Positions 1-35,427 of a stretch of 35,427 nt of DNA are shown one piece after another. Source of the DNA: Pseudomonadota bacterium (GTDB lineage: Bacteria; Myxococcota_A; Polyangia; Polyangiales; JAKSBK01); the NCBI GenBank assembly GCA_022361155.1, contig JAKSBK010000556.1:1-35427 (forward strand), in the 5' to 3' direction. Below the pieces are notes generated by a model, which saw only the letters and a program-made list of their open reading frames with translations, was not told the DNA's origin and did no database searches. Both the position numbers and the translations under genes were made by a program. Positions within the stretch are counted from its first letter, which is position 1, and each line of letters begins with the position of its first letter.

Positions 1-406
1 GCACACCTCCGAGCAGCACTGCGGCTTCTGCGGCAGCGTGTGCCAGTTCCCCAATGCGAGCGAGGATTGCATCAGCGGCGTCTGCACCCTCACCAACTGC
101 TCGAGCGGCCGCTTCAACTGCGACGGCAACCCGTTCAACGGCTGCGAGTCGACCTTCCCCTGCCCCCACATCGGCGGTCAAGGTCAGTGCCAGCCGGGCA
201 GAGCGAACTGCGACTTCGTCGGCAGCTGCGAAACCAACCTGCTCACGTCAGAGCAAAACTGCGGCTTTTGCGGAGCCGTTTGTCAGCTGCCGCGCGCCAA
301 CGAACGCTGCGTCAGCGGCATCTGCACCATCACCAGCTGCAACTCGGGTTGGAACGACTGCGACCGCAATCCCTTAAACGGCTGCGAGCGCCAGGGACCC
401 TGTTGA
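1..406 (+). CDS. Cys-rich repeat protein, 3' end only
   Basis: The reading frame is already open at the left window edge (first full codon at base 2) and ends with TGA at 404-406, so only the C-terminal ~134 residues are present. Two copies of a roughly 75-residue Cys-rich unit are visible. Each has a CGFCG core followed by VCQ, a C-x4-C pair and a DCD/NCDGNP segment ending in NGCE. This spacing (NCGxCG, then 'DCDGNPxNGCE') is common in large exported or lipid-anchored Myxococcota proteins of unknown role. The cysteines are probably disulfide-bonded outside the cytoplasm, which is an inference. No catalytic motif is seen. The N-terminus, and with it any signal peptide, lies outside the window. 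It is convergent with the nucleotidase gene 36 bp downstream. Confidence 0.75.
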   Translation, partial: HTSEQHCGFCGSVCQFPNASEDCISGVCTLTNCSSGRFNCDGNPFNGCESTFPCPHIGGQGQCQPGRANCDFVGSCETNLLTSEQNCGFCGAVCQLPRANERCVSGICTITSCNSGWNDCDRNPLNGCERQGPC

Positions 407-442
407 TTCGGGGCGCCCGCACGGCTCGAGCCGCGGGGCTGG

Positions 443-1930
443 TCACTCGTGCGCCATGCGATGGCGCGGGCCCTGGAAGTAATGCTCGGGCCAGTAGCGC
501 GCAAGATTGGTGACTCGAGCGGTGTACAGGCAAGCGTAGCTTTCTACCTGCTCGCCGAAGCTCGAAAGCTCCGAGCCTGCTTTGAAGACCGAGCCCCAAA
601 ACGGGTGAAAAGCGCGTTCCACGCGCTCCGCGAGGTCGCTGTACTCCTGTTCGTGGGCACGTGTCTGCGCGCGAAGGCGCTCGAGGCTGCGCCGCAGGCG
701 CAGGCGCGCGGCGTCAAGCTCTGCGCGTCGTTCGTCGGGCGCCGCGTCCAACCGGCGCTGCAGTGCCTTGGACACGCCTTGGCGTTCGCGCATGGCGTCC
801 AGCAGCGCATAGCGACGCGTCTCGATGGAGTCCATACGGGAGACGTCCCGCGCGCAGCGTTCCACCGCTTCAAGCTCGTCGTCCATTTCCTGGATGATCA
901 TGAGCGTGCGCCAGGCGCTGCCCTTTTTCGCGCGCAGCACGTCACCGTAGATATGATCGCCCACGTACAGGACGCGATCCCCCCCCATGCCAGCAAGCCG
1001 CTCGAACTCGACGATGCCGCCGCCCTCGTAAATGCAGCCACGCACGAGCTCGCTTACCTCGGCCTTGCGCGGCATGCCGATTTGCCGGAGGGGGTTTCGC
1101 TCCGTGAAGAACGCCGGCTTGGCGGCGGAGGTCACCACGATGTCGAAGTAGCTCGACCAGCTGGGGTAGTCCGCACGCCCCTCACCAAGCAGGAATCGCA
1201 TGACCGCTTCGGTGTAGCAGGCATCGGAGTTGGTCAGCAGGAACGTGCGCTTGCCGGCGCTACGAAGCCGGTGCAGCATGCGGGGGAGCTCGGGATCGGC
1301 AATCAGGAAGCGCGGCAGATCTTGGACGATGCGGTCCTTGATACTGCCGTCCCGATGTGCCTCGTCGATGCACGCGCGCACGTCGTCAAAGAGCCTCGCG
1401 TAGTCCAGCTTCGCGCCGTCGAGATCGAGCGCATCGACCACGGCCGCGAACACGGTAACCTCGCTGAGGGCGAACAACGTGTCGATGGAGTGGTAGCGCT
1501 TGATTCCTGGACGCACGGGGCGGCCCTTGTAGCAGCGGCTACGCGCCTCCTTGTCGAGCTGGCGCGTGCCGTGAAAGGCTCGCTTCACGTAACGGTAGCG
1601 GTCGGTCTTCAGGATATTGCCGAGCTTTCGGTCCACCAAAAGCCCCCGGATGGGGAAGTTCGGCTGGTATTTCATGGTAAGCAGGGCCCGCGGGTAGCCC
1701 CGGGCGACCAGCTTGCTCGCGGTCGCCTCGATGCTCAGGCGGTCCATGGCTCGCTGGTTGTAGATCGCCAGGGTATAGTCCATGTCGAACCCGATCAGCT
1801 GAATCTGCTGCATGCGCAGGTTGCGGTTGCAGTAGATGCGCTGCACACGCGGGGGCAGATCGGGAACCTGCGCGGCCAGGGCGGTGTCTGGAAGCGGCAG
1901 CAGCAGCTGCGCGGGCGGCGATCCCGTCAT
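443..1930 (-). CDS. HAD-superfamily purine-type 5'-nucleotidase (HAD-IG family)
   Basis: The 495-residue protein belongs to the HAD-IG 5'-nucleotidase family, whose characterised eukaryotic relative is the cytosolic IMP/GMP-preferring 5'-nucleotidase. The expected reaction is dephosphorylation of purine nucleoside monophosphates in the cytosol. HAD motif I is DMDYT at residues 49-53 (nucleophile Asp49, acid/base Asp51). Motif II is in FLLTNSD and motif IV is in VLYVGDHIYGD. The last ~130 residues are Arg/Glu-rich and probably coiled-coil. Start: an upstream GTG at 1939 is in frame, but ATG 1930 has AGGTGG about 6 nt before it and is preferred. The gene lies downstream of rplU-rpmA on the same strand, separated by two hairpins. 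The long plus-strand ORF opposite it is a GC-rich shadow. Substrate is inferred from family only. Confidence 0.88.
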   Translation of the reverse strand: MTGSPPAQLLLPLPDTALAAQVPDLPPRVQRIYCNRNLRMQQIQLIGFDMDYTLAIYNQRAMDRLSIEATASKLVARGYPRALLTMKYQPNFPIRGLLVDRKLGNILKTDRYRYVKRAFHGTRQLDKEARSRCYKGRPVRPGIKRYHSIDTLFALSEVTVFAAVVDALDLDGAKLDYARLFDDVRACIDEAHRDGSIKDRIVQDLPRFLIADPELPRMLHRLRSAGKRTFLLTNSDACYTEAVMRFLLGEGRADYPSWSSYFDIVVTSAAKPAFFTERNPLRQIGMPRKAEVSELVRGCIYEGGGIVEFERLAGMGGDRVLYVGDHIYGDVLRAKKGSAWRTLMIIQEMDDELEAVERCARDVSRMDSIETRRYALLDAMRERQGVSKALQRRLDAAPDERRAELDAARLRLRRSLERLRAQTRAHEQEYSDLAERVERAFHPFWGSVFKAGSELSSFGEQVESYACLYTARVTNLARYWPEHYFQGPRHRMAHE

Positions 1931-1939
1931 GCCAACCAC

Positions 1940-1983
1940 CTAGCCTGAAACTACCGTTTCCGGCTAGTGCTCGCTGCGCGAGC
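1940..1983 (-). terminator. Two adjacent hairpins between rpmA and the nucleotidase gene
   Basis: The first hairpin (1940-1967) has arms CTAGCC/GGCTAG, one mismatch, then GAAAC/GTTTC around a TACC loop. The second (1969-1983) has GCTCGC/GCGAGC around TGC. They lie between the rpmA stop and the nucleotidase ribosome-binding site. No T-run follows, so this could be an intrinsic-like terminator/attenuator or an mRNA-processing site. The ribosome-binding site of the next gene abuts the first arm. Confidence 0.45.
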
Positions 1984-2033
1984 TTGGTGGCGGTAAGCCG
2001 TGGTCGAAGCGAGCACCCACGGTGACCGGTTGC

Positions 2034-2318
2034 TTATCCTGAACCGACGCCTTGGGGCCCGGCCTCCAAGGGTTCCACGCTCACCCTCTTGCCGCGCCTG
2101 CCCCTGCGTTCGAAGCGTACGATGCCATCCACACGAGCCCACAGGGTGTAGTCCTTGCCGGTGCCCACGTTGAAACCGGCGTGCACGGTGGAGCCGACCT
2201 GCCGCACCAGGATGCTGCCGGCGGTCACTCGCTCACCGGAATAGACCTTGACGCCGCGGTACTGCGCGTTGGAGTCTCGGCCGTTTCGTGTCGCGCCCTG
2301 TCCCTTCTTGTGGGCCAT
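2034..2318 (-). CDS. rpmA: Large ribosomal subunit protein bL27
   Basis: This 94-residue protein is bL27, a component of the 50S subunit near the peptidyl-transferase centre. It begins [16 protein letters not shown], close to the family's MAHKKGxGSxxNGRDS start, and carries the downstream core [18 protein letters not shown] and [17 protein letters not shown]. The N-terminus is the plain form without the cleavable extension seen in Firmicutes. It is 3 bp downstream of rplU, the standard bL21-bL27 pair, and is presumably cotranscribed with it. The gene obgE, which often follows, is absent; a nucleotidase gene follows instead. The C-terminal ~10 residues are a short Gly/Pro tail beyond the conserved fold. 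Confidence 0.97.
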
Positions 2319-2321
2319 CGC

Positions 2322-2708
2322 TTACTCCGCTGACTTTCGCGCCGGATCCCCAACCGCAGCATCCCGAACCGCAGCATCCCGAACCGCGGCCGAGTCCCGA
2401 ATTGCTGTCACCCTGAGCTCCGTGTAGGGCTGCCGGTGACCCGCCTTGCGCCGGTAGTTCTTACGCCGCTTCAGCTTGTAGACCACGATCTTGCGAGCGC
2501 GATCCTGAGCCACGACCTCGGTTGCGACGCTAGCGCCGGGCACGCTCGGGGTGCCGACACAGGTGCGCGCACCCCCCAGCATGAGCACCTCGTCGAAGTC
2601 CACGGCGCCGCCTACCTGTACCGGCAGCTTCTCCACGCGTATGCGGTCGCCTTCGCACACCCGGTACTGCTTGCCCCCCGACTTGATCACAGCGTACTTG
2701 GTCGCCAT
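2322..2708 (-). CDS. rplU: Large ribosomal subunit protein bL21 with repeat-bearing C-terminal tail
   Basis: This 128-residue protein is bL21, a 50S protein that binds 23S rRNA. It starts MATKYAVIKSGGKQYRV, the classic bL21 N-terminus, at ATG 2708; the frame is open farther upstream but those codons do not match the family. The core continues through VVYKLKRRKNYRRKAGHRQ and YTELRVTAI, which is where ordinary bL21 ends. About 25 further residues (RDSAAVRDAAVRDAAVGDP and onward) form an unusual tail encoded by a 15-bp tandem repeat. It is the first gene of the rplU-rpmA pair. Confidence 0.96.
   Translation of the reverse strand: MATKYAVIKSGGKQYRVCEGDRIRVEKLPVQVGGAVDFDEVLMLGGARTCVGTPSVPGASVATEVVAQDRARKIVVYKLKRRKNYRRKAGHRQPYTELRVTAIRDSAAVRDAAVRDAAVGDPARKSAE
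2346..2390 (-). repeat. Three 15-bp tandem repeats in the 3' end of rplU
   Basis: Plus-strand units are ATCCCCAACCGCAGC (2346-2360), ATCCCGAACCGCAGC (2361-2375) and ATCCCGAACCGCGGC (2376-2390), with a decayed fourth after them. Because the unit is five codons, expansion keeps the frame and produces the repeated pentapeptide AVRDA at the bL21 C-terminus. Confidence 0.85.
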
Positions 2709-2837
2709 CGCTCGAATCCCGTCGTCACCGTGGGGCACGCAGTGTACGAACAACGCCTCGCCTAGCAAGCAGAAACCGAACACCACGACGCAGCAAGCGC
2801 CGGGCCGTGCAGCGCGAAGTCGCCGGCCGATGCGGTA

Positions 2838-4142
2838 CTAGCGCTCCAGACGATCCAGCGCCGCCCGCGCTCTGGAATTCTCGGGATCGGCCTGCAGGGC
2901 CTTGCGGTACGCGTTGGTCGCCTTACCGCGATCACCAAGAATGTAGTACGCGCGCCCGAGCGCCGCATAAAAGCCCGAGCTGGGGCTGAGGCGTATGGCC
3001 TGCTGGTATGCCTTGATGGCGCCACGCGCGTCCCCCAGGGCCAGCTTCGAAGCGCCCAGCCCGCCGTGCGCTCCTGGGTCGGACGGGCTTCGCCTTACCG
3101 CCCGGCGGTAGGCATCGGCCGCCTCCTGGTAGCGTGCAGCCTTGTAGTGCGCCAGGCCCTCGCTCTTCCACTTGGCGACCTCCTCCTGTGCAGTCGGGCG
3201 GCGGGGGGCAGCGGCTTTGGGCTCGGGGGTCCGTGACGCCTCACGGCGACTGGCGCGACGCTCTCGCCGTCGCTCCTCCCGGCTCGGACGCGCGGAGGCA
3301 CTGCGACGACGGCTGCTACGCGAGCTGGACCTGGCCCTCGAAGCGGCCCGCTCGGAACGAGCGGAACGGCGCTCGGTACGAGCCGCCGGGGCAGACTGTT
3401 CCGGGTCGTGCGTGCCGGCAGCGATGGGCTCGCCGGCGCCGTGCTCGCCGGCGCCGTGCTCGTCCGAGCCGCTGCGTGCAATGGGGGTTGCGGCCGGCGT
3501 TTCCTCTTCCACGACCTCGGGCTCACTAACGGCCGCGGCCGGCGTCGCGGGCGCGGTCTCCTCTTCTCCACCTGCAGCGAAAATGGCGATGGCTGCGGCC
3601 AGTACGATCGCGCCGCCCCCCACCGGAACCACCCAGCGCTTGAGTTGGCCGTCCGGCTTGAACGCGTCGCGCGAGACCGTTACGGTGGGCGAAGGCACCG
3701 CCTTGGCGGCCGGCGTGGCCGCCGGTTTGGCACGCGCCGCCGCGGGCATCCCAGGTGACGTCGCAGGACGACCCGCGGCGGGCCGCGGCAGGCCGCCCGG
3801 GCGCTCAAAGACCTCATCCCGGCGGTAAAGCGTCGTGTGCTCCTCCTCGCCCTCTTCACCCTCTTGCCAGCGCGACACGCCAGGCCGCGCCGCCGGAGTC
3901 GACGGAACCCGCGGAGGCGGCGGTAGGGGAGGATCGCCGGACGTGCCGCTTTTCGCCTGCTTGGCATCAACCCCACGCTCAAGCGACAATAGATCGGCGC
4001 CGTTCCCCTCGGCCTGCTTGGCCGTCTGCTTGGCGACATCCGCCTGAGCGCCTAGGATCTCGGCGGCCGACATGACCACCGTCTTGTCGTTTTCCTGGTT
4101 TGAGTCACTCACGCCGATTCCATGCTTGGAAAGTTCCGCCAT
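2838..4142 (-). CDS. Single-pass membrane protein with C-terminal TPR repeats
   Basis: The 434-residue protein has three parts. Residues 1-168 are a low-complexity cytoplasmic segment rich in Pro/Ala, including an acidic GEEGEEE patch. About 170-191 is one hydrophobic helix (VVPVGGGAIVLAAAIAIFAA). After it comes a long Ala/Glu/Arg/Ser-rich linker containing an EHGAG tandem repeat and many SR/RR pairs, and then about 100 residues of TPR-like helical pairs (YKAARYQEAADAYRRAV, LGDARGAIKAYQQAI, LGDRGKATNAYRKAL). TPRs usually mediate protein-protein contacts. Bitopic proteins with a disordered linker and distal TPRs are common in myxobacteria, but the partner cannot be read from sequence. Start ATG 4142 has GGAG about 9 nt upstream. 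It stands alone on the minus strand downstream of the GT-C gene. Confidence 0.82.
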   Translation of the reverse strand: MAELSKHGIGVSDSNQENDKTVVMSAAEILGAQADVAKQTAKQAEGNGADLLSLERGVDAKQAKSGTSGDPPLPPPPRVPSTPAARPGVSRWQEGEEGEEEHTTLYRRDEVFERPGGLPRPAAGRPATSPGMPAAARAKPAATPAAKAVPSPTVTVSRDAFKPDGQLKRWVVPVGGGAIVLAAAIAIFAAGGEEETAPATPAAAVSEPEVVEEETPAATPIARSGSDEHGAGEHGAGEPIAAGTHDPEQSAPAARTERRSARSERAASRARSSSRSSRRRSASARPSREERRRERRASRREASRTPEPKAAAPRRPTAQEEVAKWKSEGLAHYKAARYQEAADAYRRAVRRSPSDPGAHGGLGASKLALGDARGAIKAYQQAIRLSPSSGFYAALGRAYYILGDRGKATNAYRKALQADPENSRARAALDRLER

Positions 4143-4203
4143 GGCACTCCACAGGGGCGCGAACCGCTATCCCGGCCAAAGCCTGACAGGCTGTTGATGC
4201 TGG

Positions 4204-4222
4204 TCAGCCCCGCCAGGGCTGA
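4204..4222 (-). terminator. Hairpin downstream of the GT-C gene
   Basis: TCAGCCC (4204-4210) pairs perfectly with GGGCTGA (4216-4222) around CGCCA. It lies about 55 bp after the stop of the minus-strand glycosyltransferase gene and about 60 bp before the TPR gene start. There is no T-run, so terminator function is a suggestion only. Confidence 0.4.
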
Positions 4223-4277
4223 TATGGCAGGGTAGATCGTCAGCGCAGGCCGGTCAACGCGCATATGCCTACTTTTC

Positions 4278-5729
4278 CTACCTCAGCGGCAAGGGCCTGC
4301 CGGTGAGGTACCGCCGCAGCCACTGCGACTCGAAGGCCATCACGGCGAGCACGGGCGCATATTCCAGTGTCTTCAACATGGCCGGCTCGGTCCAACGGTG
4401 GGCGAGGACCCAGCCATCCAGGGGGGCATAAGCCAGTGCGGCGGTCGCCGACCAGACCAGCCCGGCGGTTCGCCGAGCCATGACCTCGAGCGGGATCAAC
4501 CACACCAGGTACCAGGGATGCACCTGAGGCGACAGCAGGAGCACCACGAGCACGAGGTTGCGGGTGGCCAGCACCGCGTCGCAGCCACAACGGGCGGCCC
4601 ACATGGCGTAGCCGAGCAGCAGCGCGAGCGCGAGCAGGCGCGCCAGCAACCCCGCCACATAATGCCGTGGCAGCAGCGCAACGTCGCCAAGCTGCTTCTT
4701 TTCCCCGACCAGCACTGCATGGGGATCGAGCGCGCTGGAGCGCAGGCGCGCCAGCAGCGTACGAAGCTCGCGCAGCTCGATTTGCCCGGGCGGCGAGCGG
4801 CGAGCATCGGCAGCCGCGTCGACCAGGCCACGGGTCAGGCGATCCAGCAACGCGAAAGCGGCTTCGTTTCCTCGCCAGCGCTGCGCGTAGTGCCCGAGGC
4901 CGGAGGATGTGCCGGCGTGCCCTTCCATCGCGAAGGGCGCGAAGGCCACGAGCGACAAGCCGAGCGCGAGGAGCCACGCCCGCCCGCCCGCCCGCGCCAG
5001 CAGAGGCACGAGCGCGAGCCCCACGAGCTTCAGCCCGCTCGCGATGCCCAGGAGCAGTGCACTGGAGCCTGGCCGACCGGACCCGAGCGCAAGGACAAAC
5101 GCGACCAGGGTCAACGCCACGGCCGTGTCGACGTGACCCCCCAGGGCCGATTCGGTCAGCGCCAGCGGGTTGAGGCCACACAGCAGCGCGGCACGCGTCG
5201 CGCGTTCGGTGGCCGCCGCAAAGACCAGCATGGCGCTCAGCAGGTGCAGCACCAGCGCCATCAGCTTGAAGATGCGCACGTCTTGCCAGAGCGCTGCGCA
5301 AAGGACGAAAAACGCCTCTGCCAGGGGGGGATAGACCGTTGGCACCTCGGGGTGGTTGATGCGCTGCCAGTCGGCGTTGCGCAGCGCCGCGAGCACCGGG
5401 TCGACCGGCGCGTGGGCATAGGGGTTGTGCCCGCTGAGGGTCACCCGCGCGTCCCACAGGTAGCGGTACACGTCGTCCGAAAGCGACACCGGGGCGAGCA
5501 CGAGGGCCGTCCCCGCGATCGCTGCGGCGGCAAACCCGAGGCCGAGGGCCTCGCGAGGCGCGACCAGCTCCGCACTCGAAGCCAGCCAAGCGTAGGGAAC
5601 GAAGGCCAGCGCCAGAAGCAGCGCGAGCGTGGAGGGGGCGGCGCCCGAGCCAGCCCCCCGCGCCAGGGCCAACAGCAACAGACAGGTCAGGCCGACGCTG
5701 CCCCACAGGGCGGCCCGCCCCCAACTCAC
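4278..5729 (-). CDS. Polytopic GT-C fold glycosyltransferase (GT87/DUF2029-like mannosyl- or arabinosyltransferase)
   Basis: The ~483-residue protein has about ten or more hydrophobic helices. The diagnostic part is the first periplasmic loop SLSDDVYRYLWDARV followed by GHNPYAHAP and later YPPLAEAFF. This pattern is typical of GT-C enzymes of the GT87/DUF2029 and alpha-mannopyranosyltransferase type, in which an acidic pair binds metal or the polyprenyl-phosphate sugar donor. The expected role is transfer of a sugar from a polyprenyl phosphate to a cell-envelope acceptor at the periplasmic face. Start is uncertain. GTG 5729 puts the first helix at the N-terminus, while the frame stays open to TTG 5852, which would add a 41-residue Arg-rich extension and run into the 14-bp repeats. 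Sugar and acceptor are unknown. Confidence 0.78.
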   Translation of the reverse strand: MSWGRAALWGSVGLTCLLLLALARGAGSGAAPSTLALLLALAFVPYAWLASSAELVAPREALGLGFAAAAIAGTALVLAPVSLSDDVYRYLWDARVTLSGHNPYAHAPVDPVLAALRNADWQRINHPEVPTVYPPLAEAFFVLCAALWQDVRIFKLMALVLHLLSAMLVFAAATERATRAALLCGLNPLALTESALGGHVDTAVALTLVAFVLALGSGRPGSSALLLGIASGLKLVGLALVPLLARAGGRAWLLALGLSLVAFAPFAMEGHAGTSSGLGHYAQRWRGNEAAFALLDRLTRGLVDAAADARRSPPGQIELRELRTLLARLRSSALDPHAVLVGEKKQLGDVALLPRHYVAGLLARLLALALLLGYAMWAARCGCDAVLATRNLVLVVLLLSPQVHPWYLVWLIPLEVMARRTAGLVWSATAALAYAPLDGWVLAHRWTEPAMLKTLEYAPVLAVMAFESQWLRRYLTGRPLPLR

Positions 5730-5848
5730 GCCGCCGTTGCACGCAACAAAGATGAGCCGCCGCCCCGGCAGGCATGCACCAGAACGAAACAGCGATCTCG
5801 GATTCGAGTTTGCACCTGAACGGTTTCGTCCGGATCGCCGTAGTTCAG

Positions 5849-5902
5849 ACAATACATGTCACACAATGCATGTCACACAATACATGTCAGGCAATACATG
5901 GA
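5849..5902. repeat. Four 14-bp tandem repeats in an AT-rich island between divergent genes
   Basis: Units end at 5860, 5874, 5888 and 5902 and follow the pattern ACACAATACATGTC, with ATGCAT in unit 2 and a diverged last unit. Each unit holds a palindromic ACATGT or TGCATG core. The block lies between the divergent GT-C and phosphopantetheinyl transferase genes and is far more AT-rich than its surroundings. Apart from it, the stretch 5903-6052 holds nothing I can name. Confidence 0.85.
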
Positions 5903-6052
5903 GGTGCACCTCCTGCGCCGCCGTGCCGTTGCCGAGCGGCGTCGGTCGCGCAAGGAGTCCGATGATGGGTCCCCCCGCGAAGCCCGGTCAAGGCCCCCGT
6001 TCGAGTCTCGGTCTGCCAGCCCTCGAGCATTCGAGCTCGAAGCTGGTGTCCG

Positions 6053-6736
6053 ATGCGGGCTAGCCTGCCCAGCATGCCGCCCTGGCGATCGATCGTGCCT
6101 GCCGATGTGGCCTGCGTGCAGCTGCGCGGCAAGCCCCTGCCGCTTTGCGCGCTGCTGCCCGAGGAAGAATCCAGCCTGGGCTTGGTGGCGCAGGTTCGCA
6201 GGCGCGAGTTCGCTGCGGGGCGCCACTGCGCGCGCGCTGCGCTAGCGCTGCTGGGCATCCATGGCGTCGCGCTGCCCATCGGTCCCAAGCGGGCCCCCGT
6301 CTGGCCCAGGGGCGGCGTCGGCAGCATCAGCCATACGCGCTCGTTTTGCGCTGCCGCGGTCGGTCCCGACTCCGTATACGCCGGCATCGGACTCGATGTG
6401 GAGGCGCGAGGCCGATTCACGCCGAAGCTATGGCGACAGGTCCTTGTTGACGCCGAAATCGCGTGCCTCGACGAGCTGGGAACCGCCGAGCGCGACGCCA
6501 GGGCCACCGCGCTTTTCTGCGCGCGCGAGGCGTTTTACAAGATGCAGTTTCCCGTGACCGGGGCGTGGGTCGGCTTTCACGATGTCCAAGTGCACGTCGG
6601 CCACGACGCGTTCGAGGTCGAGCTGCTGGTGGATGTGCCGCGCCTGGGTCGGCGTGGCAAGCGCTTTGGCGGCTGCTTGTGGTGGCATGATCCGGACCTC
6701 GTCTTCGCGGCCATGACCCTGCGTGCCCACGGCTGA
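6053..6736 (+). CDS. Sfp/EntD-type 4'-phosphopantetheinyl transferase
   Basis: The 227-residue protein should transfer the 4'-phosphopantetheine arm from CoA to a Ser of a carrier protein (ACP or PCP). The family signatures are in order: RREFAAGRHCARAAL at ~50-65, GSISHTRSF at ~90-98, GIGLDVE at 111-117 with the metal-binding Asp/Glu pair, and FCAREAFYK at 155-163, matching the F(S/C)AKEAxYK signature. Length matches EntD-like members. No NRPS, PKS or fatty-acid synthase gene is present in the window, so the carrier partner lies elsewhere. ATG 6053 is used; ATG 6074 (MPPWRS) is an equally possible start since neither has a strong ribosome-binding site. It is divergent from the GT-C gene across the 14-bp repeat block. 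Confidence 0.9.
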   Translation: MRASLPSMPPWRSIVPADVACVQLRGKPLPLCALLPEEESSLGLVAQVRRREFAAGRHCARAALALLGIHGVALPIGPKRAPVWPRGGVGSISHTRSFCAAAVGPDSVYAGIGLDVEARGRFTPKLWRQVLVDAEIACLDELGTAERDARATALFCAREAFYKMQFPVTGAWVGFHDVQVHVGHDAFEVELLVDVPRLGRRGKRFGGCLWWHDPDLVFAAMTLRAHG

Positions 6737-6849
6737 CCCGGAAGTGGGACAGCGCAAGCCGGGGTTGGGTCAGCGTCTCGATCCCGACTTGCCAGGGACC
6801 CTGCACGTTGGCAAGCTTGGGGCACCGGTCCAGACTTGGAGGTGGCGTG

Positions 6850-8523
6850 ATGGGAGAGTTGCGTGTCGTGCAAGCACGTGGAGGGAGCAGGCAGCTTGCT
6901 GTGGCTGCGGTGGTGACAGCGCTGCTGGGCACCGGCTGCGGCGATACGAGCGTGGCGCCAGCGCTAAGCCCGGATGGCGCCGTGGCCCTGGATGGCGGCG
7001 GCGGCGACTCCGGCGGAGCCGGCGGGATGGGCGGGGCTCAAGACGGTGGCGGGGGAGCGATGGGAGACGCCTCCACCGCAAGCGGCGGCGCGCGGGGCGC
7101 GGACGCTGCTGTTCCCGACGCAGGCGGACCGAACCCGGACGGCGGCGGCATGGCGGCAAGTGGTCGTGGCGGCGCCGGCGGCTCCGTAGGTTTCGGGGGT
7201 CGTGGCGGCACCATCGGCGGCGGCAGGCCGGGGTTCAGCGGCGTGCTTGGCTTTGCGGGCTTTGGCGTTGGGGGCGGCCTCGGTCTTGCGGGCTACCCGG
7301 CTTCACCGGGGGGAAGCCCGCACGATTGCGGCGGCAAGATGTGTGCCGACCCGGGCATAGAGGGGCTGGGGGCGTGCTGCTTGGCGGACGAGACCTGTGG
7401 CGTGCGGGGCGAGCGTGGCGCTTGCGTAGAGGCATCCGGGGTCGAGCCCCGGTGCGCCCACACGGGCCCCGGTCCAGGCTGCTGCAAGTCCAACGGCACG
7501 TGCGGTTTCCTCCCGGGCGACGGCAGGTGCGTGACGCTCACCCAGGGTCCTTACCCCGGCTATCCGGTATACCCCGGCTATCCAGGGTTTCCTGGCTTCG
7601 GCGGCGCACCGGGCAGCAGCACGCCGGTGGTCGAACAGCGCTGCGATGGAGCCCATTACTGCGAAGCGAACCAATGCGCGCCACCCGCCGGGAGCGCGGC
7701 TCCGTGCTGCCTGCCCGGTGGAAGCTGCGGCGTGCGGCTGGGAGCTTCCCTCGGCGGCTACCCCGGCCCCGAGTTCTCGCCCACAGGCTGCATGCAACCC
7801 GGTCTCGTCCATGCGGCCTGTCCTGGAGGCTGCTGCACCGCCGAAGGCTACTGCGGCCGGCCATCGTCCAGCGGAACGAAGTGCCTGCTGGACGTGGGGT
7901 CTGCCTACACCACGGATTGCACGGGCAACCTTCGGCCATTTGCCTGTGCCGGCGTGCTGTGCCCAGAGGCGCGGGGATCGACGACTCGCCCGCGGCCCTA
8001 CCCGAACGCCGGTCGCAGACCTCGCTGTTGTACGTCGGGCGGTGAATGCGGATTGATCCTCAACGGACACTGCGTGGCTTCCGCGATCCTGGATCCGGAC
8101 TGCCCCGACCAGGCGCAGGCCGTGGGTTGCTGCGCCGCCGACAACCTGTGCGGGGTATGGGACGGAGCGAACAACATGTGCCTCGCGCCCAGCGCATCGC
8201 AATCCCTCGTACGCGATTGCGACGGCAACGCCATGGTCAGATGCGCCATGGCCACGTGCACGGTCAGCTCCGGCGCCATGTTGCCGTTTGCGCCCTGCTG
8301 CACGGCTTCCGGCGAATGCGGGGTACAGCTGCCTAATCGCGTCTGTGTCGATGGCAAGCTGATTTCCCCGCAGTGTCCGGGCGGCCGCACAAGTCCCGTG
8401 GGCTGCTGCACGCCGCAAGGTATCTGTGGAGGCTTCGACGCCACGGGCGCGTGCGTGGCTGGCCTGGGCGGTTTCGCGGGCTTCGGAGGCGGCGCGACCC
8501 TGCCCTGCAACCCCGCACCCTAG
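6850..8523 (+). CDS. Gly-rich lipoprotein with eight CCx5CG cysteine repeats
   Basis: This 557-residue lipoprotein has an N-terminal signal with lipobox LLGTGC (lipidated Cys at residue 30). A Gly/Ala/Asp-rich low-complexity segment (~35-165) follows, and then a Cys-rich part. There a motif of the form CC-x5-CG-x(6-12)-C recurs about eight times, e.g. CCLADETCG, CCKSNGTCG, CCLPGGSCG, CCTAEGYCG, CCTSGGECG, CCAADNLCG, CCTASGECG and CCTPQGICG. A YPGYPVYPGYPGFPGF stretch separates units 2 and 3. The even spacing suggests stacked small disulfide knots on the outer surface, which is inferred; no enzyme motif is seen. Start ATG 6850 has GGAGG about 9 nt upstream, and the lipoprotein signal fits. It is alone in its transcription unit or leads into the oxidase 40 bp later. 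Confidence 0.85.
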   Translation: MGELRVVQARGGSRQLAVAAVVTALLGTGCGDTSVAPALSPDGAVALDGGGGDSGGAGGMGGAQDGGGGAMGDASTASGGARGADAAVPDAGGPNPDGGGMAASGRGGAGGSVGFGGRGGTIGGGRPGFSGVLGFAGFGVGGGLGLAGYPASPGGSPHDCGGKMCADPGIEGLGACCLADETCGVRGERGACVEASGVEPRCAHTGPGPGCCKSNGTCGFLPGDGRCVTLTQGPYPGYPVYPGYPGFPGFGGAPGSSTPVVEQRCDGAHYCEANQCAPPAGSAAPCCLPGGSCGVRLGASLGGYPGPEFSPTGCMQPGLVHAACPGGCCTAEGYCGRPSSSGTKCLLDVGSAYTTDCTGNLRPFACAGVLCPEARGSTTRPRPYPNAGRRPRCCTSGGECGLILNGHCVASAILDPDCPDQAQAVGCCAADNLCGVWDGANNMCLAPSASQSLVRDCDGNAMVRCAMATCTVSSGAMLPFAPCCTASGECGVQLPNRVCVDGKLISPQCPGGRTSPVGCCTPQGICGGFDATGACVAGLGGFAGFGGGATLPCNPAP

Positions 8524-8563
8524 AAGGCCGGACCCCCGCAGGCTTTTCGCTTTGGCTGCGCAT

Positions 8564-9988
8564 ATGTCCGATGAGTTCGAGCGTCCGGGCGAGAGCGCCC
8601 GGCGGCGGAGCGCTTCGCTCACGCGTCTTTCCGGCTGGGGCGCCAACGTGCGCGCCGATTGCAGATTGACCGAGCCCGAAACGCCCGCGGAGGTCGCCGC
8701 CCGGCTCGATCGATCGGGCACGATCGCGCGCGGCCTTGGTCGCAGCTACGGTGACGCGGCGATCAACGCGGGCGGCCAGGTCCTGGGGATGACCCGGCTC
8801 GACCGCTACCTGGCTTTCGACGAGCACGACGGTCGTTTGACCTGCGAGGCGGGCACAAGCCTGGCCCGCATCATCGAGGACTTCGCGCCGCGCGGGTGGT
8901 TTCCGATGATCACCCCGGGCACGAAACTCGTCACCGTCGGAGGCTGCATCGCCAACGACGTCCACGGCAAGGCCCACCACGCCCAGGGCTCCTTCAGCAG
9001 CTCGGTGGACTCCATGAGCGTGCTGCTCGCGAGCGGAGAAATCGCGAACGCGAGCCGAAGCCACAACGCAGAGCTTTTTTGGGCAACCTTCGGCGGCATG
9101 GGGCTGCTCGGCATCGTGCTGAGCGCGACGATCCGGCTGCGCAGGATCGAGACCACCTACTTTCGTCAGAAATCGATCCCGGCCGGCAACCTCGAGGCCA
9201 TGTTGGCCGCGCTCGACGAGTACGATCGGGTCTTCCCCTACTCGGTCGCCACCCTCGACGTCTTTGCCACCGGCTCCAGCTTGGGTCGCGGGGTGCTCAC
9301 GGTGGGCGATCACGCCGGCCTCGACGAGCTGCCCTCCAGGCTCGCGGCGGACGCGCTGCGCATCGCGGGGCCACCGCAGCTCACGCTGCCGTTCGAGCTT
9401 CCAGAGCAGACGCTGAATCCCTGGAGCATGCGTCTGGTAAACGGCATCATCCAACGCATGCAAAAGGGCGCGCCGACGTTCGGCCACTACGAGAGCTTCA
9501 TGTTTCCGCTCGACAAGCTCGCGCACTGGAACCGGGGTTACGGGCGGCGCGGCTTCACACAATACCAGTTCGTGGTTCCGTGCAGCGGCGGGCCGGCGGT
9601 CTTACGTCCGCTGCTCGACACCATCCTGTCGGCCGGCGAGCTGCCTTTCTTGAACGTGCTCAAGCGGCTCGGAAAAGAGAGCGCCGGAGCGCTTTCCTTC
9701 CCGCGCGAGGGTTATACGCTTGCCATCGATTTCCCGATTCGCGACCACACCGTGTCGCTGCTGCAACGGCTCGACAGGATGGTGCTGGACGCCGGAGGAC
9801 GCATCTACCTTGGCAAGGACTCCTACCTTGCACCGGAGACCTTCCGCGCCATGTATCCGCAACTCGATCGCTGGCTCGAAACCAAGGCAAGATACGACCC
9901 AACCGGCATCTTCACGTCGGACCTGGGACGTCGCGTGGGTCTGGTCGCAGCCGCCCCCAAGCGGGTCGCCGCAGCCCGGCGGGACTAG
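8564..9988 (+). CDS. DprE1-like FAD-dependent oxidase (decaprenylphosphoryl-beta-D-ribose 2'-oxidase family)
   Basis: The 474-residue protein resembles mycobacterial DprE1, which oxidises the 2'-OH of polyprenyl-phosphoryl-ribose during formation of the arabinose donor. The FAD-binding (VAO/PCMH-type) half shows ARGLGRSYGD at 55-64 and GGCIANDVHGKAHH at 126-139, the DprE1-type His/Gly segment. The C-terminal half keeps the DprE1 pattern closely: FTQYQFVVP, FLNVLKRLG (the active-site Lys region), LSFPREGYTLAIDFP, GGRIYLGKDS, ETFRAMYP and a final DPTGIFTSDLGRR. Start ATG 8564 (MSDEF) fits the family; the frame is open upstream but overlaps the lipoprotein gene. No DprE2-type reductase is adjacent. 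A DPPR-synthase-like UbiA gene lies 10.6 kb away. Exact substrate is unproven. Confidence 0.86.
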   Translation: MSDEFERPGESARRRSASLTRLSGWGANVRADCRLTEPETPAEVAARLDRSGTIARGLGRSYGDAAINAGGQVLGMTRLDRYLAFDEHDGRLTCEAGTSLARIIEDFAPRGWFPMITPGTKLVTVGGCIANDVHGKAHHAQGSFSSSVDSMSVLLASGEIANASRSHNAELFWATFGGMGLLGIVLSATIRLRRIETTYFRQKSIPAGNLEAMLAALDEYDRVFPYSVATLDVFATGSSLGRGVLTVGDHAGLDELPSRLAADALRIAGPPQLTLPFELPEQTLNPWSMRLVNGIIQRMQKGAPTFGHYESFMFPLDKLAHWNRGYGRRGFTQYQFVVPCSGGPAVLRPLLDTILSAGELPFLNVLKRLGKESAGALSFPREGYTLAIDFPIRDHTVSLLQRLDRMVLDAGGRIYLGKDSYLAPETFRAMYPQLDRWLETKARYDPTGIFTSDLGRRVGLVAAAPKRVAAARRD

Positions 9989-9990
9989 CA

Positions 9991-10341
9991 CTAGCTCAGG
10001 GAGCGGTCGAGCATCGACGCGATTCTTGTCTTGGGCACGGCGCCCACCTGCTGGTCCACGACCTGCCCGTCCTTGAACACCATGAGTGTCGGTACCCCGC
10101 GGACACCAAATCGCTGCGCCGTGGTTGGGCTCTCGTCGATGTCGAGCTTGGTTATCTTGACGCGGCCCTCGTACTCTGTTGCCAACTGCGCAACAAGGGG
10201 AGCTACCACCCTGCACGGTTGACACCAGCCCGCGGTGAAATCTACGAGGACCGGTGTGGAGACGTCGAGCACCTCCTGTTGGAAGTTGGCGTCGTTTACT
10301 GCGAGCACATTGTCTGCTGCGAGCACATTGTCGGAAACCAT
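9991..10341 (-). CDS. trxA: Thioredoxin with WCQPC active site
   Basis: The 116-residue protein has the thioredoxin fold pattern: VLVDFTAGWCQPC (redox site at 39-43), the DIDESPTTAQRFGVRGVPTL segment with the cis-Pro (GVPT), and FKDGQVVDQQVGAVPK. It should act as a cytosolic dithiol reductant. The site reads WCQPC where classical thioredoxins read WCGPC; changes at this position alter redox potential in known variants, but the effect here is not predictable. Start ATG 10341 has AGGAG about 8 nt upstream; an upstream in-frame start at 10377 lacks one. Residues 4-15 (DNVLAADNVLAV) are a tandem six-residue duplication ahead of the usual fold. It converges on the DprE1-like gene: the two stop codons share CTAGCACTAG. 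Confidence 0.93.
   Translation of the reverse strand: MVSDNVLAADNVLAVNDANFQQEVLDVSTPVLVDFTAGWCQPCRVVAPLVAQLATEYEGRVKITKLDIDESPTTAQRFGVRGVPTLMVFKDGQVVDQQVGAVPKTRIASMLDRSLS
10299..10332 (-). repeat. 16-bp direct repeat (18-bp period) at the 5' end of trxA
   Basis: CTGCGAGCACATTGTC occurs at 10299-10314 and again at 10317-10332 on the plus strand. The 18-bp period duplicates six codons (DNVLAA/DNVLAV) at the thioredoxin N-terminus without breaking the frame. Confidence 0.9.
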
Positions 10342-10447
10342 CTCGTATCTCCTGTGGGGGCAAAGTAAGGATCGCAACCGTGGCTGTCAATCGGCGAAGG
10401 CCTCGGCTACCGGCCTCTGACCCAGCGTGCTAGTGCTAGAGCACCGC

Positions 10448-10870
10448 ATGCGTCCGAACCGCGCATTCCTACCCCAGCAGACCGTAGACGCTTGGTTGTC
10501 CGACGGGAAGATCGAGTTGAACGGGACGATCATGTCGGTTCCCGCGCACGCTCGCGGCTTTTTGCTCGAAAGCGCCATCTACATCGTGGAGGACGTCGGG
10601 GGCGCTGGCGATCAGCCCCAATTGCTCGGCAAAGTCAAAGACTTGGCGCAGATAGCCGAGCTCGGAGGAGAGCACTGCGCGGATTCGCTCATCGTCGAAG
10701 ATGACGCCTACCGCGTCGTCGAGGGCTTCGTGGCTACACTGGTGCGCAACCCGATCGAGGCTGCGGGCGGAGGGGTCGAGGTGCGTGGCGTGGACGTCCC
10801 GGACGACGAGCTGCATGGCGGGGACGCCCCGGACGATGATGAGCTTGCTCAACTCTTTGAAGTGAGTTGA
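10448..10870 (+). CDS. Conserved-looking protein of unknown function
   Basis: I do not recognise this 140-residue protein. It starts MRPNRAFLPQQTVDAWLSD, has no signal peptide or membrane helix, and ends in an acidic tail (DVPDDEL, DAPDDDEL). The middle (IELNGTIMSVP, GFLLESAIYIVEDVGG, LLGKVKDLAQIAELGGEH, DSLIVEDDAYRVVEGFVA) has the alternating hydrophobic pattern of a compact alpha/beta domain and shows codon use like a real gene. It is divergent from trxA and 22 bp upstream of hemX on the same strand, so it may head the hem operon. No catalytic motif is evident. A weak upstream in-frame TTG at 10427 would add 7 residues. Confidence 0.7.
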   Translation: MRPNRAFLPQQTVDAWLSDGKIELNGTIMSVPAHARGFLLESAIYIVEDVGGAGDQPQLLGKVKDLAQIAELGGEHCADSLIVEDDAYRVVEGFVATLVRNPIEAAGGGVEVRGVDVPDDELHGGDAPDDDELAQLFEVS

Positions 10871-10892
10871 TCGCAGCGGTGGATCTTTCCCG

Positions 10893-11696
10893 ATGGGCAC
10901 GAGCTTAGCGTTTCTTTGCGCGGCAGTCCTGTACCTCGTGGCGACCGCGTCGTACCTAGGCTTCCTTGCACGAGGCGGCCGCCGTCTGGAACGGTGGGGA
11001 ACCTGCTCACTCGCCGCTTCGTTGCTGGTACATGCCGGCTTCGTCGTGACTTCGGCGCTGAGCAGTCAGGGGATGCTGGAGGGCATACGGCTTGCGCTTG
11101 CTTGGCTTTCCCTGTTGATTCCGCTCGCGTACCTCGTCTCGATGCGCAAGCACCGACTGCCGGTCCTCGGCGCCATCGTCACGCCGCTGAGCCTGTTGCT
11201 GTTCTTGGGGGCAGGTCTTCCCGGTCAAGCGCACCATGTCCCGTCCCAAATGCGCTCTTTGTTGCTGCCGGTCCACATCGGCGTCAACGTGCTCGGAATG
11301 GCAGCGTTCGCCCTGGCCTTCGCGGCGGCCATCGCCTACGTGTTGCAGGAAGAGCTGCTGCGCCGCAAACGCGTCGGCAGGCTGCTGCATGCCCTGCCGC
11401 CGCTCGATGTGCTGGACTCCCTCGGGCTGCGACTAGTCACCATCGGGTTCACGCTATTCACCGTGGGCGTAGTCACCGGCAGTGTGTGGGCCACACGCCT
11501 CAATACTGCCGGAAGCTTGCTATCGGCCGGGCAGGGACTCGCCATCCTAGCCTGGCTGTTCTTCGGCAGCGTGCTGCTCGCCAGAGCCGCCGCAGGATGG
11601 CGCGGGCGGCGGGCAGCGATCGGAACGGTGCTCGGCTTCCTGTGCTCGCTGGCAGCCCTTGGAGGTTATGTCTTGCGTGACGTGGGGGGGTCATAG
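10893..11696 (+). CDS. hemX: HemX/CcsA-type cytochrome c assembly membrane protein
   Basis: The 267-residue protein has about eight hydrophobic helices and belongs to the CcsA/ResC/HemX group of haem-handling membrane proteins. Genes of this group often sit immediately upstream of hemA and have been linked to the level of glutamyl-tRNA reductase or to cytochrome c maturation. The features seen are HIGVNVLGMAAFALAFAAAIAYVLQEE in the middle, with a candidate haem-ligand His, and the helix pattern typical of the family (LRLVTIGFTLFTVGVVTGSVWA). The WGxxWxWD motif of full CcsA is not obvious, which favours the HemX subtype. Its TAG stop (11694-11696) is one base before the chosen hemA start. It forms the hemXAC run. 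Confidence 0.82.
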   Translation: MGTSLAFLCAAVLYLVATASYLGFLARGGRRLERWGTCSLAASLLVHAGFVVTSALSSQGMLEGIRLALAWLSLLIPLAYLVSMRKHRLPVLGAIVTPLSLLLFLGAGLPGQAHHVPSQMRSLLLPVHIGVNVLGMAAFALAFAAAIAYVLQEELLRRKRVGRLLHALPPLDVLDSLGLRLVTIGFTLFTVGVVTGSVWATRLNTAGSLLSAGQGLAILAWLFFGSVLLARAAAGWRGRRAAIGTVLGFLCSLAALGGYVLRDVGGS

Positions 11697-11697
11697 C

Positions 11698-13068
11698 TTG
11701 GCCAGCGAGCTCGTGGTGGTTGGGCTGTCTCATCACACGGCGCCGGTCGAGGTTCGTGAACGCCTCGCCGCGCCGGCGAGCGCCGAGCAACTGGGGGAAG
11801 TGGTCGAACGCGTCAGGTTGACCGAAGCGGCGCTGTTATCGACGTGCAACCGCGTCGAGCTCATCGCAGCAGCGGCCGACGTGAACGAGGCTGTCCCGCA
11901 CGTCCATGAGTACTTCGCTCGGAGATCGCCGTTCGCCGAACTCGAGCAGCACACGTACTGTTACCAGGGTCGCGACGCTGTCAGGCACCTGTTCAGGGTC
12001 GCGTCGGGACTGGACTCTATGGTGCTGGGCGAACCGCAGATCCTCGGTCAAGTCAAGGAGGCACGGCAGTGTGCTCGCAGGGCGGGCACGCTGGGTACAG
12101 TCTTGGGGCGCTGCTTCGACCACGCCTTCGCGGTGGCGAAGCGGGTGCGCGCCGAAACAGCTCTGGCAAGCGGTCACATCAGCGTGAGCTCCATCGCGAC
12201 CGAGCTTGCGGGACAGATCTTCGCCGACCTCGCGAGCAGAAAGGCGCTCTTGCTCGGGGCGGGCGAGATGGCTGAGGCGGCCGCGCGTAGTCTTGCGAAT
12301 CAGGGCGCCTCGCTGGTCGTCCTCAACCGCAGCAAAGAGCGCGCAGACCGGCTTGCACAAACGGTCCGCGGCACGGCGCGCCCTCTGTCGGAGCTGACTT
12401 CGGAGCTCCACGACGCGGACGTCGTGTTGTCGTCCACTGCGCATGCGGGCTTCGTGATCACGCACGAGCTGATGACCGAGGTCGCCCGCATTCGACGCTT
12501 TCGCCCCCTCTTTCTGATCGACATCGCCGTGCCAAGGGACATAGAACCGCGAGTCGGACTGCTGCAGAACGTCTTCCTCTACGACATCGACGATCTGAAG
12601 AGCGTATCCGAGCAAAACCTGCAAGCTCGAAAGGGCGAAGTACAGGCTGCCGAGGACATCGTCGAAGCCGAAGTACAGCGCTACGAGCTATGGCGACACT
12701 CACTCGAGCTGACGCCCACCATCGTTGCGTTGCGCGAACGGTTCCGCAGTGTGCTGTCTGCCGAGATCGAACGAACCGCGCTGAAGCTCTCGAGCCTGAA
12801 CGACACCGATCGGGAGTCGCTCTACCGCATGGCCGATACCTTGACCAAGAAGCTGCTGCATCACGCCATCACGCGACTGAAGCACAGTACCCAGCGCAAT
12901 GAAGAAGCCGCACTTATCGAAGCGGCTCGTACGCTCTTCGATCTGCCGCTGCCAGAGCATGCCTCGGGCACCCGTGCTTCAGAACGGCGCAAGGCGAGCG
13001 ATCCCGCAGAAGCCTACCACGAGACCGCTCCCATACTCAAAGCCGTTGGACGGGACGGGGAAACATGA
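11698..13068 (+). CDS. hemA: Glutamyl-tRNA reductase
   Basis: This 456-residue enzyme reduces Glu-tRNA(Glu) to glutamate-1-semialdehyde with NADPH, the first committed step of C5-route tetrapyrrole synthesis. Motifs in order: VVGLSHHTAPVEVRE at 7-21, LLSTCNRVE with the catalytic Cys at residue 50, GEPQILGQVK, the NADPH-binding LLGAGEMAEAAA, and FLIDIAVPRDIEP. Next come the long helical spine and a C-terminal dimerisation domain (LTKKLLHHAITRLKH). Start TTG 11698 (MASELVVVGLSH) is preceded by a G-run about 7 nt upstream and puts the catalytic Cys at position 50, as in the E. coli enzyme. ATG 11668 and TTG 11659 inside hemX are alternatives. A ~40-residue polar tail follows the fold. It overlaps hemC by ATGA. 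Confidence 0.96.
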   Translation: MASELVVVGLSHHTAPVEVRERLAAPASAEQLGEVVERVRLTEAALLSTCNRVELIAAAADVNEAVPHVHEYFARRSPFAELEQHTYCYQGRDAVRHLFRVASGLDSMVLGEPQILGQVKEARQCARRAGTLGTVLGRCFDHAFAVAKRVRAETALASGHISVSSIATELAGQIFADLASRKALLLGAGEMAEAAARSLANQGASLVVLNRSKERADRLAQTVRGTARPLSELTSELHDADVVLSSTAHAGFVITHELMTEVARIRRFRPLFLIDIAVPRDIEPRVGLLQNVFLYDIDDLKSVSEQNLQARKGEVQAAEDIVEAEVQRYELWRHSLELTPTIVALRERFRSVLSAEIERTALKLSSLNDTDRESLYRMADTLTKKLLHHAITRLKHSTQRNEEAALIEAARTLFDLPLPEHASGTRASERRKASDPAEAYHETAPILKAVGRDGET

Positions 13069-14042
13069 CGCTGCGCATTGCAACACGCCAGAGCGCTCTG
13101 GCGATCGCGCAGAGCCGCTGGGTCGCCCGGCAGCTTGGTAATCACCATCCGGGCATCGAGGTAGCGTTGGTGCCGATGCTGACCCGGGGCGATCGCATCA
13201 CGAGCGTCCCGCTTGCGCAGCTCGGAGGCAAGGGGCTTTTCGTAAGCGAGCTCGAGGCTGCCGTGCGTGACGGTCAGGCCGATCTGGCCGTTCACTCGCT
13301 CAAGGATGTGCCCGCCGAGCTCGCACCGGGGCTCGAAATCGCGGCCGTGCCCGAACGCGAGGATGCGCGCGACGTGCTGGTCTCCGCGCACGGATCCGAA
13401 CTCGACGACTTCGCTGCTGAAGCGCGAATCGGCACGAGCTCGGCGCGGCGTATCTGTCAGCTGCGCCGGCACAGACCCGATCTCGACTACGCCCTGCTAC
13501 GCGGCAATGTCGACACCCGCCTGCACCGGCTCGAGCAGGGTCGCTACGCTGCGATCGTGCTGGCGTACGCCGGCCTGAACAGGCTGAACCTGCACGACCG
13601 GCCGCTGTGGCCGCTGCCACCCGCCGTCTGCATCCCGGCCGTTGGCCAGGGCGCTCTGGCGCTCGAAGCCAGAAGCGACGACAAGCCCACGCTCGAGCTG
13701 CTGTCGTGCCTGGAGCACGCACCCTCGCGGCTCGCCATCACCGCAGAGCGCGCGTTTCTGAGACGTACCGGGGGCGACTGTAACGTCCCGCTCGCTGGCT
13801 ACGCCCACTTCGAGGCTGGAAGCTGCCTGCGGATGAGCGCGCTGGTCGCCTCGACCAACGGCGAGCGGTATCTGACGACGCACGGCAAGCGCGTTCTCGG
13901 TATGGAGGACGGACGCGCGCAGGCTCGCGCGCTCGGCGAACAACTGGCCGAGGAGCTGCTCGCCCAGGGCGCCCAGCAACTCATCGAGCAGGCACTTACC
14001 CTCGCTGCGCGACGCGACGACCCACGCTCCCGCCCCTCCTAG
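13065..14042 (+). CDS. hemC: Porphobilinogen deaminase (hydroxymethylbilane synthase)
   Basis: This 325-residue enzyme polymerises four porphobilinogen units into hydroxymethylbilane. Diagnostic segments are LRIATRQSALAIAQS at 3-17, LAVHSLKDVPAE with the catalytic Asp at 81, GTSSARRICQLRR, RGNVDTRLHRL, AGLNRL, PAVGQGALALE, and GGDCNVPLAGYA. Cys239 in the last is the attachment site of the dipyrromethane cofactor. The start overlaps the hemA stop (ATGA at 13065-13068), a sign of translational coupling. Length is usual. No hemD follows; immediately after the TAG stop a MITE-like element begins. Confidence 0.97.
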   Translation: MTLRIATRQSALAIAQSRWVARQLGNHHPGIEVALVPMLTRGDRITSVPLAQLGGKGLFVSELEAAVRDGQADLAVHSLKDVPAELAPGLEIAAVPEREDARDVLVSAHGSELDDFAAEARIGTSSARRICQLRRHRPDLDYALLRGNVDTRLHRLEQGRYAAIVLAYAGLNRLNLHDRPLWPLPPAVCIPAVGQGALALEARSDDKPTLELLSCLEHAPSRLAITAERAFLRRTGGDCNVPLAGYAHFEAGSCLRMSALVASTNGERYLTTHGKRVLGMEDGRAQARALGEQLAEELLAQGAQQLIEQALTLAARRDDPRSRPS

Positions 14043-14241
14043 CTAGTGTCCTGTATCCGTGATTACGTACATAAGTCGGCGAGCAATTGGCGACGCTCGG
14101 GTCATCGAATCGACGCAGACTGCGGTTCAATGTCGATGCAGTGCATCGCTATTTCCAGGAGATAGCCAAACGGCGATCGATGGCGTGAGCGGTGTCAAGG
14201 GCCGGCGAATTATGTGCGGGATTTCGGATACAGGACACTAG
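14043..14241. mobile_element. 199-bp MITE with 17-bp perfect terminal inverted repeats
   Basis: The ends are CTAGTGTCCTGTATCCG (14043-14059) and its exact reverse complement (14225-14241). The arms stay similar for another ~23 bp inward (about 15 of 23 matching, including ACATAA and TCG). TA dinucleotides at 14044-14045 and 14239-14240 could be the target duplication of an IS630/mariner-type transposase, an inference from the TA alone. There is no ORF of note inside, so it is non-autonomous. It fills the gap between convergent hemC and the EEP-family gene, and its right end supplies the latter's TAG stop. The inverted arms could also end transcription from both sides. Confidence 0.85.
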
Positions 14242-15083
14242 GGCTGGGACGCGCGCCAGGCGGGACGAGTGCCCGGCGGCCGTGGGTCGAGGCGCAGCTC
14301 GGCGTAGATGCCAAAATGATCGCTGGGCCAAACGCCAGCCTGTTCCTGGTCGCAAACGACCTGACAGCGTTCAACGTGACCGAGGCCATCGTCACGCGGC
14401 GTACCTGCGAAGATGTAGTCGATGCGGCGATCGAGCTCGAGGTTGGCCCGAGCGTACGCGTTTCGGTTCGACCAAGTATAGCCTGGGCCGCCATCTCCCG
14501 CTGCACGCCAGGCATCCACCATATAGACGCGCCGCCCTCCGAGGGAATGCAGACCGGTCAGGAAGCGGATCTCATCCGAGCCGGGTTCCGCATTCATGTC
14601 CCCAGCTATGATCGGTGGAAAGCCGGAGCGCCCCTGAAGACCGGCCACATGGTCGTACAGGGCCATGACCTGCTGCTCGCGGACGTCGCCGCGATCGTGC
14701 TCCCAGTCGAGGTGTGTCGAGGTGAAGAACAACGTACCGCAGGGTGCCTCGATTCCAACTGTGAGCGCTGCGCGTAGCTGGTAGTCCGTGCAGTCCGGTA
14801 GACGCAGCTCGTGGCGCGAACGCACGGGCCAACGACTCGCCACCGCGTTGCCAAACGCGAGTGCTGGCTCCTTCCAAAACGGGATCGCCTTCACGAAGTC
14901 AAGATGGTAGGAGCGCCCCTGCACTACCTGAGCGAGCTGGTCGAAGCCTTCGCCACGCACGACCTCCTGAAGCGCAATGAGATCCGGATCCAAGCGCTCG
15001 AGCCAGTGCCGGATCAGCGAGACCCGTGCCGGCCAGGGTCCCGCATCATGCCAGATATTGAGGGTGAGGATTTTGATAGGCAT
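14238..15083 (-). CDS. Endonuclease/exonuclease/phosphatase (EEP) family hydrolase
   Basis: The 281-residue protein is a DNase I-like metal-dependent phosphodiesterase. Signature segments are ILTLNIWHDAGPW at 4-16 with the catalytic Asn, LIALQEVV with the metal-binding Glu, FFTSTHLDWEHD, IAGDMNAEPGSDE (Asp/Asn pair), RRIDYIFAG and PSDHFGIYAEL with the final catalytic His. All the catalytic residues expected of the family appear intact. Substrate (nucleic acid, inositol phosphate, sphingomyelin or other) cannot be told from sequence, and there is no signal peptide. ATG 15083 places the catalytic strand at the N-terminus as usual; no strong ribosome-binding site is seen. The stop codon lies inside the terminal repeat of the MITE, so the last residues may differ in strains lacking the insertion. 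Confidence 0.85.
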   Translation of the reverse strand: MPIKILTLNIWHDAGPWPARVSLIRHWLERLDPDLIALQEVVRGEGFDQLAQVVQGRSYHLDFVKAIPFWKEPALAFGNAVASRWPVRSRHELRLPDCTDYQLRAALTVGIEAPCGTLFFTSTHLDWEHDRGDVREQQVMALYDHVAGLQGRSGFPPIIAGDMNAEPGSDEIRFLTGLHSLGGRRVYMVDAWRAAGDGGPGYTWSNRNAYARANLELDRRIDYIFAGTPRDDGLGHVERCQVVCDQEQAGVWPSDHFGIYAELRLDPRPPGTRPAWRASQP

Positions 15084-15211
15084 GGTGATGGTTATCCCAC
15101 CCGAACGCAGAAATCCAGCTTGGGTTCATCTTTCGACTGGTGTCGTCGTTTCTGTTCGAACATACTTGCTTGGCTGTAACTGACACGTTTGCCTACAATT
15201 GGCTGCTGGGA

Positions 15212-15242
15212 GCGCAAGCCGCGCAAAACCCGCCGCTTGCGC
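15212..15242. promoter_or_regulatory. Inverted repeat overlapping the DHH-gene promoter
   Basis: GCGCAAGC (15212-15219) and GCTTGCGC (15235-15242) are perfect inverted copies 15 bp apart. The right arm covers the candidate -35 (TTGCGC). It could be an operator or an RNA hairpin; there is no way to decide from sequence. The rest of 15084-15274 shows nothing else I can name. Confidence 0.45.
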
Positions 15243-15267
15243 AGGCGGCGACTCACGATGGTATAAT
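15237..15267 (+). promoter_or_regulatory. Candidate promoter giving a leaderless DHH mRNA
   Basis: A perfect TATAAT (15262-15267) lies 7 bp before the ATG at 15275. The best -35 is TTGCGC at 15237-15242, with a long 19-bp spacer. A start site at the usual distance from this -10 would fall on or next to the A of ATG, and no Shine-Dalgarno sequence is seen. Confidence 0.55.
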
Positions 15268-15274
15268 TGGTCAT

Positions 15275-16471
15275 ATGCAAACTCCGAAGTCTACGCAGGT
15301 GGCTGGCCAACAAGCACGCCGAAAAAAGGCTCGTTCGGATCCCGACAAGGCGAGCAGCAACGGCCGACCTGCCGCCACCCAGTCGGCCGCAACGGAGGCT
15401 GCCAAGCTCACGGCGGACGCAGAGCGACCCGTGCGAAAACTGGAGACGGTGCTGCGCCGGTACGAGGGCAAGGCGCTGGCGATCTTCATCAAGGGTTATC
15501 CGGATCCCGACAGCATTGGCAGCGCGCTCGCTCAGCGCCATATCTGCCAGCACTTCGCTGTGGACGCCGACATCATCCACTTCGAAGACCTCTCGCACCA
15601 CGAAAACAAAGCGCTCGTCAAGCAGCTGGATATCGACATGGTGCAGTGGAAGACGGATACCGACCTCAGTCGCTACGCGGGCTTCTGCCTGGTGGACACC
15701 CAATCACCCGAACTACCCGTGAGCTTGCCCGAAGGCACCTCGCTGGTGAGCATGGTGGATCATCATCGACGTTTGGGTCCCATCTCCGGTCAGTTTGTGG
15801 ACATCCGGGAGGATGCGGGTTCAACATGTGCAATCTACTGCGAGTACTTTGCTGACGGTTCCACTACACTGGAAGCCGGCTCGCAGGAAAGCGCAAAACT
15901 GGCGACCGCACTCATGCACGGCATCCGAGCAGACACCGACGATTTTCTTGGGGCTCGTCCCATCGATTTCAAGGCCTCGGCTTTTCTCGCACCGCACGTG
16001 GATCGCGAGCTGCTGATGACGATCTCGCAGCAGTCGATCTCGTCCAAGAGCATGGACATCCTGCACGTTGCGCTCGATCGCAAGATCATCAAGGGGACCT
16101 ACATGATTGCGGGCGTGGGCTACGTGCGCGAAGAGGACCGCGACGGCATCGGGGAAGCCGCCGACTACCTGCTGCGACGCGAAGGCGTGGATACAGCGCT
16201 TGTCTATGGCATCGTGGGCGGCTGTACAGTCGATGGTTCCATGCGCACGACGAGCAACACGGTCGATCCGGACCAATGGCTGAAGGACATGTTCGGTGCG
16301 GACAAGGCCGGTCGCTACTACGGTGGCGGGCGCAGGGACAAGGGTGGTTTCCAGATCCCATTGGGGATCTTCGGCAAGTGCTCGGACAAGAACCTGTTGT
16401 GGGGCACGGCCCAACAGGTCATCGAAGACCTGTTCTTCGAGAAGATCGGTGAGAGTCGGGAGCAGGCATAG
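15275..16471 (+). CDS. DHH-family phosphoesterase (NrnA/RecJ-like)
   Basis: The 398-residue protein has a polar ~55-residue N-terminal tail, then a DHH domain with GYPDPDSIGSALA (metal-binding Asp77/Asp79) and SMVDHHRRL, the DHH signature at 162-164. The C-terminal DHHA1-like domain ends in YYGGGRRDKGGFQIPLG, equivalent to the GGGxxxxGG substrate-binding loop. Members of this family hydrolyse nanoRNA, pAp or cyclic dinucleotide products with Mn2+. The loop reads GGGRRDKGG rather than the usual GGGHxxAGG, so substrate preference may differ. ATG 15275 is chosen over an upstream in-frame GTG at 15140 because a perfect -10 box lies just before it. The downstream PIN-like gene starts 26 bp later and is probably cotranscribed. 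Confidence 0.87.
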   Translation: MQTPKSTQVAGQQARRKKARSDPDKASSNGRPAATQSAATEAAKLTADAERPVRKLETVLRRYEGKALAIFIKGYPDPDSIGSALAQRHICQHFAVDADIIHFEDLSHHENKALVKQLDIDMVQWKTDTDLSRYAGFCLVDTQSPELPVSLPEGTSLVSMVDHHRRLGPISGQFVDIREDAGSTCAIYCEYFADGSTTLEAGSQESAKLATALMHGIRADTDDFLGARPIDFKASAFLAPHVDRELLMTISQQSISSKSMDILHVALDRKIIKGTYMIAGVGYVREEDRDGIGEAADYLLRREGVDTALVYGIVGGCTVDGSMRTTSNTVDPDQWLKDMFGADKAGRYYGGGRRDKGGFQIPLGIFGKCSDKNLLWGTAQQVIEDLFFEKIGESREQA

Positions 16472-16497
16472 TCCAGTCCTGGTGTAATGGGTCGCGC

Positions 16498-16923
16498 GTG
16501 CAGTTGGTCCTCGGTCCCGACGTATTCGTGAATGCCTCCGTGGCGCCGGGCAGCGCCCCGGATCGCGTCGTACAGCGCGCCTTGAGCCGCGCCACGGTCA
16601 AGGTACACGCCACGGGCTGGCTGCTCGAGCGCGTGGAGGCGATGCTTCGTGCCCTGCCCGAATTCCGGGACGAGGCGGTCGCCGCACAGATGAAGCTGAT
16701 CGTTGGCTACCTCGAAGTGATCGAGGACCCCACCGAGCACCCCGCGGAGGCGTGGGAACCGGCCCTCAGCGCTGCGGCCAAAAGTGCGGGGGCAACACGC
16801 GTGGTCACCGATCACCCCGATCTGCTCGCCAGCGACAGCAGCGAAGTCGAGTTCATCTCGACGGAGGCCTGGCTGCTCGAGCAAGCCTTGCCGCCCCCCC
16901 CACCATCGGTCCCATCCGAGTAG
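16498..16923 (+). CDS. PIN-domain-like protein
   Basis: This 141-residue protein starts MQLVLGPDVFVNASVAPGSAPDRVV, which resembles the first strand and acidic residue of PIN nucleases (LDTNVFVSA...GxP). It later has a strand-plus-acid segment ATRVVTDHPDLLAS, like the second PIN acidic cluster. Acidic residues in the middle (VEAMLRALPEFRDE) fit the helix that usually carries another. If active it would be a small Mg2+-dependent RNase, but key residues are not all clear and this may be a catalytically altered member. No antitoxin-like gene flanks it, so a toxin role is not supported; the neighbours are a DHH phosphoesterase and a HIT hydrolase. The GTG start follows the DHH stop by 26 bp. A proline-run tail closes the protein. 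Confidence 0.6.
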   Translation: MQLVLGPDVFVNASVAPGSAPDRVVQRALSRATVKVHATGWLLERVEAMLRALPEFRDEAVAAQMKLIVGYLEVIEDPTEHPAEAWEPALSAAAKSAGATRVVTDHPDLLASDSSEVEFISTEAWLLEQALPPPPPSVPSE

Positions 16924-16944
16924 TACCCTCCGTCACGAAAGAGC

Positions 16945-17016
16945 AGCCGTTCGGTAGAACACGGCTGTTCGGAGGAACACGGCTGTTCGGAGGAACACGG
17001 CCGTTTGAAGGAACAC
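16945..17016. repeat. Four 18-bp tandem repeats upstream of the HIT gene
   Basis: Units occupy 16945-16962, 16963-16980, 16981-16998 and 16999-17016. The two central ones are identical (GGCTGTTCGGAGGAACAC); the outer ones differ at a few positions. At each junction GAACA and TGTTC face one another across CGGC, forming an inverted repeat. A weak TTGAAG/TTATGG promoter (17005-17033, 17-bp spacer) begins in the last unit. Confidence 0.88.
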
Positions 17017-17061
17017 AACGCCGGGTGTTATGGTCACAGACCGCAACGGAGGTTGGCAGCC

Positions 17062-17475
17062 ATGGGCACGGTCTTCTCCAGAATCATCGCGGGCGACTTG
17101 CCCTGCTACAAGCTGTACGAGGACGAGCATGTGCTTGGCTTTCTCGACATCGCTCCCCTGTCGCCGGGGCACACGCTCGTGATCCCGAAGCAGGAAGCGC
17201 AAACCCTGGACCAGCTTTCCGACGAATCCGCCGCAGCCATCGGCCGGGTGCTGCCCCGGCTGTCACGTGCCCTGCTGGCCGCCACTGGGGCGCGAGCTTT
17301 CAACGTGCTGCAAAACAACGGAACGATTGCACACCAGGAGGTGATGCATGTTCACTTCCACATCATCCCTCGCTTCCCCGACGGCACCGGCCTTGGCATC
17401 GGCTGGAGGGCGGGCAAATTGGAGCCCGAAGCCGCGCAGTCGTTGACCGGCAAGATCACGTCGTCGCTCAGCTGA
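17062..17475 (+). CDS. HIT-family nucleotide hydrolase/transferase
   Basis: The 137-residue protein carries the histidine-triad signature HVHFHIIPR near residues 94-102 plus the N-terminal FSRIIAGDLPCYKLYEDE and FLDIAPLSPGHTLVIPK segments typical of the Hint/HinT branch. Such enzymes hydrolyse adenosine phosphoramidates or related nucleotide conjugates through a covalent His intermediate. NNGTIAHQEVMHVHFH keeps the usual pre-triad loop. Start ATG 17062 has GGAGG about 9 nt upstream. The upstream TTG at 17005 in the same frame lies within the 18-bp repeats and is unlikely. It ends 26 bp from the stop of the convergent collagen-like lipoprotein. Confidence 0.92.
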   Translation: MGTVFSRIIAGDLPCYKLYEDEHVLGFLDIAPLSPGHTLVIPKQEAQTLDQLSDESAAAIGRVLPRLSRALLAATGARAFNVLQNNGTIAHQEVMHVHFHIIPRFPDGTGLGIGWRAGKLEPEAAQSLTGKITSSLS

Positions 17476-17501
17476 AAGCTGCCTTAGGGTCCTTAGGGCC
17501 C

Positions 17502-19460
17502 TTAGTTCCAGGCGCAGATGCGGTGACCGAATAGGTTGCTGGTCACGCACTCCATGCCCACGGGACAGATTGCGGTGGGGGAATCGCAGCTCAGGTAACA
17601 GCGACCCTGTTGGATCGAGCACATGGCCTTGGCGGTAGAGCCGGGCGGTGGTGACGGGCACTCGCCAGGACCCTCGCAGAAGGCCGCGCACCACGCGCCG
17701 CCACCGTTGCGCCGAGCTATGCAACACTCCTCGCCCTGGCCGCAGAGTGGATTGCCCTGGCGGTTCGCCTGACAGATCGTGGCCGCCATTCCGCCAAAGT
17801 TCCGATCGCACTGCTCGTACACCGGGCAGTGCCCTGGAAGCGCGCAACGGTTGCCGCAGTCTAAGAGACCGGGTGGACACTGGCACATGCCTTGGCGGCA
17901 CTGGGCGTTGATCGGACACATGTTGCCACAAGCGCCACAGTTGAGCGGATCGTTGTTGAACGCGTTGCTCATCATCAGGCGACAGCCCTGCTGGGGGCCC
18001 ATCCTGCCGCACGGCACGCGCCCCGGCGGACACTGGCACTGTCCGTTGAGGCACTGCTGGCCTCCTGTACATGTGTTGCCGCAGCGACCGCAGTCCTGCG
18101 GGCTCGTATTCAGGTCCATGCAGCCGTCCGGATGGCACTCGGTGAGCCCGGGCGGACAGGTACACTGTCCGTTCTGGCAGAGCGCGCCGGGCACGCAGGG
18201 GCGGCAGTTGGGGCCGCAGTGCTCGGTGCTGATCAAGGTGTTGGCGCATTCGCCAGGCAGCGCCGGCTCGCCACCCATGGCGGCCCGTCGGGCACAGACC
18301 TGCTGGCCAGGCAGACATTGGCATTGCCCGGCGAAGCAACTCGCACCCAGGGCACAGTGACGCCCGCAGCGGCCGCAGTTGTTCGGATCGGTCTGCATAT
18401 TGCCCAGCACGCAGTTGCCGTTGGCCGGCTGCCCGCAAGGCATCGTGCCCGGGGGGCAGCGGCATTGACCGTTGACACACACGCGGTCGCCGGCGCAGGT
18501 GTTGCCGCACATGCCGCAGTGATTCGCGTCGATCTGCAGGTTGACGCAGGCACCGCCGCCCTGCTGGGTTCCGCCGCAGCGGTTGGTGCCCATGAAGCAG
18601 CGACACACCCCGTTGTTGCACCTTGCGCCGGGTGGGCACGCCTGGTTGCAGCCCCCGCAGTGCAAGGGATTGTTGGTCGTATCCACGCAGGCTAGATCGC
18701 AGGCCATCTGGCCCGGCCCGCACTCGCACGTGCCACCGACGCAGTTGGCCCCCAGCGGGCAGCGGTTGCCGCACATACCGCAGTTGTTCACGTCGTTCTG
18801 CATGTTGCCCATGATGCAATGGGTATCGTTGCCCTGCCTGCACATCCTGGTGCCGGGGCCGCACTGGCACCGACCGTTGACGCAGACCGCGCCAAAGCCG
18901 CACTCGCGACCGCAGCCACCGCAGTTGAGCGGATCCAGCGTCGTGTCGGTGCACGCGTTCGGGCAGTCCCGGATTGGACCGCCAGGCAGCGCCGCGCACG
19001 TGCAGGCGCCTCCAATGCACACGGTTCCTGGTTTGCAGATCAACCCGCAGGCTCCGCAGTTGGCGATGTCGTTGGCGAGCGACACGCACAGGCCGAAACA
19101 CTGGTGCGTGCCGCTCGGGCAGCCGGTGGGTCCAGGGGCGATACCGCCTCCGAGGCCGGGAATACCGCCCAGGCCGGGAACGCCCCCGAGGCCGGGCGTG
19201 CCGCCCGGGCCAGGAACGCCCCCGAGACCGGGCGTGCCGCCCGGGCCCGAGATGCCCCCGAGGCCAGGAATGCCCCCGAGCCCGCCCAAACCGCTAGCGC
19301 CGGCAAACCCGGGCACACCACCCTGGCCGCCAAGGCCGCGCACGCCGGCGCGGCCGCCTGCGCTCGGCGTGACCGGCTCGACAGTGCAGCCGGCCGCCAA
19401 CCCGTTCGTACAAACAACCGCCAGAAAACCTGAGAAAAAGCCAGTCTGAGCGCGCATCAT
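17502..19460 (-). CDS. Collagen-like, Cys-repeat surface lipoprotein
   Basis: This 652-residue protein starts with a lipoprotein signal ending in LAAGC (Cys25). Residues ~36-107 are about 24 uninterrupted Gly-X-Y triplets (GRA, GVR, GLG, GQG, GVP, GFA ... GTP, GLG, GVP), the pattern of bacterial collagen-like stalks. After it come about ten Cys-rich units of the type NCGxCGxxCxxGxxCxxGxCxCxPGxxxC, such as NCGMCGNRCPLGANCVGGTCEC. The final ~100 residues (NFGGMAATICQANRQGN, GEECCIARRNGGGAWC) form a different Cys-rich domain. A surface adhesin or stalk role is inferred. Start ATG 19460 has AAGG about 6 nt upstream and is followed by a second ATG. The preceding gene on this strand is tRNA-Arg. 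Large ORFs opposite are shadows. Confidence 0.87.
   Translation of the reverse strand: MMRAQTGFFSGFLAVVCTNGLAAGCTVEPVTPSAGGRAGVRGLGGQGGVPGFAGASGLGGLGGIPGLGGISGPGGTPGLGGVPGPGGTPGLGGVPGLGGIPGLGGGIAPGPTGCPSGTHQCFGLCVSLANDIANCGACGLICKPGTVCIGGACTCAALPGGPIRDCPNACTDTTLDPLNCGGCGRECGFGAVCVNGRCQCGPGTRMCRQGNDTHCIMGNMQNDVNNCGMCGNRCPLGANCVGGTCECGPGQMACDLACVDTTNNPLHCGGCNQACPPGARCNNGVCRCFMGTNRCGGTQQGGGACVNLQIDANHCGMCGNTCAGDRVCVNGQCRCPPGTMPCGQPANGNCVLGNMQTDPNNCGRCGRHCALGASCFAGQCQCLPGQQVCARRAAMGGEPALPGECANTLISTEHCGPNCRPCVPGALCQNGQCTCPPGLTECHPDGCMDLNTSPQDCGRCGNTCTGGQQCLNGQCQCPPGRVPCGRMGPQQGCRLMMSNAFNNDPLNCGACGNMCPINAQCRQGMCQCPPGLLDCGNRCALPGHCPVYEQCDRNFGGMAATICQANRQGNPLCGQGEECCIARRNGGGAWCAAFCEGPGECPSPPPGSTAKAMCSIQQGRCYLSCDSPTAICPVGMECVTSNLFGHRICAWN
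19130..19355 (-). repeat. DNA encoding the Gly-X-Y (collagen-like) tract
   Basis: A GC-rich, internally repetitive segment built from near-identical 18-bp steps (plus-strand pattern CCGCCCGGGCCAGGAACG and relatives) encodes the Gly-X-Y triplets of the lipoprotein. Such tracts are prone to slippage, so copy number may differ among strains. Confidence 0.75.
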
Positions 19461-19661
19461 CTCACCCTTAAGGACGGAACGGAGCTGCATGGTAGCCCGA
19501 ACCGGTAGCCCTTACCAGAGACGAAACTTGCGCTACGACCAGCGATCGAAACCTGCACTTGCTCAAGATGGCTTGTTGCGCACGCGCGGCCGCCGCCTTG
19601 TTGTTGAGCCGGCGTTGTTGAACCGACCCGAAGCCCCGAAAGAGCGTGCCGGCAGCTGGAT

Positions 19662-19677
19662 TGCCGTGCGGACGGCA
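19662..19677 (-). terminator. Hairpin just downstream of tRNA-Arg
   Basis: TGCCGT and ACGGCA pair perfectly around GCGG, 5 bp beyond the tRNA 3' end. There is no T-run; it may mark 3' processing or a weak terminator. The remaining bases to the lipoprotein start (19461-19661) show nothing recognisable. Confidence 0.4.
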
Positions 19678-19682
19678 TACGG

Positions 19683-19756
<74 letters not shown>

Positions 19757-19770
19757 AATCGAACCGCGGC

Positions 19771-19798
19771 ATCTTAGCGACCGGGGATTGCGTGTCAA
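19771..19798 (-). promoter_or_regulatory. Sigma70-type promoter of tRNA-Arg
   Basis: On the minus strand a perfect -35 TTGACA (plus TGTCAA at 19793-19798) is 16 bp from TAAGAT (plus ATCTTA at 19771-19776). The tRNA begins 14 bp beyond the -10, the expected arrangement for a stable-RNA gene. Confidence 0.8.
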
Positions 19799-19898
19799 CG
19801 GGCCCGGGGAGCAGCGCGTCCGCCATGAAGGTGGATGCTGCTGGTCCGTGATGGATCGGTGACGTATTGCTTGAGTCGATCATGCAAGGACGGGTCCC

Positions 19899-20057
19899 AA
19901 GGGCCCGCGGAAGAACAGCTCGCGCGTCAGGGCGAGGACCGGCGCCGCTGGCGAGGCGCGACGACGAGGAGTATTGGGGATACTTCGAGGAGGAGCAGCA
20001 TAGCCAGCGGTGGTCGGAACCGGCGAAATGGATGAGGTATTCTCCCGCGGGCCCTAA
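19899..20057 (+). mobile_element. Palindromic repeat element, copy A (fused to tadA 5' region)
   Basis: This is a 159-bp element bounded by AAGGGCCCGCGGAAGAACAG and an inverted end finishing CCGCGGGCCCTAA. The centre is a short hairpin AGTAT-TGGGG-ATACT (19970-19984) at the exact midpoint, and the arms are imperfect inverted copies for most of their length. Two more copies lie at 25141-25299 (minus) and 30318-30477. The tadA frame is open right through this copy (RDDEEYWGYFEEEQHSQRWS encoded), and ATG 20032 in its right end is a possible tadA start. Relative to copy C it lacks one base in the left arm. Confidence 0.9.
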
Positions 20058-20559
20058 ACACGTTGCGAGCGGGTTATTGGATCCAGGCGAGCAGACCGAG
20101 GACGAGCGCCTGATGCGCTGTGCCATCCGCCAAGCGGAGCTCGCCATGCTCGGGGGCGACGTCCCGGTGGGTTGCGTGATCGCGCGGCGAGGCGAAGTCC
20201 TGGCCTGCGCGCACAATCTTCGCGAACGCGCTCAAGACCCGACGGCCCACGCCGAGATCGTGGCGCTGCGGGCTGCCGCTGTGCGCACGGGCAGCTGGCG
20301 ACTGTGCGGCGCTTGCGTCTACGTTACGCTCGAGCCTTGCCCCATGTGCGCTGGGGCTCTGATCAACAGCCGTGTCGCCCGCGTGGTCTACGGCTGCGAC
20401 GACCCCAAAGCCGGCGCGCTGCGGAGCCTGTACAGGTTGGGCTCTGACGCCCGCCTCAACCACCGCCTCGACGTGGTCGGCGGTGTGCTCGCCACGTCAT
20501 GCGCCGATCTGCTGAGCTCGTTCTTCGCGCGGCTACGCCAAGGGCCCGTGCAAGAATAG
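20032..20559 (+). CDS. tadA: tRNA-specific adenosine deaminase TadA
   Basis: TadA converts A34 to inosine in tRNA-Arg(ACG), letting one tRNA read CGU, CGC and CGA. The protein shows the zinc and catalytic motifs of the cytidine-deaminase fold: GGDVPVGCVIARRGEVLACAHN, TAHAEIVAL (His ligand and catalytic Glu), and LEPCPMCAGALINSRVARVVYG with the PCxxC pair. Start is uncertain. ATG 20032 (175 aa) lies inside the palindromic element; TTG 20077 (160 aa) lies just beyond it; the frame is open to TTG 19867, which would add an element-encoded N-terminus. Family length (~150-170) favours 20032 or 20077. The C-terminus RQGPVQE and stop TAG come from a solo element end. It is divergent from its substrate tRNA gene. 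Confidence 0.93.
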   Translation: MRYSPAGPKHVASGLLDPGEQTEDERLMRCAIRQAELAMLGGDVPVGCVIARRGEVLACAHNLRERAQDPTAHAEIVALRAAAVRTGSWRLCGACVYVTLEPCPMCAGALINSRVARVVYGCDDPKAGALRSLYRLGSDARLNHRLDVVGGVLATSCADLLSSFFARLRQGPVQE

Positions 20560-20563
20560 CTCG
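20540..20563 (+). repeat. Solo end of the palindromic element at the tadA 3' end
   Basis: These 24 bases match the left end of the palindromic element at about 20 positions: AAGGGCCCG, three changed bases, then AAGAATAGCTCG. They encode the last residues of TadA and its TAG stop. The orientation is the same as copy A, so this is a second, truncated left end rather than the partner of copy A. Confidence 0.75.
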
Positions 20564-20576
20564 CCTCGTACGAGCA

Positions 20577-20603
20577 CTAGCACCGCTTGCCAAGCGGTAC
20601 TAG
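20577..20603. terminator. Bidirectional hairpin between convergent tadA and ubiA-like gene
   Basis: CTAG-C-ACCGCTT and AAGCGGT-A-CTAG pair around GCC, with one internal mismatch. It sits midway between the stops of tadA (20559) and the prenyltransferase gene (20619), where a two-way terminator would be expected. No T-runs flank it. Confidence 0.55.
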
Positions 20604-20618
20604 TAGAGCAGGGACTCC

Positions 20619-21518
20619 TCAAGGTCCACGTACGCTCCACAGTATGGCGGCAGCCCAGCCCAGCCCGCTGATCAGAATCGTCGGCGAGGAGAGCAATAGG
20701 TCCGTGGGTGCCGCGCCCTCACCGCGTACGTGCGCCACACGCAGGTACTCGAGCACGCCGAACACGACGAAGGGCAGCGAAGCAAACTCGCGTCCCTGAA
20801 TCAGCACCACGCCTTCAAGGCAGTAAAGGGCGTAGGCAATGATGCTCATGCCTGCGGTGATGCCCATGGCGTGATCGAGGAAGCTCGTGTTGTAGCCCGC
20901 CAACGCCGGACGATGTTCGCCCCCCACACCCTTGACCAAGTCGCCGCGCCGCTTGGCGAGCGCCAGGAACAGCGCGAGCGCATAGGAGCATAGGAGGAGC
21001 CAGTTGGATGCGCGCACCTGCAGCAAGGCACATCCGAGCAGGACGCGCAGCACGAAACCGGAAGACAGCAGGAACACGTCGAGCAGAGCGACGTGCTTGG
21101 CGCCCAGGCTATAGAACAGGTTGACCGTGACGTACACACCCACCAGCACGGGCGCTCCCCAGGTTCCGGAAGCCAGCGCCAGGGCGAGGCCGGCGACCAA
21201 GAGCGACAGGCTCAGCAGGTAGGCTCCGGGCACCGAAACCACCCCGGCGGCTACTGGACGTTCACGCTTCTTCGGGTGCATGCGGTCGCGCTCGGCATCG
21301 CGCGCGTCGTTGAACGCATATACCGAGGAGTTCGTCAGGCAGAAGCCGAGCAGACCCAGCGCGAAGGCCCTCGGATCCAATGCGGCGCCGCTTGCAACAG
21401 CAAAGGGAACCGGCATGAAAACGAAGAGGTTTTTTACCCAGTGCTTGGGGCGGGCTAGCCGAAGGTAACCCCGGATCAAGGCGAAGCCGTTCGCATGGCA
21501 AGGCCCGGTATATGCCAA
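20619..21518 (-). CDS. UbiA-family prenyltransferase, DPPR-synthase-like (5-phosphoribosyl-1-diphosphate:polyprenyl-phosphate transferase)
   Basis: The 299-residue protein has about nine hydrophobic helices and the UbiA acidic motif NDARDAERDRMHPKKRERP (N70 onward) directly followed by VAAGVV. This whole string, with HPxKRxRPxAAG, is typical of decaprenyl-phosphate 5-phosphoribosyltransferases (mycobacterial Rv3806c, rhizobial NoeC) rather than of UbiA, COX10 or MenA. The N-terminal RLARPKHWVKNLFVFMP and the second acidic region YSLGAKHVALLDVFLLSSGFVLR also match. Expected reaction: transfer of phosphoribose from PRPP to a polyprenyl phosphate in the inner membrane, the step before DprE1/DprE2. 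A DprE1-like gene is present 10.6 kb away. Start TTG 21518 is uncertain. It lies 39 bp after the LhgO-like gene on the same strand. Confidence 0.85.
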   Translation of the reverse strand: MAYTGPCHANGFALIRGYLRLARPKHWVKNLFVFMPVPFAVASGAALDPRAFALGLLGFCLTNSSVYAFNDARDAERDRMHPKKRERPVAAGVVSVPGAYLLSLSLLVAGLALALASGTWGAPVLVGVYVTVNLFYSLGAKHVALLDVFLLSSGFVLRVLLGCALLQVRASNWLLLCSYALALFLALAKRRGDLVKGVGGEHRPALAGYNTSFLDHAMGITAGMSIIAYALYCLEGVVLIQGREFASLPFVVFGVLEYLRVAHVRGEGAAPTDLLLSSPTILISGLGWAAAILWSVRGP

Positions 21519-21557
21519 GGCGCAGGACGCGGCAATTGCCGTCGCGGGCTAGGGCCC

Positions 21558-22673
21558 CTAATGGCCACGTACCAGGGCCTCGACGCGCGCGGCAAGCGCC
21601 TCGGCAGCAGTGAGACCCGGGGACTCGATGCCAACCAGGTTGATCAGCCTCGGGGCGCCGTGGCCGCTCGCCTCTTCGAGCACGAAATCGCGCGCCGCAT
21701 CCTCCGGCCCCTGCAGCTTGGGTCGGATCCCGGCGTAGTCCGGGCTCAAGTCCTCGTCACGAACCGAGGGCAGGTAGCGGCGCAGCGCGTCGCCGAATGC
21801 AGCCGCCTTGCTCGGGTCGACGTCGTAGCCGATGTCCGCCACGTAGTGCACGTCAGGCCCGGCACGCAAGCGGCCCTGGAGGTCGAGCGTCAGGTGGATC
21901 CCCAGGCTGTGTCGACCCGGCACCGGGTAGATCAGATGACGCACGCTGCCGCCGGGCATCCGGACGGCAAAATAGTCACCCTTGCACGGGTGCTGCCGGT
22001 AGCCGGCCATTGCGACGTCGATGCCCGCAAGCGAGGCGACCCGATCCGCGTCCAGGCCGGCGGCATTGACCACGAAATCGGCGTCGAGGGTGAACACGTC
22101 CCCGTTCGACGAGCGCGTGCGCACTCGCCAGGATCCCGAACAACGCGCCAGCCCGACGACGTGCGTTCTCAGTGCAAGCTGTCCCCCGTGGTCTTGCGCC
22201 TCACGACGGTAGCTGTCCACCAGCGCGTGGGCGTCCACGATGCCGGTTTCGGGCGACCACAAGGCCGCTAGCGCGCGCACGCGGGGCTCCAGCCGGGCGA
22301 TCTCGGCCGTATCGATTACCCGGAGCGCCCCAGCGCCGTTTTCGATACCTCTGGCGCAGATCCGGTTCAGAACCTGTTGCTCCATCGCGCACGTGGCCAG
22401 CACCAGCTTGCCGATGCGCCGGTGTGCGATGCCAAGCCGCTGTGCGCGCTCGTAGAGCAGCTTCCGCCCTTCGACGCAGGTGCGGGCCTTGAGCGAACCC
22501 GGCGGGTAGTACAGGCCGGCGTGGATCACCCCGCTGTTACGGCTCGAAGTCTCGCTCCCCGGCCCGGCGTGCCGCTCCAAGGTCACCACGGAGCGACCAG
22601 CCGCGGCCAGGCGGGCGGCGCATGCCATGCCCACTACGCCCGCACCGACCACCACTACCTCCGCGTCGCTCAT
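21558..22673 (-). CDS. lhgO: FAD-dependent L-2-hydroxyglutarate oxidase/dehydrogenase-like protein
   Basis: The 371-residue protein belongs to the DAO family, LhgO/L2HGDH branch, which oxidises L-2-hydroxyglutarate to 2-oxoglutarate and passes electrons to quinone or oxygen. Evidence is the N-terminal Rossmann motif VVVGAGVVGMACAARLA at 6-22, TLERH, the branch-specific SSRNSGVIHAGLYYPPGSLKA, EIARLEPRV, GIVDAHALV, FVVNAAGLDADRVA, and a C-terminal DYAGIRPKLQGPE plus NLVGIESPGLTAAEALA. Length and all FAD contacts look normal. ATG 22673 is the only reasonable start. It may form an operon with the downstream UbiA-like gene, although their functions have no obvious link. It is divergent from the KamA-like gene across a 271-bp region with repeats. 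Confidence 0.86.
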   Translation of the reverse strand: MSDAEVVVVGAGVVGMACAARLAAAGRSVVTLERHAGPGSETSSRNSGVIHAGLYYPPGSLKARTCVEGRKLLYERAQRLGIAHRRIGKLVLATCAMEQQVLNRICARGIENGAGALRVIDTAEIARLEPRVRALAALWSPETGIVDAHALVDSYRREAQDHGGQLALRTHVVGLARCSGSWRVRTRSSNGDVFTLDADFVVNAAGLDADRVASLAGIDVAMAGYRQHPCKGDYFAVRMPGGSVRHLIYPVPGRHSLGIHLTLDLQGRLRAGPDVHYVADIGYDVDPSKAAAFGDALRRYLPSVRDEDLSPDYAGIRPKLQGPEDAARDFVLEEASGHGAPRLINLVGIESPGLTAAEALAARVEALVRGH

Positions 22674-22748
22674 TCACGCCCACGGTTGCCCATCGATGGG
22701 GCGCCTCGAGGCCGGTGACCGGTGCGGGTCGGAGGATCCCAGCCAGCT

Positions 22749-22774
22749 ATGCAAATATCCAGAGATGCAAATAT
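22749..22774. promoter_or_regulatory. Direct repeat ATGCAAATAT in the lhgO-kamA divergent region
   Basis: ATGCAAATAT occurs at 22749-22758 and 22765-22774 (16-bp period). It is an AT-rich spot within a GC-rich divergent intergenic region, so a regulator-binding site for one or both genes is plausible. No regulator family is assigned. Confidence 0.5.
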
Positions 22775-22802
22775 TGTGCATGGCGGGTTGGGCTTCTGCT
22801 GC

Positions 22803-22830
22803 TTGGCGTGGGCGCCGAGCCGTGTATAGT
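22803..22830 (+). promoter_or_regulatory. Candidate sigma70 promoter for the KamA-like gene
   Basis: TTGGCG (22803-22808) and TATAGT (22825-22830) are separated by 16 bp on the plus strand. A start near 22837 would give a ~108-nt leader before ATG 22945. The direct repeat lies just upstream of the -35. Confidence 0.5.
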
Positions 22831-22944
22831 GCGTGGCGTCAGTTCTCCGCTGAGGCGGCTCGGATTCCGCAGCATTCCAAGCGGCCGGGCGGCCTCGGGG
22901 CGCTGCTTTCCCCGCGCGGCGAGCTCTGGGCCGCGGGCGGGCCG

Positions 22945-24306
22945 ATGGTGTTTGGTCTGATGCAATCACGCAGATACCGCGTGCTCACACGCAAAGACAT
23001 CCCCAAGATACCCCAGCTGCAGTGCCTGGCCCCCGAACACCTCGAGGCGATCCTGGCAGTATCGTGTGTGCTGCCCTTCAGAGTCAACCAGTACGTGCTC
23101 GATGAGCTCATCGATTGGGAGCGGGTCCCCGACGATCCCGTCTTTCAACTTACCTTCCCCCAGCCTGGAATGCTCAGCGCCACCGATCTCGCCTTGATGC
23201 TGGACCTGGTTCGTCGCGGGGCTCCGCGGGCGGAGCTCGATGTCCATGCCCGTCGGGTTCAGCGGCGCCTCAACCCGCACCCAGGCGGCCAGTTGTCGCT
23301 GAATGTACCGAAGCTCGACGGGGAGAGGCTGCGCGGAATGCAGCACAAGTACCGGGAGACCGTGCTGTTCTTCCCCAGCAGCGGCCAAACGTGCCACGCA
23401 TACTGCACCTATTGTTTCCGCTGGGCGCAGTTTGTGGGGATCGAGGAGCTGCGTTTCGCCACCAAGGAGGTTGACGATCTGGTGCGCTACCTGCGCAAGC
23501 ACCGCGAGGTGACGAGCGTGCTGCTGACCGGGGGTGACCCGTTGATCATGCGTGCGGGCGGGCTGCGGCGCTACCTGGAGCCCCTGCTCGACCCGAGCCT
23601 CGAGCACGTCGAGAGTATCCGCATCGGTACCAAGGCACCTGCCTACTGGCCTCAGCGCTTCGTCACCGATCCGGACAGCGACGAGCTGCTCGCTTTGTTC
23701 GAGCAGGTCGGCCGCGCCGGGCGCCACCTCGCGTTGATGGCGCATTTCAGCCACCCGAGGGAGCTGGAGCCGCGCCTCGCTCAGGAAGCGCTGCGTCGCA
23801 TCCGCGGAACCGGCGCCGTGATACGCTGCCAAGCACCTATCGTGCGCCACGTCAACGATGACCCGGCGATCTGGGCCTCCATGTGGCGCCTTCAAGTACG
23901 CAGCGGGGCCGTTCCCTACTACATGTTTGTCGAACGTGATACCGGTCCCCGGGCGTACTTCGAAGTACCGCTGGTTCGAGCCCTCTCCATCTTCAACCGA
24001 GCCTATCGCAGCGTGTCGGGCCTGGCACGCACGGTGCGGGGTCCTTCGATGTCCGCGGCTCCTGGCAAAGTCGTGCTCGATGCAGTCACGCAAGTGCACG
24101 GCGAAAAGGTGCTCGCGCTCAGGTTCCTTCAGGCCCGCGACCCGAGCCGGGTCGGGCAGATGTTCTTTGCTCGCTACGACGAACGGGCCACCTGGCTCGA
24201 TGATCTGCGTCCCGCATTCGGTGAGAGGCGGTTCTTTTTCGAGCCCGGCGCGGAAGAGATGCCACGCTCGGGCTTGCGGCTGGTGTCGTCGGCAGGCGGC
24301 GAGTAG
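22945..24306 (+). CDS. KamA-family radical SAM protein (lysine 2,3-aminomutase-like)
   Basis: The 453-residue protein has the radical-SAM cluster CHAYCTYCFRW (Cys150, 154, 157), the GGDPL motif (LLTGGDPLIM), and KamA-type flanks. These include NPHPGGQLSLNVP before the cluster and, near the C-terminus, SMSAAPGKVVLDAV, where the Lys is the candidate PLP-binding residue. Known relatives are lysine 2,3-aminomutase and the EF-P modifying EpmB. This one has a longer C-terminal tail (QARDPSRVGQMFFARYDE, LRPAFGERRFFFEPG) seen in a branch whose substrate is not established. No epmA or efp gene is adjacent, so an EF-P role is unproven. ATG 22945 is chosen; the frame is open upstream but lies in the promoter region and the LhgO gene. 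Its stop abuts the stop of the next, convergent gene. Confidence 0.86.
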   Translation: MVFGLMQSRRYRVLTRKDIPKIPQLQCLAPEHLEAILAVSCVLPFRVNQYVLDELIDWERVPDDPVFQLTFPQPGMLSATDLALMLDLVRRGAPRAELDVHARRVQRRLNPHPGGQLSLNVPKLDGERLRGMQHKYRETVLFFPSSGQTCHAYCTYCFRWAQFVGIEELRFATKEVDDLVRYLRKHREVTSVLLTGGDPLIMRAGGLRRYLEPLLDPSLEHVESIRIGTKAPAYWPQRFVTDPDSDELLALFEQVGRAGRHLALMAHFSHPRELEPRLAQEALRRIRGTGAVIRCQAPIVRHVNDDPAIWASMWRLQVRSGAVPYYMFVERDTGPRAYFEVPLVRALSIFNRAYRSVSGLARTVRGPSMSAAPGKVVLDAVTQVHGEKVLALRFLQARDPSRVGQMFFARYDERATWLDDLRPAFGERRFFFEPGAEEMPRSGLRLVSSAGGE

Positions 24307-24666
24307 CTACTCGCGTTCGCACCAGCGGTATGCGTTGCACACGGTCAGTCGCGGACAGTCGCCGTTCGAATCGCAGCGCACTACACAGACGTCGGTAGCC
24401 ACGCATTGGCTTCGTTCGCCGAAACGCAGCTGGCAGGCTTCGGTCGAGCTGCAGCGCGCGGCGCACTGCCTGTCAAGGTTCGGGGCTAGCTCGAGGCAAC
24501 CGAGATCCGAGCCGCATTGGCTGTCCGTGTCGCAGCCGGCACCGAGAGCGAATCCCCCACTACGAGCGGGCGCGCGCCGGCTGCCGGCCGCCGAAGCCAC
24601 CAGCACAAGCGCCATGACCGAGAGTAACAGGGCCCATCCGCGCACGTTGGATGCGATATCACACAT
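24307..24666 (-). CDS. Small exported Cys-rich protein
   Basis: The 119-residue protein has an N-terminal hydrophobic helix (WALLLSVMALVLVASAAG, ~11-28) and then about 75 residues with 11 cysteines: GCDTDSQCGSDLGCLE, QCAARCSSTEACQ, QCVATDVCVVRCDSNGDCP and VCNAYRWC. The pattern C-x5-C-x5-C with DSQC/NGDC resembles small 'dickkopf-like' or CDSxxDC modules frequent in Myxococcota exported proteins. No lipobox is clear; the helix may be a cleaved signal peptide (SAAG-S) or an anchor. Function unknown. ATG 24666 is used; GTG 24645 would shorten the signal. Its stop codon is directly adjacent to the KamA-like stop, within the palindrome GAGTAGCTACTC. Confidence 0.72.
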   Translation of the reverse strand: MCDIASNVRGWALLLSVMALVLVASAAGSRRAPARSGGFALGAGCDTDSQCGSDLGCLELAPNLDRQCAARCSSTEACQLRFGERSQCVATDVCVVRCDSNGDCPRLTVCNAYRWCERE

Positions 24667-24742
24667 CCACGCACACGCAAACCGACCCCTCAGGGCGGGC
24701 CGGCCGCAAAACGCACGTTTTCAGGCCAGGGGCCCACGAGCC

Positions 24743-25063
24743 CTAAAGGTCGAGCTCGAGGCCGCTGGCATCGCGAACAAGCCTGCCCAGGATCGCGAAC
24801 AGCTCTCCGCGCCCCTTGTCGTCGATCCAGCGGCCCGTTGTGCTCTGGTACGAGAAATGCCAGGCCGACTCGCCACCGGCCAACCACAGCTGCCGGGTAG
24901 GGCGCTGGGTGTTGAGTACCGAGCGCCGCCCGTCAGCAAAGGTAAGGGTGACCACATCGCCGGCGCGCTCGCAATCCACAACCTCTGGATCGACGTCGCT
25001 CAACGCGTCCATCAGCCGCCCGAACGTCGCGTCCGCCAGATGCAGGTACGCCTGCTCGTCCAT
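24743..25063 (-). CDS. cyaY: Iron-sulfur cluster assembly protein CyaY (bacterial frataxin)
   Basis: The 106-residue protein matches the frataxin family in length and sequence. It begins MDEQAYLHLADATFGRL (acidic first helix), then DVDPEVVDCERAGDVVTLTF, RRSVLNTQRPTRQLWLAG and SAWHFSYQSTTGRWID, and ends with a helix GELFAILGRLV. Frataxins bind iron through the acidic ridge and tune IscS activity in Fe-S cluster assembly. The N(T/R)Q-P-xxQxWLA segment is the most diagnostic. Start ATG 25063 has AGGACAGGG upstream and fits family length; an upstream in-frame ATG at 25117 would add 18 residues. No isc or suf genes are adjacent. A palindromic element (copy B) lies 77 bp upstream. Confidence 0.88.
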   Translation of the reverse strand: MDEQAYLHLADATFGRLMDALSDVDPEVVDCERAGDVVTLTFADGRRSVLNTQRPTRQLWLAGGESAWHFSYQSTTGRWIDDKGRGELFAILGRLVRDASGLELDL

Positions 25064-25140
25064 CGTGACCCTGTCCTTCGCCGCGTGCGCGGCTGCCCAC
25101 CGCAGTGTCCGCTCCAACAGCCGGCTCCGTCGCCTGGCTC

Positions 25141-25299
25141 AGGGCCCGCGGAAGAGTAGCTCATCCATTTCGCCGGTTCTGACCACCGCTAGCTATGTTG
25201 CTCCTCCTCGAAGCATCCCCAATACTCCTCGTCGTCGCGCCTCGCCAGCGGCGCCCAGTCCTCGCCGAAACACACGAGTTGTTCTTCCGCGGGCCCTTT
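25141..25299 (-). mobile_element. Palindromic repeat element, copy B (between Nudix gene and cyaY)
   Basis: Read on the minus strand it starts AAAGGGCCCGCGGAAGAACA and ends CCGCGGGCCCT, about 159 bp, with the same central hairpin region (GTATTGGGGATGC here) as the other copies. The peptide frame (FGEDWAPLARRDDEEYWG) is open for most of its length, but a CAG-to-TAG change interrupts it near the right end. The element separates the Nudix gene from cyaY and points toward cyaY. Confidence 0.9.
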
Positions 25300-25345
25300 A
25301 CGCTACCTAGGACTGGGCAGGCGGCGTGGCAAGCGCACGGATGAC

Positions 25346-25942
25346 TCACGGCACTGTTGCCTGAAGCAGCTTGAGCAGGCTCTGCAGCATGCGGTAGGTC
25401 AGCCCCCACACCACGTGATCCTGCACGGCGAACGCCGGCAGGCTGACGCTGCGTCCCCCAGCCCGGTACGACCTCGTGGTGTCGGCTTGCCCGCCCGCCA
25501 GCGGTCCGAGCGGCGCCCAGACGATCTCGGCCACTTCGGGCCCCAGCTGGAGGTTGGGCTGTCCATCGAGCGCAAAGACATACGGTGTGATGAGCATACC
25601 GGTGCGCCTGCCTCCGGCCACGGCGGGCAGCTCGTCGAGCCAACCCAACAGCTCAGCATGACGGTTCAGAGCGAGCCCCACCTCCTCGCGGGTCTCACGA
25701 GTCGCGGTCGCAATCAGGCTTGCGTCCTCGGGTTCGGCGCGACCGCCGGGAAAGGCCATGTGCCCCGACCACGGATCGCCGCTCACTTCGGCCCTTCGGA
25801 TGAGGAGCACCTCGGCGTCGCTCGCTCCGCTCCGCAGGACGGCCGCGACGGCAGCTCGCTGCGCCGTCGCCGGGCGTGCCGGCACGGCTTTGCGTGATGC
25901 CAGGCGCCGTCGAATGCTCGCCAAATCCAGGGCAACCGGCAT
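25346..25942 (-). CDS. CoA-pyrophosphatase-type Nudix hydrolase (NudL-like)
   Basis: The 198-residue protein has an intact Nudix box: GGRAEPEDASLIATATRETREEVGL, fitting Gx5Ex7REUxEExGU with REtrEEvG as the metal-binding core. Just ahead of it lies VLLIRRAEVSGDPWSGHMAFPGG, the LLxxRxxxxxxHxGxxxFPGG extension that marks CoA pyrophosphatases (NudL/PCD1 group). The expected reaction is cleavage of CoA or oxidised CoA to 3',5'-ADP and phosphopantetheine. Cytosolic, no signal. Start ATG 25942 gives a typical short N-terminal arm (LASIRRRLASR). Downstream on the same strand come the palindromic element and cyaY. Confidence is high for the family, moderate for the substrate. Confidence 0.9.
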   Translation of the reverse strand: MPVALDLASIRRRLASRKAVPARPATAQRAAVAAVLRSGASDAEVLLIRRAEVSGDPWSGHMAFPGGRAEPEDASLIATATRETREEVGLALNRHAELLGWLDELPAVAGGRRTGMLITPYVFALDGQPNLQLGPEVAEIVWAPLGPLAGGQADTTRSYRAGGRSVSLPAFAVQDHVVWGLTYRMLQSLLKLLQATVP

Positions 25943-25994
25943 CGGCTCGGGAGGTGTCCGTGAAACTCGACGCGTGCTATGCTGCCGAGCAACC

Positions 25995-26078
25995 TTGGGA
26001 ATCGGGCCTGGGAAATCGGGCCTGGGAAATCAGGCCTGGGAAATCGGGTCCGGGAAATCGGGCCTGGGAAATCGGGCC
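25995..26078. repeat. Six 14-bp tandem repeats
   Basis: The consensus unit TGGGAAATCGGGCC occurs six times in a row with 0-2 changes each (25995-26008, then every 14 bp to 26078). It lies in the 317-bp gap between the divergent Nudix and propeller-lipoprotein genes. Nothing in the unit matches a regulator site I know. The rest of this gap holds the 16-bp repeats below and no ORF. Confidence 0.93.
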
Positions 26079-26185
26079 GTAGCGCTCGTCTTGCGGCCCG
26101 GCGTGCTTAGGTGAGTGCTTGGGTCTCTTACACGGTGAGCGGGTTTCCGGCTACGTGTTTTCAACCTTGTGCAGAATTGTCGCGT

Positions 26186-26233
26186 GTTCGTTGCAAGCTG
26201 CGTTCGTTGCAAGCCGCGCCCGTTGCAAGCAAC
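26186..26233. repeat. Three 16-bp tandem repeats
   Basis: Units 26186-26201, 26202-26217 and 26218-26233 share the core CGTTGCAAGC; units 1 and 2 differ at one base. The array ends about 25 bp before the start codon of the propeller lipoprotein, so it would lie in the 5' leader or promoter. Confidence 0.85.
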
Positions 26234-26259
26234 GTGCTGGCGTGACACGGGAGGTCGTG

Positions 26260-27993
26260 GTGAGGCGTTCTAGCTTGATCTTGTGTTTGTCCTTGTGCGT
26301 GTTGCTCATGAGTCTCGAGGCGTGCGGCGACGGGAATCAGGGCCCGGAGCCCGTCACGTTCGATCCGTCCGAATGCGTGGATTTCACCGCGCTGGACCCG
26401 CCGCCCCAAAGCCCGCGCTGCACCCAGGTGGGCGTCAGCGCCAGCCCTACGAGCTGGGCCAGCTGCGTCGGTGGAGTGAGCAGGGACGACGGGCACACCG
26501 TCGCCGTCGGGCTGGACGGAAGCGTCTACCTTGGCTTTGGCATCGGCGGCCCTGATGCTCGGCAGCAGCTGGGATTGCAGACCTGCTACCAATTCACACC
26601 CGAAGAGGCTTCCACCATCGACTTCTTGGGCACGCCCATCCCCGTGAGCCCCGGCACGGACCCCGGAATCGCCAAGTTCACGCGCGAAGGCGTGCTGCAG
26701 TGGGTGCAGACCGCTCCCGGCGACGGGCTGGCCGGCGAGGTGCGATCGGTCGTGGTCGATCCGGTGGATGGCGCCGTTTTCGTCGCTGGCGATTTCAGCG
26801 GGACAGCGGCTTTCGACCCCGCTGCGCCCTTGATTTCGGCCCACCAGGATCTGTTCGTGGCAGAGTACGGCCCGGATGGGAACCTGATATGGGCCCGGAC
26901 GGCCATGATCGTCCCCGACCCCGACCCCATCAGCGAGCATGCGGGCAACACGCACGCCGACGCGCACGGGATCGACATCGATCCCGTGACCGAGAACATC
27001 GTTGTCGTGGGCGAGTACACGGGACTCTTGACATTCGGGCAGTTCACCATCCAAGCGCTGGGCTCGACCGATGCATTCGTGGCCGAGCTGAGCAAGGACG
27101 GCACCGTGCTGTGGCTGGATGACGCGGGCGGCCAGGGCGACGCTTCCGGTGCCCAGGACGTTACGATCGAGCCAGACGGAAGCGTCATGGTCGTGGGCAG
27201 CCTCGGAGGCTCGCACAACGAGCACATTACCGGCATCGATGGCCAAGAGGTGCTCATGCCGAGCTATGCCGGGGAGTTCGGCACGGACATGGTGCTCGTG
27301 CACTACTTCGCCGACGGGCGCGTGGACTGGGCAACCCACGCCGGCTACCCCGCCGAGCTCATGTACGGGACCGGCGCCGGGCACGACGCTGCCGGCAACG
27401 TGTACGTTACGGGCGTGTTCACCGGCTGCGCCCTGTTCCGCAGGCAACCCGTGCTGGTCAACACGCCCCCGCCACCTCCGCTCGAGGGTCAGCCCCCTTG
27501 TGCGGACTCGCCCGTCGACATGGCGCTGTTGGCGCCGGGTGGGCCCGCGGACACCGAGCAGTTCGTCGCGAAGTACACGGAGTCCGGCCTGCTGCAGTGG
27601 GTGCGCAGAGCGGGCGGGTCGGGGGCTGACTTCGGAGCCGCTGTCGAGGTATTCGATCCGGGAGGATTTTTCTATGTCGGAGGACACATCGAGGGAACGG
27701 CGATCTTCGGCGATCCCCTCAACCAGATGCCGACGGGCCTCCCCGGCCAATACGCCCATTCGATCGCCCGCTACGATCTGAACGGCGGGCTGCAGTGGGT
27801 ACGGTCCGTTGGAAGTGAGGGCAAAAGCCAGCTCTACGACATCGCCGTGGATCCGACGGACGGCGGCGTGGTGGGCGCGGGTGCCTTCAACGGAGTGCTA
27901 TCGTTTCCCAGCGGCATCACCCTGCAGTCGGCCTCATCCGTCATCGATCTGGACGATATCGTGATCTGGCGATTCGGGCAGGACGGCCTGTAG
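26260..27993 (+). CDS. Lipoprotein with SBBP/beta-propeller-like repeats
   Basis: The 577-residue lipoprotein starts at GTG 26260, with GGGAGG about 5 nt upstream. The signal MRRSSLILCLSLCVLLMSLEAC carries the lipidation Cys at 22; a longer ORF upstream runs into the tandem repeats. The body holds at least six blade-like repeats built around a strand pair of the type V-D-x-x-x-G-x-V-x-V-x-G-x-F-x-G-x-x-x-F, e.g. VDPVDGAVFVAGDFSGTAAF, DAAGNVYVTGVFTGCALF, FDPGGFFYVGGHIEGTAIF and VDPTDGGVVGAGAFNGVLSF. Between these run strands ending in LQWV(R/Q). This resembles SBBP-type propeller repeats found in many exported bacterial proteins. No catalytic residues are recognisable; binding or scaffolding on the cell surface is the likely role, by inference. 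Confidence 0.82.
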   Translation: MRRSSLILCLSLCVLLMSLEACGDGNQGPEPVTFDPSECVDFTALDPPPQSPRCTQVGVSASPTSWASCVGGVSRDDGHTVAVGLDGSVYLGFGIGGPDARQQLGLQTCYQFTPEEASTIDFLGTPIPVSPGTDPGIAKFTREGVLQWVQTAPGDGLAGEVRSVVVDPVDGAVFVAGDFSGTAAFDPAAPLISAHQDLFVAEYGPDGNLIWARTAMIVPDPDPISEHAGNTHADAHGIDIDPVTENIVVVGEYTGLLTFGQFTIQALGSTDAFVAELSKDGTVLWLDDAGGQGDASGAQDVTIEPDGSVMVVGSLGGSHNEHITGIDGQEVLMPSYAGEFGTDMVLVHYFADGRVDWATHAGYPAELMYGTGAGHDAAGNVYVTGVFTGCALFRRQPVLVNTPPPPPLEGQPPCADSPVDMALLAPGGPADTEQFVAKYTESGLLQWVRRAGGSGADFGAAVEVFDPGGFFYVGGHIEGTAIFGDPLNQMPTGLPGQYAHSIARYDLNGGLQWVRSVGSEGKSQLYDIAVDPTDGGVVGAGAFNGVLSFPSGITLQSASSVIDLDDIVIWRFGQDGL

Positions 27994-28085
27994 CAGCTCA
28001 GCCCCGCCAGCGGCGTTTGCACCACCCCTACGGCCGGCAGCCGGCGTTCCCTGAGCGCACCGTGCGATGCGCATCCATAAAGCCG

Positions 28086-28112
28086 TTGCATCTGTAGAAT
28101 TCGATCTATACT
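28086..28112 (+). promoter_or_regulatory. Candidate promoter of the His/Gly-rich lipoprotein
   Basis: TTGCAT (28086-28091) and TATACT (28107-28112) lie 15 bp apart, slightly tight, in an AT-rich patch of an otherwise GC-rich gap. Transcription would begin near 28119, giving a ~55-nt leader that contains the hairpin at 28131-28147. Confidence 0.45.
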
Positions 28113-28130
28113 AGAAGTATGCGGGTTTTC

Positions 28131-28147
28131 GGCCCGTCCATCGGGCC
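28131..28147 (+). promoter_or_regulatory. Leader hairpin
   Basis: GGCCCG and CGGGCC pair around TCCAT, ending about 17 bp before the AGGA ribosome-binding site of the lipoprotein gene. It could affect translation; no riboswitch class fits. Confidence 0.35.
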
Positions 28148-28174
28148 CGCGCCCGGCTTCTGGGTAGGATCGTG

Positions 28175-29071
28175 ATGAATGTTGTGGCTACTAGCTGGGG
28201 CTCGCGCGAGCCAAGGCGCTCGACAGCCTGGCCAAAGGAACTGCTGCTGGGGCTTGCGCTCATCGTTTGCTCGGGCTGCTATATGGGCACGGCTTCCGGA
28301 GGGGATCACGGGACCGATCCCCACGCTGCCGGCCACACAGGCGGTCACGCAGGTGCCGGTCACGCAGCTGCCGGCCATCCTAGCGGCTCGCACGGCGGCG
28401 CGCTGGGGCATGGGGGCTCGCACGGGGGCTCCGGCCATGCGGGGCACGGGAGCGGCGCGGGCAGCCACGGGCAGGCGGGTGCAGGCGGAACCAGCGGCCA
28501 TTCCATCTGCTATCTGTGCGGCGGCGCTCACGGCGGTGCGGGAACGCATGCTGCTGCGGGAACACACGGAGCTGCCGGAACCCACGGCCTGGCCGGAACC
28601 CACGGTCTTGCAGGGATGCACGGAGCTGCCGGAACCCATGGAGGCACGGGGCCGCCCCACGTGCAGTGCGGCGGGCATCAGCCTTGCCAGGACGGCGGCT
28701 CCTGTGGCTGCAGCGCCGGCTGCTGCAACCTGGACTGCAGTCAGGCGTCGGCGTGCAACGCCGTGTGCAGCGGCTTCGGAACGCAGTGCCGAGTCGTGGG
28801 CGCCGAAGACAGCGACTTCGTGCTGGCGTGTCACGAGGCGACCTGCGTTTTTGTTGTGCAAGGGGCGGCCAGGGTGGACGGCGAGTGCGGGTCGGGGTCG
28901 GTATGCGAGTTCGAGTGCCAGGGTGGCGATGCCTGCGGGGTCCGCTGCGGCGGCGGCTCCAGCTGCTTCCTGCACTGCGGCGATTCGAGCTCCTGCCGCT
29001 TCACACAGTGCGACGGCCACCAGCAGCAATGCCCCGGCGATGTGGTGGTCTGCAACGCGCCTTGCCCTTGA
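28175..29071 (+). CDS. His/Gly-rich and Cys-rich lipoprotein
   Basis: The 298-residue lipoprotein has a signal ending at LIVCSGC (Cys35), after a 20-residue polar start. Residues ~40-165 are a Gly/His/Ala low-complexity region with about 25 His in repeats such as HAAGHTGGHAGAGHAAAGH, and a pentapeptide array of AGTHG type (GTHGLAGTHGLAGMHG). The final ~135 residues are Cys-rich (CGGHQPCQDGGSCGCSAGCC, CSQASACNAVC, CEFECQGGDACGVRCGG, CRFTQCDG). The last part resembles the short CxxxCxxxC ladders of other exported Myxococcota proteins. The His array could bind Zn, Cu or Ni, by analogy with other His-rich proteins. ATG 28175 has AGGA about 7 nt upstream. The stop lies 126 bp before a doubtful small ORF. 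Confidence 0.8.
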   Translation: MNVVATSWGSREPRRSTAWPKELLLGLALIVCSGCYMGTASGGDHGTDPHAAGHTGGHAGAGHAAAGHPSGSHGGALGHGGSHGGSGHAGHGSGAGSHGQAGAGGTSGHSICYLCGGAHGGAGTHAAAGTHGAAGTHGLAGTHGLAGMHGAAGTHGGTGPPHVQCGGHQPCQDGGSCGCSAGCCNLDCSQASACNAVCSGFGTQCRVVGAEDSDFVLACHEATCVFVVQGAARVDGECGSGSVCEFECQGGDACGVRCGGGSSCFLHCGDSSSCRFTQCDGHQQQCPGDVVVCNAPCP

Positions 29072-29196
29072 GGGCGCGAAAGGACAACTCGATTCCGGTA
29101 AGCCATCGCCTCTGGGCGGTGAGACTCGACAAGGCTCGACCGTCCCGGGGTGCCTTTCTTGCCCTGCCCCTGCCCTTGCCCTTGCGCGGAAACGTG

Positions 29197-29352
29197 ATGG
29201 CCGAGGCGCTGGCCATGTCAAGACCGGTCGGGGAGTGCCCTCACAACAAGAACTGCTATCCTTCGGAGCTCGCATCGGTCACCCACCTCAAGGCGAATCG
29301 CCGCTGTGCTGCATGCGCCAAGACCAGCGATATCTTCACGTGGACGCCGTGA
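29197..29352 (+). CDS. Possible small Cys-motif protein (doubtful)
   Basis: This 51-residue ORF reads MAEALAMSRPVGECPHNKN and continues to CYPSELASVTHLKANRRCAACAKTS-type sequence with CP-x4-C and C-x2-C pairs, which could bind zinc. There is no clear ribosome-binding site, the ORF is short, and it is the only candidate in 29072-29371, so it may be chance. A pyrimidine-rich TGCCC repeat (29158-29184) precedes it. ATG 29215 (MSRPVGECP) is an alternative start. Confidence 0.25.
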   Translation: MAEALAMSRPVGECPHNKNCYPSELASVTHLKANRRCAACAKTSDIFTWTP

Positions 29353-29371
29353 CGCTCGAGTCGGCGCCGTG

Positions 29372-30304
29372 ATGGCAGTCACGCCCCGCCGTGAGCTGGC
29401 CTGTCGAGGCGTAGCGGGTCGCAGCACGCTTGCCGGCTTGTGCAGCACCGGCCCTCGCAACAGTGGTCCTCGCAACAGTGGTCCTCGCAACAGTGGTCCT
29501 CGCAACAGTGGTCCTCGCAACAATAATCCCTGCAGCAGCGTTGGATGGCTGCTCGTGATGGCCCTTTGCAGCGCCTGGGTTCCTGGCTGCGCTCGGGGCC
29601 AGGCACAGGACAGCGCCGATAGGCAACCGCACAGCGCAAGCAGTCGCCACAAGTGGCGACCGGTCGGCGTCACGGGCCGCTTTGGCTCGCTCGACGAGGC
29701 AAGGCAGGGCAAACACCGGCGCTGGACCAGTACCAAGAAGAGCAACAAGTCCGATTATCGCCACCAGCCGGCGCCCCAAGCCAGCTCCCGTCCGCCTCAG
29801 GCTCCCGAGCGAACGGATGCTCTTCCCCCCCGCAAGCGCACGATCGCCAGCACGGCGCGGAAACCGAAGGTTGCTCCGCAGCCAGGTCCGAGGTCCAGGA
29901 CTCCCAATCCTGCACTCGACGACAGCTTGCTCCAGTCGCTGCTCCACGATCCTGTGGGGGGGGCGGCACTCGAGCCGCACGACAAGCGCAAGTCATCGCC
30001 CGAGCCCGACGCCAAAACGGACAGGCCCAAGGAAATCCCGGCGCTCTTGTCTCGCAGCCAGATCAAGTCCGTGCTGCAGCCTCTGAGCCTCTTGGTCCAG
30101 CAATGTGCCGGTGACGTCACGGGCGTGGCGAAGGTGGCGATCGTCGTGCAAGGGCAATCTGGCAAGACCCTGAGCGCGGCGGCAATTGGCGCGCTCGCGG
30201 GCACGCCAGCGGCCCTGTGCGTAGAGGAGCTCATGCGAACCAGCGCGGTGTTCCCGCGCTTCAAGAAACACGAGCTCAAGATCTCGTATCCCTACAAGCT
30301 GTAG
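29372..30304 (+). CDS. Lipid-anchored or exported protein with AgmX/TonB-like C-terminal domain
   Basis: The ~310-residue protein has an odd N-terminus: about 50 Arg/Gly/Asn-rich residues containing five GPRNS-type pentapeptides, then a hydrophobic signal-like helix ending in a lipobox (LLVMALCSAWVPGC). A basic Pro/Lys/Arg-rich linker follows. The last ~95 residues (LLSRSQIKSVLQPLSLLVQQC, GVAKVAIVVQGQSGKTLSA, LCVEELMRTSAVFPRF, KISYPYKL) resemble the AgmX/PglI C-terminal domain. That domain is TonB-like, with a conserved Cys pair and a final SYP(F/Y). It is common in myxobacteria, often linked to envelope or gliding functions. Start is uncertain: ATG 29372 or 29306, or a start nearer the helix. 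Palindromic element copy C begins 13 bp after the stop. Confidence 0.68.
   Translation: MAVTPRRELACRGVAGRSTLAGLCSTGPRNSGPRNSGPRNSGPRNSGPRNNNPCSSVGWLLVMALCSAWVPGCARGQAQDSADRQPHSASSRHKWRPVGVTGRFGSLDEARQGKHRRWTSTKKSNKSDYRHQPAPQASSRPPQAPERTDALPPRKRTIASTARKPKVAPQPGPRSRTPNPALDDSLLQSLLHDPVGGAALEPHDKRKSSPEPDAKTDRPKEIPALLSRSQIKSVLQPLSLLVQQCAGDVTGVAKVAIVVQGQSGKTLSAAAIGALAGTPAALCVEELMRTSAVFPRFKKHELKISYPYKL
29453..29527 (+). repeat. Five 15-bp tandem repeats in the 5' part of the AgmX-like gene
   Basis: CCTCGCAACAGTGGT is repeated exactly four times (29453-29512) and a fifth, changed copy follows (29513-29527). The unit is five codons (PRNSG) and would insert GPRNS pentapeptides in front of the signal helix. 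Confidence 0.95.
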
Positions 30305-30317
30305 CTCCCGCACAGCC

Positions 30318-30477
30318 AAGGGCCCGCGGAAGAACAACTCGGGTGTTTCGGTGAGGACTGGGCGCCGCTGGCGAGGCGCGACGACGAGGAGTATTGGGGA
30401 TACTTCGAGGAGGAGCGACATAGCCAGCGGTGGTCAGCACCGGCGAAATGGATGAGCTATTCTTCCGCGGGCCCTAA
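30318..30477 (+). mobile_element. Palindromic repeat element, copy C (upstream of the antiporter gene)
   Basis: This 160-bp copy runs from AAGGGCCCGCGGAAGAACAA to TTCCGCGGGCCCTAA, with the central AGTAT-TGGGG-ATACT hairpin. Its peptide frame is open end to end (GPAEEQLGCFGEDWAPLARR and onward to SYSSAGP). It lies in the 309-bp gap between the AgmX-like gene and the antiporter gene, 136 bp before the latter's start. The remainder of that gap holds nothing recognisable. Confidence 0.92.
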
Positions 30478-30613
30478 CGCTTCGGCCGGGTCCCAGCGCA
30501 TGGCAGCCCCTGCTGCCGGAAGCCGGCGATCCTGCGCCCACGGTGGCCCAGATTACTCGTTGCATGCCTCCATGGAAGGGTAGAGGATAACGGCTCGGGG
30601 CAGCGACCGCATC

Positions 30614-31891
30614 ATGCAATCCCTGATTCGGCTGGCGTTGATTTGGGCTGCCGTGTTCGCTGCGAACGTGGCCGGGCGCGCCACTCGCTCGACACCCGTG
30701 CTGTGGTTTTTGGCATTCGGCGCGCTCATGGTCAACACCGGGCTCTTGCCCGTCGAGGCCGACGCGTTCATCAGCGGCCTGGCCGAGCTTGGCATCATCC
30801 TCATCATGTTTGCGCTCGGCTTCGAGGAGAGCACCGACAACTTCATCGCCAGCGCAAAACGCAGCTGGGGGATCGCCTTCTTCGGGGCACTGGCACCCTT
30901 TGCGGCGGCCTACTTCATGGCCGACTACTTCTGGGCGAACACCAATACCTCGATCATCTGCGGGCTCACCATGACGGCCACGGCTGTGTCGCTCACCATG
31001 GTGTCGCTGCAGAGCGAGGGGCTGCACAAGTCGCCGGTGGCCACGCGCGTGATGACGTCGGCCCTGCTCGATGACATCGCGTCCCTCGCCTTGGTCGCGA
31101 TCCTGGTGCCGATCGCGAGCGGCGAGGGCTCGGCGAACGTCAAGGACATTGCCTTGATCGCGGCGAAGGCAGTTGGCTTCTTCGTGCTCGTGACGATCTT
31201 CGGTGCGTGGGTGTTTCCCCATGAGGTCAAGGGCTGGATGAAACGGGTTCCCCTGATCGGAGCCTACGGATTCTCCCACGTCATCACCTTCAGCCGGCAT
31301 TCCACCCAAACGGTGCTGCTGCTGGCGCTGAGTGTGGGGCTGCTGGCGCACGAATTCGGCTTCCATCCAGCTATCGGCGCCTACATGGCCGGCCTGATCA
31401 TTCACGAGGAGTACTTCCATCTCAAGGGGACAGAGGGATCCTACGCGGACACCAAACGCATTATCGATAATGTGGCCTTCTCGTGGATCGGGCCCGTGTT
31501 CTTCGTCGAGCTGGGCACGAAGCTGATTCTCGAGCGGGATACGGCGATGTCGCTCATTCCACACATTCTGGCCATGGCGCTCATCATCTTCGTTGCTCAG
31601 GTGACCTCAGCCGCGCTCGCGGCGCGCTATACCGCCGACATGGACTGGCCCGGCAGCGTGATGATCGGGTTCGGCATGCTTGGACGCGCCGAGCTCGCGT
31701 TCGTGGTGATGGACATCGCTTACGTCCAGCACGCCATTCTGAGCGTTGAGGCGTTCTACACCTTGATGGGGACGGCGTTGATCCTCAACGTGCTCGTGCC
31801 GCTGACGATCCGTTTGTGGAAGCCGGTGTACATGCGGACAATGCCCGAGGGTGCCGGATTCAGAAAGTCGATGGGGTCGCAGGGAGCGTGA
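30614..31891 (+). CDS. CPA2-family cation:proton antiporter
   Basis: The 425-residue protein has about 12 hydrophobic helices and the layout of the monovalent cation:proton antiporter-2 family (KefB/RosB-type transporter domain). Key parts are LAELGIILIMFALGFEES, TATAVSLTMVSLQSEG, ALLDDIASLALVAILVP with the paired Asp153/Asp154 typical of electrogenic CPA antiporters, and GAYMAGLIIHEEY in the second half. No C-terminal RCK/TrkA-N nucleotide-binding domain is present, so it is not a full Kef channel. The substrate (Na+ or K+) cannot be told. ATG 30614 is used, without a strong ribosome-binding site. It ends 5 bp from the stop of the convergent metalloprotease gene. Confidence 0.86.
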   Translation: MQSLIRLALIWAAVFAANVAGRATRSTPVLWFLAFGALMVNTGLLPVEADAFISGLAELGIILIMFALGFEESTDNFIASAKRSWGIAFFGALAPFAAAYFMADYFWANTNTSIICGLTMTATAVSLTMVSLQSEGLHKSPVATRVMTSALLDDIASLALVAILVPIASGEGSANVKDIALIAAKAVGFFVLVTIFGAWVFPHEVKGWMKRVPLIGAYGFSHVITFSRHSTQTVLLLALSVGLLAHEFGFHPAIGAYMAGLIIHEEYFHLKGTEGSYADTKRIIDNVAFSWIGPVFFVELGTKLILERDTAMSLIPHILAMALIIFVAQVTSAALAARYTADMDWPGSVMIGFGMLGRAELAFVVMDIAYVQHAILSVEAFYTLMGTALILNVLVPLTIRLWKPVYMRTMPEGAGFRKSMGSQGA

Positions 31892-31896
31892 CCCCG

Positions 31897-34104
31897 CTAC
31901 AGCTCGGGCATTTCGGTCGATACTGCGGTGCCGGTCGATCCTGCGGTGCCGGTCGATCCTGCGGTGCCGGTCGATACTGCGGTGCCGGTCGGCCCACGCG
32001 CGAACCGATCCGCGAAGCGAAGGGGCGGGTGCCCGCCGAGTCTTAGCGAGTGCCATGAGGGCTCCGGCATCGGCACCAGCAGGAAGGCCGCGCCCGGTAG
32101 ATCTTCGATCACCTGCCGGTGCACACCTACGCTGCGAATCACGCGTCCGCTGCGGTCGAGGATGTCGGCGAGCTCGGTCGGTGCGCCCAGCACGCCGGGC
32201 CGTTCTTCCACTCCACCGAAAGATAGATTCCCGCTGTCCAGCACCACGATCAGCTTGTGTTCCTGGGGTAGCGAGATCACCTGGGGAGCCATATTGATGA
32301 ACGCGATCCTCTCCATCAGGTGTCCGTAGGTATAGGCGCTGAACCATGTGGGGTCGCAGTAGCTCATGATGTCCTTGACCGTGTCGGGGGGCATTAGGCG
32401 CAAGTTTCGCACGTCAAGGCCCCATACCACGATGCTGCCCTCCGGGAGTCCGCCAGGTCGCGGGTAGTTCGGGTCCGTGCCGGAAGCGCCGCCGCACGGC
32501 GCATGGGGCCGGCCGAGCGCGTGGCCGATTTCGTGCAGGAAGGTGTCGGTGCTGCCCTTGTAGCCCAGACCGAGGCCACCACGGCGGTTGACAGCATCGG
32601 GAGTGGCTCTGGGTGCGATGCCTGCAACACAGCCGCGGTTGCAGTACTCCCGCATCGTGGGCGCCGGGTTGATCATCCCGTAGTAAAAGACGTCGTCCGC
32701 AACCATGTCCTGCCTGCGTAGGGAAAGCACGCCGTTCAGGACATTGCTCCAGTTCTGCCCATGAGCGGTCATGGTTCGCATGGTTCGCACGGGCTCGCGT
32801 ACCGTCATGTCGAGCGACGAGATCGGATAGGTTGCAAGCATGGCCTCGCGATACTCATCGATGTCCGCGGGTGTGACGTCGGGCAAACGGCTCGAGCCGT
32901 CAGCGTCGTAACGGATCGGTACCATCACGACCTTGAAACCACCGACCTCGCGCGCCTCCAGCGCCGCGGTGCCGTTCTCGGGCCAGCGCGCTCGGCTGGT
33001 GTCGCCTGGCTGCAACGGCGGGCATGGTTTGCTTTCCAGCAGCTGTACCGCAAGGCGGGTGTCGGTGCTGATCAGGTTGGGTTCCAGCGTGAAGTTGAAC
33101 GTGGAGTCGCCGTCGGCATCGGTTGAGGCGGTCATGACCATGTGAGTGCGCTCACCCACGCTGGGCGCCGATGTTGGCGTTGATCGCAAGAGCAGGCGCG
33201 CTGTCGTCATGCGGGGCTGCCAGCCGCCGAGCGGCTCTGCAAAGACGCGCACCACGGACTTGCGCCCGACCACCACGTCGGTGTCGCGCATGGTCACGGC
33301 CTGTCCATCCTTCATCAAGGGGACCTTGACGGTCTGGTAGATGGCGACCTCGCTGATTGCCAAGTCCCTGATGGGATTCGGGCACGCCATGCTGTCGGGG
33401 CCGGGAAGCGGGAATCCAGGCGGTCCGCCCCCGCTACCGGCCGGACCTCCGGTGCCCGCCATCGGCAGCGTGCCCCCACCGCCTCCGAGCGGCGGCAGGC
33501 CACCCGCGACCCCTGTACCAGCCGCCCCAGCGATGCCCATACCGCCGATAGCGGCGGCGCCCATGCCGCCCATACCGGCGGTTCCCATGCCGCCGATAGC
33601 GGCGGTGCCCATGCCACCGGTTCCACCGATTCCACCGATCCCAGCGATCCCAGCGATGCCCATGCCGCCGATAGCGGCGGTGCCCATGCCACCGGTTCCG
33701 CCGATTCCACCGATTCCACCGATCCCCATGCCGCCGATCCCTGCGATCCCCGTGCCCCCGACACCGCTGCCGGCCGTGCCTGCGGCGCCTGCCATGCCCA
33801 TGCCGCCGACACCGGCTGCCCCCACGGGTCCGCCACCAACCGGAGTGGGGTTGGGCAACGGGGTGCCCGCAGCGCCCGCACTGCCAGGGTTCGGATCGGG
33901 GACGGGCGTTACCGGCGGAACGATGGGGTCTTCGCCGGGGTCGGGGACCGGCAGATCGGTGATCTCGGTTCCCCCCGATCCTCCGGGGCCGCCACCCGCT
34001 GAGCCGGGTGAGGGCTGGATCTCTCGCCCTGAACAAGCGACCAGAACGAGGGCCGACAGGCAGTTGGCTCCAAGCCATCGCGTGGGGGACGAGCCTCGGG
34101 TCAA
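31897..34104 (-). CDS. Lipid-anchored metzincin zinc metalloprotease with Gly-rich stalk
   Basis: The ~735-residue lipoprotein starts at TTG 34104, with GGGGAGG five bases upstream; ATG 34134 and 34236 in the same frame fit worse. The signal ends in LVLVAC (Cys24). Residues ~40-240 are a Pro/Gly stalk with repeats of GGMG, IGGIGG and TAAIGG type. After a beta-rich domain comes the zinc site FLHEIGHALGRPHAPCGG (HExxHxxGxxH, bases ~32500-32540) and, ~60 residues later, DIMSYCDPTWFSAYTYGHL, whose Met is the metzincin Met-turn. This HAPCG...DIMSYC layout is characteristic of exported metzincins related to M66/M10-type peptidases. It should cleave extracellular proteins. The C-terminus carries an 18-bp-encoded STGTAG repeat. 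Confidence 0.85.
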   Translation of the reverse strand: MTRGSSPTRWLGANCLSALVLVACSGREIQPSPGSAGGGPGGSGGTEITDLPVPDPGEDPIVPPVTPVPDPNPGSAGAAGTPLPNPTPVGGGPVGAAGVGGMGMAGAAGTAGSGVGGTGIAGIGGMGIGGIGGIGGTGGMGTAAIGGMGIAGIAGIGGIGGTGGMGTAAIGGMGTAGMGGMGAAAIGGMGIAGAAGTGVAGGLPPLGGGGGTLPMAGTGGPAGSGGGPPGFPLPGPDSMACPNPIRDLAISEVAIYQTVKVPLMKDGQAVTMRDTDVVVGRKSVVRVFAEPLGGWQPRMTTARLLLRSTPTSAPSVGERTHMVMTASTDADGDSTFNFTLEPNLISTDTRLAVQLLESKPCPPLQPGDTSRARWPENGTAALEAREVGGFKVVMVPIRYDADGSSRLPDVTPADIDEYREAMLATYPISSLDMTVREPVRTMRTMTAHGQNWSNVLNGVLSLRRQDMVADDVFYYGMINPAPTMREYCNRGCVAGIAPRATPDAVNRRGGLGLGYKGSTDTFLHEIGHALGRPHAPCGGASGTDPNYPRPGGLPEGSIVVWGLDVRNLRLMPPDTVKDIMSYCDPTWFSAYTYGHLMERIAFINMAPQVISLPQEHKLIVVLDSGNLSFGGVEERPGVLGAPTELADILDRSGRVIRSVGVHRQVIEDLPGAAFLLVPMPEPSWHSLRLGGHPPLRFADRFARGPTGTAVSTGTAGSTGTAGSTGTAVSTEMPEL
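31921..31992 (-). repeat. Four 18-bp tandem repeats at the 3' end of the metzincin gene
   Basis: Units 31921-31938, 31939-31956, 31957-31974 and 31975-31992 follow TMCTGCGGTGCCGGTCGA on the plus strand, with a decayed partial unit before them. The unit is six codons and encodes STGTA(G/V) repeats at the very C-terminus, only 9 residues from the stop. Confidence 0.92.
33500..33800 (-). repeat. Gly-rich coding repeat region of the metzincin stalk
   Basis: The segment contains duplicated blocks, for example CCGATAGCGGCGGTGCCCAT at about 33594-33613 and again at about 33666-33685, each followed by CCACCGGTTCC. Smaller ATTCCACCG and CCGATCCC steps lie between. It encodes IGGIGGTGGMGTAAIGGMG-like sequence and is likely to vary in length between strains. 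Confidence 0.75.
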
Positions 34105-34304
34105 GATAACCTCCCCACCTCGATCTCGGTCCATCCCGTGCAGCGGTGTTGCGCCGGCTTGCTGCCGCCATGATCGCACAGCAGTGCGCTCGGCAGCAGT
34201 GCTCTCAGCGTGCGTAGCCGGTTTCGACACGTTCACTGGGTGTCCTGCAGACGATCCCAGCGTCTCAATGCCAACTGCCGGCAGATTGGCTCAAGCGGTT
34301 GGCC

Positions 34305-35427
34305 CTAGAATCGGGCAACCGCCCGCAGATAGACCATGCCACCGTGGTAGCCCACCGGACTGCGGCGCGGCCAGGGCAAGCCGTTGTCGGCGCGCGTCGG
34401 CACTGGGTCTGGAAAGGTATTTAAGATGTTGTTGGCACCGAGCATCACCCTGAACCGCCAATCGATGCGGTAGGTCAGCTGAGCGTCCAACAGCACCTCG
34501 GGCCCGACCCTGTAGTCCGGATCCTCGTCTTGGTGCGGGCCCCAGAGATTGGCCCGGAGCATAAACGACCAGTCGCCAAGGTCCTGGGTCAGCGTGGCGG
34601 CGAGGTGGTGCTTGGGCAGGTTGTTCTCGATGTTGGCCTTGCGGCGCCCGTTGATGGCAAGGCTCGACTGACTAACCACATTGGTGTCGTTGTAGTTGTA
34701 GGCGAGGCTGAGGTTGGCATCGTTCGCGGTGTCGGCCCAATCGAGATCGTGCAGCAGGACCACGTCGAAGCCGGTCGTGACGGTGTCGAGACCGTTCGTA
34801 TAGAAGCGGATGATCCGATACGTCGGGTTGTTTTGAACCGGAATGTCGGTGGCCATGACGATGCGGCCGTTCACTGCGATGCGGTACACGTCCGCCGTCA
34901 GACGCAGCGATTCAGCGGCTCGCATGGTGAAGCCCAGGCTCACGTTGACCGACTTCTCGGCCACCAGGGGGCGGCCGCCGTGCATCAGCGCGATGGGGTC
35001 GGTGGGTCGCACCGTACCGGTGATCTGCTGTTCCGTGGTGCCCGGAACGAAGACCGTGGCCACGTTGGTCAAGTTCGACTGCCCGGGCGTCGGGGCCCGG
35101 AAACCCGTCGACAGCGCGCCGCGTAGTGTCAGGTACTCGGCAAGGATGTAGCGAGACGCCAGCTTGCCGTTGAGCGTAGAGCCGAAGCTGGAGAAGTCCT
35201 CGAAGCGGACTGCCGTCTGCACCAAGTATTCGTCGGTCAGGTCCCACTCCATGTCGGCGTACAGGGCCCAGTTGGTGCGGGCCCACGAGCCCGCCATCGC
35301 AGGCGATGTGCCCTGGTAGCCGTTGGCGCCAACGAGCGGCGGCTGGTAGGGCAGGTTGGTCACCGGATCGATCAACCCGCCGACGGCGGCCCAGCGCCCC
35401 GGCATCCAGGAGGCATCGTCGCCCTGA
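34305..35427 (-). CDS. TonB-dependent outer-membrane receptor, C-terminal beta-barrel (5' end beyond window)
   Basis: The frame is open to the right edge, so only the C-terminal ~373 residues are present. The sequence is a run of amphipathic beta-strands with loops: WALYADMEWDLTDEYLVQTAVRFE, LRGALSTGFRAPTPGQSN, SVNVSLGFTM, LRLTADVYRIAV, GFDVVLLHDL, NANLSLAYNYNDTN-like strands, HLAATLTQDLGDWSFMLRAN and FRVMLGANNILNTFPDP. It finishes in YLRAVARF with a terminal Phe, the outer-membrane insertion signal. RAPTPGQ and the NNIxNxFPD segment are typical of TonB-dependent receptors. The plug and TonB box lie outside the window. Substrate unknown. It is followed, 200 bp farther on the same strand, by the metzincin gene. 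Confidence 0.92.
   Translation of the reverse strand, partial: QGDDASWMPGRWAAVGGLIDPVTNLPYQPPLVGANGYQGTSPAMAGSWARTNWALYADMEWDLTDEYLVQTAVRFEDFSSFGSTLNGKLASRYILAEYLTLRGALSTGFRAPTPGQSNLTNVATVFVPGTTEQQITGTVRPTDPIALMHGGRPLVAEKSVNVSLGFTMRAAESLRLTADVYRIAVNGRIVMATDIPVQNNPTYRIIRFYTNGLDTVTTGFDVVLLHDLDWADTANDANLSLAYNYNDTNVVSQSSLAINGRRKANIENNLPKHHLAATLTQDLGDWSFMLRANLWGPHQDEDPDYRVGPEVLLDAQLTYRIDWRFRVMLGANNILNTFPDPVPTRADNGLPWPRRSPVGYHGGMVYLRAVARF

Follow-up and report, generated by a model that had tools for sequence, protein, structure and literature searches.

Elements that lack a transposase and duplicate a CTAG target have been described. MITEPsy1 of Pseudomonas syringae is a 100-nt non-autonomous inverted-repeat element making a 4-nt duplication at CTAG or YTAA; it was moved experimentally and is thought to derive from ISPsy2 (PMC3189936). 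IS5 duplicates YTAR, mostly CTAG (PMC5493358). The element analyzed here, which we call the CTAG element, resembles MITEPsy1 in being a non-autonomous inverted-repeat element with a 4-nt CTAG duplication. However, MITEPsy1 has the ends GGAAGGTCTGAAAAAGCC and GTATCCTCTGAAAAAGCC, is half as long, and has a proposed autonomous parent. With IS5 (PMC5493358) and IS701 the CTAG element shares the 4-bp YTAR duplication, CTAG being found also at IS701-type copies of the host's order; unlike it, these elements encode a transposase, and such of their terminal repeats as were seen here do not match TGTCCTGTATCCG. By description, it can also be likened to YPAL and ERIC of Yersinia and enterobacteria, mobile palindromes of 127-168 bp near genes that form RNA hairpins, ERIC affecting mRNA depending on its orientation (PMC2229807). 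In contrast, ERIC is of the TA-ended type and the duplications of YPAL vary from 3 to 26 bp. CTAG-targeting MITEs are already known as a kind, and the CTAG element is a further member. Its family is apparently undescribed and patchily spread through the host's order; the open-access literature searched gave no match for CTAG MITEs in myxobacteria or for MITEs that regenerate stop codons.

The features of the locus are listed in Table 1; the window is the whole 35,427-nt stretch of DNA that was analyzed. An earlier note, made from the sequence, had described a 17-base end with its exact complement, no gene in between, and two stop codons, that of hemC to the left and that of a convergent EEP-family gene to the right. 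All of these are present, with CTAGTGTCCTGTATCCG at 14043-14059, its exact complement at 14225-14241, and no gene in the interval 14043-14241. The inverted repeat, perfect over 13 bp, reaches 35-39 nt in all, with 82% complementarity at 39 nt. The whole 199 bp forms an imperfect palindrome, as BLAST matched it to its own opposite strand over 1-199 (68%, E 5e-7). Folding of these 199 bp gave -109.9 kcal/mol, compared to -63.7 ± 4.1 for shuffled sequences (z -11.3).

Table 1. Features of the hemC/EEP locus, in window positions
Feature	Position	Strand	Remarks
hemC (porphobilinogen deaminase)	13065..14042	+	Pfam PF01379/PF03900; stop TAG 14040-14042 abuts the target duplication
CTAG element proper	14047-14237		191 bp, within the 199-bp interval 14043-14241
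Left target duplication copy, CTAG	14043..14046	.	4 bp; TTAG/CGAG direct-repeat variants elsewhere
Left terminal inverted repeat	14047..14081	+	13 bp perfect, 14047-14059 (TGTCCTGTATCCG); imperfect to 14081
Conserved core common to relatives in other families of the order	14076..14207	+	Alignments A1-A3 and order-wide right-half model search
Core hairpin GCTATTTCCAGGAGATAGC with strand-marking motif TTC(G/A/C)AGGAG	14148..14166	+	Fold; motif in aligned host-genome copies and relatives
Right terminal inverted repeat	14203..14237	-	13 bp perfect, 14225-14237
Right target duplication copy, CTAG	14238..14241	.	EEP stop 14238-14240 (minus strand) inside
EEP-family (endonuclease/exonuclease/phosphatase) gene	14238..15083	-	Pfam PF03372, residues 6-256/281; homologues in the order

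The host genome (5.4 Mb in 608 contigs, 99% complete) gave 58 BLAST matches to the CTAG element and 66 exact TAGTGTCCTG ends, compared to 3 for a reversed-pattern control, so that a chance origin of the repeat is ruled out. At least 23 copies are complete and lie on different contigs (22 from the BLAST rows plus L147), and there are many one-ended fragments besides. Since the nearest copies are 98-99% identical to that of the window, the family must have moved recently. The CTAG element is a MITE by its defining features: it is gene-free, dispersed, and carries inverted repeats and a target duplication. The earlier note's proposal of a gene-free, MITE-like inverted-repeat element is thus borne out as dispersed and multi-copy; its counter-case, a single-copy conserved terminator, does not hold with this number of copies. 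At the end of one contig (C93), the left flank of a partial copy (L034) recurs in inverted form behind that copy; this may be a fold-back produced in assembly.

A second inverted-repeat family, with AGGGCCCGCGGAAGA ends, has three copies in the window (19900-20055, 25141-25297 and 30319-30475). Its ends differ from those of the CTAG element, which agrees with the first reading of the two as unrelated. In L014 (C360) a AGGGCCCGCGGAAGA end immediately adjoins a copy of the CTAG element, and in L158 (C580) one lies within ~15 bp of such a copy.

We have good confidence in the following account. The CTAG element would be a non-autonomous, 191-bp MITE-like palindrome moved in trans by a YTAR-duplicating transposase, with the stop codons of neighboring genes kept and the RNA fold kept in founder copies. 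The transposase, which we infer to be a DDE enzyme of the IS701 or IS5 type, would cut YTAR, in most cases CTAG, with a stagger of 4 bp. An insertion into the stop codon of a gene would leave a complete stop on either side, and with it an unchanged product. As for the window, insertion most likely took place at the CTAG with which the EEP gene terminates, immediately next to the stop of hemC. The empty site would then have read hemC-TAG CTAG-(EEP reversed), the two genes lying tail to tail with zero gap. Insertion would have moved these convergent genes 195 bp apart by way of a strong hairpin, leaving both stops and both proteins unaltered. In founder copies the RNA fold of one strand would have been maintained, whereas inserted copies decayed freely, as the wobble pairs described below suggest.

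Searching 184 genomes of the order with a 99-position sequence model of the right half, we obtained matches in 14. Those in four genomes (G042, G076, G088 and G097) lie in seemingly ordinary gene sequence with no palindrome and are likely due to chance; for this reason we count, besides the host, nine relatives with related palindromes (G002, G023, G034, G038, G039, G040, G053, G108 and G117), nearly always with CTAG ends. Six of them (G002, G023, G034, G039, G040 and G053) keep the core GAATC(G/A)A(C/G)G ... TTCRAGGAG and have GGCGAG-type motifs in the arms on either side of it; small substitutions in the TTC(G/A/C)AGGAG motif occur in some aligned copies and relatives. The ends, in contrast, are TGTCCTGTATCCG in the host, TCACCTGTGTCGG in G034, TGGTGCTCGGCGG in G040 and TCACCCGGAACAG in G002, G023 and G039, and G023 has one core with two kinds of ends. 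The arms diverge strongly between genomes yet co-vary, while the core is conserved. The ends have evolved faster than the core, which is unusual for a MITE and counts against the account above, being the reverse of what one fixed transposase would lead us to expect. G034 has dozens of ends plus internally deleted forms of 52-83 bp. Those at L162-L166 (52, 73 and 83 bp) make nearly perfect hairpins whose CTAG ends are intact; the one of 83 bp occurs at three sites. In G040 (L245 and L261), two different palindromes abut with apparently one CTAG between them, as if the duplication of one had been the next target.

Palindromes bounded by the 17-mer (CTAGTGTCCTGYATCCG) also occur outside the order, namely in Afipia, a Vicinamibacterales MAG and a Chloroflexi MAG; IMG/VR gave 0 matches to this 17-mer. 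These palindromes have the CTAGTGTCCTGTATCCG end in common with the CTAG element, and in a 97-bp Vicinamibacterales element the arm match continues further inward. They differ from it in their length (75-190 bp) and in having other cores, and in Afipia a second CTAG-bounded palindrome follows the first. In Afipia and relatives (L093-L106) these successive palindromes, one of 75 bp and then CTAGTGATCC...GGATCACTAG, are separated by a short A+T-rich spacer, and each has a conserved one-sided bulge near its end.

The conserved core raises a reading of the family that we hold possible, though well short of likely: a structured-RNA element, in which either mobility or the host depends on a strand-specific RNA core, while the co-varying arms do no more than close the stem. 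Such a core would be two hairpins joined by UUCRAGGAG within a long stem and is compatible with DNA transposition. Consistent with it, the TTCRAGGAG strand folds better as RNA in all 46 copies compared, from seven families, by 3.8 to 42 kcal/mol; the copies share ancestry, however, so they do not count as 46 tests. Two-sided changes in paired columns of the host-genome alignment number 39 cells, compared to 13.5 in shuffles, but arm covariation is also expected if a transposase recognizes both ends. The core is conserved among the order's families, unlike the arms, and in G023 it stands under two different ends; both observations speak for the RNA as well. G-U outnumbers A-C by 19:3 among pair types found in more than one copy, and the ratio is 12:11 among single-copy types. 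On the other hand, under strand-neutral pairing the G-U excess is marked in the host genome (9.0 versus 2.5 per copy) and weak in G034 (2.9 versus 2.3), and the pairing was predicted with RNA energies, which favor G-U. The region 13900-14400 gave 0 Rfam matches at E<=1, and we saw no sigma-70-like promoter in the element, both of which argue against a structured RNA. We take the RNA asymmetry as suggestive; the wobble pattern fits selection on the RNA of founders together with free decay of inserted copies.

Most copies have CTAG as their outer four bases on either side, and because CTAG is its own reverse complement it seems to be part of the inverted repeat. Some copies, however, carry direct repeats in the element's orientation: TTAG..TTAG in L004 and L009, and CGAG..CGAG in L015. 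Since an inverted repeat would give TTAG..CTAA, the direct TTAG..TTAG identifies the outer 4 bp as duplicated target, and the terminal repeat therefore starts at TGTCC with a perfect part of 13 bp (TGTCCTGTATCCG). We thus read the 17-bp "perfect ends" as a 4-bp target duplication (CTAG) plus the 13-bp inverted repeat TGTCCTGTATCCG. The duplications found, CTAG and TTAG/CTAA, are those of the IS701/IS5 type, and by sequence comparison a 4-bp YTAR duplication fits the copies where a 2-bp TA duplication does not.

The earlier note had seen TA at both ends and proposed an IS630/mariner type. In that case TA would be the duplicated target of a MITE derived from an IS630/Tc1-mariner element, and the inverted repeat would be GTGTCCTG.... 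TA is indeed present at both ends in most copies, and the genome has two IS630-type (DDE_3) genes. However, the TTAG..TTAG copies would need mismatched terminal bases, TA is missing from CGAG..CGAG, both variants make sense as a 4-bp direct repeat, and the DDE_3 genes are not framed by an inverted pair of TGTCCTG ends. We therefore set aside an IS630/Tc1-mariner-derived MITE as improbable, the TA being part of the 4-bp CTAG (YTAR) duplication.

We looked for an autonomous partner of the CTAG palindrome among the transposase families DDE_3, DDE_Tnp_1, DDE_5, rve and Y1, in an assembly of 608 contigs. None of the DDE_3 (2 genes), DDE_Tnp_1 (4), DDE_5 (1 plus relatives) and rve (4) genes of the host genome is framed by TGTCCTGTATCCG-type ends, and no pair of opposed ends spaced at 1-3 kb was found in the host genome or G034. 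The host genome likewise gave no full-length element bearing such ends, a point against the account above. The IS630, DDE_Tnp_1, IS701 and rve transposases of the host genome were rejected as parents on account of their other ends. IS701-type elements with CTAG duplications do occur in the host genome (C60), G013 and G027. The ends of the host's own are (T/G)CTCG(A/G)GTTTGGCGG, and those of the others CACTACTTTGACA and (C/T)AC(C/T)ACTGTGTC. We did not encounter terminal repeats common to the CTAG element and IS701/IS5 elements, and hence do not file it under either.

A Y1 (HUH) transposase that works on single-stranded hairpins, as with REP/RAYT-type palindromes, might also come to mind for a palindromic, intergenic repeat that sometimes stands beside other palindromes, Y1 genes being widespread in the order, where 35 of 57 genomes have them. 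This is very improbable here, as the host genome, at 99% completeness, gave 0 Y1_Tnp matches, and the 4-bp target duplication and symmetrical ends differ from the one-sided tag of REPs (PMC3733652).

CTAG contains TAG on both strands. Using a simple codon-usage gene caller trained on 691 kb of the host genome, and rebuilding empty sites by joining the flanks, we found that a called gene ends inside the duplication in 13 of the 28 scorable copies. L009, where a short frame ends in TAA in the duplication, was nevertheless scored genic and is outside the 13. Among CTAG sites outside genes, 92/282 (~1/3) are gene stops; the enrichment beyond this availability is not significant (p = 0.09), and we therefore do not claim targeting of stop codons as such. 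CTAG cutting, together with the loss of insertions inside genes, explains the pattern with no special targeting. Four genes checked have normal C-termini at the duplication stop: SucD (TIGR01019 286/286), UDP-glucose dehydrogenase (residue 441/444), a FadB-like protein (752/752) and a DUF1585 protein (74/74). A stop in the duplication is older than the insertion, provided that the duplication copies the target faithfully. Where the two duplications differ and one gene end was scored (L014, L018, L019 and L026), the intact YTAR copy carries the stop, as expected if selection acts on that copy only.

TAG is the commonest stop in the 691 kb of host genome (213/459 called genes, L181-L220), and CTAG the commonest base-plus-stop, perhaps unusual for a GC-rich genome. 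Ten of the 13 stop-adjoining elements (L001, L005, L007, L012-L014, L018, L019, L024, L026, L065, L067 and L071) are oriented with the less stable strand in the gene's mRNA (two-sided p ~0.09).

At the window locus, insertion had been thought to provide the EEP stop or to alter the C-terminus of its product. We find instead that the TAG stop sits inside the right target duplication, and every EEP codon preceding it is host DNA. As it lies in duplicated target, the stop is most simply older than the insertion, and would not have been supplied by the CTAG element. Compared to 15 relatives, the EEP protein has 11-16 additional residues in its C-terminal tail, which is not element-encoded. The gene may therefore have changed at an earlier time, or lost a short stretch next to the insert; such an adjoining deletion may have put the EEP gene in frame with CTAG. 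The earlier note's alternative, in which a terminator between the two genes was replaced by the insertion, may or may not apply. No hemC was found near an EEP homologue within the retrieved flanks (~1.5 kb) of the relatives' loci. That this is an ordinary conserved bidirectional terminator, as a strong hairpin between convergent genes could suggest, is hardly credible, since at least 23 dispersed copies have target duplications and no canonical terminator (hairpin plus T-run) is predicted in the element, which may have been co-opted as a terminator, but not have originated as one.

For a mobile palindrome, a 4-bp target that holds a stop on both strands, and is restored by its own duplication, would keep the cost of spreading low even in compact, gene-dense DNA. 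We also put forward, tentatively and as rather unlikely on present evidence, that these are order-wide mobile palindromes in which a strand-specific RNA core is conserved and transposition ends are exchanged between lineages. If true, these palindromes would live as parasites: by changing their ends they could make use of one CTAG-cutting transposase or another, and by landing on TAG stops they would spare the host. The family has many copies in a number of genomes. Its core, ends and strand-specific fold can therefore be traced one by one, which allows testing whether bacterial MITEs are selected as RNA.
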